A stretch of DNA of 64,000 nucleotides from an uncultured Ignavibacteriota bacterium (GTDB taxonomy: Bacteria; Bacteroidota; Ignavibacteria; Palsa-1295): NCBI GenBank assembly GCA_903900335.1, contig CAIUMP010000030.1:72068-136067 (forward strand), written 5' to 3'. This document shows positions 1-64,000 of the stretch, piece by piece; position 1 is the stretch's first letter; each line of letters starts with the position of its first letter. The translations under genes and the position numbers were made by a program. The notes under the pieces are model-generated. The model did not search any database. It worked only from the letters and a program-made list of their open reading frames with translations, and was not told where the DNA came from.

Positions 1-340
1 CTATGGCTGTCAGGCGATAGGCACGCCAGGCATCGTCATTATTCATGTCGTTCGGCGAACAGGACTCGAAGGTGGAAATCACTTCTCGAAACGCGCCGGC
101 TTCATAGGAGTGCTGTGCCCGCGAAAGTGCCTCTTCGCAGCCACCGATACTTCGGCTTTCGGGAGCCGCCGAAGGCTCATCGGGGGTCGTCTGCGCGCAG
201 ACAGGCTCCGAGGGACCAAACGACCCAAAGGCAAGGACGAGCAGAACCAGCGCCGATCGGGCGGCGATTGCGTGCAGCATCCGTGCAAGATGGTTGAACC
301 CATTGCTGTGGCTCAAAACGGGACGTGTCAGCCTCGACAT
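1..340 (-). CDS. Secreted TPR-like protein, 5' part (runs off left edge)
   Basis: An open frame of 113 codons runs from an ATG at 340-338 down to base 1 with no stop, so the C-terminus lies outside the window. The N-terminus has a basic n-region, a hydrophobic core (ALVLLVLAFGSFG) and a likely cleavage after VCAQ near residue 50, so export is probable. An internal ATG at 280 would give a shorter n-region and is an alternative start. The mature part contains CEEALSRAQHSYEAGAFREV, which resembles the first helical pair of a tetratricopeptide repeat (A..Y..G.F.E) as found in many Bacteroidota secreted TPR proteins. The gene is divergent from the Ycf48-like array. Coding is well supported by codon structure and signal peptide; the TPR assignment is an inference from about 45 residues. 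Confidence 0.7.
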   Translation of the reverse strand, partial: MSRLTRPVLSHSNGFNHLARMLHAIAARSALVLLVLAFGSFGPSEPVCAQTTPDEPSAAPESRSIGGCEEALSRAQHSYEAGAFREVISTFESCSPNDMNNDDAWRAYRLTAI

Positions 341-717
341 TCAGAAAAAACTAATTACGGCCTATTGTATGCGGTACTCCAAACCATGCGAATATAAGCA
401 TATTGTCGGCCTTGACTCTGAATCTGGCGATTGTTTGCCACTGTTTTCGCCCTGGCTGGACCGATCGAACAAACCGGCGAATGCTAGTTCCAGCGTGCGT
501 CCATTCTGAACGCAAAATCTGGCGCTCGCTGGGAGCATTATTTGCCAATTGGTATGTTGTTACTTAAGTCTGCGCTTCATTTTGAACTCGCAGTTCTTTT
601 GGCCGTGCCAGAGGATGGCTCGGAATCCCTGAACTATTGTCGTCTACAGGCGCGAAATATTCTGTGAGTGGGGTCTACTACACCAGATGCTCGCCCGTCT
701 GGCTTCGCCTAGAATTT
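341..717. other. Divergent intergenic region
   Basis: This 377-base stretch separates the minus-strand secreted TPR-like gene from the first propeller gene and should hold both promoters. I see no TAnnTTTG box, strong inverted repeat or RNA gene in it. Short open frames here have no signal peptide or recognisable composition. A TTG at 637 would extend the propeller frame by 27 codons, but the ATG at 718 places the signal peptide at the N-terminus. Confidence 0.4.
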
Positions 718-3042
718 ATGAGAGCCCTAGAATCTACCCGAGTGAGTGTGCTCCTATTGCTGTGCATAACCAGTTCCGTGCAATCTCAACATCTCGTGCG
801 TTTGAGCCCGCCGAACATCGTGCTTCATGGTATTTGCATGGCAGATTACACGCATGCCATCGCTGTCGGGGACTCGGCGACGATCCTGTATTCGAAGGAT
901 ACCGGCCTCTCGCGAACATGGTATCATTTACAGTCCCCTTGCGACAAACGCCATTCATTTAATGGAGTAAGCTATCACGACGCGAACCATGCCGCGATCA
1001 TCAGCGACAGAGGATTGATCTTCACAACATCCGATGCAGGAGCTACCTGGAAACAAGTCGCGACAGGAATGACAAACCAGACGCTCCGCGGGATCATACG
1101 CCCATATAGCGGAGGCCTCATCGTTGTTGGAGATAGCGGTATCATTCTCCGCTCTATCAATAGCGGAGGGACTTGGACCAAGATACCATCTCACACGACG
1201 CGCAACATCTACGCGATTTCCGTAAGCGACCGAGGGATCGGTTACTTTGTAGGAGACCACGGTTTGATCGGAAGGACAACAGATAACGGAGCTACTTGGC
1301 CTGATGTGACGGACACGATCAGCAATCTCGGCGCAAACCTCGAGGGAATCAATTTCCGCGCAGTAGCTGTCGATGACAACCTTGCTGACACAGCCTATGC
1401 CGTGGGTGACAGCGGTGGCATCGCCCACGCTCATAGCGGCATGTGGAGTGCAATTGATCCTGAGAGCATCTATGGTCCAAGCTCCTTTGGGACGCCAGAG
1501 CATGACCAGCAAGTAACTCGCGTGCGACACTCAAACTTTGCGGTTGTTTCGTTCCGTGCGACCATTGGTGGCGATGAGTTTACCCTATCCGGACCAGGCG
1601 ATTTCACCATCAAAGAGTTTCAGCCTGCCGGGGAGCTTCTCACTTACCAGCCGTTCTCCGTCATTGGAAGTGCCGACGGAGGTACCGATGATGCAATTGC
1701 CAGATTCACTTGCGCCTTTACATGGAAGTACTTCCCCAAGGAAGTCGTGCTTCTTGGGCAAATCGGAGAGGGGATCTCGGGAGAGAATGACTTCAACACG
1801 GAGATCAGTTCTGAGATCGTGCAGCCAGAAGTTCCTTGCGGATTTCAGAATTTCCTCTTCGCTTCGATCGATACGTTCGGCAAGGGATTTGCAACCGCCG
1901 TCAATGGTATCTTCCTCAAAACCTCCGATCACGGGCTCACCTGGACACAAGCCTATCCTGCCTTCACGCAGAACTCGAACTACACTTCGACCGACATCTG
2001 TACGATCGACTCCAACAACGCATTCGCGGTTGGTTGGGGTGGAAACATGTATCGAACAAGCAATGGCGGAAAGGATTGGGACAGCAGCCTTATCGATCCC
2101 GCGCGTGAAAGACTACATAGTATTGCTCACCCAGCTGAGCAGACCTTTGTGGTCTGCGGCGATTACGGCACGATACTGTATAGCACGGATAATGCCCACT
2201 CCTGGAATGTAGTAAGTTCAACGACAACGGCGTATCTTGAGTCCATTGCCTTTTCAACTCCGCAGATCGGTGTCGCCGTGGGCACGAGCGGCACGATCAT
2301 TCGCACAACAGATCAGGGAAGGAGCTGGAAGGAGACAAACAACATCTTGACCGGGACAACCACCTCTTTCCGGCAAGTAATTGCTTTCACCGGCGGTCTC
2401 TATTACGCTACTACTGACAGCAGCGGGCTCTTTCGTTCGACCGATAACGGACTGAACTGGAATCCCGTATTTCACGCGCCGGAGACAATTGGAATCGGAT
2501 TTTATGATCAGAAAATCGGCGTCATAGCAAGGTCTGCCTGGTCTTCTCTAACGGTGCCGGATACCATGCGCTTCGCATTCACAAGAGACGGCTTCGCCAC
2601 TGCGCCGATCGAGTTTGATATTCCAATGATCAACAACAATCGTGTCGCGATCCACTTCCTCGACTCGAATACGTTTCTTTGTTTCGGATCATATAGCTTC
2701 GTGGTAAAGGTGGACATGGCACAAGGCACCGCAAGTGTTAGTTATGGTTCTGCAACTCGAACCGCCGCTCCGCTTCAGATCTTTCCGAATCCAAGCAAGA
2801 CACACCGGATGAGCATCGAGTATGACGTGAAGGTTGCAGGGACGACCACAATCGAACTCTGGGATGCGCACGGTGTGCGCGTGCAGACTCTCTACTCTGC
2901 GGAAGAAGAGGTGGGACGTCATTCACGTGCATTAGCTATTGATCCGGCTCTGCACGGCGCCAATTTTGTTAAGGTCCTGACCGAGGAAACCGTCACCAGC
3001 ACTTCAGCGAACTCGTACACCGTTCCGATCATCGTCGAATAA
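718..3042 (+). CDS. Ycf48/BNR-type beta-propeller protein with T9SS sorting domain (array copy 1)
   Basis: A secreted protein of 774 residues. The ATG at 718 is chosen because it places a signal peptide (core VSVLLLLCITSSVQSQ) at the N-terminus. Residues about 35-230 and 390-620 contain repeats of the form VGDSG.I..S...G.TW, as in Ycf48-like and Asp-box propellers (for example STDNAHSWN, TTDQGRSWK, STDNGLNWN). A conserved ADGGTD element lies near residue 318 between the two propeller parts. The end, from about residue 688 (FPNPSKTH...TTIELWD.HG), is a type A T9SS sorting domain, so the protein should cross the outer membrane and be anchored or released. It is the first of five tandem paralogs, 28 bases before copy 2. 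The ligand or role is unknown; Ycf48 itself is a photosystem assembly factor, which should not be transferred here. Confidence 0.85.
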   Translation: MRALESTRVSVLLLLCITSSVQSQHLVRLSPPNIVLHGICMADYTHAIAVGDSATILYSKDTGLSRTWYHLQSPCDKRHSFNGVSYHDANHAAIISDRGLIFTTSDAGATWKQVATGMTNQTLRGIIRPYSGGLIVVGDSGIILRSINSGGTWTKIPSHTTRNIYAISVSDRGIGYFVGDHGLIGRTTDNGATWPDVTDTISNLGANLEGINFRAVAVDDNLADTAYAVGDSGGIAHAHSGMWSAIDPESIYGPSSFGTPEHDQQVTRVRHSNFAVVSFRATIGGDEFTLSGPGDFTIKEFQPAGELLTYQPFSVIGSADGGTDDAIARFTCAFTWKYFPKEVVLLGQIGEGISGENDFNTEISSEIVQPEVPCGFQNFLFASIDTFGKGFATAVNGIFLKTSDHGLTWTQAYPAFTQNSNYTSTDICTIDSNNAFAVGWGGNMYRTSNGGKDWDSSLIDPARERLHSIAHPAEQTFVVCGDYGTILYSTDNAHSWNVVSSTTTAYLESIAFSTPQIGVAVGTSGTIIRTTDQGRSWKETNNILTGTTTSFRQVIAFTGGLYYATTDSSGLFRSTDNGLNWNPVFHAPETIGIGFYDQKIGVIARSAWSSLTVPDTMRFAFTRDGFATAPIEFDIPMINNNRVAIHFLDSNTFLCFGSYSFVVKVDMAQGTASVSYGSATRTAAPLQIFPNPSKTHRMSIEYDVKVAGTTTIELWDAHGVRVQTLYSAEEEVGRHSRALAIDPALHGANFVKVLTEETVTSTSANSYTVPIIVE

Positions 3043-3070
3043 TTTCATCCACCAGCAACTGATAGTTGAG

Positions 3071-5425
3071 ATGAACCAGTGTAGCAGCCGTATTCTGGGC
3101 GTACTTCTTGTACTCACGCTGTCTCGCAGCGCCGATGCGCAGCAGGTCACGCAGGTATTCCCAGCAAATCTCACATTCCGAGCGGTGAGTATTCTGAACG
3201 ACTCCAACGCTATGGCCGTCGGGGACTCCGCTTCTGTTTTGGTGACCGATGTGTATCATGGGAGGTGGTGGTATCTTCTGAAATCACCGTGCTCAAAGAG
3301 CCACACGCTTCGGGGTGTTTCCTATTACCGTTTCGGCAACGCCGTTGTCATTTCTGATTCCGGACTAATCTACTCCACTTCGGACAAAGCGTTAAATTGG
3401 AAGCCCTCCGGAACGGGAATTCCGGTTGGAATGACCTATCATCCAAAGGCGAACTTGCACGCCATTACTTACACGAAGCAAAGTGGTTTGATCATCGTTG
3501 GCGACAGTGGCTTGATTTTACAATCAGACAACGAGGCGGCAACATGGACGCGCATCGCATCCGGCACCACACACGACATCACCGCAATCTCCATCAACGA
3601 TAACGGACTTGGCTACTTCGTAGGTGAACATGGATTGATCGGCAGGACCACCGACTACGGCATGACGTGGCCCGTTGTAACAGATACCATTCACAACGTT
3701 TGCGCAAATTCGGACTTCATCAATTTCCGGGCAGTTGCGGTGGATGACTCCGTCGGTGCGCTCGCCGTTGGCGATAGCGGTGGAATTGCATGCTGTCAGG
3801 ATGGACTTTGGACCGCTATCAACGCGCATTCGAGTTTCTACTACCCACCGAACGATGACTCCACGTGGAAGGCCAAGCTTGTCACACATAGCAATTACAC
3901 AGGGGTCTCGGTGCTTTTCCGCACAATTACTGACTCGAGCCTTCGTCATCCAGAAATAGTATTTGCTGTCGCAGCCGACAATGACTTTACGCTGTGGTTC
4001 TATCTTTACTGGGGGCGTTCTAACCCAACTTCACACGGCAACCTCGTGAACATCCCACAAATCCTTGGAGATGCTGACGGCGGCTCCGATCACTCCCCGG
4101 TGCGGGCCCAAGCAGTCGCCACGTGGAAGCATCCAGACCTTACTTCCCAAATAGTAATGGCTACGCCCTTCGCATCGATGCGTGGGGACGCGGCATATAA
4201 CGAGACGTTAGCACAAGACAAACATACCGCTCTCTCCATCCCTGACGATTACCTTCATACCTCTTTTGATAGCAACGGCGTCGGATACGCAACCTGTATC
4301 TCAGGCGTATTCTTGGTGAGCACCAACAATGGGCGATCATGGGATTTCGCCTTCGCGGATCAAGGCTACAACGCATCGGAAGTATTGGCCATCGACGACA
4401 ATACCGCAATAGCAGTGGGGGAATATGGAATGAGCTATCAAACATACACCGCGGGCTCAAGCTGGGACACGGTTCGAATCGACGGGGGTAACGAACGTCT
4501 GCATGGTATCGCCAGCCCCGCAGATAGTATCTTTCTTGTCTGTGGTGATTTTGGCACCATCCTACGAAGTACGGATGATGCTCAGAATTGGAAGCCCGTT
4601 GCAACTACGTCCACCTCCTACCTCCAGGAAATGGCATTCTCATCCCGTCAGATCGGAGTGGCCGTTGGATCGAACGGTACGATCCTGCGAACGACCGATC
4701 AAGGATCGACCTGGAAAGAGATAAATAATATTCTATCCGGCACGACCACATCGTATCGAAGCGTTGCCGCTTTCCCAAGCGGCAAATACTTCGCGACAAC
4801 GGACAGTAGCGGTCTTTTTCGCTCGATAGACAACGGACTAAGTTGGAGCCCGGACAAGTTTGTCCCGAACAGCATGGGAGTGTGCTTCTATAATGAGAAA
4901 GTCGGCGTGGTCGCGGAGTCAACGTGGTCATCACGTTTGGTGCCTGACACTATTCGATTCGCTTTTACTCGAGACGGGTTCAGTTCGAAACCGTTGGAGT
5001 TCAACGTCCCGATCATCAATGATAATCGCGTCGCACTGCACTTTTTGGATTCAAGCACGTTCATGTGCTACGGCTCCTTCGGTTATATCGTGAAGGTGGA
5101 TGTATCAAATGGTAGCCTTACCGTGACGGATGCTTCTCAACAAACTGCCACTAGGCGCTTCGCTTCACCATCGAGCCTGCAAGCCTACCCAAATCCAAGC
5201 GCAACCCATGCCACTACCGTGGAGTATGATATCGCGGAATCTGGGAGGACGACAATCGAGCTTTGGAACGCTATGGGTGAAAAGCTTCAAACGCTATTCG
5301 ATGGTGCTGACGAAAGAGGTCATCACGTGCGGAAGCTATCTATTGGTGAGCGGCTGCGTGGTTCGTGCTTCGTCAAGGTGGTATCCGGTTCTGAATCGCA
5401 TGTGCTACCGCTTATAATGGAGTAG
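3071..5425 (+). CDS. Ycf48/BNR-type beta-propeller protein with T9SS sorting domain (array copy 2)
   Basis: A protein of 784 residues starting at ATG 3071 with signal peptide MNQCSSRILGVLLVLTLS...ADAQ. It aligns with copy 1 along its whole length: the PCSK.H.LRGVSYY element, propeller motifs such as DSGLILQS, a GDADGGSD element near residue 333, the ERLHGIASPAD and CGDFGTILRSTDDAQNW elements, and the final YPNPSATH...TTIELWNAMGE sorting domain from about residue 705. Sequence divergence from copy 1 is considerable, so the duplication is old or the copies have diversified. Likely surface-exposed or secreted through T9SS. Function unknown. Confidence 0.85.
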   Translation: MNQCSSRILGVLLVLTLSRSADAQQVTQVFPANLTFRAVSILNDSNAMAVGDSASVLVTDVYHGRWWYLLKSPCSKSHTLRGVSYYRFGNAVVISDSGLIYSTSDKALNWKPSGTGIPVGMTYHPKANLHAITYTKQSGLIIVGDSGLILQSDNEAATWTRIASGTTHDITAISINDNGLGYFVGEHGLIGRTTDYGMTWPVVTDTIHNVCANSDFINFRAVAVDDSVGALAVGDSGGIACCQDGLWTAINAHSSFYYPPNDDSTWKAKLVTHSNYTGVSVLFRTITDSSLRHPEIVFAVAADNDFTLWFYLYWGRSNPTSHGNLVNIPQILGDADGGSDHSPVRAQAVATWKHPDLTSQIVMATPFASMRGDAAYNETLAQDKHTALSIPDDYLHTSFDSNGVGYATCISGVFLVSTNNGRSWDFAFADQGYNASEVLAIDDNTAIAVGEYGMSYQTYTAGSSWDTVRIDGGNERLHGIASPADSIFLVCGDFGTILRSTDDAQNWKPVATTSTSYLQEMAFSSRQIGVAVGSNGTILRTTDQGSTWKEINNILSGTTTSYRSVAAFPSGKYFATTDSSGLFRSIDNGLSWSPDKFVPNSMGVCFYNEKVGVVAESTWSSRLVPDTIRFAFTRDGFSSKPLEFNVPIINDNRVALHFLDSSTFMCYGSFGYIVKVDVSNGSLTVTDASQQTATRRFASPSSLQAYPNPSATHATTVEYDIAESGRTTIELWNAMGEKLQTLFDGADERGHHVRKLSIGERLRGSCFVKVVSGSESHVLPLIME

Positions 5426-5540
5426 TAATCTTGCTTCTCAGTTGCTCCAATTGGATGTCATTCGCGCGTTCGCGTGAATGGCTCAGCCGTACCATGTCGG
5501 TTAGAGATTCCCATATTCATTTATTGATATAAAGGATAAC

Positions 5541-7789
5541 GTGATCAATCGTTTCATCAGCATCCTGCTTCTGTCTGCTTTGTTTCCATCACGCTGGCGC
5601 AACACGCGACCCAACTGAGCCCCCCAAACATTACGATCCGCGCAGCGAGCATTGCAGACTACTCGCACGCGATGTGCGTTGGGGACTCGGCGACGATCAT
5701 CATTAGCAGGGATTCCATTACGCCGCGCTACTGGTATCACCTCACTGCACCGTGCGGCCTAAGTGTCACGTTTCGCGGTGTGAGCTATTTCGACACATCC
5801 CATGCGGTTGTTGTCGGTGATGGCGGGCTGTTGTTCGCCACGTCGAATAGTGGGGCAACATGGCAATCGCCAGTGGCTGGCCTCACGCGGCAAACCCTTC
5901 GCGCAGCGACGGGTACACCGGGCGGTCATGTGATCGTCGTTGGCGATAGCGGCATCATTCTTCACTCAACGAATGCGGGGAGTACCTGGTCAAAGCTCTC
6001 CTCGAACACGACGCACAACATCAATGGCATCTCGATCAACGGCGTCGGAGAAGGCTATTGCGTTGGTAATCATGGTTTGATCGAGTTCACTTCTGACTTT
6101 GGAAACTCGTAGACGTTGATGGGAGATACTATACGGAATCTCGGGGCGAACAACGATTACATGAATCTCCGGACGGTTTCCGTTGCCGATTCCGTATCCG
6201 CCTACGTGATCGCCATGGGTGACAGCGGCGCCTTCGCGTGGCGCCATGGGGATGTATGGAATGCGATGCGGGCCACTTCGATCGACAGGGACTCTGCGCG
6301 GATCGCGATCATGCAGCGTACGAACTATCGTACAGTCATCTTCGATGGCGCTACCTGGAGCGCCCATGGCGATGGCGACCATCGTTTGACGATCCGACCA
6401 ACCGGGACGGCACAAAAGATGGAATTCTCGTATGGCCCACTCACAGTCAACGGCGATGCTGACGGCGGAACGGATAGAACTATCTGCAGAGAACAGGCCA
6501 CCGCAATCTGGCGTGGCCCGATCCAGACCGCAACGGTGTTTGGCGGGCTCTACTTAACGATCTGGACGAACAATGGCTCCGATATCGTGATGCCGGAGTA
6601 CCCTCTCTCGTTGGAGGATTTCCTCTTTGTTTCCATCGATGGCCGAGGCAAGGGCTTCGCGACGGGCTCCGGTGGATATTTTCTGAAGACGACAGACAAC
6701 GGTATCACCTGGGCATGGGTATTTCCTCTACCTGATACTAACCATTCGGCCGACATTAAGGTAACCGACATCCACACCGTCGACTCCAACAACGCATTCG
6801 CGGTAGGCTGGTCGGGTTATCTAGTTCGAACAACCGATGGCGGTCACCATTGGACTCCTACGCAGATTGACGCTAACTTGGAGCGACTGCATGCGATCGC
6901 CCATCCGGCCGATAAGGTGTATATCGTATGCGGAGACTATGGCTCAATCCTTCGCAGTAGCGACGATGGATATACGTGGACTCCCATCAACACAACGACC
7001 ACAGAGTTTCTCGAAGGTATCGACTTTTCTACCCCGGAGATCGGCATCGCTGCTGGCACTAGCGGCACCATACTACGGACCACCGATCAAGGCGTGACCT
7101 GGAATGAAGTGAACAACATCCTCACGGGTGGCTACACTTCCTTCCGTCAGGTGCAGGCCTTCCCGAGTGGGTTTTTCTATGCCATGACCGATAGCAGCGG
7201 CCTTTTCCGATCAACGAATCAAGGGTTGACATGGAATTCCGTGACGCAGGCACCCCAGACGATGGGAATGAGCTTTTACAATGAAAAGATCGGCATTATC
7301 GGTACCTCGTCATCTTCATCGCTCGTCGTGAATGACTCGATGCGTTTCGCATTCACAAAGGATGGATTCGCTACGGCCCCGATTACATTTGGCTTTCCAT
7401 TTGTCAATAACAACCGTGTAGCATTCCACTGGCTGGATTCCAACACATTCTTGTGCTTTGGCTCTCTCAGTTTTGTTGTCAAAGTGGACATGACGAAGGG
7501 CAGCGTTCGGGTGACACAGGTTTCTTCCCCCCAGACACCACTGCGCGTATTCCCGAATCCAAGCGCCACACACAAGACGACTGTGCAATACACCCTTGCA
7601 CAGAGCGGCACAACAACCATCGAATTATGGAATGAGCAAGGCGAGCGGGTGCAGAACCTGCTAAGTTGCGCAGAATCATGCGGGGATCGCGTCCACGTTA
7701 TTAGTATAAAACCCGAGTTGCACGGATCATTCTACATCCACCTCGTTTCTGGGAACGAGTCTTACTCCAGTGCAATTATTTTGAAATAG
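5541..7789 (+). pseudogene. Ycf48/BNR-type T9SS propeller, array copy 3, with frameshift and nonsense codon
   Basis: A GTG at 5541 begins a signal-peptide-like reading (M-INRFISILLLSALF) that goes out of frame and stops at 5616-5618. The mature sequence (SITLAQHATQLSPPNI, then the normal family sequence) continues in another frame from about 5585. One extra T in the TTT run at 5583-5585 would restore a perfect signal peptide and join them. In the second frame a TAG at 6110-6112 interrupts DFGNS*TLMGDTIRNLG exactly where copies 1 and 2 have the Trp of a TW pair. Downstream, everything is intact through GDADGGTD (near 6460) to the FPNPSATH sorting domain and stop at 7789. Two point-like lesions in an otherwise well-preserved gene suggest recent loss, or sequence errors; read data would separate these. 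Confidence 0.8.
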
Positions 7790-7828
7790 CTTTTTTTCGT
7801 TAGTCTCTTAGATCTTCTAGTAGGTAGG

Positions 7829-10087
7829 ATGTTGCGTTTTGGTGTATTATGCTGTTTGCTCATAACAGCAATTTCTGTTGGCGTTACAGACGCTCAACAC
7901 GTTAGTCAGTTGTGTCCTCGGAACATTTCATTTCGCGGAGTTTGCTTCGGTGATTTCTCTCACATCATGGCAGTGGGGGACTCCGGAGCAGTGTATCTGA
8001 GTCGGAACACGGACTCGAACCGTATTTGGCATCCACTTCCCTCGCCGTGTTCCCCGGCGCATGCGCTGAATGGCGTCGCGTACTACGACACTCTTCGCGC
8101 AGCGGTCATCTCGGATGCGGGGCTTATCTTCCTAACTACGGACGCCGGAGAACACTGGGCAGCTTCCGGCCTGGGAATCACCCATCAGACTCTTCGGGGA
8201 ATCTGTCACACGGCAGATGGGGGTCTCGTTATCGTTGGCGACAGCGGGTTGATATTGCGTTCTGTGGATAGCGGAATTTCCTGGACTCGGATTGCCTCCA
8301 GCACAACGTACGACATTCGGGCTGTGTCGATCAACACTTCTGGAAAGGGGTTTTTCGTCGGCGAGCATGGGCTTGTTGGACGGACTCTTGACTTTGGAAG
8401 AAGTTGGCTCCAAGTTACCGACACATTCCATCTTGCCGGCTTCAACCGTGGGCCAATAAACTTCAGAGCGGTTGCCGTCAGTGAAGGAATTGGCGCGGTT
8501 GCAGCAGGTGACAGCGGCGCGATCGTACGAACCACCAATGGTACGACGTGGATCACGACAACCTATCTCCCAAACTGGACAACCGCAGCGGACTCTGGCT
8601 TCTACCGGCCGCTGTTCCGAAATGCATCGTTCCGTTCCGTGCTGTTCTGCGGGTTACCAGGATTGACCTGGATTGTATTCAGCGACAATGACCTGGCCGT
8701 TGTTATCGCGGGGAATCAGATCAGTGACTTCGAGTCTCCACCTTTTCAAGGTGATGCCGACGGAGGAGTTGATAACAGCCGCCTCCGTGGACATTGTGCG
8801 GCCGGTTGGAGAGGTGCACCCCGACTCGAATTTGTCTATGCGGGATCCCTAGAACAGATCTCCACAGCCTCGACTTCAGGGGGATTCTGGCCGGGACGCG
8901 TCGCAGACTTTACGGGTACGCATCAATACTCCAATTTCATGTTCGCCTCAATTGACTCTCTTGGGGATGGCTTTGCGACTGCCGTAGGCGGTGGCCTTCT
9001 CAAAACACGTGACAACGGGCTCTCCTGGACGATTCTCGACTACACCGTCAGCCACTACTTAACGGATATCTACACTATCGATTCCAACAACGCGCTCGCT
9101 GTCGGGTGGGCTGGAAGCTGCTTTCGCACCACGAATGGAGGGCTGTTCTGGGATAGTACGATCATAGATCCCAACAACGAGCGCCTGCACAGTATCGCGC
9201 ATCCAGCAAAGGACGTATTTATCGTTTGCGGTGACTATGGTACGCTCTTGCGCAGCACCGATAACGGTTCGAGCTGGATTCCCCGGATATCCCCCACCAC
9301 TGCATTCCTTGAGGCCGTGGCATTCTCAACACCCTCGATCGGGATTGCAGTTGGAACGAACGGTACCATACTTCGGACCACCGATCAAGGCGTAACGTGG
9401 TCCGACGTGAATAATATTCTCTCTGGAGGACAGAGTTCATACCGTCAGCTTGTGGCTTTCCCAAACGGCACGTACTATGCTTCGACCGATAGCAGCGGAC
9501 TCTTCCGATCGACAGATCATGGCGCGAGTTGGCTCAGTGTCAATCATGCACCCCGGACGATTGCAATGGGTTTCAACAATGAGAAGATAGGAGTAATTGC
9601 CGACTCAGCATGGAGTTCCAATATCGCCAACGACACAATGCGGTTCGCATTTTCGCGAGATGGCTTTGCGAGCGCGCCACACTTTTTTACGATCCCGATC
9701 ATGAGCAACAACAGGATGGTGTTCCATTTTCTGGACTCGAACACGTTTCTCTGCTTCGGATCCGATGGCTTCGTCATTAAAGTGGATATGTCGCAAGGCA
9801 GCGCTCGCGTCAGCAATGTTAACTTTCCAGGCACTTCGCTTCAGGTACATCCGAACCCTTGCGAAGGGGATCGCCTAATGTTAGAGTATGATCTGCCACA
9901 AGCCGGCAAAACGACGATCGAGCTCTGGAATGCACGTGGGGAATGCGTGCAAACGCTTTTCGCAGGCGAAGAACAGGCGGGTCATCGCGGTCGAGAGCTG
10001 CGCGTCAGTTCAAATATACATGGAGCGCTTTTCCTAAAGCTAAATTCCGTGGGGGAGTCAAAGACCGTTCCAATTTTTATGCGGTAG
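7829..10087 (+). CDS. Ycf48/BNR-type beta-propeller protein with T9SS sorting domain (array copy 4)
   Basis: An intact 752-residue member. The start at ATG 7829 is followed by a clear signal peptide (LRFGVLCCLLITAISVGVTDAQ). Family elements appear in order: PCSPAHALNGVAYY, VGDSGLILRS, the GDADGGVD element near residue 309, TIDSNNALAVGWAG, CGDYGTLLRSTDNGSSW, TTDQGVTW, and a HPNPCEGD...TTIELWNARGE sorting domain from about residue 673. It lies 39 bases after the end of copy 3 and 25 bases before copy 5, so the array may be read as one transcript. No terminator-like hairpin was seen between the copies. Confidence 0.85.
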   Translation: MLRFGVLCCLLITAISVGVTDAQHVSQLCPRNISFRGVCFGDFSHIMAVGDSGAVYLSRNTDSNRIWHPLPSPCSPAHALNGVAYYDTLRAAVISDAGLIFLTTDAGEHWAASGLGITHQTLRGICHTADGGLVIVGDSGLILRSVDSGISWTRIASSTTYDIRAVSINTSGKGFFVGEHGLVGRTLDFGRSWLQVTDTFHLAGFNRGPINFRAVAVSEGIGAVAAGDSGAIVRTTNGTTWITTTYLPNWTTAADSGFYRPLFRNASFRSVLFCGLPGLTWIVFSDNDLAVVIAGNQISDFESPPFQGDADGGVDNSRLRGHCAAGWRGAPRLEFVYAGSLEQISTASTSGGFWPGRVADFTGTHQYSNFMFASIDSLGDGFATAVGGGLLKTRDNGLSWTILDYTVSHYLTDIYTIDSNNALAVGWAGSCFRTTNGGLFWDSTIIDPNNERLHSIAHPAKDVFIVCGDYGTLLRSTDNGSSWIPRISPTTAFLEAVAFSTPSIGIAVGTNGTILRTTDQGVTWSDVNNILSGGQSSYRQLVAFPNGTYYASTDSSGLFRSTDHGASWLSVNHAPRTIAMGFNNEKIGVIADSAWSSNIANDTMRFAFSRDGFASAPHFFTIPIMSNNRMVFHFLDSNTFLCFGSDGFVIKVDMSQGSARVSNVNFPGTSLQVHPNPCEGDRLMLEYDLPQAGKTTIELWNARGECVQTLFAGEEQAGHRGRELRVSSNIHGALFLKLNSVGESKTVPIFMR

Positions 10088-10112
10088 TGTTCCTCCTATG
10101 CCATGGTGAATT

Positions 10113-11144
10113 ATGATAACCTCCAATGATTGGCTCATCGTTTCGTTTAGTGTGGTTTTCGTATTCCGCTTCTCCCTGCCTGCCCGGGCTCAGCGTATTT
10201 CCCAAATAGCGCCGACGTGTATTGGTGTGCGGGGGATCAGTTTCGGAGACGACTCTCATTCCATGGATGTCGGCGATTCCGCCAGCATCGATGTCAACAC
10301 CTCTTCGGATATGTGGATGACGCGAACGATCTACTCGCGGAAGGCCCATTGCGATAAAAGCCATACCTTTTGCGGACTGAGCTTTTATGACCCACGCCAT
10401 GCCATCGTCCTCGGAGATCAAGGATTGATCTGTGCAAGTTCCAATATGGGGGCACGCTGGAAGCAACTCGGAGCGGGGATTAGAAGTCAGACCCTTGGTT
10501 CGATTATCCACGCCCGCGATAGCATGTTTGTTCTTGCCGGCGATCGCCGCACCGTGTTGATACCTACCGATAGCGGTGCCAACTGAAGCGTGGTCACGGT
10601 TGCCACAAGCCGAAAGATCAATTCTGTTTCGATCAACACAGCAGGTCGCGGGTTCTTTGTTGGAGAGCGCGGCCCTATTGGGCATACAACGGACTTTGGA
10701 GCTAGCTGGCCGACCGTCACCGATGCGAGCGCACTTGGCTAACGCACCTCCTTTCCCGTCACTTTTCATGGTGTGGCGATGGCATCCGCGGGCGACACCG
10801 CCATCGCCGTTGGGGATTCCGGCGCGGTACGGAATGCACTGGACGCCCTAACCTAGTCCACCCCAACGCTGGATCATGCTGGAAAGCCGATTCCCGAACC
10901 GTTTGTCTTGCTCGCCAAGACCTTCTTTCGAGCAGTCACGTTTGTTGACACGGTTCTTTATGGTGATGGGTCACGCGAAACGGGATGGTGGGCACCGGGT
11001 TCTGATTCTTTCGCTTCAGTCGATACCTGGAAAACGACTGCATCCAAGGAGACGTATCGGCTAGCACTAGGAGTCTGGACCTTGATGGGTGATGCGGACG
11101 GAGGCTCGGACATGGTCTGCGTGGCTCGTATCATATCGCAATGA
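10113..11144 (+). pseudogene. Truncated, decayed Ycf48/BNR-type propeller (array copy 5)
   Basis: The ATG at 10113 starts a signal-peptide-bearing reading that follows the family (CDKSHTFCGLSFYDPRHA, LGDQGLICASSNMGARW). The same frame is broken by TGA 10584-10586, TAA 10740-10742, TAG 10854-10856 and finally TGA 11142-11144, yet recognisable family sequence continues between them (SVSINTAGRGFFVGERG, GDTAIAVGDSGAV, GDADGGSD near 11090). Everything after the DADGG element, including the second propeller half and the T9SS sorting domain, is missing. The TGA at 10584 and TAG at 10854 fall where intact copies have the Trp closing a propeller repeat. This is an old relic at the 3' end of the array. 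A short secreted product of 157 residues up to the first stop is possible but unlikely to be useful. Confidence 0.8.
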
Positions 11145-11824
11145 CCACTGGGACGCAGACCAGAGCGATCCCCGTCGATATTGAATGAGAAGATTGAATA
11201 GGTAATAGTGACACTGTTCTGTCCGCCGGGCGGACCACGAAGTACTTTCCAGATTCTCAAAGCGCGATCGCCCGCTGACTGTTGATTTCTGACCACCCAT
11301 AATCATGTCGCATTCGCCCCTCAAACATTAAGCATACTCACATAAAACAGGGTATTCACCAAGACTAGGAAGATGAGTTGGAATCTTCTTTGAATTTTTA
11401 AAGTAGGTCCGAAGGTGGGTGCGGGGTCTTACCAGTCTCAATTCAGAGTTACGCCTGCTGGTTAAAGGGTACGCCTGTGCGTTCTTCACACCATTCTATT
11501 TCCCCTTTCTCATTAGTATTGTTTTTACCAGGAACAACGACGCTGTCCGACCCCAACAACTTCGCGAGTCAGTGTACATTCTAGTCCCCAGCCCCCATGT
11601 GTCACAGTTCGCACAGGGGTACCGCCAACCCCTATCAGCCAGGTTGACATCCCCGATTGCCACGATCATGCACTCGTAACGATAGCTTGACACGCTGGTG
11701 ACAGGGCAGTAATGATTCGAAAATGCTGCCGGGGTAATTTTGCCGATGCGGAGAATCGGTCAGGCTAAGTGACCGCGAGTCCCGTTGCGCCAATTTTCAA
11801 CTCCACATCTTACATCAATCCTGC
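11145..11824. other. Non-coding region between the propeller array and the TonB receptor
   Basis: About 680 bases with no open frame that shows a signal peptide, motif or similarity to the neighbours. It probably holds eroded DNA from the lost 3' half of array copy 5 and the promoter of the TonB receptor. A small inverted repeat (GGGGT...ACCCC, about 11618-11634) is visible. No TAnnTTTG box or Pho-box-like direct repeat was found by eye. Confidence 0.4.
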
Positions 11825-14623
11825 GTGATCATTGCCCGCCATTTCTGGCATGTCGTTCTTGTTTCTGTAACCCTTGCCTTCGTGCTAGTTGGGCCCCTGA
11901 AGTCGGCTACTGTTAGCGGCCGCGTCGTTGATGGTCAGACGAAGGAGCCGCTCCCTGGTGTGCGTGTCGCTTTGGTCGGGACGGGCAAAGGTGCGATCTC
12001 TGGACTGGATGGCACGTTCCTCATCAAGTCATCTTCCCAAGCGCAGTGCCGACTGAAATTCACCTACTCCGGTTACCGCGACACGACCCTGCAATTAGAC
12101 CTCGCCTCTGATGGCAATCTCAGTGGAATCGAAGTCGGAATTTCCCGGCTGACCGGTAAAGATCAGGAGGTTATTATAACCGGGTCGGTCGATCATGGAA
12201 GCGACGCAAGTTCGCAGCAAGCTGTGCGCGTTTCTGACAATGTAATCAATACGGTATCGGCGCGGACGATCGAAGTCTCGCCAGATGTCTCAGTTGCGGA
12301 TGTGTCTCAGCGCCTTGCAGGGGTTTCCATCGCCAGAACAAGTGTTGGCGATGCCCAGTATGCGATCATCCGCGGGATGAACAAGCGCTACAACTACACG
12401 ACGGTAAATGGTATCAAGATACCCAGCCCGGACAATAAGAACCGCTATGTGCCGCTGGACATCTTTCCTTCCGAGCTACTCGACCGCCTGGAAGTAACGA
12501 AGAGTCTGCTTCCATCCATGGAAGGTGACGCCATAGGCGGCGCGATGAACCTGGTGATGAAGCATGCGCCGAACCGCGAGATACTCACAGCCCAAGTTGC
12601 ATCCGGCTACGATGGTCTCTTCTTCGATCGCAAATTTGCGACGTGGGATGCCACTTCATCGAACCGCTCCCCGAGAGTGGAGAATGGTGATGCCTACAAA
12701 GCAACGCTCGGAGCGTTTCCAATTTCCTACTTTACCCCGCACAATGTCTCTCCCTCTCCAAACATTTACAGTGCGCTGACCTACGGCAATCGATTCGGGG
12801 AGAATGAAGAGTTCGGAATGATCCTCTCCGGGACGTATCAGAGTTCTTCTCGTGGGGCGAACACGGTATTCTTCCAGACGGACGTAGCTCAGGATGCGGT
12901 GATGCCGATCCCCACCGATCTGGAGCTTCGCACGTACAGCACTCTCCAGCAGCGATCCGGTCTCACTGGCAATCTCGATTACAAACTGGATGACAACAAC
13001 TCGCTCACGCTTTTCGGCATGTACGCTCGGCTGAACAAGCAAGAGTTGCGAACGGACTACGACACGACGGTGAGTCTCGGTTATCCCAAGAGCATTCGTT
13101 TGACCACGACGATCCGCGCAACGGACGAGCAGCAGGGAATCGGAAACTTCACGCTCGGTGGTACTCACAAGATCTTTGGAAAGGATTTGGAAGCGAACTG
13201 GAATGTGGCCTATTCGTCCGCAACGCTCAATCAACCCGATCGCTCCGAGCTACAACTCTACGGCGGAAGCGAATTCGATAGCGCCTCAGGTCTCTACAAG
13301 AATAACCCGAATATCGTCAACCATGGCACGCGTCGCTGGACGTACAGCATTGACCAGGACAAGAGCGTCTATCTCAATCTCAAAACGACGGAAGACATTG
13401 GTGGTACGCCGATCGTGCTTACGTACGGCGGAATGTACCGCAACAAGGCGCGCACTAGCTCTTACGATGAGTACAAACTGGAGGCTAACAACGGTAGCAC
13501 GATTCAGTATTACAACGGCGACATCACCAAGGATACCTTTTACGTTGCCAATCCCCTTGGTACCCCGCAGGACTTCCTGAACTATGATGCCCACGAGAAT
13601 ATCGCTGCAGGATTTGGCCAGGCAAAAGTGCAGATCGGCAATCTCACCGTCATTGGTGGCGTCCGATTCGAGCAAACAACTTTCGGTTGGACCTCTCAGA
13701 TCGATCCGAATTTGTATGATGGCAAAACGGGCGAGCTAACTTATCTAGATGTGCTGCCATCTCTATCCCTAAAGTATTCACCCAGCGAGCAGCAGAACTG
13801 GCGCGCGTCCTTCTTTAAGTCTATCAGTCGTCCGGGTTTCTTCGAGGTCATTCCGAATCAGGGTGTACCCGGAGATGACTACACCGAGTACACGAATGAT
13901 TCGCTCAATCGCACGCAGGCGATGAATTTCGATCTGCGGTGGGAGTACTTTCCTGGCGGACTTGATCAGCTTCTCATCGGGGGCTTTTACAAGCACTTGC
14001 AAGATCCGATTGAATATGCCGTTGAGTATGTGAAGACGAGTGTACTCTTGCGCCCACAGAACTTTGGTGACGCGACAAATTATGGCTTTGAGATAGACTT
14101 CCGGAAGTACTTCTCTGATTTCGGGGTGCAGGGTAACTACACCTACACCAACTCGCAGATCACCACAGACAAGCAAGTCAAGTACCGCGACACGGACCCG
14201 GCACAAACACTCCGCACGCGCATGGAGCCACAAACGCGCCCACTCGAAGGACAATCAGCGCACATCGGGAGCCTTGGTTTGCTCTACAAGAATTTTGAAA
14301 GCGGCACGGATGCGCAGCTCAGCGCGGTCTACACGGGTCCAGCGATCACAGCCGTCTCTTTTTACAAAGATCTCGACGTGTGGCAGAAGGGATATGTGCA
14401 GCTTGACTTTTCCGGTGAGCAGCGCATCGCCGGAAATCTGACACTGTATCTGAAGATATCCAATTTGCTCGACGCCGCGCATGACGAGGTGATCCACTAC
14501 ACCTACGACCCAAAGAATTACGGCAATTCACCCATGAGTTCGCAGGTCGCTGGACAGGATGTCCTCGTGCGGCATGAGCTCTTCGACCGCAACTACATTC
14601 TCGGTCTTCGCTTCAAACTTTGA
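11825..14623 (+). CDS. TonB-dependent outer-membrane receptor
   Basis: A protein of 932 residues, starting at GTG 11825 in front of a signal peptide (FWHVVLVSVTLAFVLVGPLKSA). Residues about 28-112 form a carboxypeptidase-regulatory-like domain (VSGRVVDGQTKEPLPGVRV...GLDGTFLI), usual in Bacteroidota receptors. Residues about 150-245 are the plug (VSVADVSQRLAGVSI, YAIIRGMNKRYN, GDAIGGAMNLVMK). The rest is a beta-barrel ending NYILGLRFKL. It imports a substrate across the outer membrane with energy from TonB-ExbBD. The genes just downstream encode a surface lipoprotein and three phosphatase-family enzymes, so a phosphorylated substrate or its breakdown product is a reasonable inference. No SusD-type partner follows, so this is not a classical polysaccharide-utilisation pair. 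Confidence 0.9.
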   Translation: MIIARHFWHVVLVSVTLAFVLVGPLKSATVSGRVVDGQTKEPLPGVRVALVGTGKGAISGLDGTFLIKSSSQAQCRLKFTYSGYRDTTLQLDLASDGNLSGIEVGISRLTGKDQEVIITGSVDHGSDASSQQAVRVSDNVINTVSARTIEVSPDVSVADVSQRLAGVSIARTSVGDAQYAIIRGMNKRYNYTTVNGIKIPSPDNKNRYVPLDIFPSELLDRLEVTKSLLPSMEGDAIGGAMNLVMKHAPNREILTAQVASGYDGLFFDRKFATWDATSSNRSPRVENGDAYKATLGAFPISYFTPHNVSPSPNIYSALTYGNRFGENEEFGMILSGTYQSSSRGANTVFFQTDVAQDAVMPIPTDLELRTYSTLQQRSGLTGNLDYKLDDNNSLTLFGMYARLNKQELRTDYDTTVSLGYPKSIRLTTTIRATDEQQGIGNFTLGGTHKIFGKDLEANWNVAYSSATLNQPDRSELQLYGGSEFDSASGLYKNNPNIVNHGTRRWTYSIDQDKSVYLNLKTTEDIGGTPIVLTYGGMYRNKARTSSYDEYKLEANNGSTIQYYNGDITKDTFYVANPLGTPQDFLNYDAHENIAAGFGQAKVQIGNLTVIGGVRFEQTTFGWTSQIDPNLYDGKTGELTYLDVLPSLSLKYSPSEQQNWRASFFKSISRPGFFEVIPNQGVPGDDYTEYTNDSLNRTQAMNFDLRWEYFPGGLDQLLIGGFYKHLQDPIEYAVEYVKTSVLLRPQNFGDATNYGFEIDFRKYFSDFGVQGNYTYTNSQITTDKQVKYRDTDPAQTLRTRMEPQTRPLEGQSAHIGSLGLLYKNFESGTDAQLSAVYTGPAITAVSFYKDLDVWQKGYVQLDFSGEQRIAGNLTLYLKISNLLDAAHDEVIHYTYDPKNYGNSPMSSQVAGQDVLVRHELFDRNYILGLRFKL

Positions 14624-14645
14624 TTATTTAACCAATCCATTCGAC

Positions 14646-16037
14646 ATGAAACTCTTAGACAAAATGTACACTCGAACTCTCACGCTCAGCGCGGTATTTG
14701 TTGCCACGCTGGTGATGACAGGCACATTGCTATTCTCCGGATGCTCCAGCACGACAACAAGCCCAGTCGTTTCAACGAAACTGACGCAGGTGGGCAACCT
14801 CATCACTTCCGACACGCTCAAGGGAGCGATGAAGGGTACGCTTGCTACTGGGCACACTTATTATCTCGTATCGGATCTCATCATTCCGCGCGGCGATACC
14901 ATCGTCATGCAACCGGGCGCAAAGATTATTGTGCTCAACACATCACCGGGCTCGACAACGGCCCCGGAGATCACGCTGCTCGGCACGTTCGCCAGCCTTG
15001 GCACAAAGGACAAGCCCAACTACATCACAATTGACCCATCACAGCAAACCTACACCAACCTGCCGCTCGGCAATTGGGCGGGTATCCAAGGTGATACCGG
15101 TTCCGGCGATCTCATTCTGAAGTGGACGCACATCGAGTACGGCGGCGCGCAGGATCGCCTCGGCAAGAACAACTACATCATCTGGTTCCAGAGCCAGAAC
15201 CACAACTTCATCCTTGAGGATAGCTGGATCACTGGTGGTCAGGATGATGCTATCCGCGTCAGTGGTGGACATGTGAGCTGTATGCGCAACACGTTCGAGT
15301 GCGGTGGCTACAAAGGCGGAGATGCATTCAATGTGAAGAGTGGGACAGTCGGGGACATTGCCTACAATGTTTTCATGGGCGCTCCTACTAATGGGCCAAA
15401 GCTCTCGAACAAAGGTGGCTCGACCGTCCAGACCAATTGCAATATCTATAATAACACGATAATCAATTGCGGCTGGCGGCAATATCAGGTCGGTCGGTCC
15501 GGCTCGACGAATATCGAAGAGGGTGCGCGTGGTACGGAGTACAACAACCTCATCGTCAATTGCCGCACAGGACTCCGCCTCTTCAACAATCCGCTTGCGG
15601 ATACGGCACATGTGTTCTACGATGCACAGTTCTACTATGCCTCGCGAGATAACATACGAGACGATGCTGCGAGCTTTGGTGGATTTTACCCAGGCGATGG
15701 GATACAAGTGCACATGCCGCTCGACGTTGCTGGAGGCACACGCCAAAATGACCCACAATTCGTCAATTATGATGTAAATAAATTCGCTGGCCTTGATAGC
15801 GCATTCGTTCAAAAGTCCACAATGTCTCGATGGACAGAAGACATGACCAGGGTCGCGGGGTATGACCTTCATCTTAAGACGAGCTCCCCAGCGGTCGGGA
15901 AGGCATTTGTCGGCCCGGCACCTGTGCAAATTCCGATGCGAGCGTGCCCCCAAGGCGGAGACTTTGGCGCGAATACCATTGGTCTTGGTAGGGACTTCGG
16001 TGCGTTCCAGTCCGATGGTACGGGTAACCAACACTAA
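14646..16037 (+). CDS. Right-handed beta-helix lipoprotein
   Basis: The ATG at 14646 gives MKLLDKMYTRTLTL..., a signal peptide ending in the lipobox LFSG-C, so the 463-residue product is a lipoprotein. An upstream start in the same frame would only add residues overlapping the receptor gene. The body has many short beta-rich turns with Asn and Gly ladders (ITLLGTFASLGTK, WTHIEYGGAQD, MRNTFECGGYKGG, NIYNNTIINCGWR), typical of parallel beta-helix repeats. It lies 22 bases after the TonB receptor, so they are probably co-transcribed, and it may act as a surface substrate-binding or processing partner of the receptor. There is no recognisable catalytic motif. A strong terminator follows. Confidence 0.8.
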   Translation: MKLLDKMYTRTLTLSAVFVATLVMTGTLLFSGCSSTTTSPVVSTKLTQVGNLITSDTLKGAMKGTLATGHTYYLVSDLIIPRGDTIVMQPGAKIIVLNTSPGSTTAPEITLLGTFASLGTKDKPNYITIDPSQQTYTNLPLGNWAGIQGDTGSGDLILKWTHIEYGGAQDRLGKNNYIIWFQSQNHNFILEDSWITGGQDDAIRVSGGHVSCMRNTFECGGYKGGDAFNVKSGTVGDIAYNVFMGAPTNGPKLSNKGGSTVQTNCNIYNNTIINCGWRQYQVGRSGSTNIEEGARGTEYNNLIVNCRTGLRLFNNPLADTAHVFYDAQFYYASRDNIRDDAASFGGFYPGDGIQVHMPLDVAGGTRQNDPQFVNYDVNKFAGLDSAFVQKSTMSRWTEDMTRVAGYDLHLKTSSPAVGKAFVGPAPVQIPMRACPQGGDFGANTIGLGRDFGAFQSDGTGNQH

Positions 16038-16057
16038 TCACGAATCCATTTTCACTG

Positions 16058-16090
16058 GCCTCTCGCACCCGTTGCGGGAGGCAATTTTTT
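16058..16090 (+). terminator. Rho-independent terminator just upstream of the acid phosphatase gene
   Basis: A ten-pair stem (GCCTCTCGCA, 16058-16067, with TGCGGGAGGC, 16073-16082; one G-T pair) with loop CCCGT is followed by AATTTTTT. The next ATG is only 12 bases after the T-run, so the phosphatase genes must depend on read-through or on a promoter upstream of or overlapping this hairpin. Confidence 0.8.
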
Positions 16091-16101
16091 CTGTTCTGAC
16101 A

Positions 16102-17070
16102 ATGAGATCCTCCATTCGAATTACGCTCGTACTATTGGGTTGCCTTTCAATCGCAGCGCCAATCACACATGCCCAAAAGAAGAATTCCAAACCCGCTGCG
16201 GCCGTTGCTCCGGCAGCCGATGACAAAGCCCTCAAGTTTCTGGCCATTGGTGACTGGGGAGATAACGGCCAGGAATCCCAGCAGGCGGTCGCCAACGAAA
16301 TGGGCAAGTTCAATCAGGAGTTTGAAGCGAAGTTCGTAATCTCCACCGGCGATAATTTCTATTGCTGTGGCGTCGCCAGCGTGGACGACCCGCAGTGGAT
16401 GTCCTCCTACGAGAATGTCTATCGTAACCACTCGTTGCAGATCGACTGGAATGTCGTTCTCGGCAACCATGATTATCAGGGGAATCCACAGGCAGAGATT
16501 GATTATTCTAAGAAGAGCCGCCGGTGGATCATGCCATCACGGTATTACACTCAGGTTAAGAAAGTTGGGAAGAACGCCACAGCACGCTTCGTATATCTTG
16601 ATACCAACCCCTTCATCGATAAGTATCTCAAGAATCCGGACAACTTTGATCACATCAAGTCCTCCGCTGCCGACGCCGAACTTGCGTGGCTCGATAGTGT
16701 ACTCTCGAATTCCAAAGAGACATGGAAGATCGTCATTGGGCATCATCCAGTCTATTCGAGCGGCTCGGAGCATGGTAATCAGCCCGAGCTTATCGCACGG
16801 CTTGAGCCAGTGCTGGAGAAGTATCATGTTGATGCCTATTTCTCCGGACACGAGCATGATCTGCAGCATCAGAAGCGCGCAGACGGCACTGTGAATTACT
16901 TCGTCTCCGGTTCTGGTGGCGAGCCACGCCCCACGGGCAAAACGGAAACCACTAAGTTCAGCTCCGATCATCCAGGCTTCATGGCGATCACGCTGAAGAA
17001 AGATGCGATGGACGTCGATGCTATTGACAGTAAGGGAAAGAAGTTGTACTCCACAACGCTTAGCAAATAG
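16102..17070 (+). CDS. Purple acid phosphatase-like (ACP5/TRAP-type) metallophosphoesterase
   Basis: The ATG at 16102 gives a signal peptide (SIRITLVLLGCLSIAAPITHAQ) and a 322-residue product. The metallophosphoesterase blocks are in order: GDWGDNG (about residue 50), GDNFY (83), GNHDY (121), GHHPVYSSG (about 213) and GHEHD (about 249). The GDNFY tyrosine is the usual Fe(III) ligand of purple acid phosphatases, and length and motif spacing fit the small mammalian-type TRAP group. It should hydrolyse phosphomonoesters outside the cytoplasm. It is followed without a gap by a second metallophosphoesterase and preceded by a TonB receptor, suggesting phosphate acquisition. Specific substrate unknown. 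Confidence 0.88.
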   Translation: MRSSIRITLVLLGCLSIAAPITHAQKKNSKPAAAVAPAADDKALKFLAIGDWGDNGQESQQAVANEMGKFNQEFEAKFVISTGDNFYCCGVASVDDPQWMSSYENVYRNHSLQIDWNVVLGNHDYQGNPQAEIDYSKKSRRWIMPSRYYTQVKKVGKNATARFVYLDTNPFIDKYLKNPDNFDHIKSSAADAELAWLDSVLSNSKETWKIVIGHHPVYSSGSEHGNQPELIARLEPVLEKYHVDAYFSGHEHDLQHQKRADGTVNYFVSGSGGEPRPTGKTETTKFSSDHPGFMAITLKKDAMDVDAIDSKGKKLYSTTLSK

Positions 17071-18135
17071 ATGTCTATTCGTATGAAGCTTCCGCTCTGC
17101 ATAGCAGCCACCTCTGTGGCTGCTTTCCTTTTAGTGTCCACAGCATTTGCGTCCGAAGTTCCATGCACATCTGCGGAGGACTCGGTAGCCTTTTCTTTCG
17201 TGGTATTGGGGTGTAACCGCGTTGATAGGGCAGATACGAACACGGAGGTGAATCCCAGCACCGCGAACCTCGCCCAGTTAGATCGTACGTTCGAGGAGGT
17301 GCAGCAACTCAGTCCCAAGCCAACATTTCTTTTCATGGCCGGCGATCTGGTCATGGGTTATCAGGCGGACACAAACAAGCTTGCTGCCGAGCTGATGGCG
17401 TGGCGGAAGCATTACGAGCAATCGACAATCGCGAAGTCTGGCATCACGCTTGTCGCCATTCCTGGTAACCACGAAACACAGAATGCCGAACGAACGGCGA
17501 TCGCGCCATCCGAACAACAATGGTTGAAAGTTATGGCGCCATACATACGTGGCAATAACGGCCCTGGCGTCGGTGGTGCGGATAATCTAAAAACCGATCA
17601 GAGCCGACTCACTTACTCCTTCGATTACACCGACACACATTTCATCACCTTGAATACGGACCCCGTTGGACAGGATGCTCACTTGCCGGTGAAATGGATT
17701 GCGAAGGATCTGGCGAGAGCGCATGCGGCCGGGGCCAAGCACATCTTTGCGATTGGTCACAAACCAGCCTACGCCTACAACGGGAAGATCTCGGACGGAC
17801 TCGTAGAAGACAATCGCAACGAATTCTGGTCCGCGTTGGAGGGTGCACACGGCGAAGCAATGCTAAGTGCACACAATCACATCTACACACGCATTCAACC
17901 ACGCGGCAAAACATGGATGATCATTGCTGGCAACGGCGGAAGCCTATTGGAAAAGGGAGCAGCGACGGATCAGCAATTCTATGGATACACACTTATCAGC
18001 ATAATGAAAAACGGCACCGTCCAAGCAAAGAGCTATGGACGCAGAATTCCGGAAGAGGGCTATTTCGCGGCTGCGCCAGCCACGACCTACCCAACAACGG
18101 TACGGGACTCTCTGGACATTACCTGGAAATATTAA
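17071..18135 (+). CDS. Secreted metallophosphoesterase, tandem copy A
   Basis: The ATG directly follows the stop of the phosphatase gene, so translation may be coupled. The 354-residue product has a signal peptide (LCIAATSVAAFLLVSTAFAS). Calcineurin-like blocks are visible: LGCNRVDRAD in place of the usual GDxH block, AGDLVMG, GNHE, GHKPAYAY and SAHNHIY. A second possible start is at 17083. It is closely related to the next gene (shared GCNR, NPSTANLAQLDRTF and APYI.G.NGPG.GGADN elements) and only distantly to the acid phosphatase. Probably a periplasmic or surface phosphohydrolase. The changed first block means metal binding and substrate cannot be assumed. Confidence 0.82.
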   Translation: MSIRMKLPLCIAATSVAAFLLVSTAFASEVPCTSAEDSVAFSFVVLGCNRVDRADTNTEVNPSTANLAQLDRTFEEVQQLSPKPTFLFMAGDLVMGYQADTNKLAAELMAWRKHYEQSTIAKSGITLVAIPGNHETQNAERTAIAPSEQQWLKVMAPYIRGNNGPGVGGADNLKTDQSRLTYSFDYTDTHFITLNTDPVGQDAHLPVKWIAKDLARAHAAGAKHIFAIGHKPAYAYNGKISDGLVEDNRNEFWSALEGAHGEAMLSAHNHIYTRIQPRGKTWMIIAGNGGSLLEKGAATDQQFYGYTLISIMKNGTVQAKSYGRRIPEEGYFAAAPATTYPTTVRDSLDITWKY

Positions 18136-18138
18136 CGA

Positions 18139-19236
18139 ATGCAACACAAACATCTTCTCACAACAGCACTTCTATGCGCGGGGATATACTCCTGCACAAG
18201 CAACAGCACAAACTCGAACACCGTGATTCCGCCGGTCGATACAACCCACAGAGTGGATACGACCCATCAGGTGGACACGACGAATCACACGGTTAGTGAT
18301 TCCGTCCTCTTCTCATTTGCAGTCATGGGTTGCAACCGGCTTGACAAGGGTGACGTAACCGGCTCGAACGCAAGCACGGCAAACCTTGTGCAACTTGATC
18401 GCACCTTCGACGATTTGGTACAACTCAATCGCCGCCCGGACTATTTGTTTCTGGTTGGCGATCTTGTCATCGGAAAAACCTCAACTGCTTCGGTGATCGA
18501 CGCCCAACTTCAAGCGTGGCGCACGCATTACGAGGGGTCACCTATCGCCACATCCGGCATCAAACTCGTGCTCGAACCCGGAAATCACGAAACGAACGAT
18601 GGGAGCGTTGATGGCGTAGGCGAGAAGGAGTGGCTGAAAATCATGGCTCCGTACATCGCTGGCAGCAACGGGCCAGGCATCGGTGGTGCTGACAACTGCG
18701 TTACAGATCAGAGTAAGCTCACATACTCATTCGACTACAAGGGTACCCACTTTGTGATGGTAAATACTGACGCCACGGGTCAGACGACCAGCGTACCCGC
18801 CAAGTGGATTGCCAAGGATCTTGCGGCGGCACACGCAGCAGGTGCTCAGCATATCTTTGTACTCGCTCATCAGCCTGCATTCTCGTACAACGGTAGCACC
18901 GGCGACGCAATTGGCGCGGCTACACGCGATCAGCTGTGGGCAGCGATGCAGGCAAGCCACGCGGAGGCGATGTTCTCCGCTCATAATCACATCTATCGCA
19001 GACTGCGCCCTTCGGCTGGTAAGTCGTGGATGGTTATCGCTGGTAACGGCGGAAGTTCACTGGCAAATGATGTCGGGGCCGATCGTAACTTTGGCTTTAC
19101 GATCGTGACCGTCATGAAAAACGGCAAGGTATTGGAGAAGGCGTATGGCCGGGAGTATGGGACGAATTACAACGACCCATCGCCCGCCAGTCAATATCCT
19201 ACCACAATTCGGGACACGGCGGATATTTCCTGGTAA
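18139..19236 (+). CDS. Metallophosphoesterase lipoprotein, tandem copy B
   Basis: A 365-residue paralog of the preceding gene, starting 3 bases after its stop. The signal peptide ends in a lipobox (GIYS-C), followed by a Thr/Asp-rich linker with a VDTTH repeat of about 35 residues, so the catalytic domain is tethered to a membrane. The same blocks are present: MGCNRLDKGD, VGDLVIG, GNHE, AHQPAFSY and SAHNHIY. Duplication followed by a change from a soluble to a lipid-anchored form is the simplest reading. Terminated by the hairpin at 19268-19302. Confidence 0.82.
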   Translation: MQHKHLLTTALLCAGIYSCTSNSTNSNTVIPPVDTTHRVDTTHQVDTTNHTVSDSVLFSFAVMGCNRLDKGDVTGSNASTANLVQLDRTFDDLVQLNRRPDYLFLVGDLVIGKTSTASVIDAQLQAWRTHYEGSPIATSGIKLVLEPGNHETNDGSVDGVGEKEWLKIMAPYIAGSNGPGIGGADNCVTDQSKLTYSFDYKGTHFVMVNTDATGQTTSVPAKWIAKDLAAAHAAGAQHIFVLAHQPAFSYNGSTGDAIGAATRDQLWAAMQASHAEAMFSAHNHIYRRLRPSAGKSWMVIAGNGGSSLANDVGADRNFGFTIVTVMKNGKVLEKAYGREYGTNYNDPSPASQYPTTIRDTADISW

Positions 19237-19267
19237 CAGGTTTTCGGTTTTGGATTAAACAGTTGAA

Positions 19268-19302
19268 GGAGCGATCTTCCGATGAGGTGATCGCTCCTTT
19301 TT
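19268..19302 (+). terminator. Rho-independent terminator after the phosphatase operon
   Basis: A nine-pair perfect stem, GGAGCGATC (19268-19276) with GATCGCTCC (19289-19297), is followed by TTTTT. It lies between convergent genes and has its T-run on the plus strand, so it serves the metallophosphoesterase genes. Confidence 0.85.
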
Positions 19303-19307
19303 CTTCG

Positions 19308-20276
19308 CTACTTCTTGCGATAGACCGAGAAGTCCGGAACAATGCCGTTTGCAACTTCACTCGTGACATAAAAGGCGTCGCCTCGAACCGACCAACAAAC
19401 GGCCTCGCCCTGCTCCTCCGGTACATACGGCTCTTGCCGAGGGGTTCGCAGCAATGCGGAAACGACAGACTCTCCTGCACCGCGTTTCCAGTAGTACACG
19501 ATGCCATAGTTTTTCATGAGAATCTCGGTGCCGTCGAGTGAAATATCTCCCGCTGTAAGAGTTGCGAGCGGCAGTGTCGCCGGCTCCTTCATCGTGAAGA
19601 TGGTATCGGTCCGCTGAGGATAGGCCGCGCAATAGACATTCGCCTGGCCACCCTTCGAGACGACGTAGAGGTCTTTCGTAACCGGGTCGATCATGAGCGT
19701 CTCAGCATTATGAGGTCCATCGGGATAGAAGAATGTGATCTTCTCAACCGGTGCCGTTTGACCGTGATACACAGACGTTTCGAGTAGATCGTGTGGTTCT
19801 GGGAAGCGAAAGATATTGGAAGTTTGGTGCTTATTGTTGTTGTCGCCGATCTCTCCGAGATAAATATATGTCTTTGTCGGGTCGGGGCCTGGACCGACAG
19901 CGATGTCTTCCCAATCGCGGTTGCTTGCTCCGGTCACATCAAAATACGCGCGCTTGGTGCCGGTGCTGTCAAGCAAGAAGATCGTATTCGGATTTCCGCT
20001 ATCGTTGTGTGTCCAGAACATGCCCGGATATGCGCGGCTTGCAGCGAGGCCTGACGCCTCGGGGATCGCGGGATCGTTAACGGTGCCAAGTTGAACTTGT
20101 CCGTAAAAGGTATTTGTGTCGTACGGGATGCTGCCGTAGAGACCGATCGCAACAGTATCTGTCTTCACGTGGACCACCGGCACCGTGTCGGTCGGTAGCG
20201 TTGAAGATGGCTGTGAGCACGCTCCAAACGAAAGCGCAAAAAGCGCGGCGACCGCGCGTGTGAGTTTATTCCTCAT
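19308..20276 (-). CDS. Esterase-like beta-propeller lipoprotein
   Basis: The ATG at 20276 gives MRNKLTRAVAALFALSFGAC with a lipobox (SFGA-C). The 322-residue protein has the pattern EASGLAASRAYPGMFWTHNDSG, then DWEDIAVGPGP and YIYLGEIGDNN, then ETLMIDPVTKDLYVVSK. These elements are typical of a propeller family seen in phytase-like and SdiA-regulated-like proteins (ASG...W.HND.G; D.ED; IGDN). The acidic clusters suggest calcium binding. A phytase-like role beside the phosphatases would make sense but is only an inference, since other members of this superfamily are not phosphatases. Convergent with the phosphatase operon. Confidence 0.7.
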   Translation of the reverse strand: MRNKLTRAVAALFALSFGACSQPSSTLPTDTVPVVHVKTDTVAIGLYGSIPYDTNTFYGQVQLGTVNDPAIPEASGLAASRAYPGMFWTHNDSGNPNTIFLLDSTGTKRAYFDVTGASNRDWEDIAVGPGPDPTKTYIYLGEIGDNNNKHQTSNIFRFPEPHDLLETSVYHGQTAPVEKITFFYPDGPHNAETLMIDPVTKDLYVVSKGGQANVYCAAYPQRTDTIFTMKEPATLPLATLTAGDISLDGTEILMKNYGIVYYWKRGAGESVVSALLRTPRQEPYVPEEQGEAVCWSVRGDAFYVTSEVANGIVPDFSVYRKK

Positions 20277-20303
20277 TCTATTGTTACCGGTCAACTGTTG
20301 TTG

Positions 20304-20334
20304 AAAAAAGGCCCACCCGGGCGGATGGGCCTTT
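20304..20334 (-). terminator. Rho-independent terminator after the LIHYW-module T9SS gene
   Basis: Read on the minus strand: AAAGGCCCA (20334-20326), a ten-base loop, then TGGGCCTTTTTT (20315-20304). It stands 22 bases beyond the stop of the gene at 20356-23436 and 28 bases before the next minus-strand start. Confidence 0.85.
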
Positions 20335-20355
20335 GTAAGACGCCGGGAGTATGAC

Positions 20356-23300
20356 TTACCGAACGATGCAGAGCTTACCCTGATACCGGCGATCCCCCGA
20401 TGTGAAGATAAACGAGTACGTTCCGGGAATCAACTGAGATGCGTTGAACCGGAAGTCATGCGTTCCGGGTGCTTCGATTGTCCCTGCATATTGAGCGACC
20501 TCGCGGCCTAGGATATCGCGAATGCTCAGAGATGGAGCTGCCATACCCGTCGATTCATATTGTATCGTTGTACTCTCTCCAAAGGGGTTTGGCCAGACAC
20601 TGAAGCCGACACCTGACGAGACCGAATAGCCGACCCCTGAACCGACAATGTCGAACGGCTGAGAGTATCCCGTTGCGCCTTTCGAAAATCGTACGCGTAT
20701 CACAACACCAGATCGTTGCGTTATCGGAGCATTCCAGAGATAGCTTGATCCAGTGCCATACCCAAATCCATGCAGGATAGGTATCCAGGAGTTCTTTCCA
20801 TCATAGCTTACATCCAGATCCACGGATGAACCGAGCCAGCCGCTGGCGTTCCATTTTATGGGGATGCGGCCTCCCGGTATGACGGAAGTTACCGGCAACT
20901 TCGTAACGGGGTCATCCACTTCCACCGATGAGACGCTACCTGGCAGCATGATCACAAATGTGCCCAGATTTACACCGACGGTCTTGTTGGCATCGGTGAC
21001 GCGGATGATTGCGTGTTCACTCTGTACGTTAGGAACCGTCCAGACGTATGAAGTCGACGGCGTTGTTGATCCCACGGGCGTCCAGGTCACTCCAGAATCC
21101 AAAGAGCACTCAATGGTCCAGGTGTCCGTCACTGCACCATAGTAACCGAGACGCATCGTGTCAATCTGTCCGGCAAGCAGTGTATCTCCCTGCGATGGTC
21201 CATAGACATATATACCGCGTTTCGTCGGTGGCAAGATGATCTTGCTGCCTTCAATACAGATATTGTCAAATCTGTTATTGCCGCTGGTCTTATCTGTGTT
21301 ACCAACGAATCGAATACGGAAAACGAAATTCGGATTGTTGTTGATGACGGTATCGCCCGAAAGATTGAGCTGCACTAATCCCCAATTGGTACCCTGAAAT
21401 TTGTCCGGCGTTACATCCAATGAAGGGGCGGCACCGAGCTGCCATGTTGCACCGCTATCGCTGCTGATGTCAAAGAACTCCACCAGCTGACCGCTCGCGA
21501 CGCTCGAGGATTGCAATGCGTATGAAATGTGGATGTCCTTGTATCCGAGTGTGGAAATATAGAAACGCATTTCCATGCTATCCGTTGGGTTTCGCACACG
21601 CAATGCGTTCGACGCGGGCATTCCCAAGCGTGCGTTAGATGTGTCACCCGGAGCAACGTTATCGATATAACCACCGTAGGTTTTCGAGGCCTTCGGATCA
21701 AGCCAATAGACCAACGATGCCGGACTTGAGGGGAACACGGAGTAGTCGGCAGGCAAACTAGGAATTCCGGGATTGTGGTATGCCGTCGTCAGTGTATTGA
21801 AATGCCAGTAGTCGATCAAGTCAACCGGAGGTCCAGTCGGCGGCACGTAGGTGCCCTCGACGCTAAAGTTATCGATTCGTACCTGTCCATTTATCTGAGA
21901 ATTATTCCCTGCAAACCGAAGGCGATAGACGAGGCGCGGATTGTTGTTCGCGAGAGCCTCCCCTGTAAGATCCACAGAGACCAAACCCCAGCCGGGTGCG
22001 AGGAACGGCGCTCTGCCAATAGTATCGACCGGGCGTTTCAATGCAGTGGTCTTCCATGTCAGACCACTATCAAGACTATACTGCACTGAAGCGGTAAGTG
22101 GGCCGACGGTACCATCACCTCCCTGTAATGCGTAATGCAGGGAGATATCTCGGTAGGAGGTAGTCGGGATGTAGAAGCGCAGCTCGATGCTATCTGAAGG
22201 GTTATTCACCTGGAGGCATCGTCCGGCGGGGTTCGTCATTTGCCGGTTGGTCGTGTCCCCGGCGCTGCCACTTAAGAGTGCGATGTAGCTATCCGACACG
22301 TTCGGAAGGAGCTGGTACACAATTGCCGCCTTGCTTGGATCGATCGTTGAATAGTCGGCATAGACGATGATTTGACCGGGTAGGATGTACGGCCCGGCAA
22401 AACCATTGAAGTGCCAATAGTGAATCAGGTTAGCACTTGGTGGGGTAAGTCGTCCCGGCATGATCACGAAGGGCCGGCTGAAACCGACGGTATAGTTTGA
22501 GTCGATAATCTCAAGAATCGCCTGGGAGACTGGCTGTGACGTGTAGGGCACGGTCCAGGCAAAGGTTGAACCAGTGCCGGTACCAGCAAGCGTAAAGCGT
22601 GCGCCATTATCTGGTGAGTAATAGACTGTCTTCAGCGCGGATACGCGTCCGCCAACCGTGAGCCGAATGGAGTCTACGTCACCGGAATAGAGCGTATCCC
22701 CGACGCCAGGCACTCCGACAACGATGGTATTTGGTACGTCTCCTCCCTCTACTGAGAAATTATCAAACCGGTTATTCCCACTTGTTCCTGTATTCAACTG
22801 TGTCAGACGAATGCGGAATACAAGCTTCGGGTTGTTATTGACAGTTGTATCCTTGCCAAAGCTGATCTTCACCAAGCCCCAGGATGTTCCTTGATAAAGG
22901 GCAGGAGTAGTAAGCAACGTATCGACAGGTACATCATTGACGGTCAGGCCGTTTGCTTTGTTCTTCCAAGTAAGGCCACTATCGGTGCTGTATGCAAAGG
23001 ATTCGACCTTATCCCCACTGCCAGTGCTGGACGACTCCAGCGCATATTTCAGAACGATATTCGAATACCCAGTGGTAGGGATATAGACGCGTACTTCCGC
23101 GCTATCGGCCGGATTTCGAAATCGGAAGGCACTGCCCGCAGTGAAACCCTGACGATCATTTGTGTCACTGCCGGGGCTAACAGGGTCATAAAATCCTTTG
23201 TACGTCGTGGATGTACCTGAGAACAGCGCGTATTGCCAGAGCGCTTTGTTAGTATCAATTAAGGAGTAATCCGCTTTGATGGCCGGGTAACTGGTTAGTC

Positions 23301-23436
23301 CGGCAACCGTCGTGGGCGTTTTGTTAAAGCTCCAATAATGAATGAGTTTGTTTTGGGCTTGCAGCGTGGGTGCCGCGAAGAACGCAATAGAAATCACTGC
23401 GCACAAACGAAGGAAAATAATCTTAACGGGGGTCAT
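20356..23436 (-). CDS. Large T9SS-secreted protein with three LIHYWxFN modules
   Basis: The ATG at 23436 gives a signal peptide (VKIIFLRLCAVISIAFFAAPTLQAQ) and 1026 residues. Three homologous modules of about 200 residues begin LIHYWSFN (about residue 31), LIHYWHFN (about 336) and LIDYWHFN (about 538). Each continues with ADYS.ID, LRVRNP.DS.E.RFYIPT.GY, SSDSG.TW and NNNP.FV.RIRF.......NR.DNF.VEG, which looks like a jelly-roll carbohydrate- or adhesin-type beta-sandwich. Ig-like linkers (GDTLYSGDVDSIRLTVGG) separate them, and the end (WPNPFGESTTIQYES...GREVAQ) is a T9SS sorting domain. It shares the module with the next minus-strand gene. No enzyme motif was recognised; I infer a surface adhesin or binding protein. 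Confidence 0.83.
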   Translation of the reverse strand: MTPVKIIFLRLCAVISIAFFAAPTLQAQNKLIHYWSFNKTPTTVAGLTSYPAIKADYSLIDTNKALWQYALFSGTSTTYKGFYDPVSPGSDTNDRQGFTAGSAFRFRNPADSAEVRVYIPTTGYSNIVLKYALESSSTGSGDKVESFAYSTDSGLTWKNKANGLTVNDVPVDTLLTTPALYQGTSWGLVKISFGKDTTVNNNPKLVFRIRLTQLNTGTSGNNRFDNFSVEGGDVPNTIVVGVPGVGDTLYSGDVDSIRLTVGGRVSALKTVYYSPDNGARFTLAGTGTGSTFAWTVPYTSQPVSQAILEIIDSNYTVGFSRPFVIMPGRLTPPSANLIHYWHFNGFAGPYILPGQIIVYADYSTIDPSKAAIVYQLLPNVSDSYIALLSGSAGDTTNRQMTNPAGRCLQVNNPSDSIELRFYIPTTSYRDISLHYALQGGDGTVGPLTASVQYSLDSGLTWKTTALKRPVDTIGRAPFLAPGWGLVSVDLTGEALANNNPRLVYRLRFAGNNSQINGQVRIDNFSVEGTYVPPTGPPVDLIDYWHFNTLTTAYHNPGIPSLPADYSVFPSSPASLVYWLDPKASKTYGGYIDNVAPGDTSNARLGMPASNALRVRNPTDSMEMRFYISTLGYKDIHISYALQSSSVASGQLVEFFDISSDSGATWQLGAAPSLDVTPDKFQGTNWGLVQLNLSGDTVINNNPNFVFRIRFVGNTDKTSGNNRFDNICIEGSKIILPPTKRGIYVYGPSQGDTLLAGQIDTMRLGYYGAVTDTWTIECSLDSGVTWTPVGSTTPSTSYVWTVPNVQSEHAIIRVTDANKTVGVNLGTFVIMLPGSVSSVEVDDPVTKLPVTSVIPGGRIPIKWNASGWLGSSVDLDVSYDGKNSWIPILHGFGYGTGSSYLWNAPITQRSGVVIRVRFSKGATGYSQPFDIVGSGVGYSVSSGVGFSVWPNPFGESTTIQYESTGMAAPSLSIRDILGREVAQYAGTIEAPGTHDFRFNASQLIPGTYSFIFTSGDRRYQGKLCIVR

Positions 23437-23574
23437 GGAAGTAACTTGCGATTTGAAAGAAGGCACTATCAATAATTGGCCATTTGCGAATGACCAAAAT
23501 ATCCTTATGCGATTACGAGAGAATTACGACCGGTTTATCCTTAGACTACCGAATTGTTACCAAGTGGCACTGGT

Positions 23575-23601
23575 GGGTATCCGAAGTAATTACGGATACC
23601 C
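23575..23601 (-). terminator. Stem-loop downstream of the single-module T9SS gene
   Basis: A perfect nine-base inverted repeat, GGGTATCCG (23575-23583) and CGGATACCC (23593-23601), lies 25 bases past the stop of the gene at 23626-24585. It has no T-run, so it is a weak or factor-dependent terminator candidate, or a 3'-end protecting structure. Confidence 0.4.
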
Positions 23602-23625
23602 AATTCCGATCGAATCGTCGTTCAG

Positions 23626-24585
23626 TTAGAGCTTGGTAAATTTAGAACGGCCCAATATCTCTCCGCTGCTCTTTCGCAGAGTTGCGAAATACTCACCCGA
23701 GTGGAAATGATCGAGTGACAATCGGATGGGCTCATGAGCGTTCACCTTCTGAACTTCGATCAAACGTCCTGCAGCATCCAGAATAGTTAAACAACCATCT
23801 ACTTCAACGGTCATTTCAACTGCGATGAACTCGCGAGCCGGATTGGGATACACTGTGAGTTCGCTCATCGGAGTCACTACGCTTGCACCAACTCCCCCCG
23901 TAGCCTTGGCACCCTCGACGGTGACGTTGTCAATCCGATTGTTTCCGTTGGGATTGTTCACACGTCCTCCGCCAAACTTCAATCGAAGAATGAAGTTTGC
24001 GTTATTGTTGATTGCAGGATCGCTGAAAGTCAGCGTCACTAATCCCCAGAGGCTCCCTTGAAATTGCGGCTGATTGACGTTGACGAATGTGGCACTACCT
24101 CCATTGACTGAAATGCCCACGGACTTCCAGCTCTTTCCGCCATCTATGCTATAATCAAAGTCCTCAATGGTATCCCCGCTTCCGCTCATTTCGAGGGCAT
24201 ACTTCACGACGATGTTCTTATAGCCCGTCGTCGGGATGTGGAATTGCAGCTCCATGCTGTCTGGACTGGTGGGGTTGCGCACACGTAGCGCGGTACCTGC
24301 GCTATCACCCGCTACTAGGTTGGTCGAAGCATCTCCAGCCACGCCATCAACGTAACCGGAGTACGTCCGAGGGGCGTTTGCTGCCAGGACGTAGTTGATA
24401 GTGGCAGCATTGGTGTCAATCACTGAGAAGTGTGCTTTGAAGGCGGGAATATTTGGATTATTATAGACGGAAGTGCCTATCTGGTTAAAGTCCCAATAAT
24501 GGATGAGTGTTGTTTGGGCAGCACCTGAATTCGCGAAACCAACGCACAGCAGCAATAGATACGTAACTCGTAGCAAAGTATTCAT
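23626..24585 (-). CDS. T9SS-secreted protein with one LIHYWxFN module
   Basis: The ATG at 24585 gives MNTLLRVTYLLLLCVGFANSGAAQ, a standard signal peptide. The 319-residue protein has one module (LIHYWDFNQ, FSVIDTNAATINY, LRVRNPTSPDSMELQFHIPT, NNNANFILRLKFGG, NRIDNVTVEG) matching the three modules of the next gene downstream. The end (VYPNPAREFIAVEM...GRLIEVQ) is a T9SS sorting domain. The pair reads as a short and a repeat-expanded version of the same surface protein. The two start codons are 1.15 kb apart and in the same direction, so co-transcription is possible. Confidence 0.82.
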   Translation of the reverse strand: MNTLLRVTYLLLLCVGFANSGAAQTTLIHYWDFNQIGTSVYNNPNIPAFKAHFSVIDTNAATINYVLAANAPRTYSGYVDGVAGDASTNLVAGDSAGTALRVRNPTSPDSMELQFHIPTTGYKNIVVKYALEMSGSGDTIEDFDYSIDGGKSWKSVGISVNGGSATFVNVNQPQFQGSLWGLVTLTFSDPAINNNANFILRLKFGGGRVNNPNGNNRIDNVTVEGAKATGGVGASVVTPMSELTVYPNPAREFIAVEMTVEVDGCLTILDAAGRLIEVQKVNAHEPIRLSLDHFHSGEYFATLRKSSGEILGRSKFTKL

Positions 24586-25044
24586 TGAAATCGAATGTAA
24601 GAAATAGACCGTACCGAATAGTATCGGCAAACTTACGACTCCTTTGTTACTGGATGGTTACCCATGTGTTAGCAAGTCATCTTCGAATAATTACTTCCAC
24701 AATGTGTCATTTCCTCACTCTGTTTTTTCTGAGTTTGCCACGCTGGCGCTGGCGAGCCGATGCCTGTGGGACTTCGCATTGTACCGGCGTGACGGCAAAG
24801 GTTTGCTTAATAGATACGTAATCGGGGTAACTATATGATAGCATTAAAATCGGAACGAGAGGAATGACATAGTTCTTTTGGCTTCTGTCGCAGACGGAAC
24901 TCGCGAAATGTAATCAAGCGCACAATGACGTGACTTTGCTACCCGTTCTGTCCCGCAACCGGATTCAACAGAATTAATCGTTTCTCCGAATTCGGACGCG
25001 GAGCTTTACTCGTTACCCCACCAATTTCAACCCCCACCTTTCGA
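24586..25044. other. Divergent intergenic region
   Basis: 459 bases between two divergent starts. No RNA gene, strong hairpin or TAnnTTTG box was found. It must contain promoters for the LIHYW-module gene and for the cytochrome-type lipoprotein. Confidence 0.4.
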
Positions 25045-26304
25045 ATGAAGTATACTACACGCTCCCTCACGCAACATTGGTTGCGAGGCCGCAGCCAGAT
25101 CATGTTCATATTGTTTATCTGCTCCTTTGCCTTCGGGGAGGTGGGATGTGGTTACCGAGTGGACTCACCGATTACCGGTGGTACAAGCGGAATTGCGATT
25201 TCTGTTACTCCCAAGACCGACACACTAGCACAAGCTGGGGTACTTACGCTGGTCTCTTCCGTAACGGGGTGGAAGCAGGACAGCACCGTTAGTTGGTCGA
25301 TCGTTGGCTCAGGAGTTGGAACTCTCACTTCAACTGGGTCGATTGCCACGTTCACCGCTCCGTCAACGCTCGTTCAAAGCCCTTTGATTGTGAGTGTCAT
25401 GGCACGATCACATGAAGATACGTCTCGTGTCGCCTTTGCCACGATCACAATTAGGAAACAAGTTGACACGACGACCCATTTGCAATTGATTATCGCGCCA
25501 TGGACCGTGACGTTGCAAGTTGGCAGGACGCAGCAATTCACCAGTACCGTGAGTGGGAGTTCGAACAACGGAGTTACCTGGAGCCTGGTGAGCGGTTATG
25601 GAAGCATCTCCTCAACGGGTTTATATACGGCTCCGTCTTCAATTGCAGGTTCTTCAGCCCAGGATATTATCAGAGCCACTGCCATGGAGGATACCAACGT
25701 CTCTGCTCAGGCGACCATCACCATTCTTTCAGCTGCGGATACGACCCCTTGCTTCTCTCGTGACGTTCAACCGATAATCACTAGCAACTGTGGGATGAGT
25801 GGCTGCCACAATGGTGGGGCGCAGAAGAGCCTTCTCACGTACGCTGGCGTTCGTAACTATGTGACACCAGGCAGCGCCATCGGAAGCAAATTGTACAAAG
25901 ACGTCAGTGGAGCCGGTAAACGCATGCCGCCCACCCCACGGACCGCGCTTACCAAGGATCAGATCGCCCTGATCGGGCGATGGATCAACGCTGGCGCACT
26001 AAATACCACCTGCGTAGTGGATACAACCGGTGGCTGTGACACAAGTCTCGTCTTGTACTCGGCATTTGTTCATATCACGCTTCAGAATAACTGCCTAGGT
26101 TGCCACGCTGGCTTGAACCCCTCTGGCGGGGTTGATCTATCAACCTACTCCAGTGTGCAGACGGTAGCTAATGATGGACGCTTGGTTGGCAGTCTCCTGG
26201 GTACAGCCCCAAACTTCATCATGCCTCAGAACGGAGGACCGCTCGACGCATGCACTATCGCCAAAATAAGAGCATGGGTAAATCACGGCGCTGCGAACAA
26301 CTAA
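25045..26304 (+). CDS. Ig-like and planctomycete-type cytochrome c domain lipoprotein
   Basis: A protein of 419 residues with an N-terminal hydrophobic segment ending in a lipobox (GEVG-C). Residues about 45-130 and 145-225 are Big2-like Ig domains (ISVTPKTDTLAQAG..., LIIAPWTVTLQVGRTQQF). The C-terminal third has two haem-site-like motifs: CGMSGCH (about residue 248, CX4CH) in the context FSRDVQPIITSNC, and CLGCH (about residue 349, CX2CH). This matches the PSCyt1-like cytochrome domains of Bacteroidota and Planctomycetes, including MPP or MPQ distal to each motif as a possible axial Met. It may carry two haems and act in extracytoplasmic electron transfer, but partners are unknown. It is convergent with a TonB receptor. 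Confidence 0.78.
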   Translation: MKYTTRSLTQHWLRGRSQIMFILFICSFAFGEVGCGYRVDSPITGGTSGIAISVTPKTDTLAQAGVLTLVSSVTGWKQDSTVSWSIVGSGVGTLTSTGSIATFTAPSTLVQSPLIVSVMARSHEDTSRVAFATITIRKQVDTTTHLQLIIAPWTVTLQVGRTQQFTSTVSGSSNNGVTWSLVSGYGSISSTGLYTAPSSIAGSSAQDIIRATAMEDTNVSAQATITILSAADTTPCFSRDVQPIITSNCGMSGCHNGGAQKSLLTYAGVRNYVTPGSAIGSKLYKDVSGAGKRMPPTPRTALTKDQIALIGRWINAGALNTTCVVDTTGGCDTSLVLYSAFVHITLQNNCLGCHAGLNPSGGVDLSTYSSVQTVANDGRLVGSLLGTAPNFIMPQNGGPLDACTIAKIRAWVNHGAANN

Positions 26305-26360
26305 TGTTCTATCGAACGGCGAAAGCTTGGTCAGTCGGCCTCAGCTGAACAGGACTGCGC

Positions 26361-28595
26361 TCAATGAATCGCGATACGAATGCCCCCGTTTATCGTCCGG
26401 CCTTCCAGCGGTACCCACAGATGGAGCGGACGAAAGCTAACTTCGCCGGGCACGCCGGAGTATATCGGTTCGTAACGGGTCTGTCGAACATCGAAGAGAT
26501 TCTCGGCATTTAAGAAAATGTGGACAGGTCCGAACGCCTTTTCAACCAGCGCACCAATCAACCAATATGGAGGAGTAGTGGAGCGAAATGGATTCTCTTC
26601 CACACGCTGCTCGCCGGTGAAATATCCTTCGACCCCTGCCTTGATGCCCTCTTCTTCATCTTCGTAGCTCGCAGCGATGCCAAGCCAATGTTTGGGATTT
26701 AGCTCCAACTGGTATTCGTTACCGCCATTTGTTTGGCGAGTATCGAGATACGTGTACCCAAGCGAGAAATGAATATCTTCGAGGCTGAGCCCTGCAGTCA
26801 ATTCCACTCCTCGCGAAACCGTGGGACCAGTTGCGCTGCGGATGTAGATGATGTTCGATTCAAGCGAATCGTTATTAATGAGGAGAGCATGGTCGAGCTG
26901 CGTCGCAAAGAGTGCGAGATCGAACTTGGCTGCAACGTCGCCAATGGGGGCGTGGTAATTTGCATCGAACGAGGCACTACGCGCTTGCTCTGCCTGCACG
27001 CCGATTAACGGACGAATGTTGTGGAAGCCATAGAGTTCTGCGTCTTCTAAAAAAATGGTTGGGGCTTTGAAGCCCGTTCCAGCACCGAAATGAAAGGTAA
27101 GTGCTCCGTCAGGACGATACATGATCGAAGCTCGCGGCGTCACGAACGAGCCATACACGTTGTGAATATCGTAACGAAGACTTCCAAGCAACTCCCACTG
27201 TTTGCTGAACGTAATATCGTCCTGCGCCCAACCACCGATGTCGGCAAAACTGTAGCTTGTCGGCAGTACAACATTGGGTGTTTGATCTTCAAAGTTGTCG
27301 CTCGTATATGCAGCGCCGACTTGCAACCGATTATCGCCGAACGCAGTCTCGTACTGCGCATCGGCGAAACGCGTGTTCTGAACACCATCGAACGGACTCG
27401 CACCAAAGTAGCTATTGCGTTCGAGCCGCATTCCAGCAAGTTGAAGCGAAGCCGAACTGATCTTATTGATCCTCCATGAGAGCGTTTGTGCAAGATCGAT
27501 TTGATTGCTTTTGTTGCTTTCGGACCACGGCGTCGTCGTTCCGATGGATGATTCAGTGGCATTCGTCATACCCCCGAGCCGCTCCTCATGAAGATACGTC
27601 ATCGTAGTTGTGCCAGTCAGGTTATCGACAAGCTCATAGTTCAACTTCGGTATAACAGCAAAGCGCGTTGATTGAGGAATATCGGAGAAGCCATCCCCAT
27701 CGACATCAACCATCGCTTGTTTGCTAAATGCAACGAGCAGCGTCCCTCCGAACTCATCAAACATCTGACCATAAAATGCGGAGGCATCATAACCCTGGCG
27801 GCTGGAGGCATTAAGCACGGCATCAAACTCTGGTTGCTCGGCGGGATTCTTGGTGATGAAATTGAGGAGACCGGCGATGGCGTCCGGTCCGTAGAGAGCG
27901 GAGCTGGCACCTTTGATGATCTCTACTCGGCGCAGGTTGAGCGGTGCCAGTTGGGTAAGCCCGAAACCGGAGCCAAGTCCGCTCGCGCTGGGAATGCCAT
28001 CAATGAGCACTTGTGTATAGCGTCCATCCAATCCTTGTATGCGAATGTTCGCGGATCCCGCAGTTGCAGAGGTCTCCTGTATTCTTGTCCCCGCTGATTC
28101 ATTGAGTAACTCGATCACGCTTGAGGGTTTCTCCATTACCTTCTCTTCGATCTCTTCCTGCGAGACGATCTCAACTCTAACGGGGACATCGTCAATCGAA
28201 CGCTCCGAACGCGTGCCGGAGACGACGACTTCTTCCGCCTGCTTTATGATCGGTATTAAATAAATGCGAATAGAGATTGATTCTCCTGCCAGTGATCCCG
28301 CGACTGTCAGCAGACGCTTGAAGGGGGCATACCCGCTCGATGACGCTGCAAGTTGATACTGGCCCGGTGGCACTTTGCCGAACATGACTTGACCCGCGCC
28401 ATCCGAGACACCACCAAACGTCGGTCCATCCTCGTCGGCGCTCGCTACTTTCACTCTTACACCTTGCAATTCATCCTTCGTAGAGCTATCGGAGACGGTG
28501 ACGATGATGCGAGATGATTGGGAGTACCCTCGATTGGGAATGCCAATCCAAAAAAGTAGCGAGGCAAAAAGCAGAGTTTTCGACAATAGGCACAT
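26361..28595 (-). CDS. TonB-dependent receptor (FepA/BtuB-like)
   Basis: The ATG at 28595 gives a signal peptide (SKTLLFASLLFWIGIPNRGYSQ) and 744 residues. A carboxypeptidase-regulatory-like domain occupies about residues 29-113 (DSSTKDELQGVRVKV). A TonB-box-like EEVVVSGTRSER (about 121) precedes a clear plug domain: VELLNESAGTRIQE-type, NIRIQGLDGRYTQVLIDG, VEIIKGASSALYGPDAIAGL. The rest is a barrel ending RTINGGIRIAIH. Plug motifs resemble siderophore, vitamin B12 or metal-chelate receptors. No cobalamin-type riboswitch elements were found upstream, so the substrate is open. Confidence 0.9.
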   Translation of the reverse strand: MCLLSKTLLFASLLFWIGIPNRGYSQSSRIIVTVSDSSTKDELQGVRVKVASADEDGPTFGGVSDGAGQVMFGKVPPGQYQLAASSSGYAPFKRLLTVAGSLAGESISIRIYLIPIIKQAEEVVVSGTRSERSIDDVPVRVEIVSQEEIEEKVMEKPSSVIELLNESAGTRIQETSATAGSANIRIQGLDGRYTQVLIDGIPSASGLGSGFGLTQLAPLNLRRVEIIKGASSALYGPDAIAGLLNFITKNPAEQPEFDAVLNASSRQGYDASAFYGQMFDEFGGTLLVAFSKQAMVDVDGDGFSDIPQSTRFAVIPKLNYELVDNLTGTTTMTYLHEERLGGMTNATESSIGTTTPWSESNKSNQIDLAQTLSWRINKISSASLQLAGMRLERNSYFGASPFDGVQNTRFADAQYETAFGDNRLQVGAAYTSDNFEDQTPNVVLPTSYSFADIGGWAQDDITFSKQWELLGSLRYDIHNVYGSFVTPRASIMYRPDGALTFHFGAGTGFKAPTIFLEDAELYGFHNIRPLIGVQAEQARSASFDANYHAPIGDVAAKFDLALFATQLDHALLINNDSLESNIIYIRSATGPTVSRGVELTAGLSLEDIHFSLGYTYLDTRQTNGGNEYQLELNPKHWLGIAASYEDEEEGIKAGVEGYFTGEQRVEENPFRSTTPPYWLIGALVEKAFGPVHIFLNAENLFDVRQTRYEPIYSGVPGEVSFRPLHLWVPLEGRTINGGIRIAIH

Positions 28596-28775
28596 TAGGC
28601 GCGGCGATGATTACACTCAGATGCCAAACAACATACGAAGTCCGGTTAGTGGTCGTTGTGGAGTGTTATTATACTATTATGAAGCAGAGTGTTCAGAGAG
28701 GTTCATCCTTCCTTATTCTTAGAAACCTTGACCGAGGGCATGCTATGCTTCCTGCCAGATAAGGCATCCTCCCAT

Positions 28776-28997
28776 TTACCCTAAAGCTCCACGGTCCGGC
28801 TTTCTCTGAGCCACTACTTCTGTGTACCGATCTGTGTAATGGTCAAGTAGCTGATTCTGCCATTTTTGTATCGTCTTCAACGACACATAGTCTGAGACGG
28901 CAATCGTGGCTTCGCAGCCCGGTGGTGGCTTCAAAGAGGAGTAACCCCATGCTGAGGAGACAAATCCTAGTACAACCATACATACAGACCGCATCAT
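28776..28997 (-). CDS. Possible small secreted protein
   Basis: A 73-residue reading starts MMRSVCMVVLGFVSSAWG, which has the shape of a signal peptide. It is followed by a 55-residue polar, helical-looking part (CEATIAVSDYVSLKTIQKWQ) with no known motif. Against it, its start codon at 28997-28995 overlaps the ATG of the divergent gene at 28996, leaving no promoter space unless that gene starts further in (GTG 29050 or ATG 29080). It could equally be a chance frame. Confidence 0.3.
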   Translation of the reverse strand: MMRSVCMVVLGFVSSAWGYSSLKPPPGCEATIAVSDYVSLKTIQKWQNQLLDHYTDRYTEVVAQRKPDRGALG

Positions 28998-29637
28998 GAA
29001 CAATCGATTAACACAACCAACCATCGCAGGTATTTCTGTAAACAGCGACGTGAGTCGGAGCACTTCGGGCCTCCGAAAGATGCTCGTGCTACTGGCATTC
29101 GTGTGTTCCTCCTTGACGATCTCTTCGGTAGGTCAGGCGCAAACAGCGTCTCCCTGCCCATCGCCTTCGAGCTTCACACTCACTGCTCCCTCCATGCCAA
29201 CGATCTATCCCGGGGACTTCACCCAGCTCACTGCTGCCCAAATATCCAACAGGGCGGGACTCAACGACCACTCTCATAACAAATTCTTCTTGTGTACCTT
29301 TAAATGGGACAAGCGGAAATGTTGCGAGATCACCAAAGCCGTCCTCACGGTAAAGATGTACTCCAACCAAAACGGTACTGGACACACTTCTTCCGACGCC
29401 GGTAACGACCGTATCGGGCTCGTCCACAATGGCGTAGGTATCGGCCTCCCAGCGAGCACGTGGGTATACCCTGCGACCTCCTTTCCGATCAATACACCCT
29501 CGACGATATCCTGGAACATCACGGGTCCGGCCCTTACACAGCTAAAGGCCGACGGAAGGCTCAGCTTCGCTGTCGAGGACGACACACGCGTGGAGTCTGC
29601 AACGCTTGTCATCAACGAGTGCTGTGTCACGGAGTAA
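28996..29637 (+). CDS. Secreted protein of an unrecognised beta-rich family (member 1)
   Basis: Up to 213 residues. A hydrophobic segment (KMLVLLAFVCSSLTISSVGQAQ) is the export signal; the start could be ATG 28996, GTG 29050 or ATG 29080, of which 29050 keeps basic residues in front of a usual-length signal. The mature part has HNKFFLCTFKWD, ITKAVLTVKMYS, GNDRIGLVHNGVGIG, ISWNITGPALTQLKADGRLSF and VEDDTRVESATLVI. The same string of elements occurs in the gene at 33136-33672, so the two are paralogs on either side of a large T9SS gene. I do not recognise the family. Alternating hydrophobic residues suggest a beta-sandwich. Two pairs of cysteines (CC) are specific to this copy. Confidence 0.75.
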   Translation: MNNRLTQPTIAGISVNSDVSRSTSGLRKMLVLLAFVCSSLTISSVGQAQTASPCPSPSSFTLTAPSMPTIYPGDFTQLTAAQISNRAGLNDHSHNKFFLCTFKWDKRKCCEITKAVLTVKMYSNQNGTGHTSSDAGNDRIGLVHNGVGIGLPASTWVYPATSFPINTPSTISWNITGPALTQLKADGRLSFAVEDDTRVESATLVINECCVTE

Positions 29638-29679
29638 TTCGCTCGGCTTAGCGAAGCAGATCACGATAACGAATCTCGC

Positions 29680-29715
29680 CCGCTCTGCAAATCGATATTT
29701 CGGGTAGCAGAGCGG
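29680..29715. repeat. Inverted repeat in the leader of the 1085-residue T9SS gene
   Basis: CCGCTCTGC (29680-29688) and GCAGAGCGG (29707-29715) form a nine-pair stem with an 18-base loop. There is no T-run. It lies 66 bases before ATG 29782 and could be a weak terminator of the upstream gene or a leader structure. Confidence 0.4.
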
Positions 29716-29781
29716 AGCAGGGTGCTCGAGCAGAGACTCCTACCGAGATTCAACACAATTCAGAAACCTTTTTTATGTCTT

Positions 29782-32700
29782 ATGTCACTGAATAAAAGAA
29801 CTTCAAGGGACTACTTGTCCACAGACAGCAGGATCCCAACCCTTCTATATTCGCAACTAATTTCATTAGCGGTATTGGCGTTGCTCGTTTTGACGAACAT
29901 TGCTAGCGCTACGTGGAGCACAAATCCAGCAGCCAACACGCTCGTCACAACCGACGCCAACGGACCTGCGCCACGCATCGTCTTGGCGGAGGACATTGAT
30001 GGCGGTGTCATTACCGTCTTCATGGACAACGGCCTTCTAAAGGCACGCCGTTATGACAAACTGGGTAATTCCATGTGGGGGCCGAGCACCGTCCTTTCCT
30101 ACACCAACGTGCTAAGCTTCGCTGCAGTATCCGACGGAATTGGTGGCGTCCAGATTGCTGCAATGCTGCAAACTGCAAACTCACGGCCAGTGTATGCTCA
30201 ACACGTGTCTGCATCAGGAATGACTGCCTGGCCAAGCAACGGAGGCCTGACTGGCACTCAAGTCAGTTCTGGGACAGGAGCGAACTTCAATAGCGGCATT
30301 GTCCTGGATCCCTCTATTGCGTCCGACGGTAGCGGGGGCTCCGTAATCGCCTGGGCAGGTTACAGTGCTCCGTACGCGATCACCACGAAGAAGATCCTCG
30401 CTTGCCACGTGAACGCAAGTGGTGTAGCACTCGGCACCGTGCTTGTTTGTGCCGCAGGAGGCAATCACCATCAGGGAAACTGTCAAATCGTTGCAGCCCC
30501 CATGCCTACAATAGGAAGCTACATTCTTGTGTGGGAAGACAGTCGTAATGGACTTCGAGACATTTATGCGCAAAAATTGAATTCAAGCTTGCTGAATTCG
30601 TGGATCTCGACAGGAGTACCCGTCTGTACTGCTTCCGACGATCAGCGAAATCCACAGGTAGCGTTTCGGTATAACAACTCCTGGGATCCAGGAGCATATG
30701 TTGTATGGGAAGATAATCGGTCTGGTGCTGGGACAGACATCTACGGTCAGTACCTCGATCTGACAACAGGTAACTCCACCTGGGCGCTAAACGGTAACCC
30801 GATTTGTGCCATGCCTGGTGATCAACGAGTCTTCTCTATCGCCATGGCAACCGAGCCGGGCCGCGATCTATTTGTCGCGTGGCAAGACCAGCGATCCGCA
30901 GGATGGCAACGGTACGCACAACGAGTTGACTACCAGGGGAATATGGCTTGGGGCACCGGGGCGCTCGTCTCATCCGCGCAGGGGAACGCAGGCATTCTCG
31001 ATCCGCAGCCCGTCACCATCGTTGCGGCTGATGAAGGGGCCGTGATCACATGGGCCACCTACAACAACAGTTCGAGCACCAGTGCGATGGATCTTTATGC
31101 TCAGCGAATGAATCCTGATGGAACCCGAGCGTGGACGGCAACCGGGATGCCTCTAAGCATAACACCATCGGGCAATCAATTCCTCGGACGATCCGTATTA
31201 TTACCAGACGCTTCTGGTTGTAATCGCATGATCGTCACAATCTGGCTTGATGATCGTGGACACGTCAATAACGGGATAGATGACGCCTATGTGCAAGCAA
31301 TGCGCTGGAATGATGGCACATTGGGCGGTGGAATCGTTTCCGATTATCCTGACGTCTGGATCCAACGGAACACGCTTGACTACGGCGCGGAGCCGCTCGT
31401 CTATGGAACGGATATCCCCTACAACTCCCCGGATGTTTGGAATACCGTGTCTACAGGTACTATCGATCATTCGACGAGTCTAACACACGAGAATCCAAAC
31501 AACGCTCCAGGCCACACGAACCAACTCAGAGTACGTCTTCGCAATCGCGGATGCGGATCCGAAGAAGGTCGGCTTACCGTCTATCTGAGTGATCTAAACG
31601 CAGCCGCGCCATGGACCTTCACCACTTCAGGCAATACTTTCCCGACAGACCCGGGCCAAACGGTGGGAGGATGGACTCGGTATCCCACCGGAGCATCACC
31701 GATCGGAATTCTCATTATTCCACCGATCGCTCCAGGCACCGAATATATTCAGAACATCCCGTGGACACCACCTGCGGCGGGACACTATTGCTTTTATGTA
31801 CGCTACGAATCTCCAAATGACCCCATCCACTCTGAGGGCCCATGGCAGATCGGCAACGTGGCGGCCAACAATAATATCGCGCATCGAAACGTAGATATCA
31901 TTACTCAACTTTCACCCCACAGCGTCTTCTGGTGCCACAATTTGGATAGCCTGGTACGGAGTATTGATGTGCACTTTACGCTAGACAGATCACCCCAGAG
32001 TGCGTCAACATTGAGTTTACTCGGCATCAAGCTCAAACTTCCGCAGCCGCTGTTTGTGGGATGGGTTAAGGCGGGAAGCAAAGGAACAGGCATTCGCGTG
32101 AGCTCTGATTCAAGCATCCTACTTGTCGGAGACACTTCAGCTAGCTTGGCGGAAATTCCCTTTGGGAAGAGTGAAGCATGGCAAATCAATGCCCAATTCG
32201 ATTCACTCACGCAGATCGGCAACGAGGACTTGAAGGTCCGAGTAACGCAATATACCAACCGTGGTGATAGCACGCTTGCCAGACCTGACGGCGGCCTAAC
32301 ATGGGAAGTACACTCAGCTGTAGTTCCAATGGTAGCTCACGGTGGCGACACTATTGCGAACGAGCGCCCGACGAACCGTCCGATGCATGTGCAAACGTAT
32401 GCCATCTATGTCTCGAACGGTAATCCTGGACGCGCCGCGATCGACCGCGTCATCGTGGGAGTACAGGGTAAGGCAACGATTCTCGCCGTTGGGCCTCTGC
32501 GCGATAGCCAGCACACGACGATCAGTCTCGCCAGAGACCGCACAGGCCGCGCCTTCATCTATCAGTGCGATCCTGACGATCAGGTACGACTCTACGCTGG
32601 CGAAGCATTTCGTCCAATCTACCTTACGGTAGCGACGGAGGACACGGGCCTGGCAACGATCAACTTCCAGACGATCGATCCGCAAGGTGACACCATCACA

Positions 32701-33039
32701 GATGGGCAAGTCGTAATGACAGATCGACTGGCCTCTGGCTCCTTGGATGTGCACGAACACGATGTGTTCTTTTCACAGTCGCTGCTCAGCAGTTATCCGA
32801 ATCCGGCCACGTCGCTCACGAGCGTCCAGTTCGCTTTCCCAGGGCTTATCCGTGGGGCGGATCTCGCGATCATCGATGCAACTGGCAGAGAGGTTCGTAC
32901 GCTTTTCGCAGGCGAATCCTTTGAGGCTGGTCAACACCAAGTAAGCTTTGATGCTTCAACGCTTCCCTCTGGTGCTTATTTCCTCCGTCTGCGTGCCGAC
33001 GGTCTCCAGTACATGTCGAGTATGCGCGTCATTCGCTGA
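29782..33039 (+). CDS. Large T9SS-secreted propeller and CARDB-like protein
   Basis: The ATG at 29782 gives a long n-region followed by a hydrophobic signal (LISLAVLALLVLTNIASA); 1085 residues. Residues about 60-480 repeat a VWEDNRxGxxDIYGQ/YAQ pattern (VWEDSRNGLRDIYAQ, VWEDNRSGAGTDIYGQ, AWQDQRSAGWQRYAQ), which looks like a beta-propeller. Residues about 520-690 resemble a CARDB-type Ig domain (LRVRLRNRGCGSEEGRLTVYLSD...PAAGHYCFYVRY). The end (SYPNPATSLTSVQF...GREVRTLF) is a T9SS sorting domain. It is flanked by two copies of the small unrecognised family. I infer a surface or extracellular binding protein; no catalytic motif seen. Confidence 0.83.
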   Translation: MSLNKRTSRDYLSTDSRIPTLLYSQLISLAVLALLVLTNIASATWSTNPAANTLVTTDANGPAPRIVLAEDIDGGVITVFMDNGLLKARRYDKLGNSMWGPSTVLSYTNVLSFAAVSDGIGGVQIAAMLQTANSRPVYAQHVSASGMTAWPSNGGLTGTQVSSGTGANFNSGIVLDPSIASDGSGGSVIAWAGYSAPYAITTKKILACHVNASGVALGTVLVCAAGGNHHQGNCQIVAAPMPTIGSYILVWEDSRNGLRDIYAQKLNSSLLNSWISTGVPVCTASDDQRNPQVAFRYNNSWDPGAYVVWEDNRSGAGTDIYGQYLDLTTGNSTWALNGNPICAMPGDQRVFSIAMATEPGRDLFVAWQDQRSAGWQRYAQRVDYQGNMAWGTGALVSSAQGNAGILDPQPVTIVAADEGAVITWATYNNSSSTSAMDLYAQRMNPDGTRAWTATGMPLSITPSGNQFLGRSVLLPDASGCNRMIVTIWLDDRGHVNNGIDDAYVQAMRWNDGTLGGGIVSDYPDVWIQRNTLDYGAEPLVYGTDIPYNSPDVWNTVSTGTIDHSTSLTHENPNNAPGHTNQLRVRLRNRGCGSEEGRLTVYLSDLNAAAPWTFTTSGNTFPTDPGQTVGGWTRYPTGASPIGILIIPPIAPGTEYIQNIPWTPPAAGHYCFYVRYESPNDPIHSEGPWQIGNVAANNNIAHRNVDIITQLSPHSVFWCHNLDSLVRSIDVHFTLDRSPQSASTLSLLGIKLKLPQPLFVGWVKAGSKGTGIRVSSDSSILLVGDTSASLAEIPFGKSEAWQINAQFDSLTQIGNEDLKVRVTQYTNRGDSTLARPDGGLTWEVHSAVVPMVAHGGDTIANERPTNRPMHVQTYAIYVSNGNPGRAAIDRVIVGVQGKATILAVGPLRDSQHTTISLARDRTGRAFIYQCDPDDQVRLYAGEAFRPIYLTVATEDTGLATINFQTIDPQGDTITDGQVVMTDRLASGSLDVHEHDVFFSQSLLSSYPNPATSLTSVQFAFPGLIRGADLAIIDATGREVRTLFAGESFEAGQHQVSFDASTLPSGAYFLRLRADGLQYMSSMRVIR

Positions 33040-33060
33040 TCGACCCAACGCCAAACCGGG

Positions 33061-33086
33061 AGCGCCACTGCTATGGCAGTGGCGCT
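33061..33086. terminator. Strong stem-loop after the 1085-residue T9SS gene
   Basis: An 11-pair perfect stem, AGCGCCACTGC (33061-33071) and GCAGTGGCGCT (33076-33086), has a four-base loop and is followed by TGGTTGG rather than a T-run. It lies 22 bases after the stop codon and 50 bases before the next start. Probably an imperfect terminator or an RNA-stabilising hairpin. Confidence 0.5.
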
Positions 33087-33135
33087 TGGTTGGCAAGCGC
33101 AATGAAAGCTACAACATCTCTCATAGGACACGACC

Positions 33136-33672
33136 ATGACAGCAGAACTTCTTGAGGCAGAAGCCTTAATAACGATAGATCCATTGGCCTCGAAAATACG
33201 GAAGCCATTTCACCTGCTACTCCTTGCTGGGCCGCAGGATGTACTCCACAACATTTGCCCAACGGACTTTGGCGCGATCGCATTGCTTGCTCCGCGTGCG
33301 GGACTCGGGGAGACATCACATAGCAAGTTCTTCCTATGTACGTTCAGATGGGACTTCATAGATGAGGAGTACGCTATCAACAGGGCACTCCTGACTGTGA
33401 AGATGAAGGCGAATCTTGCTGGTGCTTCTATGAATGATCCCGCTGCTGGCGATGACACGATCGCTATTGTTCGCGGAGGAGTGCCCATGGCAGGGTACAA
33501 TGATCATGTTTATTCGAACTGGCCATTCGCCGCAGGGCAACCCGCGATAAGATCGTGGAGCCTGACGGGAAGGGCACTCGCGAACCTCAACGCCGACCGC
33601 CGCTTAAGCTTCATGGTTCAGGACGACACCATGGTCCATGCAGCGACACTCGAACTATGGGGTGAAGCATGA
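33136..33672 (+). CDS. Protein of the same unrecognised beta-rich family (member 2), no signal peptide
   Basis: A 178-residue protein starting at ATG 33136. It shares with the gene at 28996 the elements SHSKFFLCTFRWD, INRALLTVKMKAN, GDDTIAIVRGGVP, RSWSLTGRALANLNADRRLSF and VQDDTMVHAATLEL, in the same order and spacing, so homology is clear. Unlike member 1 it has no signal peptide: the N-terminus (MTAELLEAEALITIDPL) is acidic. Either this copy is cytoplasmic or its original 5' end was lost or replaced. The last bases overlap an upstream ATG of the next frame by four bases. Function unknown. Confidence 0.7.
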   Translation: MTAELLEAEALITIDPLASKIRKPFHLLLLAGPQDVLHNICPTDFGAIALLAPRAGLGETSHSKFFLCTFRWDFIDEEYAINRALLTVKMKANLAGASMNDPAAGDDTIAIVRGGVPMAGYNDHVYSNWPFAAGQPAIRSWSLTGRALANLNADRRLSFMVQDDTMVHAATLELWGEA

Positions 33673-33749
33673 AAACAGGCTCAAACCGTGAAGCACGCCG
33701 GGCGCCGGCGCCACCGCCCCGCTTCCAAAAACCGAACTCACTTTTATCG

Positions 33750-33757
33750 TATCTTTG
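33750..33757 (+). promoter_or_regulatory. Bacteroidota-type -7 promoter box
   Basis: TATCTTTG fits the TAnnTTTG consensus of the Bacteroidota primary sigma factor and lies 22 bases before ATG 33780. No clear -33 TTTG was seen. Its position supports starting the lipoprotein at 33780 and not at the upstream ATG at 33669. Confidence 0.5.
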
Positions 33758-33779
33758 TCATCATACTTTCGCTACGTCT

Positions 33780-35516
33780 ATGAATTCACAATCACGTCTT
33801 CTTTCTGTCCTTACTAGTCTCCTGTTGGCATCAAGTCTTTTCGTGCTGATGGGGTGTCCCAATCCTTCAAAGCCTCCGGGCCCAATTCTGGATCTCCGCT
33901 TCGATGGGAATCTCAAGGATAGCTCGGTGAATCATCATGATGCAACGGCGCATGGGCCAATTCATTATGGGATGGACCGATTTGGTCATCCGGGTAAAGC
34001 GCTGGTGCTTGATGGAGATTCTTATCTCACGGTACCCAACACACCGGATCTTAACTTTTCGGATACGGCATCCTTTACTATCAGCGTATGGGTTAGAACC
34101 AAGGATACATCCGATGTCGCCGTTCTTCAAAAAGGTCCTGTCAATTCCGCATTGCCTGGTTATAAACTTGGAATGAAGAATGGAAGGGTGTACGCTTCAC
34201 TCACAGCACGTGATAGCAATGTCAATCTTCGTGGATTGACTTCGATTGCGGATGACCATTGGCATTTACTGACGCTCGCATGTGCCCCGCATCACGTTGA
34301 TCTTTACGTCGATACAAACCATGTGGCGCAACGATCTGGAGTTACGCTCAAGACCGATTCGCTAAATAGCTCCGGTATCATTATTCGCAAGCTCGGGGGC
34401 AGCAAACCGCAACCACGAATGTTGATTGATCGAGCCATGATCGTCATCGGTTGGCTGCCGCCAATCATGAATGTACCAATTTTTGCTACCGAGCATCCAC
34501 CGGGAGACTTTGGATCAACGGGTGACACTATTGTACTGGGGGTTGCCTGGGCAAACGTAGACACCGGCGTGTGCTGCGGAACCTGGGGATACCTCTCGTG
34601 GACAACGGACGGTGGAGGTTCATGGCAACGTGTTACAACCGGTGTGGAAGATTGCCTGCGCAGAGTAAGTCTCTTTCAAAGTAAGCCAGGCCAGCCAATA
34701 TATGCCGCTGTAGTCGGTGACAATGGTCAGCTGTGGGTTAGTACGATTGGGAATCTAGGGAGCTGGCAGCAACGATCCATCCCTATAGTGCCCCTAGGTG
34801 GCATTGCGAGCATCAATATTCACGACGTTAAATACGTTGGTGGGAGTCAGTTACTTGTTGCAGGTGCAGTGCCCATTACTGCAACAACTTGGCAGGGGTT
34901 CGTTTGCTACTCAAGCAACAATGGGGCAGACTGGTCTGTGGTGGCCTCTCCGACGAATCAATGGTTCTGGGATAATCCTGTCTATTGTCTCGCCTTGAAC
35001 GCTCTAACTCCGCAGCTATACGCAGGTGCATACGGAGGGCTATTCAAAATTTCATCGGGGACTCCCACGCCCACACCACCGAGCACCGGAACATCCTACC
35101 TGATCGCACCCTGGACTGCAACGAATGTGGGGCCAGATGTCACAACTAATCCTGCAACCGCGCAAATTTCCTCAACGGAGTCCATTGCTGCATTCGATTT
35201 CGATGGCGGTACTGCGGTCGCGGTTTCTGACCTGGGAAATGAATATGAGATTTCGACCTCGACGTTCACGAAGATCACGCCTTCTTCCATTCCAGCGAAT
35301 ACCTCACTCTATGGTGTGCAGCTGCTTTCGGGTGTCAGCGCGATAGTGGGTGCCAATGATATTAAACTATCTGGAGGACAGACCATCAACGTTTCAACTG
35401 CTCCTCCGCCAACACCAACGTGGATCTACATCGCAAAGCGCGGCACGAGTAAGATGACGCTGTTGAGTTCAACCGCTACCCAGGCGTGGGGGAACATCTA
35501 TAGCAGCACGCCTTAA
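33780..35516 (+). CDS. LamG-type lectin and Ycf48-like propeller lipoprotein
   Basis: The ATG at 33780 gives a lipoprotein signal (LLSVLTSLLLASSLFVLMGC; lipobox VLMG-C) and 578 residues. Residues about 37-220 are a concanavalin-type LamG domain (ILDLRFDGNLKDSS, GKALVLDGDSYLTVPNTPDLNF, FTISVWVRTKD, DDHWHLLTLACAPHHVDLYVD). The rest has Asp-box or Ycf48-like repeats (STDGGGSWQRV-type, SSNNGADWSVV). There is no T9SS sorting tail, so it is retained by its lipid anchor. LamG modules bind glycans or proteins, so a surface-binding role is reasonable. The promoter box at 33750 suggests it can be transcribed on its own. Confidence 0.8.
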   Translation: MNSQSRLLSVLTSLLLASSLFVLMGCPNPSKPPGPILDLRFDGNLKDSSVNHHDATAHGPIHYGMDRFGHPGKALVLDGDSYLTVPNTPDLNFSDTASFTISVWVRTKDTSDVAVLQKGPVNSALPGYKLGMKNGRVYASLTARDSNVNLRGLTSIADDHWHLLTLACAPHHVDLYVDTNHVAQRSGVTLKTDSLNSSGIIIRKLGGSKPQPRMLIDRAMIVIGWLPPIMNVPIFATEHPPGDFGSTGDTIVLGVAWANVDTGVCCGTWGYLSWTTDGGGSWQRVTTGVEDCLRRVSLFQSKPGQPIYAAVVGDNGQLWVSTIGNLGSWQQRSIPIVPLGGIASINIHDVKYVGGSQLLVAGAVPITATTWQGFVCYSSNNGADWSVVASPTNQWFWDNPVYCLALNALTPQLYAGAYGGLFKISSGTPTPTPPSTGTSYLIAPWTATNVGPDVTTNPATAQISSTESIAAFDFDGGTAVAVSDLGNEYEISTSTFTKITPSSIPANTSLYGVQLLSGVSAIVGANDIKLSGGQTINVSTAPPPTPTWIYIAKRGTSKMTLLSSTATQAWGNIYSSTP

Positions 35517-35532
35517 TCCCTTAGATCATCCG

Positions 35533-37098
35533 ATGGCCGATTACGAATCGCTTCTTACGGAGATTGAGAAGGATCTCAGCTTCGAACAATTCGAACTCAC
35601 GTTACCTCTACTACTCGAGGTAACGGAGAACGACGCAGCCGCACTCACGCATGTTTATTGCGTCGGCGTGCGCTGCTATTTCGTGGCTCGACAGCCGACA
35701 CGCTCGCAGGAGTATCTGGAAATGGCACATGAGACCGCCCAAAATGGCGGACCGGTTGCCGTTGCTCGGGTCGCACTGACGGAGGCCTCGATCCTCAACA
35801 GCGTGGATCAATTTCAGGAGTCCGAGGAGCAACTTGCTTATGTACTCCCTGTCCTGGAGGAGCTTCCTCTGAACCTTAGGTCACTAGCCTTAGCACTTCA
35901 TGGAAGGAATGAGGCAATGTCTGGCGCGTACGCAGAAGCTATTACGCACTCCCAGAGTGCAATCGCAATTGGCCCGCCCACGTCTTCTTCTGCTGCCTTT
36001 GCGAATATGACAATTGCTTTGGTCTTCCAGGTGATGGATCGTTTCGAGGAGTCGGAGCAATTCGCATTGGAGCAGATTCGGATATATAAGGAGCGTGGTT
36101 CGAAGCAAAATATTGCCTCATCATATTCCATGCTCGCGGCAGCCGCGTCAGCACAAAAATTGTGGGACAAGGCAATGGAGTATCAAAAGCAGGCACAGGA
36201 GGCCGCCAATGATATTCCGACTCAATCATCAAATAGAGCTCTGTTTTCGGTTTGGAAGGCCTACTCGGAGTTGGAGCTTGGTGATAATGTTTCCGCATTA
36301 GAGCATGCGAAGGAGGCGTTGATCCTGTCTGAGGCATCAAAGGATCGATCTCGCACACTGAATGCAAAACTTCTGTTCGGCTTTGCGCTGCTTCGAAATG
36401 ATCGCCCGGAGGAGGCATTGGAAGTTCTGCTGAAGTTACTCGGAGATGCTGGTGCACTGGGGGATAACGCACTTATGATCCTATATAAACATCTCGCTGA
36501 TACCTACATTGCGCTCAACCGCCGCGAGGATGGTTTTGAGGTTTGCTATAAACTGTGGCAGCTCCAAAGTGACTTTAATGAGCGCACCCGCGAAGCATTG
36601 CTACGTTATCACAAGGCACTCGAAAAGAAGATCCACTTCCAGGAAATGGCGCACATGAAGACGAAGTCCGATAGCCTGGAGCGTGAACTCTCGCTTCAGA
36701 CGATGAGCATGGCGGCGCAGATGGATTTGCTTGCTCGCTTTCGTGATGATCTGCGCGTGGTGGTCAGGAATGTGAATGACCCCGGTACCGCTCTGAAGCA
36801 AGTGAAGGAAAAGTTAAAGGCACTTCCGTGCGAACAGATCGACTGGGCTCAATTCGAAGCACAATTCACTTCCGTGCATCCGGAGTTCCGAAAATTACTC
36901 ATTCAGAAATATCCTGAACTTACTCCGCAAGAGGTGCGGGTCTGTCAGTTATTGCGCGTGGGAATGAAGTCGTTCGAAGTGGCCAAGCTAATTTGTATCT
37001 CCGAGCGAGGTGTGGAGAGTCATCGTGCTAATATTCGCAAGAAACTTGCGCTCAAGACGGAGCAGTCCTTGACTTCATTCCTTGAAGCGGTGAACTAG
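35533..37098 (+). CDS. TPR-containing LuxR-type transcriptional regulator
   Basis: A soluble 521-residue protein. Residues about 40-380 are a run of degenerate tetratricopeptide repeats (RSQEYLEMAHETAQNGG, AYAEAITHSQSAIAIG, KAMEYQKQAQEAAND, VSALEHAKEALILSEAS). Residues about 370-420 look like coiled coil (LEKKIHFQEMAHMKTKSDSL). The C-terminus, about 455-521, is a GerE/LuxR helix-turn-helix (LTPQEVRVCQLLRVGMKSFEVAKL...GVESHRANIRKKL). This layout is common for cytoplasmic regulators in Bacteroidota and Chlorobi lineages, where TPRs sense a ligand or partner. It lies 16 bases after the LamG lipoprotein gene and 800 bases before nosZ; which of them it regulates, if any, is open. Confidence 0.85.
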   Translation: MADYESLLTEIEKDLSFEQFELTLPLLLEVTENDAAALTHVYCVGVRCYFVARQPTRSQEYLEMAHETAQNGGPVAVARVALTEASILNSVDQFQESEEQLAYVLPVLEELPLNLRSLALALHGRNEAMSGAYAEAITHSQSAIAIGPPTSSSAAFANMTIALVFQVMDRFEESEQFALEQIRIYKERGSKQNIASSYSMLAAAASAQKLWDKAMEYQKQAQEAANDIPTQSSNRALFSVWKAYSELELGDNVSALEHAKEALILSEASKDRSRTLNAKLLFGFALLRNDRPEEALEVLLKLLGDAGALGDNALMILYKHLADTYIALNRREDGFEVCYKLWQLQSDFNERTREALLRYHKALEKKIHFQEMAHMKTKSDSLERELSLQTMSMAAQMDLLARFRDDLRVVVRNVNDPGTALKQVKEKLKALPCEQIDWAQFEAQFTSVHPEFRKLLIQKYPELTPQEVRVCQLLRVGMKSFEVAKLICISERGVESHRANIRKKLALKTEQSLTSFLEAVN

Positions 37099-37897
37099 CG
37101 ACTCTGGCTCCACCAAAAAATCAGAGCCATAGGTGCCACCGAGGTGTGGCGAACGCTGACCCGTCGGTAAATGCCACAGCAAATTCTGCACTGCCATCCG
37201 TTCGGCAGAAACGCCCATTCGGCGAATACGCCCAATAGTGAGGAGTCAGGTAGCTAGTACATATTCCATGCGCCAAAGAGCATGCCGCATACGCGAATGA
37301 CAAGGTATTCGAACTCGGCGCCCTAGAGCATAGGTCGCCAATGTATCTTCGTCAGTGCGATAGCGCAACTTTCTTCCTGTTAACTAGACCCGTGATAGTC
37401 TGGTACCCATGGGCATAGTTTGGCTAAGTTATTGGCACTATGAGAAGTTCGCAACAAGCGGATCTTCGAAGCGATGCGTCGGCAAGGACTACGGTGCGAT
37501 AGCTGGCGAGGCGATTTGGTCGGGTGTCGGTTACGTATCGGGGATTCCAACAACGCTCCGGGACCTGCGGCATTACTGCCCCTACCGCTCCCCACCCGCA
37601 GAATTTGCTTCCTCAACCTAGAAGTCACGATTTTCCTCTCCTAAGTAACCAAAGGCCCCCAATGTTGCATCTTTGGCGGAGCTTCCATCTCTCCGGGGAA
37701 GTGGCTCCCAGCGCCTGGCGTAAAGTAATCGTATACCCCGTAAACTTCTTTTGCACCCCAAAACCGGACTTTTTTCTCCGATTTTTGAAATCGGACTTGA
37801 TTCGCCTTATTTCAAAAATGGCATATTGATTCCATGCTCGAATCCATGAAAATTGAATCACGCAATAAGGCGTATCATCCGCATCCAAGTTCATACT
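37099..37897. other. Long intergenic region upstream of nosZ
   Basis: About 800 bases. Short open frames here have no signal peptide or family resemblance and are rejected. A weak inverted repeat (TGGCTC...GAGCCA, about 37109-37133) follows the regulator gene. The only distinctive structure is the set of palindromes at 37778-37820 described separately, which lies 80-120 bases before the nosZ start. Confidence 0.45.
37778..37820. promoter_or_regulatory. Palindromic candidate operator upstream of nosZ
   Basis: TCCGATTT-TTG-AAATCGGA (37778-37796) is a perfect eight-base inverted repeat around a three-base centre. The inner ATTTTTGAAAT (37782-37792) recurs as its exact reverse complement ATTTCAAAAAT (37810-37820), 17 bases further on. 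A near-copy of the right flank (CCGGACTTTT) also precedes it. Dyads of this size fit a dimeric regulator; nos promoters are often controlled by CRP/FNR-family proteins, but the half-site here is not the classical TTGAT...ATCAA. Confidence 0.5.
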
Positions 37898-39928
37898 ATG
37901 TTCTTGAATATGAAAACCACTCTACTCCCCAAATCTAATCGAGGAAGAATCGTCCTGGGTCTCGCGCTTCTGGCAGGCCTCATTCTCACACCAATCCTGA
38001 TCTCAAGCTGCCAGAAGGGCGGCGGAAGCAATCTTCAAACAATCGCCTCCGCGCGCGGACTGACACCCGAAGAGATGGAAGGCGCCATGCGCACCTTCGT
38101 CCCGCCCGGCAAACGCGATGAATACTACATGTTTGCGTCCGGCGGACACTCCGGGCAAATCCACGTCATCGGCGTGCCCTCGATGCGTTTGCTCAAGACG
38201 ATCCCCGTCTTCTCGAACGATGCGTGGCAGGGCTACGGACTCGGCACGACGGAATCGGCAAATCTCTTCAAATCCGGCAGCGAAGGAGAGGATGTCGAAC
38301 TGCATTGGGGCGATTCCCATCATCCGGCTATCAGCAAGACGGATGGCGATTATGATGGTAAGGCCCTCTATATTAACGATCGCGCGAATGGCCGCATCGC
38401 AATGGTCGATCTTCGTGATTTCAAGACCAAGCAAATTCTGAAGATCCCAAACATTCAAACCTCCCACGGCGGCGTGTTCCTGACGCAGAATTCCGAGTAC
38501 GCACACGTCTCCGCAATGCAGCCGAAGGCGAATGCCTTCAGCGATCATCCGATGCCCGTAACGCTTAAGGATCATCTTGAGAATTACAAAGACATCTATC
38601 GCGGCGTATCGAGCTTCATCAAGATCAATAAGGAAGACATGCATCTGGATTTCACGAAGAGCTTCCAGATCGAGCTGCCGCCTTACACGCAGGATCTCGC
38701 CAGCGCAGGCAAAGGTCCGAGCGATGGTTGGATGTTCATCAACAGCTACAATACCGAGATGGCGACAGGCGGCGCGGCATACGGCAAGCCCACCATCGAA
38801 GTTGGTGCATCGAAGAATGACTTCGACTATCTTCACGTCATTGACTGGAAGAAGGCTGAAGCGCTCGCGCTCGCTGGTAAAGGCGAGATGCACAATGGCA
38901 TTCGCGTCCTACCGATGACGCTCGCCATCTCCGAACATATTCTGTACCTCGTTCCAGAACCACGCTCGCCGCATGGTGTCGATGTGTCTCCTGATGGCAA
39001 CTACATCGTTGTTGCTGGTAAGCTCGATCCGCACGTTACCGTCTTCGGAATGGACCTCATCAAGAAGGCGATCGAAGCGAAGAACTTCGAGAAGACGGAC
39101 ATCTACGGAATCCCAGTGCTCAATTACAAAGCGTGCGTTGCAGGACAAGTTGAACTTGGCGCTGGGCCGCTTCACACACAGTTCGATGCCGATGGCAATG
39201 GTTATACGAGTCTCTTCTTAGAGAACGCAATTGCGAAGTGGAGCCTGCCAACAGACAAGAGACCAGCGAAGGATGCATTCAAAGTTCTCGACAAGGTAAC
39301 AACGCATTACAACATCGGTCACCTTTCGACGGCACACGGTGATACGCGTCATCCGCAAGGCAAGTACATGGTTGCGATGAACAAGTGGTCGATCGATCGC
39401 TTCGGCCCGCTTGGAACGCTGCTCCCGCAGAACTTCCAACTCATCGACATCTCTGGTGAAAAGATGAAACTCGTCGCCGATATGCCTATCGGATTTGCCG
39501 AGCCTCATTATGCAGAGATGATCAACGTGAACGTGCTCAAACCGATACAGGTCTATCCTATCGGTACCGATCCGATCACGATGAAGCCGTCGCCGTTCGG
39601 TATCAAGACTGCGAAGGAAGCGCGCATCGAGCGCCACGGCAATGTGGTTGATATCTATATGGGTGTCATCCGCAGTTCATTCTCACCGGATATTGTGGAA
39701 GTCCACAAAGGCGATCACGTCCGCTTCCATATTACAAACGTGGAGCAGACGGTCGATGCCTCGCACGGCTTCGCAATACCGGAGTACAACATCATGTGTA
39801 GCCTCGATGCCGGCGAAACGGAGAACGTGGAGTTCGTTGCGAATCGCGTTGGCTCCTTCAGTTACTACTGTACCGAGTTCTGCTCCGCGCTCCATCTGGA
39901 GATGCAGGGGTGGCTGCTTGTGAACTGA
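37898..39928 (+). CDS. nosZ: Nitrous oxide reductase, clade II (Sec-dependent)
   Basis: NosZ reduces N2O to N2 at a copper-sulfur cluster (CuZ), fed by a binuclear CuA site. The ATG at 37898 gives a Sec-type signal without a twin-arginine motif, ending ILISS-C (Cys38), a plausible lipobox, so the enzyme may be lipid-anchored. ATG 37910 is an alternative. The seven-bladed propeller contains the CuZ region (HWGDSHHPAISKTDGDYDG; later TSHGG, SPHGVDVSPDG, GPLHTQFD, NIGHLSTAHGD). The C-terminal cupredoxin domain has the CuA motif CTEFCSALHLEM preceded by a His in SHGF. Length (676) fits clade II enzymes. It heads a nos gene cluster on the same strand. Confidence 0.96.
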   Translation: MFLNMKTTLLPKSNRGRIVLGLALLAGLILTPILISSCQKGGGSNLQTIASARGLTPEEMEGAMRTFVPPGKRDEYYMFASGGHSGQIHVIGVPSMRLLKTIPVFSNDAWQGYGLGTTESANLFKSGSEGEDVELHWGDSHHPAISKTDGDYDGKALYINDRANGRIAMVDLRDFKTKQILKIPNIQTSHGGVFLTQNSEYAHVSAMQPKANAFSDHPMPVTLKDHLENYKDIYRGVSSFIKINKEDMHLDFTKSFQIELPPYTQDLASAGKGPSDGWMFINSYNTEMATGGAAYGKPTIEVGASKNDFDYLHVIDWKKAEALALAGKGEMHNGIRVLPMTLAISEHILYLVPEPRSPHGVDVSPDGNYIVVAGKLDPHVTVFGMDLIKKAIEAKNFEKTDIYGIPVLNYKACVAGQVELGAGPLHTQFDADGNGYTSLFLENAIAKWSLPTDKRPAKDAFKVLDKVTTHYNIGHLSTAHGDTRHPQGKYMVAMNKWSIDRFGPLGTLLPQNFQLIDISGEKMKLVADMPIGFAEPHYAEMINVNVLKPIQVYPIGTDPITMKPSPFGIKTAKEARIERHGNVVDIYMGVIRSSFSPDIVEVHKGDHVRFHITNVEQTVDASHGFAIPEYNIMCSLDAGETENVEFVANRVGSFSYYCTEFCSALHLEMQGWLLVN

Positions 39929-39930
39929 GT

Positions 39931-40082
39931 ATTGAGTAACGAGTAACGAGTGATGAGTAATATGCAGAAGCCAACCTGGCAAGCCACACGAGCAGTGAGA
40001 AATTCCATTCTCCCGACTCGTTACTCGTTACCCGTTACTCGTTACCTCCTCCTCGTTACCCGTTTCTCGTTACTCATCACTC
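39931..40082. repeat. Inverted array of GTAACGAGT-type repeats spanning the nosL start
   Basis: The left arm (39931-39960) is made of GAGTAACGAGTAACGAGTG-type repeats; the right arm (40016-40082) is made of their complement (ACTCGTTACTCGTTAC and variants, about eight copies). Perfect matches include 16 bases (39936-39951 with 40016-40031) and 13 bases (39948-39960 with 40070-40082). The nosL ATG (39953-39955) lies in the left arm, and the right arm encodes most of the nosL signal peptide (PTRYSLPVTRYLLLVTRFSL). Confidence 0.8.
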
Positions 40083-40480
40083 TCCTGAGTTGCAGTGCCG
40101 GCAAGCCGGAGCCGCCAAAGATCATCGCCGATCGCTCATCGTGCAGCTTCTGCAAGATGCTCATCAGCGACACACGATATGCCGGAGCTCTGAACAACGG
40201 CCAGGAGGCCCTTTACGACGACCTCGGCTGCATGTTCAGTGCTGTCAGCAAAATGAAGAGCGAACCCGAATACCTCTGGGTTCGCGACTACAACACCAAC
40301 GTCTGGCTCGATGCGCGCGCCGCAGTCTTCGTCTATGCGCCGAAGCTCGGAACACCGATGAACTACGGTTACGTCGCCGTTCGTGATGCCTCCGAGGCCG
40401 CGCAGCTTGCCGGACATATTGATGGTCGCGTCATTGGAGATTGGAATGCCGTCGTCACGTTTTTTAAGGAGAAGGTATAG
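39953..40480 (+). CDS. nosL: NosL copper chaperone lipoprotein
   Basis: NosL binds Cu(I) and delivers it for assembly of the NosZ copper centre with NosDFY. The 175-residue product has a signal peptide ending ITLLS-C (Cys47), and the metal-binding CSFCKM motif appears shortly after (DRSSCSFCKMLISD), followed by the usual DDLGCM element. Start candidates are GTG 39950, ATG 39953 and ATG 39962; all lie in or beside a repeat array. The signal peptide is itself a repeat product: TRYSLP-VTRYLLL-VTRFSLL. It is 22 bases after nosZ and 2 bases before the nosD fusion. Confidence 0.92.
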   Translation: MSNMQKPTWQATRAVRNSILPTRYSLPVTRYLLLVTRFSLLITLLSCSAGKPEPPKIIADRSSCSFCKMLISDTRYAGALNNGQEALYDDLGCMFSAVSKMKSEPEYLWVRDYNTNVWLDARAAVFVYAPKLGTPMNYGYVAVRDASEAAQLAGHIDGRVIGDWNAVVTFFKEKV

Positions 40481-40482
40481 TT

Positions 40483-42495
40483 ATGAGCTGGTTTAAGGAG
40501 TATCCGAAACGTCACCTGGTTCAATGGGTCGGTGCAGCTTTGCTACTTGCACTAATTGCATGGCTATCCTATTGGGGAGAGAACGCTCCACTTTGGGAGA
40601 TGCACATGAAGGCGCCGCAGTATCCCGCCGGTCTTGTGCTTATCGCGTACGGAGATCGAGTCGAGGGAAATGTCATGGAGATCAATCTCCTCAATCAATA
40701 TATCGGCATGAAGAGCATTGATCCGAAAGAGATCAAAGTAATGGTTCTGTGCCCGTACGCAGTTGGGACGATCGTGTTCTTCGGTCTGCTTGCCTTTGCA
40801 TTCCCGAAGTTTCGCTGGCTGTTCTCCGTCATGGCAATGGCGGTTCCCTTGGGGATATTGGTCGTCATTCAGTATTACCTCTATCATTTCGGTCACACGC
40901 TCGACCCTGAACAGAATCTCTTGCGGATAGAGCCGTTCACTCCTTATGTGATCGGACCAACATCGATCAAGCAATTCAACACCATGTCCGTGCCTGGTAT
41001 GGGATTTTGGCTATTGATGTTGGCTTCCGTCCTGATCGGTTTTGGCAATAGGCTCGCGCGTAGCATCGTACATGGTATTAATCCATTCAACTTCAAGCGA
41101 GCGGTCATCACTGCCTCCGTGGTGCTCGCACTATTCCCGATCACGCGAGCCAACGCTCAGTCGCTTCGCGATCTTCAACCCATGATCGACGCCGCAGCGC
41201 CGGGGACTGTCCTCGTCATTCCGCAAGGGACGTATCGTGGGCCGATCACGATCACCAAGCCACTAACCCTTCGTGGCGAAGGCAAGCCGGAGATTCGTGG
41301 TAACGGGCAAGGCAGCGTTGTGACGATCAACACAAACGATGTGACAATAGATGGCTTCCTCATCCGGCTGAGTGGCAAAGAAGTATCCGAGGAAGCTGCT
41401 GGCGTTTCGTGCGAGGGAAGCAATATCACGCTCCGCAACAGTGAAGTGCGTGATGTGTTTTTCGGGATGCACATTGCAAGCGGAAATAATATCACCGTCT
41501 TGCACAACGAGATCCATCCCGGTGTAAGTTACGGTGGACGCGCAGGACATGGCATTGATATCTGGAACGTCGAAGGCATAACGGTTCGCGGCAATTACAT
41601 TCACGATGCACGCGACGGGGTGATTCTCTCCTACGCCGCAAAAGTTGTTGTCGATTCCAACCATGTCACCAATTGTCGCTATGGTTTGCACTCCATGTTC
41701 TCGAAGAATCTCGCCTTCACCTGCAACTACGTTCACGACAATCTCCTCGGCGTTGCGCTGATGTACACAGACACGATGCTCGCCGAAGGCAACATCGTCA
41801 CGAGCCACAAGACCGGCGCAACCCCGTTTGGCTTCCTGCTGAAGGATCTGAACAACCTCACGATGCGGCACAATACGATCACCTGTAATCGTGTCGGTAT
41901 CTATGCCGATGGTCTGTCGATGCAAGTTGGCAGTTCATCGCTTATTTCGGAAAACACACTCGCCGGAAATGAGCGCGGCGTCTCCGCGATGAGCAATGCG
42001 ACGTTCACGTTCGCGGGTAACAACGTTCTGGATAATCTCACGGATGTCTATAACGAAGGCGAGCACACTGCGCCGGGTGTGCGATGGTCGAACGCACAAG
42101 GCGGCAACTTCTGGAGCGAGTATCACGGCTTCGACAAGACCGGCGATGGCACAGGTGATCTCGCTTATCGAGAAGAGAATACAACAGAGTCCATTCTCAA
42201 TACATCGAATCCTGCGCGAGCATTTATCTACACGCCAGCGCATCTTGTGCTCGAAGCTGCGCTCCGCATGTTTCCATTATTCAAGAGCGCGCCTGTTGTA
42301 GATGATGCAAGGCCGAAAATGCAGCCCGCCGCGCTGGGCTGGACAACAAACGTTCTTGAACCGCGCTCGGTAACAACGTCGCTCATATCCACCCTCCTCG
42401 TCTGCCTCGGAATGTGGACGCTCTGGCGTTGGAGACCTTTCTCCGCAAGTCGCATAGACATCCCCCGTCATCGAACTTCTATCCCCGCCTTATGA
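40483..42495 (+). CDS. nosD: Membrane domain fused to NosD copper-site maturation protein
   Basis: The 670-residue protein has two parts. Residues 1-205 are an integral membrane domain: hydrophobic segments near 11-30, 86-108, 112-138 and 176-192, with a soluble loop MKAPQYPAGLVLIAYGDRVEG...NQYIGM. From about 207 a second signal-like segment (AVITASVVLALFPITRANAQ) leads into NosD: CASH-type parallel beta-helix repeats (LVIPQGTYRGPITITKPLTL, ITVRGNYIHDARDG, HGIDIWN) to about residue 600, then a C-terminal hydrophobic segment near 630-653. NosD works with the NosFY transporter to supply NosZ maturation in the periplasm. The N-terminal part may correspond to the stand-alone membrane protein NosB of clade II clusters; that identification is tentative. 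Confidence 0.88.
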   Translation: MSWFKEYPKRHLVQWVGAALLLALIAWLSYWGENAPLWEMHMKAPQYPAGLVLIAYGDRVEGNVMEINLLNQYIGMKSIDPKEIKVMVLCPYAVGTIVFFGLLAFAFPKFRWLFSVMAMAVPLGILVVIQYYLYHFGHTLDPEQNLLRIEPFTPYVIGPTSIKQFNTMSVPGMGFWLLMLASVLIGFGNRLARSIVHGINPFNFKRAVITASVVLALFPITRANAQSLRDLQPMIDAAAPGTVLVIPQGTYRGPITITKPLTLRGEGKPEIRGNGQGSVVTINTNDVTIDGFLIRLSGKEVSEEAAGVSCEGSNITLRNSEVRDVFFGMHIASGNNITVLHNEIHPGVSYGGRAGHGIDIWNVEGITVRGNYIHDARDGVILSYAAKVVVDSNHVTNCRYGLHSMFSKNLAFTCNYVHDNLLGVALMYTDTMLAEGNIVTSHKTGATPFGFLLKDLNNLTMRHNTITCNRVGIYADGLSMQVGSSSLISENTLAGNERGVSAMSNATFTFAGNNVLDNLTDVYNEGEHTAPGVRWSNAQGGNFWSEYHGFDKTGDGTGDLAYREENTTESILNTSNPARAFIYTPAHLVLEAALRMFPLFKSAPVVDDARPKMQPAALGWTTNVLEPRSVTTSLISTLLVCLGMWTLWRWRPFSASRIDIPRHRTSIPAL

Positions 42496-43160
42496 TAGAA
42501 ATCTCACATTTGCGAAAGTCCTTCGGCACAACAGATGTGCTCTCAGGACTTGACCTTTCCATCAACGCCGGAGAACTCGTCGTCCTGCTCGGACCAAACG
42601 GCAGCGGTAAATCAACACTCTTTCGTTGTATGATGGGCCTCATTGACTATGATGGGCAGATTAGCATTGATGGACTCTCTCCACTCACGCATGGCAAGGC
42701 CGTCCGCAAAGAGATCGGCTTCATGCCGCAGCAGTGCGGATTGCACCTGGATATGACAGTGGACGAGACACTGGAGTTCTACGCGCTCATTCGTAAGCAG
42801 AGTTCAGAGCACGCATTCCGATTGCTCGAACAAGTGAATCTTGGCAGCACCCGAACGATGAAAGTTGGCGAGTTATCTGGCGGTATGCGGCAGCGATTGT
42901 CGTATGTCGTCGCAGCATTTGCGAGGCCGAAAGTGCTGATTTTGGATGAACCGATTTCCAATCTCGATCGCGAGAGTCAATCGCTCATTCTTTCGCACCT
43001 TCTGGCGTTGCACGAGGAGAAGATCACCATCCTGCTTTCAACGCATTTGAAGCACGATATGCTGGATGTTGCAGATCGCTCGTTCGTCATGTCTGAAGGC
43101 CGATTGTGGGACACCGTCACCGCAGATACGTATGCAATGGAAGGAGCGATGCAATCATGA
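42492..43160 (+). CDS. nosF: NosF ABC transporter ATPase
   Basis: A 222-residue ATPase with Walker A GPNGSGKST, Q-loop MPQQ, signature LSGGMRQR, Walker B VLILDEP and switch-region STHLKHD. The ATG at 42492 overlaps the nosD stop by four bases (ATGA), so translation is probably coupled. Together with NosY it forms the ABC transporter that, with NosD, is needed to build the CuZ cluster of NosZ. Neighbouring genes fix the assignment. Confidence 0.93.
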   Translation: MIEISHLRKSFGTTDVLSGLDLSINAGELVVLLGPNGSGKSTLFRCMMGLIDYDGQISIDGLSPLTHGKAVRKEIGFMPQQCGLHLDMTVDETLEFYALIRKQSSEHAFRLLEQVNLGSTRTMKVGELSGGMRQRLSYVVAAFARPKVLILDEPISNLDRESQSLILSHLLALHEEKITILLSTHLKHDMLDVADRSFVMSEGRLWDTVTADTYAMEGAMQS

Positions 43161-43999
43161 TGACACTCGACGCCATTCGCCCCATCGCTCTTAAAGAGCT
43201 GAACGACGCGCGCCGCAATCGGTGGCTAATCGGCTACGCACTTGTGTTGGCGGGGCTCGGAATCGTCGTCTCCATCGTTGGGACATCGAGCACGAGCGGC
43301 TTATCTCTGCAAATGTTTGGCCGCACGACGGCAACATTCGTGAACCTATGCCTTTTCGTTGCACCGCTCGTAGCTGTGACACTCGGCGCTGGCACCATCG
43401 CCGGCGAGCGGGACATGGGCACGCTCGAACATCTTCTCGCACAACCGATCGAACGCTCCGAGTTGCTACTCGGCAAATATCTGGGTTTGTGGATTGCGCT
43501 CACCGTCGCAACGATTGTCGGCTTTGCACCGGCGGGAATAATCATTGGCTCGCTTGCGGGGGTGTCAAGCATTCTGCACTTCCTGCTCTTTCCGATGCTC
43601 GCGATTCTTGTTGCAAGCGCGATGCTCTCCGTGGGAATGTACATATCCATCCGTTCCTCCGGAAGAGCAGAGGCTCAGACGACTGCGATCCTCGTGTGGT
43701 TCGCATTCGTGCTTGCATACGACTTACTGTTGTTGGGAAGCCTCTCTGTGATTCAACTTCCTGCGAGCACACTCGGCATTCTGCTCATGCTCAATCCGAT
43801 AGACGCCGCGCGCGTTCTGACAACACTGGCTCTTGATCCAGAACTCTATGTTCTCGGTCCTGCGGGCGCGTATCTAGTGGAAACGCTTGGCACGCTTGGC
43901 ACCACCGTCTTCCTACTCGGTGCGCTCGCCGCATGGACAGCCATCCCGATTTGGTTTTCTATTCTTCGATTTAGAATCCGCACACTTTCGCGCGCGTAA
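43157..43999 (+). CDS. nosY: NosY ABC transporter permease
   Basis: A 280-residue membrane protein with about six hydrophobic segments (LIGYALVLAGLGIVVSIVG, FVNLCLFVAPLVAVTLGAG, YLGLWIALTVATIVGFAPAG and others). The family motif GERDMGTLEHLLAQPI and the following LLGKYLG are typical of ABC-2/NosY permeases. Its ATG overlaps the nosF stop by four bases; a second ATG directly follows. It is the membrane partner of NosF. The stop codon lies within the CGTAAACGTTTACG palindrome. Confidence 0.92.
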   Translation: MMTLDAIRPIALKELNDARRNRWLIGYALVLAGLGIVVSIVGTSSTSGLSLQMFGRTTATFVNLCLFVAPLVAVTLGAGTIAGERDMGTLEHLLAQPIERSELLLGKYLGLWIALTVATIVGFAPAGIIIGSLAGVSSILHFLLFPMLAILVASAMLSVGMYISIRSSGRAEAQTTAILVWFAFVLAYDLLLLGSLSVIQLPASTLGILLMLNPIDAARVLTTLALDPELYVLGPAGAYLVETLGTLGTTVFLLGALAAWTAIPIWFSILRFRIRTLSRA

Positions 44000-44019
44000 A
44001 CGTTTACGTGCTAGCTTTG
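43995..44019 (+). promoter_or_regulatory. Palindrome plus -7 box before the cytochrome c gene
   Basis: CGTAAACGTTTACG (43995-44008) is a perfect 14-base palindrome overlapping the nosY stop. TAGCTTTG (44012-44019) matches TAnnTTTG and lies 20 bases before ATG 44040. An operator next to a promoter box suggests separate control of the cytochrome gene. The palindrome resembles LacI-family operators in form. Confidence 0.45.
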
Positions 44020-44039
44020 AAACTCAATCATCATCAACT

Positions 44040-44489
44040 ATGACTTCACTTTTTCGTGCCGCCTTCTTCCTAACGCTTCTTCTTGCCGCATCTTCCTGTG
44101 GGAAGAGCGACAAGATGAATGAAGACGATAACAATAAACCCGCCGCTGCTGCTGGTGCTCCAGCCGCCGAGGCGCCGTTTGATGTTGCGATGACGCCGGA
44201 TAACATCGTCAAGGGCGATTCGCTGTACCAGCATACATGCGCTCCGTGTCATGGGCCGCGCGGCAAGGGCGATGGCCCGGCCTCCGTCGCGCTTAATCCG
44301 AAGCCCCGCGATCACTCGAACGGTGCATACATGGATAAACTCACGAATCGCCACATTCACGATGTTGTGAAGAACGGTGGCGCGGCGTTCGGTTACCCGA
44401 CGATGCCAGGACAGCCACAGCTAACAGACGAGCAGATCGCGCAGGCCATCGCGTTCGTCCGCACGCTAAGCCCGACATACAAGCCATAA
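44040..44489 (+). CDS. Mono-haem cytochrome c lipoprotein of the nos cluster
   Basis: A 149-residue protein with lipobox AASS-C (Cys20), an Ala/Pro-rich linker, and one haem site CAPCH (residues 67-71) in the context LYQHTCAPCHGPRGKGDGP. A likely axial Met lies in FGYPTMPGQPQL. Class I cytochromes of this kind occur in clade II nos clusters (NosC-like) and are thought to carry electrons to NosZ. Here it is the only electron carrier in the cluster, since no nosR, nosG or nosH is present in the window. The assignment as NosZ donor is inferred from position. Confidence 0.85.
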   Translation: MTSLFRAAFFLTLLLAASSCGKSDKMNEDDNNKPAAAAGAPAAEAPFDVAMTPDNIVKGDSLYQHTCAPCHGPRGKGDGPASVALNPKPRDHSNGAYMDKLTNRHIHDVVKNGGAAFGYPTMPGQPQLTDEQIAQAIAFVRTLSPTYKP

Positions 44490-44530
44490 GTGGGAAGTGG
44501 ATGGTCACCCGTCCACGATAGAAATTGCAA

Positions 44531-44574
44531 ATCGAGCTGCGTAAGATTTCCTTACGCTGCTCGATCTTGTTTTG
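44531..44574 (+). terminator. Rho-independent terminator of the nos cluster
   Basis: A 15-base stem with one mismatch (ATCGAGCTGCGTAAG, 44531-44545, with CTTACGCTGCTCGAT, 44551-44565) and a five-base loop is followed by CTTGTTTTG. It lies 42 bases after the cytochrome stop codon. Confidence 0.8.
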
Positions 44575-44705
44575 TGGGGAGTCGTGATGGTAGCGCGTCC
44601 CATTTCAGCATTCCCGGATTGTGATGGGATTGGCACGAACTTGCCATGATGCAGACGTAACGCGTTGCAGTGAGCAATGCAGCTTCACCACGCCTCACGA
44701 TTTCA

Positions 44706-45857
44706 ATGCGAGCCACGACGCAAAGCACCATCGAGACTTCATCTTCTCCCGAGGAGATGTTGCGGAATATAGATGGTGACCCATCTGTAAAACGAGGGCC
44801 TGTCTTCGTCCTCTTGCTGGCCATCGCACTTCTGCTTTCGCTTCTGCTCATTTGGCAGGCCCGCGTGATCGTCATGCTGCTCTTCGCAGCGATCGTCGTC
44901 GCGATTCTCCTCACTGCTATTGTCGATTGGTTCGAAACGCGCCTAAAGCTCAAGCGGGGAATCGCGTTCTCACTCGTCCTTCTTCTTGGCACCGCACTCC
45001 TCATACTTATGGTGTGGGTCACAGGCCCACAGGTGATCCAACAGTTCGAAATTCTCCAAACCGATCTCCCAGTTGCCTACAATCACCTCATGGATGAGAT
45101 GCGGGGATATGATTGGGGACGCTGGATGCTTGCGGAGCTGTCCGGGTATTCGCAGCTCTCTGAGAGTGTCGGATATGCAGTGCGAAGTATCGGCGGCATG
45201 ATGCTCAGCAGTGCTACAGGTGTTGGCGGGATTATTCTCGTCGCCGTTCTTGGATTATATTTCGCCGCAGAGCCAAATGTCTATCTCGCCGGTATCCGTC
45301 GGGCAACTCCGAAACGGTATCGCGCTATTCTTGAAGCGTGTACGACAAGCGCCGCTCGCACGTTGCGGTGGTGGTTGCTGGCGCAGATGCTATCGATGAT
45401 CGCCGTCGGTCTGCTCGTGTGGCTTGGCCTTTGGGCGCTTGGGGTACCGCTCGCGGGAACGCTGGGTATCATCGCCGCGCTGCTCACCTTCATTCCGAAC
45501 GTGGGGCCGATACTTTCCTCCGTACCCGCGGCTCTGCTTGGCCTTGCTATTAGTCCGATCACAGGATTACTCACCCTCGTCCTCTTCATGTTCGTGCATT
45601 TTGTCGAGGGGTACGTGATCACCCCATTGCTTCAGCGCGAGATCGTTCGTCTTCCCCCGGCGTTCACATTGCTCGCGGAGTTACTCCTCGCCGTCATCGC
45701 TGGCCCGCTTGGTGTCGCCCTCGCGGCACCGATGGCTGCTTCGGCGCTCGGCATTTTTAAGACGCTCGTTCCCGAAGAGAAAGGCGTTGACCTTTCGGGC
45801 GTCTCGGCGCAGTCTGGGAGATCGCGTCATGAACTTTCTCATCGCAAGTATGAGTAA
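44706..45857 (+). CDS. AI-2E family transporter (PerM/YdiK-like)
   Basis: A 383-residue integral membrane protein with about eight hydrophobic segments. Family signatures are present: FIPNVGPILSSVPAALLGL, EGYVITPLLQREIVRLPP and a long early soluble region after the third segment (QFEILQTDLPVAYNHLMDEM). A GTG at 44670 could add 12 residues. Members export autoinducer-2 or act as ion antiporters; most have no tested substrate, so only the family is claimed. It is separated from the nos cluster by a terminator and probably forms its own unit. Confidence 0.88.
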   Translation: MRATTQSTIETSSSPEEMLRNIDGDPSVKRGPVFVLLLAIALLLSLLLIWQARVIVMLLFAAIVVAILLTAIVDWFETRLKLKRGIAFSLVLLLGTALLILMVWVTGPQVIQQFEILQTDLPVAYNHLMDEMRGYDWGRWMLAELSGYSQLSESVGYAVRSIGGMMLSSATGVGGIILVAVLGLYFAAEPNVYLAGIRRATPKRYRAILEACTTSAARTLRWWLLAQMLSMIAVGLLVWLGLWALGVPLAGTLGIIAALLTFIPNVGPILSSVPAALLGLAISPITGLLTLVLFMFVHFVEGYVITPLLQREIVRLPPAFTLLAELLLAVIAGPLGVALAAPMAASALGIFKTLVPEEKGVDLSGVSAQSGRSRHELSHRKYE

Positions 45858-46508
45858 GGTATTCCTAGTACAGGTATGAATCCCACGGAATGGGCGCCAG
45901 ATTGTCTTACGCCATTGACTCCCGGAACTGTCAAAAGCAGTTTGCGCGAGCAATTTGCGGCTACTATCTCTTTAAGATTGTGCTTGCACAGAGTTGCAGT
46001 GTGACAGGGTCGAAGGTCGTAATACGGGGCGCTTTCTGTCGGTGACCCTCCTTGAAAGGTGCGCAACACCGTTCTTGGGTAACCTAGGGATCTCAGGGGT
46101 TACCTGTAGTGGCTAGTGAGCTATCATCTGCCGCTGGGTGCGGGTAGTGTGGCGAACCGCTGGGTTGCGGGTAGTGTGAAAGCGAGAGAGAGCGGCCGCT
46201 GCTGCACCGGTTTCAAGACCGTCTTCGAAATCCTCGCCGAGCACTATCTCTGCAACTACCATGCATGGGACAATAGCGTAGGCCTTAGCATGAAGCGCCG
46301 TGCGGGACGCGAAGGCGAATTCGCTGTTTTCGAGGATGCAACCGTGGCGCAACAATTTCTTACCTCGTTACTCTGCCTAACCCTGCGCCAATCTCAATTG
46401 TGCACTGGGTACCGTCACGACGATCCACTGGGCCTCCTGCCTGTGGCTCGTCGAGCGGTTTGACCGCCTAGAACGCGGCGTTCTCGCTTCACCCATCGAC
46501 ACAACTTG
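45858..46508. other. Intergenic region between the AI-2E transporter and the tRNA
   Basis: About 650 bases without a credible gene. It holds the tandem repeat at 46131-46178 and a seven-base inverted repeat (GGTAACC, 46078-46084; GGTTACC, 46098-46104). The open frames on both strands across 46113-46463 have atypical composition and no motif. Confidence 0.4.
46131..46178. repeat. Short tandem direct repeat
   Basis: Two copies of CCGCTGGGT(T)GCGGGTAGTGTG (46131-46151 and 46157-46178), differing by one inserted T and separated by GCGAA. They lie in non-coding DNA about 330 bases downstream of tRNA-Ser. Confidence 0.7.
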
Positions 46509-46590
46509 CGGAAGACCCGGGATTCGAACTCGGAAGCCCTTGCGGGCGGCAGTTTTCAAGACTGCTGCAGTACCATTGTGCCAGTCTTCC
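46509..46590 (-). tRNA. tRNA-Ser(UGA)
   Basis: Read on the minus strand: acceptor strands GGAAGAC (46590-46584) and GTCTTCC (46516-46510) pair fully, with discriminator G at 46509. The D-arm is GCA...TGC with GG in the loop. The anticodon arm is GCAGT-CTTGAAA-ACTGC, giving anticodon UGA. A long variable arm (CGCCCGCAAGGGCTT region) is the serine-tRNA hallmark. The T-arm is CCGAG-TTCGAAT-CCCGG with one A-C mismatch. The 3' sequence is GCAA, so CCA is not encoded. Confidence 0.9.
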
Positions 46591-46712
46591 AGAAAAGCCA
46601 ATCTCCGAAACTGGTAAGGCCCTATGCTATGACGGCCCTTCGGACTTGGGAAGTGCTCAATTGACTCGCGGCAACGAAAGTTCCTATTCGTACGAGTAGG
46701 CGAATCATTCCT

Positions 46713-46720
46713 TAACTTTG
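46713..46720 (+). promoter_or_regulatory. Bacteroidota-type -7 promoter box
   Basis: TAACTTTG is a perfect TAnnTTTG match, 28 bases before ATG 46749. The -33 element is not obvious. It fits transcription of the BNR-repeat gene, divergent from the tRNA. Confidence 0.55.
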
Positions 46721-46748
46721 CAGTCCCAAATTGCCGAACAGGACACCA

Positions 46749-48587
46749 ATGGCCATATCCCTCAATATCACTGTATTCTTTTTCCTTATCTCAGCGAGTG
46801 CGCTTGCGCAACAGCCTGTGCCATCCGATCATTTGGCTGTACTTCAAAGGGAGCTCGCCGCCTATAAAAACGGATCTTGGCTCTACGCGAGAAGTGATGC
46901 TTTTAGGCATATCATGGAGGCACGCGTGGAGCAACGCATTGGGCTTGCTACCAGTCAAACGGATGGGACAACCTCTGACGAGAGACCATTCAATGTAGAG
47001 GCGGATTCCACACTGGACATCTCCCGCACGGGGAGCGAGGAGGATGAACCTACCGTCGCGATCAGCCGAACAAATCCAAGGCTGATACTGGCAGGAATGA
47101 ACGACAATGCGCAGTTCGGCGCCGGATTAGGGATGTCGGTCATAGTAAGTACAAACGCGGGAAATTCCTGGAAGAAGTACCACTTACCAAAAGTGAATGA
47201 CAATGGCTGCCGTGCGTACTGCGATCCCGTACTCATTTCGGATGACGCAGGGATGTTCTATTATGGCTTCCTGATCATCAACACTTCCAATTCTCTTTCA
47301 GACATCATGGTAGGGCGAAGCACCGACGGCGTGAATTGGGTGCTAGGCCAGCCAGTCGTCGGGAATGTAACACCCCCGGGCCCATTGGAGGACAAGCCCG
47401 CGATGGCTGTCGATCGAGACCCCAATAGCCCCTATCATGGAAGGCTTTACCTGGCATGGAGCAGATACACATCGTTTGCGAACGATTCGCTCTTCGATGG
47501 CATCGCCTTCATCACGCACAGTGACGACCACGGCGATCATTGGTCTCCGGCGGTGCGATTCAGCAATTCCTATGGTTCGATAGCGACCGTGCGCATTGGC
47601 AAGGGTGGAGTTGTGTTCGTATCCTCTTCGAATTACCTCAACGATACCGCGGTCTCGTGCGGTATGGCAATATCGCATGATGGTGGCACCTCATTTACAG
47701 AGCTTCCGGTCGCGAAGTATCAGCGCAATTATCCTGTCGATCATAACATCTATGTGCTTTCGATGCTGAAGGGGACGCATGGCTTCAGAAGCGGGCCTGA
47801 CATCACATTTGATCTGGACCCATCAAATAACCATCTCTATGCCGTGTATGGCAATTACGATACAGTCCACAAGGCCGCACAACAATTTGCTGTGGAGTCG
47901 AGCGACGAGGGAAGAACCTGGACGTTGCCTCGGCAAATAGGAACACCTTCGCTTCTCTCTGTTGATCATTTCATTCCGTGGGTAACGTTTGACCCCGGCG
48001 CGAACAAGCCCTATGTGTCAATGTACAGCTCCGAAGAAGATCCCCTGAATAACGACTCGTCGCGATATGTGCGCTGCTCCTTCGATGCGTTAGATCGGAT
48101 GGAGAAGATCGGCTCGCACCTGTTCGACCCTCGCGCAACAACTGCAGGAGGCGGCGCGAGCGGATTGGCGTTCATTGGGGATTACACCTACAGCGATGCC
48201 TTCGGCGGAACATTCGCTGCCGTCTGGACCGAGAACCGACCACCGAGCTATCATGATGGTGACATCTTCGCGTACGTATCTTCCCCAACCACAACTTCGG
48301 TGACGAGGCAGATCAACAGACCGGAGTTTATCGTGGGCAATGTCAACCCAAATCCCGGTGTGACCGATCTGGCAAATCTTTCGATCACCTCGGGCGAAGC
48401 GGGCGTGGCGCTTATCCGCGTTTTCGATCTTAATGGACGAGAAGTCTTGCACGTGCAAAAGGCGCTTTCTCCGAATGCACAGACGAGCATCCCGCTAAAT
48501 ACCAAGCAGCTTTCTGCTGGAGTCTATCACGTAGTGATAGAAGGAGGACAGGCGGTGGTGGAGAAAAACTTTGTTGTGCTTAGGTGA
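46749..48587 (+). CDS. BNR/sialidase-like propeller protein with T9SS sorting domain
   Basis: The ATG at 46749 gives a signal peptide (SLNITVFFFLISASALAQ) and 612 residues. Asp-box-type repeats (STNAGNSWKK, STDGVNWV, HSDDHGDHWSP, SHDGGTSF, SSDEGRTWTL) mark a six-bladed propeller of the sialidase/BNR superfamily. The catalytic Arg triad and Tyr/Glu of true sialidases cannot be confirmed by eye, so an enzyme activity is not claimed. The C-terminal 80 residues (NVNPNPGVTDLANLSI...NGREVLHVQ) are a T9SS sorting domain with an Asn-Pro-Asn-Pro start. A promoter box precedes it. Confidence 0.82.
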   Translation: MAISLNITVFFFLISASALAQQPVPSDHLAVLQRELAAYKNGSWLYARSDAFRHIMEARVEQRIGLATSQTDGTTSDERPFNVEADSTLDISRTGSEEDEPTVAISRTNPRLILAGMNDNAQFGAGLGMSVIVSTNAGNSWKKYHLPKVNDNGCRAYCDPVLISDDAGMFYYGFLIINTSNSLSDIMVGRSTDGVNWVLGQPVVGNVTPPGPLEDKPAMAVDRDPNSPYHGRLYLAWSRYTSFANDSLFDGIAFITHSDDHGDHWSPAVRFSNSYGSIATVRIGKGGVVFVSSSNYLNDTAVSCGMAISHDGGTSFTELPVAKYQRNYPVDHNIYVLSMLKGTHGFRSGPDITFDLDPSNNHLYAVYGNYDTVHKAAQQFAVESSDEGRTWTLPRQIGTPSLLSVDHFIPWVTFDPGANKPYVSMYSSEEDPLNNDSSRYVRCSFDALDRMEKIGSHLFDPRATTAGGGASGLAFIGDYTYSDAFGGTFAAVWTENRPPSYHDGDIFAYVSSPTTTSVTRQINRPEFIVGNVNPNPGVTDLANLSITSGEAGVALIRVFDLNGREVLHVQKALSPNAQTSIPLNTKQLSAGVYHVVIEGGQAVVEKNFVVLR

Positions 48588-48627
48588 TGACAACAGCGGC
48601 GGCGCGCAGTCATTCGATCCTACCACC

Positions 48628-48657
48628 TGTCATTCCCGCGAATACGAGAATGACGAC
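48628..48657. repeat. REP-like palindrome (GTCATTCCCGCG type)
   Basis: TGTCATTCCCGCGAATACGA followed by GAATGACGACA forms a stem of GTCATTC (48629-48635) with GAATGAC (48648-48654). The GTCATTCCCGCGAA core is a dispersed intergenic palindrome seen in many bacterial genomes. It lies 41 bases after the BNR-gene stop and could also act as a weak terminator. Confidence 0.5.
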
Positions 48658-48734
48658 AAGGCTTACGCGGTGAATCGTAGAGATGCGCACTCAAGATTGC
48701 GCATGTGAACATTAAAGTGTAACAAAACGACTTT

Positions 48735-49187
48735 ATGCGAGTTCTTATTCAGCGGGTTAGCAGCGCATCGGTCACGGTCGAGGGTCAGGTAGTTAGCCAA
48801 ATTGGGCCGGGATTGCTGGCATTCGTCGGCATCCGCTCGACCGACACGGCCGCTGAGGTGCTCTGGATGGTCGAAAAAGTGGCTCAATTGAGGGTTTTCG
48901 AGGACAGCGAGGGGAAGATGAATCGATCACTCGAAGATACCGGCGGTGGGCTACTTGTGGTCAGTCAGTTCACTCTCTACGGCGAGCTGAAGAAGGGCAA
49001 CCGTCCAAATTTCCTGGCCGCAGCTCGTCCGGAAATGGCAGAAGCACTGTATCTGGAGTTCCTTGCTCTCGTCCGGCTGCGGCTCGGAACAGAGCGGGTC
49101 TCTGCCGGTGTCTTCCAAGCGATGATGCTGGTGGATCTGATCAATGACGGCCCGGTTACAATTCTGTTGGAACGCGACCACGAATGA
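48735..49187 (+). CDS. dtd: D-aminoacyl-tRNA deacylase
   Basis: A full-length (150-residue) Dtd. It hydrolyses D-amino acids, and glycine from tRNA-Ala, and so protects translation. The characteristic motifs are present: MRVLIQRVSSASVTVEG at the N-terminus, the SQFTLYGELKKGNRP block (SQxTL active-site loop), GVFQAMM and the C-terminal NDGPVTILLE carrying the Gly-cis-Pro. It is a cytoplasmic homodimer. It stands alone between secreted-protein genes; no operon partner is evident. Confidence 0.97.
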   Translation: MRVLIQRVSSASVTVEGQVVSQIGPGLLAFVGIRSTDTAAEVLWMVEKVAQLRVFEDSEGKMNRSLEDTGGGLLVVSQFTLYGELKKGNRPNFLAAARPEMAEALYLEFLALVRLRLGTERVSAGVFQAMMLVDLINDGPVTILLERDHE

Positions 49188-49317
49188 CCGTCCAGCGGTG
49201 GGGTCTGTTTCTCAACAATTGTCGGCAAAGTGTTGTATATTAGCGTGATTATTTGTGGAGGTGGATGCGCAATTACACCCCTTCCACGTGCATGACTAAC
49301 TTCTCGGTATCATTAGT

Positions 49318-51459
49318 ATGAAAAATCCGGTCCGCTTGTCAAACCTCTTTCGCCGCTCCATCGCCCACGGAGCGCTGCTGGCAATCTTTGCAATGCTCTT
49401 CGCTATCCCCGCTCGTGCAAAAGGGGGGGATCAGCCGCAGTGCGGTGACGATGCTGTACCGCAGACGAATGCAGGCACGCAGTTTTTATTGTGCTTTGAG
49501 CAGAACAATCACAATACCATTGATGAGCCTGCGGACTACGTGCGGATATACTTAGCAACCCTCGATCATCCAGCTACCGTTACGATCACTTGTAATCGCT
49601 ATCCTGCGCTTAACAAGGTCATCACACTCCCTGCCCGCAGTTCAAACATATACAGAATTTCCGAAGAAATTCTTAAGTATACTGGTGGCTTGCGCGATAC
49701 ACTGACTGACCTTTGGATAACTAGCGACGAGACTGCGGACCAACGAGTAGTCCAGGTGTCGTCAACAGACGATATCGTTTGTTATGGGATGAATAGTAAG
49801 ACCTACACTGCAGATGCATTCCTCGCCCTGCCATTTTCCACTGCAGGTACTGACTATCGGATCCTGAGCTATGAGAATTCGGATTCGGTTAACGGGTTCA
49901 CCGGATCTGAGGCCATGCCATCACAATTTGCTGTGGCAGCCTTTGTCGACAATACCACTGTGACCATCACACCGTCGGCCCCAACCTGGGCTGGGCACCC
50001 AGCGGGTGCTCCTTTTTCGCTTCTTCTGAAGAAAGGGGAATGCATACAAGTTCAAACTGATACTGCGATTCCCGGGCTTGACTTAACAGGCTCTATTGTC
50101 ATTTCCGATAAACCAGTTGCGGTGTTTGGTTCGCATGCCCGCACGGAAATTCCGTTCGGCTACGTTCGGTCGGATGGTGGCGGGAGCCGAGACATGTTGC
50201 TCGAACAACTCCCCCCGACCCACGTATGGGGCCGCAGTTTCGTCGTCGCGTCTTTGGAACGTGATGCATCAAATTTCATAGCAGAAGGTGATCTTATTCG
50301 GGTACTCGCGCTCAATCCCAAAACTACTGTCAAGATAAATGGGACACTCTGGCGAACTCTTGCGGCCAATAAGTTTGCTGATACCTTACTCTTGGGGGCT
50401 GCTGTTATTGAAGGCTCTGGTCCACTTCTCGTCGGTGAATACGCACACACCTGCAACTCGGCTCAAGGCGTTGGTGATCCTTTCCTTGCCGTTGTTCCAC
50501 CTGTTGATCAAACGTACAATGATTTCACCTTCTTCGCAAGCGAGGATGTTAATTACACCACACAAAAAGTGATCATCGCGACTGACGTTCGCTCGCAGTC
50601 TAGCATTGTCTTCGACAACGGCGCGGCGCTTTCACCAAGCTTTTTTAAACCGCTGCCCGTCCAAGCAGGAGGAAGATCCTTTTCGATTACCCAACTCGGT
50701 GTTGGCCCCGGCGTACACCACTTGACAACTTCCAATACCCCAGATATGGGATTTACCATTCTGAGTTATGGTTTGGGAAATGTTATTTCCTACGGTTACA
50801 CCGCCGGAACACTGATGAAGCCCTTGCGCTCCGTGAAGATCAAAGATCCAAGTCCACTGGCTATTGCACCGGGGAAGCACACAAACCGGATCGACTTTTA
50901 CAACACTTGTTGCGACCCAGCGTATCTCGATAGCGCGCGTTTTGTACCAGATGAAGCTGAGGACGCTATCTATGGCATTCGACCAGCAGAAGATGTTGCA
51001 TACTCTGTTGGCCGCATGGATATTGGCGGCGAGGCGTCGTTGCATTTGACATGCAACGTTGGGTTGGGTCAGCCCATAAGCGGTAAGCTCAAGATCTTCA
51101 GCCACACGCCGAACTTCACCGATCTCGAACCATCGGAGCTCTATATGACGCTGTATCCCGAATCGTTCGCAGCTGTGTCGGGTGCCGCGGCCACACACCT
51201 ATCGTTGGCAAGCTATCCGAATCCGTTCTCGCTTTTCACCAACATTCAGTTCACACTTCCTGCAACGGGTGATGTAACGCTTACGCTGTATGACGAAGTT
51301 GGCCGAGTGATCCGCACTATCGCAAGCGGGCCGTTCGGTGCGGGACCGTATTCGATCCGCCTTGAGCGCCGGGATCTGCCGAATGGTTTCTACACCTGCG
51401 AATTGACATCCGCCCAGTTGAATATTCACGAGCGTGTGCCGATCGTTGCTGGGGAGTGA
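49318..51459 (+). CDS. IgGFc-binding-domain T9SS protein (member 1)
   Basis: 713 residues from ATG 49318. Signal peptide RSIAHGALLAIFAMLFAIPARA. Residues about 55-490 match the IgGFc-binding N-terminal domain pattern: GTQFLLCFEQNN, ATVTITCNRYPALNKVITLPA, VVQVSSTDDIVCYGMN, DAFLALPFSTAGTDYRILSY, QFAVAAFVDNTTVTITPS, LTGSIVISDKPVAVFGSHART, DMLLEQLPPTHVWGRSFVV. The end, from about residue 631 (SYPNPFSLFTNIQF...GRVIRTI), is a T9SS sorting domain. These proteins are widespread surface or extracellular proteins in gliding Bacteroidota; IgG binding should not be assumed. It is the first of three tandem homologs. Confidence 0.83.
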   Translation: MKNPVRLSNLFRRSIAHGALLAIFAMLFAIPARAKGGDQPQCGDDAVPQTNAGTQFLLCFEQNNHNTIDEPADYVRIYLATLDHPATVTITCNRYPALNKVITLPARSSNIYRISEEILKYTGGLRDTLTDLWITSDETADQRVVQVSSTDDIVCYGMNSKTYTADAFLALPFSTAGTDYRILSYENSDSVNGFTGSEAMPSQFAVAAFVDNTTVTITPSAPTWAGHPAGAPFSLLLKKGECIQVQTDTAIPGLDLTGSIVISDKPVAVFGSHARTEIPFGYVRSDGGGSRDMLLEQLPPTHVWGRSFVVASLERDASNFIAEGDLIRVLALNPKTTVKINGTLWRTLAANKFADTLLLGAAVIEGSGPLLVGEYAHTCNSAQGVGDPFLAVVPPVDQTYNDFTFFASEDVNYTTQKVIIATDVRSQSSIVFDNGAALSPSFFKPLPVQAGGRSFSITQLGVGPGVHHLTTSNTPDMGFTILSYGLGNVISYGYTAGTLMKPLRSVKIKDPSPLAIAPGKHTNRIDFYNTCCDPAYLDSARFVPDEAEDAIYGIRPAEDVAYSVGRMDIGGEASLHLTCNVGLGQPISGKLKIFSHTPNFTDLEPSELYMTLYPESFAAVSGAAATHLSLASYPNPFSLFTNIQFTLPATGDVTLTLYDEVGRVIRTIASGPFGAGPYSIRLERRDLPNGFYTCELTSAQLNIHERVPIVAGE

Positions 51460-51528
51460 TGCACGGTGAGCCACTGGAGAAATCGTTGCTGCCCGAATCG
51501 GTGGCTCTCACGTTTGACAGGCAGTAAC

Positions 51529-54500
51529 ATGCGACGATGGCCTGCACTGGTCGTCGCGCTGACTATTCTTCCAGCGTGGACGGTTAGCGCACAGTCGCTG
51601 GAGCGTATCGGAGCAGGGTACTCAGAAGCTGTTGCTATTCGTGCAGCTTCTGAATTAACGCGAGTAACGCCGTCCCGGTCCGACACACCGTGGCCTGCAA
51701 CGCTAAAGCAAACCAGTGGTGCCAACAGTTGGGTGACGTGCGGAAGGGAGTTTTATGCATGCTTCCTGTCTGCTGTTGGTCAGAATGACGGCTTACCATC
51801 AGGCAGGGTGCGTTCGCTTTTCCTTTCTTCTCGCGCACCGACGCGTGCAATCGTCGAAGTTGTTGGCACCGGATATTCCGACACCGTATTTGTAGCGCCC
51901 GGTGCATCAACGCGCGTTGATCTGCCGGACTTCGTTGGGCTTGAGCGTTCAGACTATGAGCTTGCCGTCAAACGCGCTGTGTATGTGCATTCGAATGAAG
52001 TCTTGGCGATCTATGGCTTCACCAATTACTTCCTTAGCTCGGATGGATTTCTCGTCTATCCCATCGAGTCGCTTGGCAATGATTACGTCGTGGCGAGCGA
52101 ACGCAATGCACTGAATTACACCATCTCCACTGGTATCCCGAATCCACGCAGCGAGTTCGCTATTGTTGCGACACAGGACAATACGCGGGTAACGATGAAG
52201 CTCACCGCGACATCCTATTCCGGTTTGCTAAAGGCGGACTCCACCTACTATCTCGTTCTCAATCGCGGCGATGTCTATCAGGTCATGGCTCGTGACACGG
52301 GCGTTCACATACAGCCGGATCCACTGCATCCCGAGCGGGACGAATTCTACATTCCGTGGAACGGTGGGCCGGACTGCGACCTGACAGGTTCGCTTATCTC
52401 CTCGGACAAACCCATCGCCGTTTTTGGCGGACACGAACGTGCGGCTGCACCAAGTGCATTAGAGTATGACTTCAACGACAACGCTACACGAGATCATCTT
52501 GCCGAGGAGATGGTACCCATTTCGATATGGGGAAAACATTACGTTGTGGTCTCCTCCGGACAAGATGTGAATCTGCACCGCCCTGCTGGTGGCGACATGA
52601 TTCGAGTTATTTCAGCTTTCGATAGCTCCACGATACGCGTCAACGGTTCTGTAGCGGCGAAGCTGGGCCGCGGTAGATTCTACGAGTTCATGGCGGGAGC
52701 CGCGTGCTCGATACAGAGCGACATGCCCGTGTTGGTTGCAAAATACATGCAATGTACAAACGGAGCGATAGACAGCCTCGGTGATCCCGATCTTACATTA
52801 GTGCGTCCTGTCGAAGCGTTCAAACCCAATTACACCTTGCCAGGCGCGCACGATGGCTATGTGTTCAAAGAGGCGCATCTCATTGTGATCTGCGACACCA
52901 CTGCTGCGTACACCACCCTTCGGAACGGCCACTTACTCAAAGGCTCGAACTGGAGCAGGATCAACGGCACGGCATTTCAGTATGGGATATTCAATTCGTA
53001 TGCGGGCGAGCAGCGGGTGGAAAGTCCGTTGCCATGTTACGCAGAGGAGTATGCCTTTTCCAATGCTGATTCGTATTCCTATGCAGGCGGCGGCGAATAT
53101 CCGTATGTTGACAGCCTGTTCGCAACCGATCTGGACTTCAAGACGCTGAACGTTGGCGCTGTGGGCGACATGGCCAGCCCGGTCCATGCCTCCTACACAC
53201 CATTAGCAACAGATACTGTTTTGGTCTATGGATATCAGTGGGTGAGCGGTGACACGAATAACTTCCTGATCCTAAATGGATCATTGCCTGCTCCAATGCA
53301 GGTAAAACCCGGGCAGGCGATCAATGTTCAGCTTCGCTTCCATCCCGATGCACAGAGAGCCTTCGGTGCAACGTTGCGAGTGTGGTCAAGCGCTGTTAAC
53401 CCGGTACTTATTCATCTTCGTGGGCAAGGCATCAGCCAACTGGTGACGGTCATTCCGGACACGATCGATTTCGGACGTGTAAGATTGAATACGCAGCGAG
53501 ATAGCGCATTCACCATCACGAATGTTTCCAATATCCCGATACGCGTGCAGAGTGGTGCCGCAAATCTTGGCGATTTTCATCTGGATGCAATTCCGGGAGG
53601 CGTTACGTACATAACCGTCGATCCAAAGGTGGCCGTACATGACTCGGTGCACTTTCGCCCAACTTCACTCGGGAAGGTGATCCAGTTGGACCCCATTGAT
53701 CTGCCCGACTTCCCGAACGACCCCAAGCCGGTCGTGGTGCTGATGGGTGAAGGCGTCACTCCGCATGTCGTCTCAGCTGGCCATGACTTTAGTGCACTGC
53801 GCGTCGATAGCCTATCACCGCCAGACACAGCATCGGTTGTGAACCGAGGCTCCGAGACGGCGATCATTGACACGCTTCGCATTGTTGATAGTGCATCGCT
53901 CGCTAATTTTACGATCTCACTCGATACGCTGATCCGTCCATCCAAGTCATTGCCAATCGAGTTGGGGTACAAAAAGGATACGATCGTCACCTTTGTCGTC
54001 CAATTCACTCCAAAGTCCTTGGGAAGAGATACCCTAATCGTTTACATTCACACAACAGATGGCGTTACCATCTATGATAAATTCATTGGTGTCGGAGTAG
54101 AGCCTCTCGTTAAGGTAGCGCCAAAGGTAATCGACTTCGGCACGATCCCGATCTTGGCAACCGACATCCCTTCTCCGCGAGATTCCTTCTTTACTGTCAC
54201 ATCCAGCGGCACGTTGGCTGGTCATCTCGATTCGCTTGTCTATTCAGATCACGCGCATTTCAAGGCGTTACTTGATAAACCGACGGAAGTTCTCAATGAA
54301 ACACTCGCTGTTGGAGCCTCTTTTCGAGGAACAGCGACATTCCTCGTCACCGAGGAAGGTGATTTTACCGACACCGTATTTGTTGCCAATGATACTAGAT
54401 ACGGCCTCTATGGCGATTCCGTTAAGAGCTATAAACCCGTAGTGATTCTCAAGGCAAAGGTGCGAACTGGTCCTATCGGCGACACCGTGATCTCCTTCGG

Positions 54501-55602
54501 TACGATTACGACGTGTGACACGCTCTATCAAAATGTTCTCCTTCATAATCCGTATCCGGTGGAAGTGCATATCGACAGCATAGGCTTTGGTGGCCAAAGC
54601 GGCGGATTTGATTTCTCTCACCGGCAGCAGTTTAACCCCCATATTAACATACCGCCAAATGGTGATTTTGTGCTGCCTCTACAGTACGTCTTCCCGATCG
54701 ACTCGCTGAATGGGTCTCAAAGCCTCATTCTTATGCTCTTTCAGCGAAGCGGTGGTAGCGCGCTTGCTATACGAGAGTTCGATACGGTCTATGATACGAT
54801 CAACCTTGTTCGTCAGCAGCGCGTTCTGACATTACATGCTCATCTGCCAACCTTCATTTCGAGTGCGAATGATGTCAGTGCGATGAGGCTGCCGATCACC
54901 GTCGAAGGCAGGCGAGATAGTGTGCCGGAGCTCAATAGCTTCACCTTTACATTGCACTTCTCCAACGACTTGTTCGTGCCATACGAATTGGATACGACTG
55001 GTGGACTTGTCGTACCAGGCTTCCCAACAGGCTACTCGCTGCAAACGCATTGGGACCAGTCCACACGGACCTACACTATTGTAGCGGAGGGTACCGCACT
55101 GGCTGACCAGACGAGGCTCAAGGATGACTTACTCTTTGCACTTCGGATGCAAGCGTACTTGACAACGGATACGATAGTTACGGTCACGCCTACATTCACA
55201 TTCAAGAACCATCCCTGCAATTATAATTTACGCCCGTTCACGCTGGCGATCCCCTACGCAGACGATTGCGGCGACCCTACCATTCGCGCATACATGCGTG
55301 GCGAGGAAATGCAATTCCGTATCGGCGAGGTCTGGCCAAACCCGAGTTCAGTCAGTGCTGGCACGGATGTTCGGATTTCTTATGCATCTTCTAAGAATGT
55401 ACTTGTTCACGCGGTGATTACGGATGCCGCGGGGCGTGAGACCGGACGAACAGCCTGGAGCAGCAGTGGCGGGCGTGGCGAAGAAGTTGTTCCTTCCTCC
55501 GCGCTACCAAGATCTGGCATCGGGTTCATTCGTCTGGATGCACGAGACCAACACGGATATTTGGTCGCATCAAAGATGGTAAAAGTAGCGATCATACCCT
55601 AA
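51529..55602 (+). CDS. IgGFc-binding and choice-of-anchor-D T9SS protein (member 2)
   Basis: The ATG at 51529 gives MRRWPALVVALTILPAWTVSAQ and 1357 residues; a GTG at 51466 would add 21 residues. Residues about 45-560 are the IgGFc-binding type domain (REFYACFLSAVGQND, LTGSLISSDKPIAVFGGHERA, EEMVPISIWGKHYVVVSS). From about 640 there are several choice-of-anchor-D/ASPM-SPD2-type Ig domains (IPDTIDFGRVRLNTQRDSAFTI, APKVIDFGTIPILATD). The end (VWPNPSSVSAGTDVRISY...AGRETGR) is a T9SS sorting domain. It is 69 bases downstream of member 1 and so probably co-transcribed with it. A long, rigid, surface-extended adhesin is inferred. Confidence 0.83.
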   Translation: MRRWPALVVALTILPAWTVSAQSLERIGAGYSEAVAIRAASELTRVTPSRSDTPWPATLKQTSGANSWVTCGREFYACFLSAVGQNDGLPSGRVRSLFLSSRAPTRAIVEVVGTGYSDTVFVAPGASTRVDLPDFVGLERSDYELAVKRAVYVHSNEVLAIYGFTNYFLSSDGFLVYPIESLGNDYVVASERNALNYTISTGIPNPRSEFAIVATQDNTRVTMKLTATSYSGLLKADSTYYLVLNRGDVYQVMARDTGVHIQPDPLHPERDEFYIPWNGGPDCDLTGSLISSDKPIAVFGGHERAAAPSALEYDFNDNATRDHLAEEMVPISIWGKHYVVVSSGQDVNLHRPAGGDMIRVISAFDSSTIRVNGSVAAKLGRGRFYEFMAGAACSIQSDMPVLVAKYMQCTNGAIDSLGDPDLTLVRPVEAFKPNYTLPGAHDGYVFKEAHLIVICDTTAAYTTLRNGHLLKGSNWSRINGTAFQYGIFNSYAGEQRVESPLPCYAEEYAFSNADSYSYAGGGEYPYVDSLFATDLDFKTLNVGAVGDMASPVHASYTPLATDTVLVYGYQWVSGDTNNFLILNGSLPAPMQVKPGQAINVQLRFHPDAQRAFGATLRVWSSAVNPVLIHLRGQGISQLVTVIPDTIDFGRVRLNTQRDSAFTITNVSNIPIRVQSGAANLGDFHLDAIPGGVTYITVDPKVAVHDSVHFRPTSLGKVIQLDPIDLPDFPNDPKPVVVLMGEGVTPHVVSAGHDFSALRVDSLSPPDTASVVNRGSETAIIDTLRIVDSASLANFTISLDTLIRPSKSLPIELGYKKDTIVTFVVQFTPKSLGRDTLIVYIHTTDGVTIYDKFIGVGVEPLVKVAPKVIDFGTIPILATDIPSPRDSFFTVTSSGTLAGHLDSLVYSDHAHFKALLDKPTEVLNETLAVGASFRGTATFLVTEEGDFTDTVFVANDTRYGLYGDSVKSYKPVVILKAKVRTGPIGDTVISFGTITTCDTLYQNVLLHNPYPVEVHIDSIGFGGQSGGFDFSHRQQFNPHINIPPNGDFVLPLQYVFPIDSLNGSQSLILMLFQRSGGSALAIREFDTVYDTINLVRQQRVLTLHAHLPTFISSANDVSAMRLPITVEGRRDSVPELNSFTFTLHFSNDLFVPYELDTTGGLVVPGFPTGYSLQTHWDQSTRTYTIVAEGTALADQTRLKDDLLFALRMQAYLTTDTIVTVTPTFTFKNHPCNYNLRPFTLAIPYADDCGDPTIRAYMRGEEMQFRIGEVWPNPSSVSAGTDVRISYASSKNVLVHAVITDAAGRETGRTAWSSSGGRGEEVVPSSALPRSGIGFIRLDARDQHGYLVASKMVKVAIIP

Positions 55603-55828
55603 CGAGGACAGTCGGCGGTGGGGATGAGTGGGGATCGCAGGAGGGGTGAGTTGCGAAATTAGCCCAATTTGGGAGGTGGTCAGAAGATGCCCAGAGAAAA
55701 CCCAAGTTTGTGACAGAAATTTGACATACGGGCTGTAACTAAACAGGTCTTGTGGGTTCTTATATGTACGGGCATTCTACTTACACGTCCTGGGAAATCG
55801 AACGCCTCGTATCCAAGGCTAAACGCGC

Positions 55829-58800
55829 ATGAATTCACGATTACTTGTTGGTCTGTTATCTCTCGTTGCCATTTTCTCAATGGTGGCTCCTGCTGCTGCA
55901 CAAAAGCAGAAGGACAACTTCGGAACCGAGTTTTGGGTCGCCTACGGTCCGAACGAGGGAGCCGAGACGTACGACCAGAATGACAACGCACGGCTGAACG
56001 AGACGCGCAATGTGATGGATCTTTACATCACTAGCCGCGTGACTGCGCACGGCTCTGTGGAAGTTGCCGGTCTCGGATTCTTCAAGACGTTCACCACAAC
56101 TCCTGGGCAGATCACAACGATCCATCTGCCTAGTGGGAATCGACGAGGAGCATCGGTAGAAGTGGTGACGACAGAGCAGGTGGTACATGGTCTCGCGGTT
56201 CATGTTACGAGCGATAGCGATATCGCTATTTTCGGACTGAACCACAAGCAGTATTCGAGCGATGCCTTCATGGGTTTGCCGAATGATGTGTTGGGTACGG
56301 AGTATCGGACGATGAATTACTTCACGTCCAACCCTGGTGGGCATTCAGCACCCGGAGAGTTCTGGATCGTAGGCACAGAGGACTCCACGAATGCGACGAT
56401 CACGCTACGACAGGTAAGTTCACGAGGCACCGCGCCGAACAAACCGTTTGGGGTTCGACTCAATAAAGGAGATGTCTATCTTGTCCAAGGTGCGGATGCA
56501 TTGAATAACGATCTTACGGGAAGCCACATTGAGTCCGATTATCCCATCGCCGTCTTTAGCGGTAGTATGCGCTGCGCTATTCCGTACGACGCGCTGACTA
56601 CCGACGGTTCTCCAAGCAGAGACCATCTTGTCGAGGAGTTGCCACCGGTGAGCGCGTGGGGAGATAGCGCGCTGGTAATCCCGTATGCGAGTGCGACTCA
56701 GGCAGATCTTATTCGAGCGGTGTGCGCGGAGGATCAAACAGAGATAAAGGTTAACGGCTTGATCGTCGGCACCTTCAACGCTGGTGAGTTTTATGAGATA
56801 ACGGTACTGCCTGGGCTCACAAACATCCAGGCTTCGCGCCCCATTATGGTTGGGCAATACATGCACACCAGCTATGGCGGGCTTGGCAATAATCCACCGG
56901 CGTATGGCGACCCGGCCCTTGCTCTCGTTTTCCCTGTGGAGCAGTTCACGACCGCATACACGATCGTCAGCATCGTAGATGCCTCCTCATACACTGGTAA
57001 TTTTGCAAACATCGTGGTAGATCAAAGTGGTGTTGGCTCAATGATGCTCGACGGCAACCCGATGGACCCGAGGGAGTTCAAGAATATCCCAAACAGCCGA
57101 TTCGCCTATGCCCAGCATCGTCTTCAACAGGGAACACACAACATTTCCGGTGGTAAGCCCTTTGGTGTCACGATCTACGCGCTCGGCCCGGTGGATAGTT
57201 ACGCCTATACCGGCGGCACGTTGCTGAAGACCATCACGCCGCTCAAAACGGTTGGACTTGCTATTGATTTTGGCGATCGCGTTCTCACAAGTATTCCCAC
57301 GGATACGTTCGATACCATTGTGTATCTGCAGAACATATCAGAAGATACGGTTAACATATTCTCCTTCCCAAAACGCGTGCAGGACACAACCCGTTTTTAT
57401 GTGGACGCTGCAATGCCGCAATTGCCACGTCGCATTGATCCCGGTAAGACCGACTCCATGAAGATCGTATTTTGGCCTCAAGAGATCAATCGCCGACTTC
57501 ATACGCAAATTACAGCAAAGACGGATCATCTGCGGGCGTATGTCGTCGATGTCTACGGACGCGGCGTACAGGACGAGATGGGCGTCTTCAGGGAATCACA
57601 GAAAGTCCACCCGATCGACACGCTTGATTTCGGCATATTTACAAGCACCGATCTACCTGTAGACTCTGCGGTATATATTGGCAATGCAGGTCAGGCCATC
57701 ATGAATGTCTCAAGCGTGACACTCGGCGGCGCAGACATGGCGGACTTTGCAGTGATGCAGATGACCTACGCTGGCGCAGCGGTCACAGCACCCTTTGCGG
57801 TACCACAACCTCCGTCGGAGGCGGCGCGAATTGCTTTACGCTTCACCCCGAGCGGCGCAAACGGAACGCGGCTTGCGACGCTGGAGATCGTTTCCAAGGG
57901 CAGCAAGCATACTGTTGTGCTTCGTGCGCACATTCACACGATCTATGCCCTCTCACCCGAGACGTTTAGCCACATCTTTGATTCCACGATGGCATGTGGA
58001 GATGTATCATACGATGTTGTTGTCAAGAATGACAAGAATGATGTACCGATCACGATCACCAGCGCAAATGTCGGTGGCACAGATGCAGGCGAGTTTGCGC
58101 TTTCGACAAAGGTGCCAATCGTCATTCCTGCAGGCGGGCAAACAGCGCTTAGCGTACACTTCCTTCCGACAGGGCGCGGCGCGCGGACAGCAAATCTTGT
58201 GATACAATTTGACCTGCCAAAACACGCACCGGCTGACACCATAGCACTCTCTGGTGTAGGTGAGAAACCCACACTGCAGTTCTTCGGCTCTCAGAGCGTA
58301 TATGGGTATGCCCTTAACCAATTTCTGGTACCGATCTATGCGAGAACAGACTTGACACCATACGGAGCTACTTCGTATGTGATGCATCTGTTCTACGACT
58401 CGGTCTATCTCAAGCTTGTGGATGTTCAGACTGCCGGGACACTTACTCCTGTGGGGCCTACAGCGTATCCAAACTTCTACCTCTCCTCGCCTCCAGGATC
58501 GGACACTATCATATTCAGTCAGGGGAGCGAACGGCGCAACGTGAGTGTAACACCTCTCGTGGGCGGCGGTGCTGGATCCTTACCTCTTATTTATTTGAAA
58601 TTCCAGCCCGTACTCAACGGCGAAGATCCGCAGTACTTCACAAAGCAGTACAGCATTGGGTATGATGTGAACTTGCTTGATTCCAAACTGCCATCGACGT
58701 GCTATGATCGTTCGTTCGTTGCTGCTTCGGCAGAGATCTCCTCGGTGTGCACCACACCATATCATTTATCGCAGGAGTCCGGAAGTACCCCTCTAAGCAT

Positions 58801-59056
58801 GATGCTGGAACAGAGTTCACCTAATCCATTCGGCACATCTACGACAATGGAGTACGACGTTGCCTCCGAGGGACATGTGAAGCTTGAAGTTTGTGACGCG
58901 GCGGGCTCCCCCATTCGCGTACTCGTTGATGACGTAAAGAAGCCAGGATATTATCACGCGACGCTGGATGGTCTCGGTTTGCCGTCAGGGGCCTATCTGA
59001 TTCGCATGACGGCCGGAGACTATCGGCGGATGCGGCGCGTCGTGTTATCGAAATAG
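55829..59056 (+). CDS. IgGFc-binding and choice-of-anchor-D T9SS protein (member 3)
   Basis: 1075 residues from ATG 55829, with signal peptide LLVGLLSLVAIFSMVAPAAAQ. Elements: DNFGTEFWVAYGPNEG, VMDLYITSRVTAHGSVEVAG, VHVTSDSDIAIFGLNHKQYSSDAF, LTGSHIESDYPIAVFSGSMRC and HLVEELPPVSAWGDS of the IgGFc-binding type, then two choice-of-anchor-D domains (about 590-810), a cohesin-like beta domain (FLVPIYARTDLTPYG, about 830-960), and a T9SS sorting domain from about residue 995 (SSPNPFGTSTTMEYD). Member 3 is the only one of the trio with the cohesin-like part. Confidence 0.82.
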   Translation: MNSRLLVGLLSLVAIFSMVAPAAAQKQKDNFGTEFWVAYGPNEGAETYDQNDNARLNETRNVMDLYITSRVTAHGSVEVAGLGFFKTFTTTPGQITTIHLPSGNRRGASVEVVTTEQVVHGLAVHVTSDSDIAIFGLNHKQYSSDAFMGLPNDVLGTEYRTMNYFTSNPGGHSAPGEFWIVGTEDSTNATITLRQVSSRGTAPNKPFGVRLNKGDVYLVQGADALNNDLTGSHIESDYPIAVFSGSMRCAIPYDALTTDGSPSRDHLVEELPPVSAWGDSALVIPYASATQADLIRAVCAEDQTEIKVNGLIVGTFNAGEFYEITVLPGLTNIQASRPIMVGQYMHTSYGGLGNNPPAYGDPALALVFPVEQFTTAYTIVSIVDASSYTGNFANIVVDQSGVGSMMLDGNPMDPREFKNIPNSRFAYAQHRLQQGTHNISGGKPFGVTIYALGPVDSYAYTGGTLLKTITPLKTVGLAIDFGDRVLTSIPTDTFDTIVYLQNISEDTVNIFSFPKRVQDTTRFYVDAAMPQLPRRIDPGKTDSMKIVFWPQEINRRLHTQITAKTDHLRAYVVDVYGRGVQDEMGVFRESQKVHPIDTLDFGIFTSTDLPVDSAVYIGNAGQAIMNVSSVTLGGADMADFAVMQMTYAGAAVTAPFAVPQPPSEAARIALRFTPSGANGTRLATLEIVSKGSKHTVVLRAHIHTIYALSPETFSHIFDSTMACGDVSYDVVVKNDKNDVPITITSANVGGTDAGEFALSTKVPIVIPAGGQTALSVHFLPTGRGARTANLVIQFDLPKHAPADTIALSGVGEKPTLQFFGSQSVYGYALNQFLVPIYARTDLTPYGATSYVMHLFYDSVYLKLVDVQTAGTLTPVGPTAYPNFYLSSPPGSDTIIFSQGSERRNVSVTPLVGGGAGSLPLIYLKFQPVLNGEDPQYFTKQYSIGYDVNLLDSKLPSTCYDRSFVAASAEISSVCTTPYHLSQESGSTPLSMMLEQSSPNPFGTSTTMEYDVASEGHVKLEVCDAAGSPIRVLVDDVKKPGYYHATLDGLGLPSGAYLIRMTAGDYRRMRRVVLSK

Positions 59057-59086
59057 TGATTGGCTGAACTGAGCTGTGGTTGAGAG

Positions 59087-61549
59087 ATGAGGGAGGATAT
59101 TCTCCGACATCGGCCCGCTGTCTTCGCGGGCCTGGCGTTAATGGTGGGCGTTGCGGCGTCTGCGTACCTCAGCCCAACTTCATCTCTTGCGGTCCTGTTT
59201 GCGACACTTGCTTGTGCCGCTCTTTCAATCTGTCTTGGTCGCTTAGCGGTTGTTAGGCTCGGCCTACTATTCCTCTCGTTCATCTTGGTTAGTGAGTGCC
59301 TACACTCTACCGAAAGGGAGTCCTTTAGCCACACGTTTCTATCGCGCCTTGCCGAACTCAAACCGGAACGCGTTGTCCTGGTCGTGAGGCTTGTTAACGT
59401 CTCCGTGACCCCGTCAGCATTCAACTGGATAGTAACGACTGATTCCGTTGGCATCGCTTACGAGAAGCCCGTAGCTGTGCATGGTTCGGTCCTGCTGCGT
59501 CTTTCGAGACTCAATCGCGATACAATACCGCTGCCCGAAGTCGGAAGCACGATCCGAGTATTCTCTACGCTGGAGCCTTTTCGCGATGCGACGAACCCGC
59601 ACGAGTTCGCAGGTGAGCTGAAGCTCCAAACAAATACCGAGACCGAGGCACAAGGCTTCATTCACTCTCGGTACGATTACTACATACTCTCACCTCCTAC
59701 ACGCACACTATACGCACGAGCGGGTGATTGGCTTGCAACAGTCCATCACTCCATCACTGTGTTGTTAGACACCGCAATGACCGACGAACCGTCGCGCGGC
59801 TTTGTCGAAGCTGTGGTCCTTGGGGACAGAGCAGACATGGAGAAGGAGACACTGAATGATTTCACCACCTCCGGAGTCTCGCATATTCTCGCAGTGAGTG
59901 GATTCAACGTGGCGATCATTGCGCTGGTTATTGCGCAGTTGCTGCGGTTGATCGGTATTTACTGGCATCGACCTCGAACGATCATTGCGATGTGCGGCGT
60001 GCTGGCATATTGTGCGATAGTCGGATTCCAGCCGAGCGTTGTGCGCGCGTTGCTCATGATCGAGCTCTACCTCTTGGCACAGCTCATAGAACGAAAGCCA
60101 GATTCAGTCAACATCATCATGGGCGCGGCGGCGGTGAATCTGCTGTTCCGGCCATCTGATCTATTTGATGTGAGCTTTCAACTCACATACTCCGCTGTGC
60201 TGGGATTGATACTCATCACGCCACAGATACAGAGACTCTTCGCGCCGGCAATAACGAAGAAAGCGAGCAAATGGAAGAGTTACCAACGCACGCTCATCAA
60301 CGGACTCGCGGCATCGCTCGGCGCTTCCATCGCATCGTATCCGGTGATTGCTGCGCACTTCTATCGCGTGTCGTTCATTGGTCTTCCGGCAAATATTCCG
60401 ATCATACCGCTCTCGGCGTTGATAACCGCGCTAGGATTTGTGCTTATTCCAATTACGCTGCTCTCGACGTGGCTGGGGCGACTCTATGGTGAAGCAACGA
60501 CCTATCTCACAAAGGGCTTGCTTCTGCTTACGAAGTTGTGCGCTCATATTCCCGGTGCAGCACATCCGGCGGCGGAGCCATCGTGGATATTCGTGATGTG
60601 CTTCTTAATTGTGCTTGTCTATTGTCTTCGCTCGTTAACACGCAAGCAACTTGCGGGAAGAGTTGTGCTCTCCTTTGTGCCGCTTCTTCTCCTTGTGTGG
60701 CTGCACGTCCCGTTCACGAACTCCATCTTAGGTAGGAACGAAGGCAAGCTGCAAGTGCTCTTCTTCGATGTAGGTCAAGGGGATTGCATACTCATTCACA
60801 CACCGTGCGACAAATCCTACTTCGTTGATTTCGGCACGGTGAGCAGAACGGGCAACGCTGTTGCAGAGCGCACCGCGCTGCCGTTTCTGCGGGCGGAGAA
60901 CGTGACGAACATCGACGCAGGATTTATCAGCCACATGCACCGCGATCACTTCGGCGGTGCGCCGACGATCGCCGAGAATTGTAACCTCCGCACGATGTAC
61001 ACTAGCGGCGAGCGCGTCTCCGACACACTCGCGCGCGTGCTCGAACGCGACGCGCGTGAGCATCACGTCGCGTGCCGCGTGCTTTCGCGCGGAGACACGC
61101 TGCATCTCGACACAGACATAACGCTCTACGTTCTGCATCCCGACCGGCGCATGTACGAGACGCAAAGAACCGCGTATGGACAGCATATTAACAGCGGATC
61201 GCTTTCGTTCAAGCTGGTCTATCGCAAGACGAGCCTGCTATTCTTAGGCGATGTCGAACGCAGCGAGGAGGAGGAGCTGCGGGGCGCGTATGGTGCGTTC
61301 CTGCGCTCGGACGTTGTAAAGGTGGCGCATCACGGCAGCCTGACGAGTTCCTCCAAGGAGTTTGTGACAGTCACGCATCCCAAGTTCGCGGTGATCTCCG
61401 TTGGTGAGCACAACCACTTCGGCCACCCCGCCCCCGCCATTGTAAAGCGATGGATGACCACCGGTGCCACCGTACTCCGCACCGACATAGAGGGCGCGGT
61501 GCTTCTCACTTGCGATGGCGAGCGCGTGCGGAGGCAGGAGTGGAGATGA
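59087..61549 (+). CDS. comEC: ComEC/Rec2 DNA-uptake channel
   Basis: An 820-residue polytopic protein. N-terminal hydrophobic segments are followed by a DUF4131-type domain (LPEVGSTIRVFSTLEPF...NPHEF), then the Competence domain (FTTSGVSHILAVSGFNVAIIA, FQPSVVRALLMIELYLLAQL, PSDLFDVSFQLTYSAVLGL). The C-terminal third is a metallo-beta-lactamase domain with FFDVGQGDCILI (about residue 560), SHMHRDHFGG (about 616), LFLGDVERSEEE and VAHHGSLTSS. The full architecture and metal ligands are present, which predicts a working channel for taking up single-stranded DNA. It lies 30 bases after the third IgGFc-type gene. Confidence 0.95.
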   Translation: MREDILRHRPAVFAGLALMVGVAASAYLSPTSSLAVLFATLACAALSICLGRLAVVRLGLLFLSFILVSECLHSTERESFSHTFLSRLAELKPERVVLVVRLVNVSVTPSAFNWIVTTDSVGIAYEKPVAVHGSVLLRLSRLNRDTIPLPEVGSTIRVFSTLEPFRDATNPHEFAGELKLQTNTETEAQGFIHSRYDYYILSPPTRTLYARAGDWLATVHHSITVLLDTAMTDEPSRGFVEAVVLGDRADMEKETLNDFTTSGVSHILAVSGFNVAIIALVIAQLLRLIGIYWHRPRTIIAMCGVLAYCAIVGFQPSVVRALLMIELYLLAQLIERKPDSVNIIMGAAAVNLLFRPSDLFDVSFQLTYSAVLGLILITPQIQRLFAPAITKKASKWKSYQRTLINGLAASLGASIASYPVIAAHFYRVSFIGLPANIPIIPLSALITALGFVLIPITLLSTWLGRLYGEATTYLTKGLLLLTKLCAHIPGAAHPAAEPSWIFVMCFLIVLVYCLRSLTRKQLAGRVVLSFVPLLLLVWLHVPFTNSILGRNEGKLQVLFFDVGQGDCILIHTPCDKSYFVDFGTVSRTGNAVAERTALPFLRAENVTNIDAGFISHMHRDHFGGAPTIAENCNLRTMYTSGERVSDTLARVLERDAREHHVACRVLSRGDTLHLDTDITLYVLHPDRRMYETQRTAYGQHINSGSLSFKLVYRKTSLLFLGDVERSEEEELRGAYGAFLRSDVVKVAHHGSLTSSSKEFVTVTHPKFAVISVGEHNHFGHPAPAIVKRWMTTGATVLRTDIEGAVLLTCDGERVRRQEWR

Positions 61550-61586
61550 CTATACTCGCAGAGTTCGAAATTGAAAGAAAGCTACG

Positions 61587-62807
61587 CTACTTCAGCACCC
61601 CCAACTCCTTCCCCACTTTGGTAAAGGCGGCGATGGCGCGGTCCAGGTGCTCACGCGTGTGGGCGGCGGAGATCTGCGTCCGGATGCGGGCCTGGCCTTT
61701 GGCTACGACGGGATAGAAGAATCCGGTCACGAAGATGCCTTCGTCCTGCAAGCGGGCGGCGAACTGCTGCGCGAGCGGCGCGTCGTAGAGCATGATCGGC
61801 ACAATGGGATGGACGCCGGGCTTGATGTCGAATCCGGCGGTGGTCATGCGCTCGCGGAAGTAGGTGGTGTTGGCTTCGAGGGTGTCGCGAAGCTCCGTAG
61901 TGGTGTCCAGCATTCGCAGGACTTCCAGCGCGGCACCGGCAATCGGCGGCGGCAGGGTGTTCGAGAAGAGGTATGGCCGCGAGCGCTGGCGTAGCATGTC
62001 GATGATCTCCTGACGTCCCGACGTGAAGCCGCCGGCTGCTCCGCCGAGCGCTTTGCCGAGCGTCGAGGTGATAATGTCCACGCGGCCCATGACTCCCTCG
62101 TATTCGATCGAGCCGCGGCCCGTCTTGCCGACGAAGCCAGTGGCGTGGGAGTCGTCGACCATCACGAGCGCATCGTATTCATCAGCGAGGTCGCAGATTT
62201 GCGAGAGCTTGGCGATGTCGCCATCCATCGAGAACACGCCGTCGGTGACGATAACTCGGCGGCGCTGGACCTGTGCCTCCTTGAGTTGCGCTTCCAGGTC
62301 CTCCATGTTGGAATGCTTGTACCGGTAGCGTTTGGACTTCGCCAGCCGAACGCCATCAATGATCGAGGCGTGGTTCAGCTCGTCGGAGATGATGGCGTCG
62401 TCCTCGCCGAAGAGCGGCTCGAAGATGCCGCCGTTGGCGTCGAAGCAGGCGACGTAGAGGATGGTGTCGTCGGTTTGGAGGAAGTGGGAGACCTCGCGTT
62501 CAAGCTCTTTGTGCAGGTCCTGAGTGCCGCAGATAAAGCGCACCGAGGACATGCCGTAACCGTGCGAGTCCAGCGTGCGGTGCGCGGCGGCGATGACCCG
62601 CGGATGCGAGGAGAGTCCGAGGTAGTTATTCGCGCAGAAGTTCAGCAGTTCCACCCCCCGGCCCCCTCCTCCGCTGGAGGTGGGGGAGGTTGATACTCTG
62701 ATCTCGACACCCTGCGGCGTTTCGATCTCGCGTTCGTTTTTGTGGAGTCCCGCCTCGCGGATGGCCTGGAGTTCGGCAGCTAATTCTTGTTTGACTTTAC
62801 CGTACAT
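61587..62807 (-). CDS. kbl: Glycine C-acetyltransferase (2-amino-3-ketobutyrate CoA ligase)
   Basis: A PLP-dependent enzyme of the alpha-oxoamine synthase family that cleaves 2-amino-3-ketobutyrate with CoA to glycine and acetyl-CoA in threonine breakdown. The ATG at 62807 gives 406 residues beginning [20 protein letters not shown]. Signatures: [60 protein letters not shown] and the PLP lysine in [13 protein letters not shown]. Between the strand EIRVS and the conserved [10 protein letters not shown] there is an unusual insertion [12 protein letters not shown] encoded by a GC-rich palindrome. No threonine dehydrogenase (tdh) gene is adjacent. It is convergent with comEC, 37 bases apart. Confidence 0.95.
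62662..62687. repeat. GC-rich palindrome inside kbl
   Basis: On the plus strand CCCCCTCCTCC-GCTGG-style sequence (62662-62672) pairs with GGAGGTGGGGG (62676-62686) with one mismatch. It encodes the Gly/Ser/Pro-rich insertion near residue 45 of Kbl and keeps the frame. Similar CCTCCCCCACCTCC palindromes occur as dispersed repeats in other genomes. Confidence 0.65.
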
Positions 62808-62882
62808 AAGTTGGAGGATGAGTTTAAGCGCGGGGTAAACAAGTGGGGAGGGGAAAAGAGTTAAGCGCTTTTCAAAAACACA

Positions 62883-62916
62883 AAAGGCCACCTTTCTAAA
62901 AGGTGGCCTTTCTTTT
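62883..62916. terminator. Strong bidirectional-type hairpin upstream of kbl
   Basis: A perfect 13-pair stem AAAGGCCACCTTT (62883-62895) and AAAGGTGGCCTTT (62899-62911), with a three-base loop. T-rich runs follow on both strands. On the minus strand it lies 75 bases before the kbl ATG and about 500 bases after the lipoprotein gene at the right edge, so it either ends that transcript or sits in the kbl leader. Confidence 0.75.
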
Positions 62917-62959
62917 TGCATACTAATTTCACCGTTTTCCTGTAGGCACCATTTACCCA

Positions 62960-63405
62960 AGCCCTCCGCGTTTTGTTGTGTGTGTCAATTCGCGATTCAT
63001 GAACTTCTCATATAAATCAACAACTTACAGCGTTTTGTCTATAGGACAGAAAGCGTTTTCCATAAATATTTTGCGGTTCCCGAAATTCCAAAATACCGGA
63101 AAAAAACGCGTGGCACGGTGCATCATCCCCCGAGACCCCGGCTTTGGTGGGACGACGCGGCGCGGGGAGGCGGGCAAGGGTGCCGGACCTGCGCTCGGCA
63201 ATTATTTTGATAATAACGGCATGCCCGGTGCCAGCGGCGCGGCATATTTGTACCCGGGTGACGTAAGTCCCCGGAATTCGGATGCGGTTCTTGAATTGAG
63301 AGTCCCGGAGGGACGGTATATCAATAGCCCCGGGTGTAGCGTAGCGGAACCCGGGGTTAGCGGTTAGTTTAGGAGCCAGAGTCCCGGATGGACGCTATAT
63401 TCGCA
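62960..63405. other. Intergenic region upstream of kbl with dispersed repeat
   Basis: About 445 bases. The right half holds the palindromic repeat at 63299-63403. An open frame on the plus strand (62978-63367) ends inside that repeat and has no motif or signal peptide, so it is rejected. The left half may hold the kbl promoter, although the hairpin at 62883 lies between it and kbl. Confidence 0.4.
63299..63403. repeat. Dispersed palindromic repeat (AGTCCCGGAGGGAC type)
   Basis: Two direct copies of AGTCCCGGAKGGACGSTATAT (63301-63321 and 63380-63400) flank a hairpin of CCCCGGGT (63328-63335) and ACCCGGGG (63349-63356) with loop GTAGCGTAGCGGA. Each direct copy is itself a small palindrome (GTCCC-GGA-GGGAC in the first). 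This form resembles a family of small intergenic repeats seen in Bacteroidota/Chlorobi genomes. It abuts the 3' end of the lipoprotein gene. Confidence 0.65.
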
Positions 63406-64000
63406 CTATTTCTTTTTGAGTGTGAACCAACCCTGTGCCGTGTTCTCGCTTGACGCATCGGCTCGCCACTTCCCCCAAATCATCGTGGAGGAAACAGTGT
63501 CAGCCACGAGCACAACCCCAGTGCAGGGTCGGCTATAGTCGGAGCCGGCACCATTTCCAATTACCTTGCCTTGAATGAGCCATTGTCCGGCAGTTGAGCC
63601 AAAGAAGATTTCTGGAGTCGCTGGCGGAAGGTTGACGATGGAAGCATATGTGACGACGACCGGCACGTTCGTCGCAGTATGAGGATAGAGGGTCGCAACG
63701 GTTTCCTGCTCGTCCACGGACTCGACATCCGTGTAAAGACCTGTGCCGCTCGATATTTTTGTATCGGGGTTATAGGGAAGTTGTAATGCCGCAGTGAGGC
63801 TGCTCGGAAAGGTTAAGTCGATTGTACCCTGCTCGACAAATTTTCCTCCACCGTATACCGCATCGTGCCCTATTCCAGTGAATGTACCCGTCCAGGCTTC
63901 GGGAGAACTCGCAGCGGAAGATGCCGTAGTGGAGGTGGAGCAAGCCCAGTTTGTGAGCGAGATTGTAAGGAAGATGAGTGCAACGATCCTCTTCGGGATT
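63406..64000 (-). CDS. Lipoprotein of unknown function, 5' end beyond the window
   Basis: An open minus-strand frame runs from the right edge to the stop at 63406 (about 197 residues visible). It begins with IPKRIVALIFLTISLTNWAC, a signal peptide ending in the lipobox NWA-C, so only a few N-terminal residues are missing. The mature part is beta-rich (WTGTFTGIGHDAVYGGGKF, IDLTFPSSLTAALQLPYNP, GVVLVADTVSSTMIWGKW) and may form a small beta-barrel or lipocalin-like fold, an inference from pattern only. An internal GTG at 63717 would give a 103-residue form without export signal and is less likely. No family was recognised. Confidence 0.75.
   Translation of the reverse strand, partial: IPKRIVALIFLTISLTNWACSTSTTASSAASSPEAWTGTFTGIGHDAVYGGGKFVEQGTIDLTFPSSLTAALQLPYNPDTKISSGTGLYTDVESVDEQETVATLYPHTATNVPVVVTYASIVNLPPATPEIFFGSTAGQWLIQGKVIGNGAGSDYSRPCTGVVLVADTVSSTMIWGKWRADASSENTAQGWFTLKKK

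Follow-up and report, generated by a model that had tools for sequence, protein, structure and literature searches.

The junction between nosZ and nosL in the window (the whole stretch of 64,000 nucleotides that was analysed) bears a heptameric, mostly palindromic intergenic repeat whose stop-free arm, read in frame, probably supplies the signal-peptide region of NosL. More generally, short heptameric repeats dispersed in intergenic DNA seem, on several occasions, to have come to encode the N-terminal residues of an adjacent exported protein, among them NosL, the protein that delivers copper; repeat DNA would in these cases have turned into export labels. The origin of signal peptides, which change rapidly in evolution, is for the most part unknown; in this case one would be visible directly, as a repeat whose stop-free strand gives a hydrophobic heptapeptide in any frame. 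The preliminary description of this DNA had seen one instance, and the pattern now looks recurrent and genus-wide.

The element at the nosZ-nosL junction

Below, G000 is the genome of this window, G001 a sister species of the same genus and G010 a member of another genus. The features of the junction, in window positions, are the following:

37898..39928, + strand: nosZ (nitrous oxide reductase), from ORF and gene call, with a PF18764 match (E 2.5e-31) and a cupredoxin domain; ATG start as called, the longest ORF running from the TTG at 37853
39926-39928, + strand: nosZ stop codon TGA, touching the left arm
39927..39960, + strand: left arm of GAGTAAC heptamers (GAGTATTGAGTAACGAGTAACGAGTGATGAGTAA), holding TAA stops and one ATGAGTAA unit
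39950..40480, + strand: nosL ORF in its longest form (PF05573, E 8.1e-7)
39953..39955, + strand: candidate nosL start ATG (MSN...) within the left arm, in frame, with an equivalent in G001
GTG39950 and ATG39962, + strand: in-frame start candidates beside ATG39953, ATG39962 lying just beyond the left-arm end
39961..40015, + strand: spacer between the arms
39995..39997, + strand: alternative in-frame start GTG in the spacer, aligned with ATG5705 (MGIR) of G001
40016..40082, + strand: right arm of GTTACTC-type heptamers, stop-free, translated in nosL as TRYSLPVTRYLLLVTRFSLLIT
40091..40093, + strand: putative lipid-attachment Cys codon of NosL (LLS/C), the Cys being aligned in G001 and G010
40483..42495, + strand: nosD, the next nos-cluster gene, with an extra N-terminal membrane segment (PF05048, E 3.7e-30, residues 354-549/670)

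The inverted repeat array proposed earlier for the start of nosL was recovered both in the sequence and by TRF, which reported 3.9 copies of a 7-nt unit at 39934-39960 and 8.6 copies at 40016-40075, the latter agreeing with the roughly eight units said to be read within the gene. Searching the 17-mer GAGTAACGAGTAACGAG with up to three mismatches gave 10 matches in the window, all at the nosL locus, against a shuffle mean of 0.15. The gene is identified as nosL by PF05573 (29.9 bits against a curated cut-off of 24), and its ORF translation includes ...NSILPTRYSLPVTRYLLLVTRFSLLITLLSC. The placement of the nosL ATG in the left arm held in so far as ATG39953 lies there in frame, but GTG39995 offers a further in-frame start in the spacer. 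As a pointer to the true start, the Shine-Dalgarno motif was considered and discarded: its frequency in the examined genes equals the background (11/93 versus 966/8600), so it cannot decide between the nosL starts. Between 39995 and 40157 there is no in-frame ATG, GTG or TTG, and a start at 40157 would cost NosL its CxxC (CxxCxM motif); the right arm must therefore be translated if an intact NosL is to be made. This in-frame, stop-free arm makes up most of the segment where NosL needs a signal peptide, and NosL would be exported by a repeat-encoded, putative signal sequence. As a separate observation on the neighbouring gene, the NosD domain starts only at residue 354 of 670, with a long membrane segment ahead of it, and the G001 ortholog has a similar length (676 aa).

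The signal peptide of G000 is not an ideal one. It fails the core of PROSITE PS51257 (six outer positions before the Cys free of D, E, R and K) because of an Arg at -10 relative to the Cys, whereas NosL of G001, G010 and G004 passes the same pattern; the Lys or Arg that PS51257 expects within the first seven residues is present in G000 under both start choices. In hydropathy, its best 9-residue stretch (2.24) falls below those of G001 (2.61), G010 (2.74) and G004 (3.20). The mature domain keeps the conserved residues when compared with G001 and G010; dN/dS is uninformative for it, since dS is saturated (dN 0.41).

Comparison of nosL N-termini among relatives, which had been suggested as a way to refute the repeat origin, gave a mixed outcome: the close relative G001 has a repeat-derived segment too, and not a conserved non-repeat signal peptide, while an ordinary one without repeat was found in G010. 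The G001 element stands at the same nosZ-nosL junction, its in-frame right arm encoding part of MGIRLLITSSLLLAAFVMGC within the signal peptide, and the ORF may start in the left arm (MSNERAALHKTFRA), where an in-frame ATG lies at L098:5663 (MSNE...). The G001 signal peptide has a normal length and might be a native one grown similar to the repeat. At the nosZ-nosL junction of G010 the plain signal MNTYPAHWLITLLLPIFSIAMGC is found, which makes the repeat dispensable in principle; NosL of G004 likewise has a plain signal, in a different gene neighbourhood. A nosL with a repeat arm was found in only two genomes (G000 and G001), and the shared site indicates that the arrangement is old. Additionally, the NosL homologue scan recovered a single relative, a NosZ from a Chloroflexi MAG; this NosZ is not directly followed by NosL, and the repeat is absent.

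The spacer at 39961..40015 is judged to be mostly native nosL leader, because G000 and G001 share a distance of 42 nt from the left-arm start to the inner one, and because the G001 spacer is partly similar to the repeat-free leader of G010. Reading these junctions together, we infer that the element entered in an ancestor of G000 and G001, where the left arm would have contributed some 47 bp ahead of the native leader and the right arm would have replaced the native hydrophobic core of the signal; the right arm of G000 may later have grown by about 20 codons.

Dispersal and coding rule of the repeat

The search for other genomic copies, which the preliminary description had proposed, confirmed that the repeat is dispersed: the 17-mer, with up to three mismatches allowed, matched at least 189 places in G000, compared to 20 when the pattern was reversed. 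A sequence model of 27 positions, derived from 27 arms (with cut-offs that differ between searches), gave at least 92 matches in G000, 39 in G001, 31 in G002, 24 in G003, 15 in G006 and 9 each in G004 and G007, and the census, which combines pattern and model searches with no more than 150 candidates per genome scored in the first pass, is a lower bound. Near-matches to a 21-mer occurred in only 16 of 396 genomes of the phylum, by far the most in G000, and viral contigs contained one exact match to the repeat. The CAATGAG units of the reversed control are themselves numerous in one further lineage of this phylum (e.g., G387, G280 and G191), indicating that other heptamers have expanded elsewhere.

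The impression of a mobile repeat was thus upheld as regards dispersal but not as regards a transposase. A REP/RAYT origin was examined and rejected, as among six Y1-transposase loci (PF01797 matches) only L137 has an arm nearby, and no arm was found at the remaining five in the sequence examined. Element-adjacent genes common to G000 and G001 include purD-, gyrA-, ftsZ- and hscB-like genes and a lipoprotein gene (named from sequence reading), besides nosL, which suggests that many copies were inherited.

The elements follow a common layout, although arm lengths and spacers differ from one to another. Adjacent arms are ordered left-then-right in 28 pairs and the opposite way in one; the right arm ends a median of 8 nt ahead of the called gene start (n=77), and left arms touch or overlap the stop codon of the upstream gene (n=48). 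Arms lie outside core genes in 126 of 138 cases even though coding sequence makes up 65% of the loci, those of this first family at 3' gene ends present the stop strand in 8 of 8 cases, and most arms are untranslated, the start codon of the following gene coming after the arm. L086, L089 and L090 contain four genes whose products open with M.DIFISYSRKDS and look TIR-like by eye; each is preceded by a repeat arm lying 14-19 nt ahead of its start. Near-pure heptamer arrays of about 18-19 units reach the ends of contigs C25 and C26 (L080:2462-2598 and L082:2285-2417), and the assembly therefore probably breaks at long arrays.

The coding properties follow from the unit length. Since seven is not a multiple of three (remainder 1), the GTTACTC strand gives (VTRYSLL)n, a repeated hydrophobic heptapeptide, with no stop in every frame, while the GAGTAAC strand meets TAA in every frame.

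Could these arrays be neutral clutter, expanded by slippage at gene edges, with a tolerated and functionless nosL extension and a NosL that is exported poorly or not at all? The pure arrays extending to contig ends, the many untranslated arms and the failure of the G000 signal at PS51257 would all fit, but we regard this explanation as unlikely, because mature NosL keeps its conserved residues, element positions persist at orthologous junctions of G000 and G001, and the best 9-mer of the NosL signal (FSLLITLLS) is above the mean of the other arm translations (0.77), with only 1 of 157 higher. The reading of the arm as the NosL signal-peptide region remains the one we favor.

Several known systems resemble this family in part. 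Palindromic elements of Rickettsia are inserted in frame in coding genes, as longer units and at many protein positions, and to our knowledge they are not tied to signal peptides. Cyanobacterial STRR heptamers are heptanucleotide arrays able to form hairpins, located in RNA genes and intergenic DNA, and we know of no case in which they act as export signals. Closer in coding behavior are the TAACTGA heptamer repeats of Beggiatoaceae, cyanobacteria and Bacteroidetes, of which one strand has stops in all frames and the other is open and encodes one heptapeptide; they are mostly intergenic and near start codons, with 24 sets in or overlapping ORFs, one of them at the beginning of a corrinoid ABC permease (MacGregor, 2015; PMC4679880). 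The 7-base units described here share the stop strand, the open strand and the mostly intergenic position near start codons, and the coding rule is therefore not new. However, TAACTGA repeats are direct, with one indirect exception, whereas here inverted arrays are paired and the unit, GAGTAAC, is a different sequence; besides, the portion of that report considered here mentions neither a signal-peptide role nor an empty-site comparison of coding arms. Enterobacterial RU-1 and RU-2 are dispersed, MITE-like repeats that are likewise read in frame; RU-1f loci are rich in transmembrane predictions, and RU-2 in a Yersinia exported protein was the one published precedent found for a repeat-derived signal peptide (Delihas, 2007; PMC2759123). 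These are, however, fixed units of 103-168 bp and not heptamer arrays, with no frame-independent coding, and the part of that work consulted describes no common junction struck by different repeat families. None of the publications searched contains the present repeat or its peptide. What appears new is the frame-independent heptamer, its use across genes and repeat families, and the orthologous junctions with and without the element.

Translated arms in other genes and repeat families

The clearest further case is a MalG-type permease (PF00528) of G000, which starts MSNESILAGGTRWRKVARYSLLVTLALIMLGPFLWM, where ATGAGTAACGAG corresponds to the left arm and RYSLLVT to the right arm; its N-terminus, MSNE...RYSLLVTLALIMLGPFLWM, is a translated arm. 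Empty sites exist in close relatives: at the permease junction of the sister genomes G001, G002, G004, G005 and G006 the genes abut or overlap and the element is absent, so that among the six genomes compared this copy is confined to G000. These empty junctions also bear on whether the likeness to the repeat is a mere coincidence, arising in a native signal peptide with many Leu, Thr and Tyr codons. Two observations lend this idea something: the WLITLLL at the matching place of repeat-free G010, and the permease RY, which G001, G002 and G005 possess natively. With eight near-exact heptamers in nosL, a complementary arm 55 nt away, the excess of matches over the shuffled expectation and five sister permease junctions without the element altogether, such a coincidence is highly improbable; it is already contradicted for G000 and concerns only the exact boundary in G001.

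The same build, with repeat arms translated at the N-terminus, was found in G002 in a VWA protein (MSNEIRHWVRAGILVILLVTHHSLLVTAQP) and in a lipoprotein (MSNEYQVMCRRALLVRNHGCARYSFATMVALVTLIGC). The G001 ortholog of the VWA protein has a different palindrome of AATGATG-like heptamers, whose 36-nt arms are 92% complementary (z -8.1) and which reads in frame as IFILHHSTFII; the VWA junction thus carries different repeat families in two species. This second family is dispersed as well, with 80 matches in G001 and none for the reversed control, a control that is not clean in G003. Among 20 G003 loci of the second family, an arm lies within an apparent signal peptide in three, namely L213 (SSFIIHHSSLPARAQG), L222 (FTIHHSPFIVADARAQ) and L228 (FFIIHHSSFIISPAYAQ); in L213 and L222 the right arm is present and a left arm was undetected. 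Side observations concern related leaders: the second family is often palindromic and also found at gene starts (L197:1458-1561 and G003 loci L213-L232); the G002 lipoprotein has an ortholog in G001 with yet another leader, a weakly palindromic one of AAATACG units (L205:1412-1545, ATTTGTCG..GTCATTCGTCATT) that reads as the signal peptide LAFVVCILSFVIVLAGC; and the G000 VWA junction (L200:1350-1545) has a CATTCCCGCGAAAGCGGGAATCC palindrome in an open frame upstream of the signal peptide.

Translated arms apparently serve as signal-peptide or first transmembrane segments. They were picked by eye from repeat-bearing loci, with gene starts from a simple codon-usage caller, and that they are always in exported proteins is an impression from about eight genes and not a measured rate. 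The HslU-like L183 and the open frames through arms in L104, L117, L130 and L190 were not counted as translated arms, because the start codon follows or overlaps the arm end. Arms within genes may last only if the protein benefits from a hydrophobic N-terminus, and this would explain why the translated arms found so far are in exported or membrane proteins. A broader proposal, which we put forward tentatively and hold to be less probable than the nosL reading itself, is that heptamer palindromes act as portable gene junctions that would provide an upstream stop, a downstream start (ATGAGTAAC) and an any-frame export signal, with signal peptides being repeatedly replaced, even at one junction by different families. 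Orthologous presence and absence within the genus make the recruitment of repeats as export signals countable and testable. Gene callers, too, should allow for short arrays at the beginning of a gene being genuine coding sequence of an exported protein.

Predicted RNA fold of the junction

Both perfect pairings proposed for the mRNA were verified, namely 16/16 bases between 39936-39951 and 40016-40031, and 13/13 between 39948-39960 and 40070-40082; they cross each other, and are therefore alternatives that do not form together in one simple hairpin. A 211-nt RNA of the junction is predicted to fold at -72.1 kcal/mol, compared to -56.6 +/- 4.2 for shuffles (z -3.67; 0/200 shuffles as good). The burial of the start codon was also borne out in the predicted fold, in which ATG39953 has an unpaired probability of 0.00, and GTG39995, largely outside the main stem, is only partly paired (unpaired probability 0.34, and 0.51 for the surrounding 30 nt). 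Such a hairpin would make nosL translation depend on ribosomes finishing nosZ.

Alternatively, the palindrome might have been kept primarily as an RNA switch, because the hairpin buries ATG39953 and couples nosL to nosZ translation, the peptide being a by-product. This model gains from the strong fold, from the arm-arm hairpin predicted at the G001 junction (z -2.05 to -2.81), where the left-arm ATG is buried as well, and from a paired change in one stretch, GTGATGAGT/ACTCATCAC in G000 and GTAATGAGT/ACTCATTAC in G001. Moreover, an arm pairs better with the partner from its own element than with arms from elsewhere (-2.41 versus -0.08 +/- 0.93 kcal; 233/20000 permutations), and since Shine-Dalgarno-like motifs occur no more often than expected at random, initiation may depend more on structure. 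Nevertheless, GTG39995 is a less buried start, repeat-free G010 manages without a hairpin, L213 and L222 have an arm with no hairpin partner, the lowest-energy register in G000 differs from the 13-bp perfect one, and arms would also stay complementary, with no selection acting, if imperfect palindromes are corrected by template switching. We therefore consider it rather improbable that RNA regulation came first, though somewhat less so than neutral expansion, and retain a signal-peptide role of the translated arm as the preferred reading.

Across the junctions compared, those with a repeat folded with z values of -2.8 to -8.8 and those without any repeat folded no better than chance, the VWA junctions of G000 and G003 folding owing to other repeats present there.
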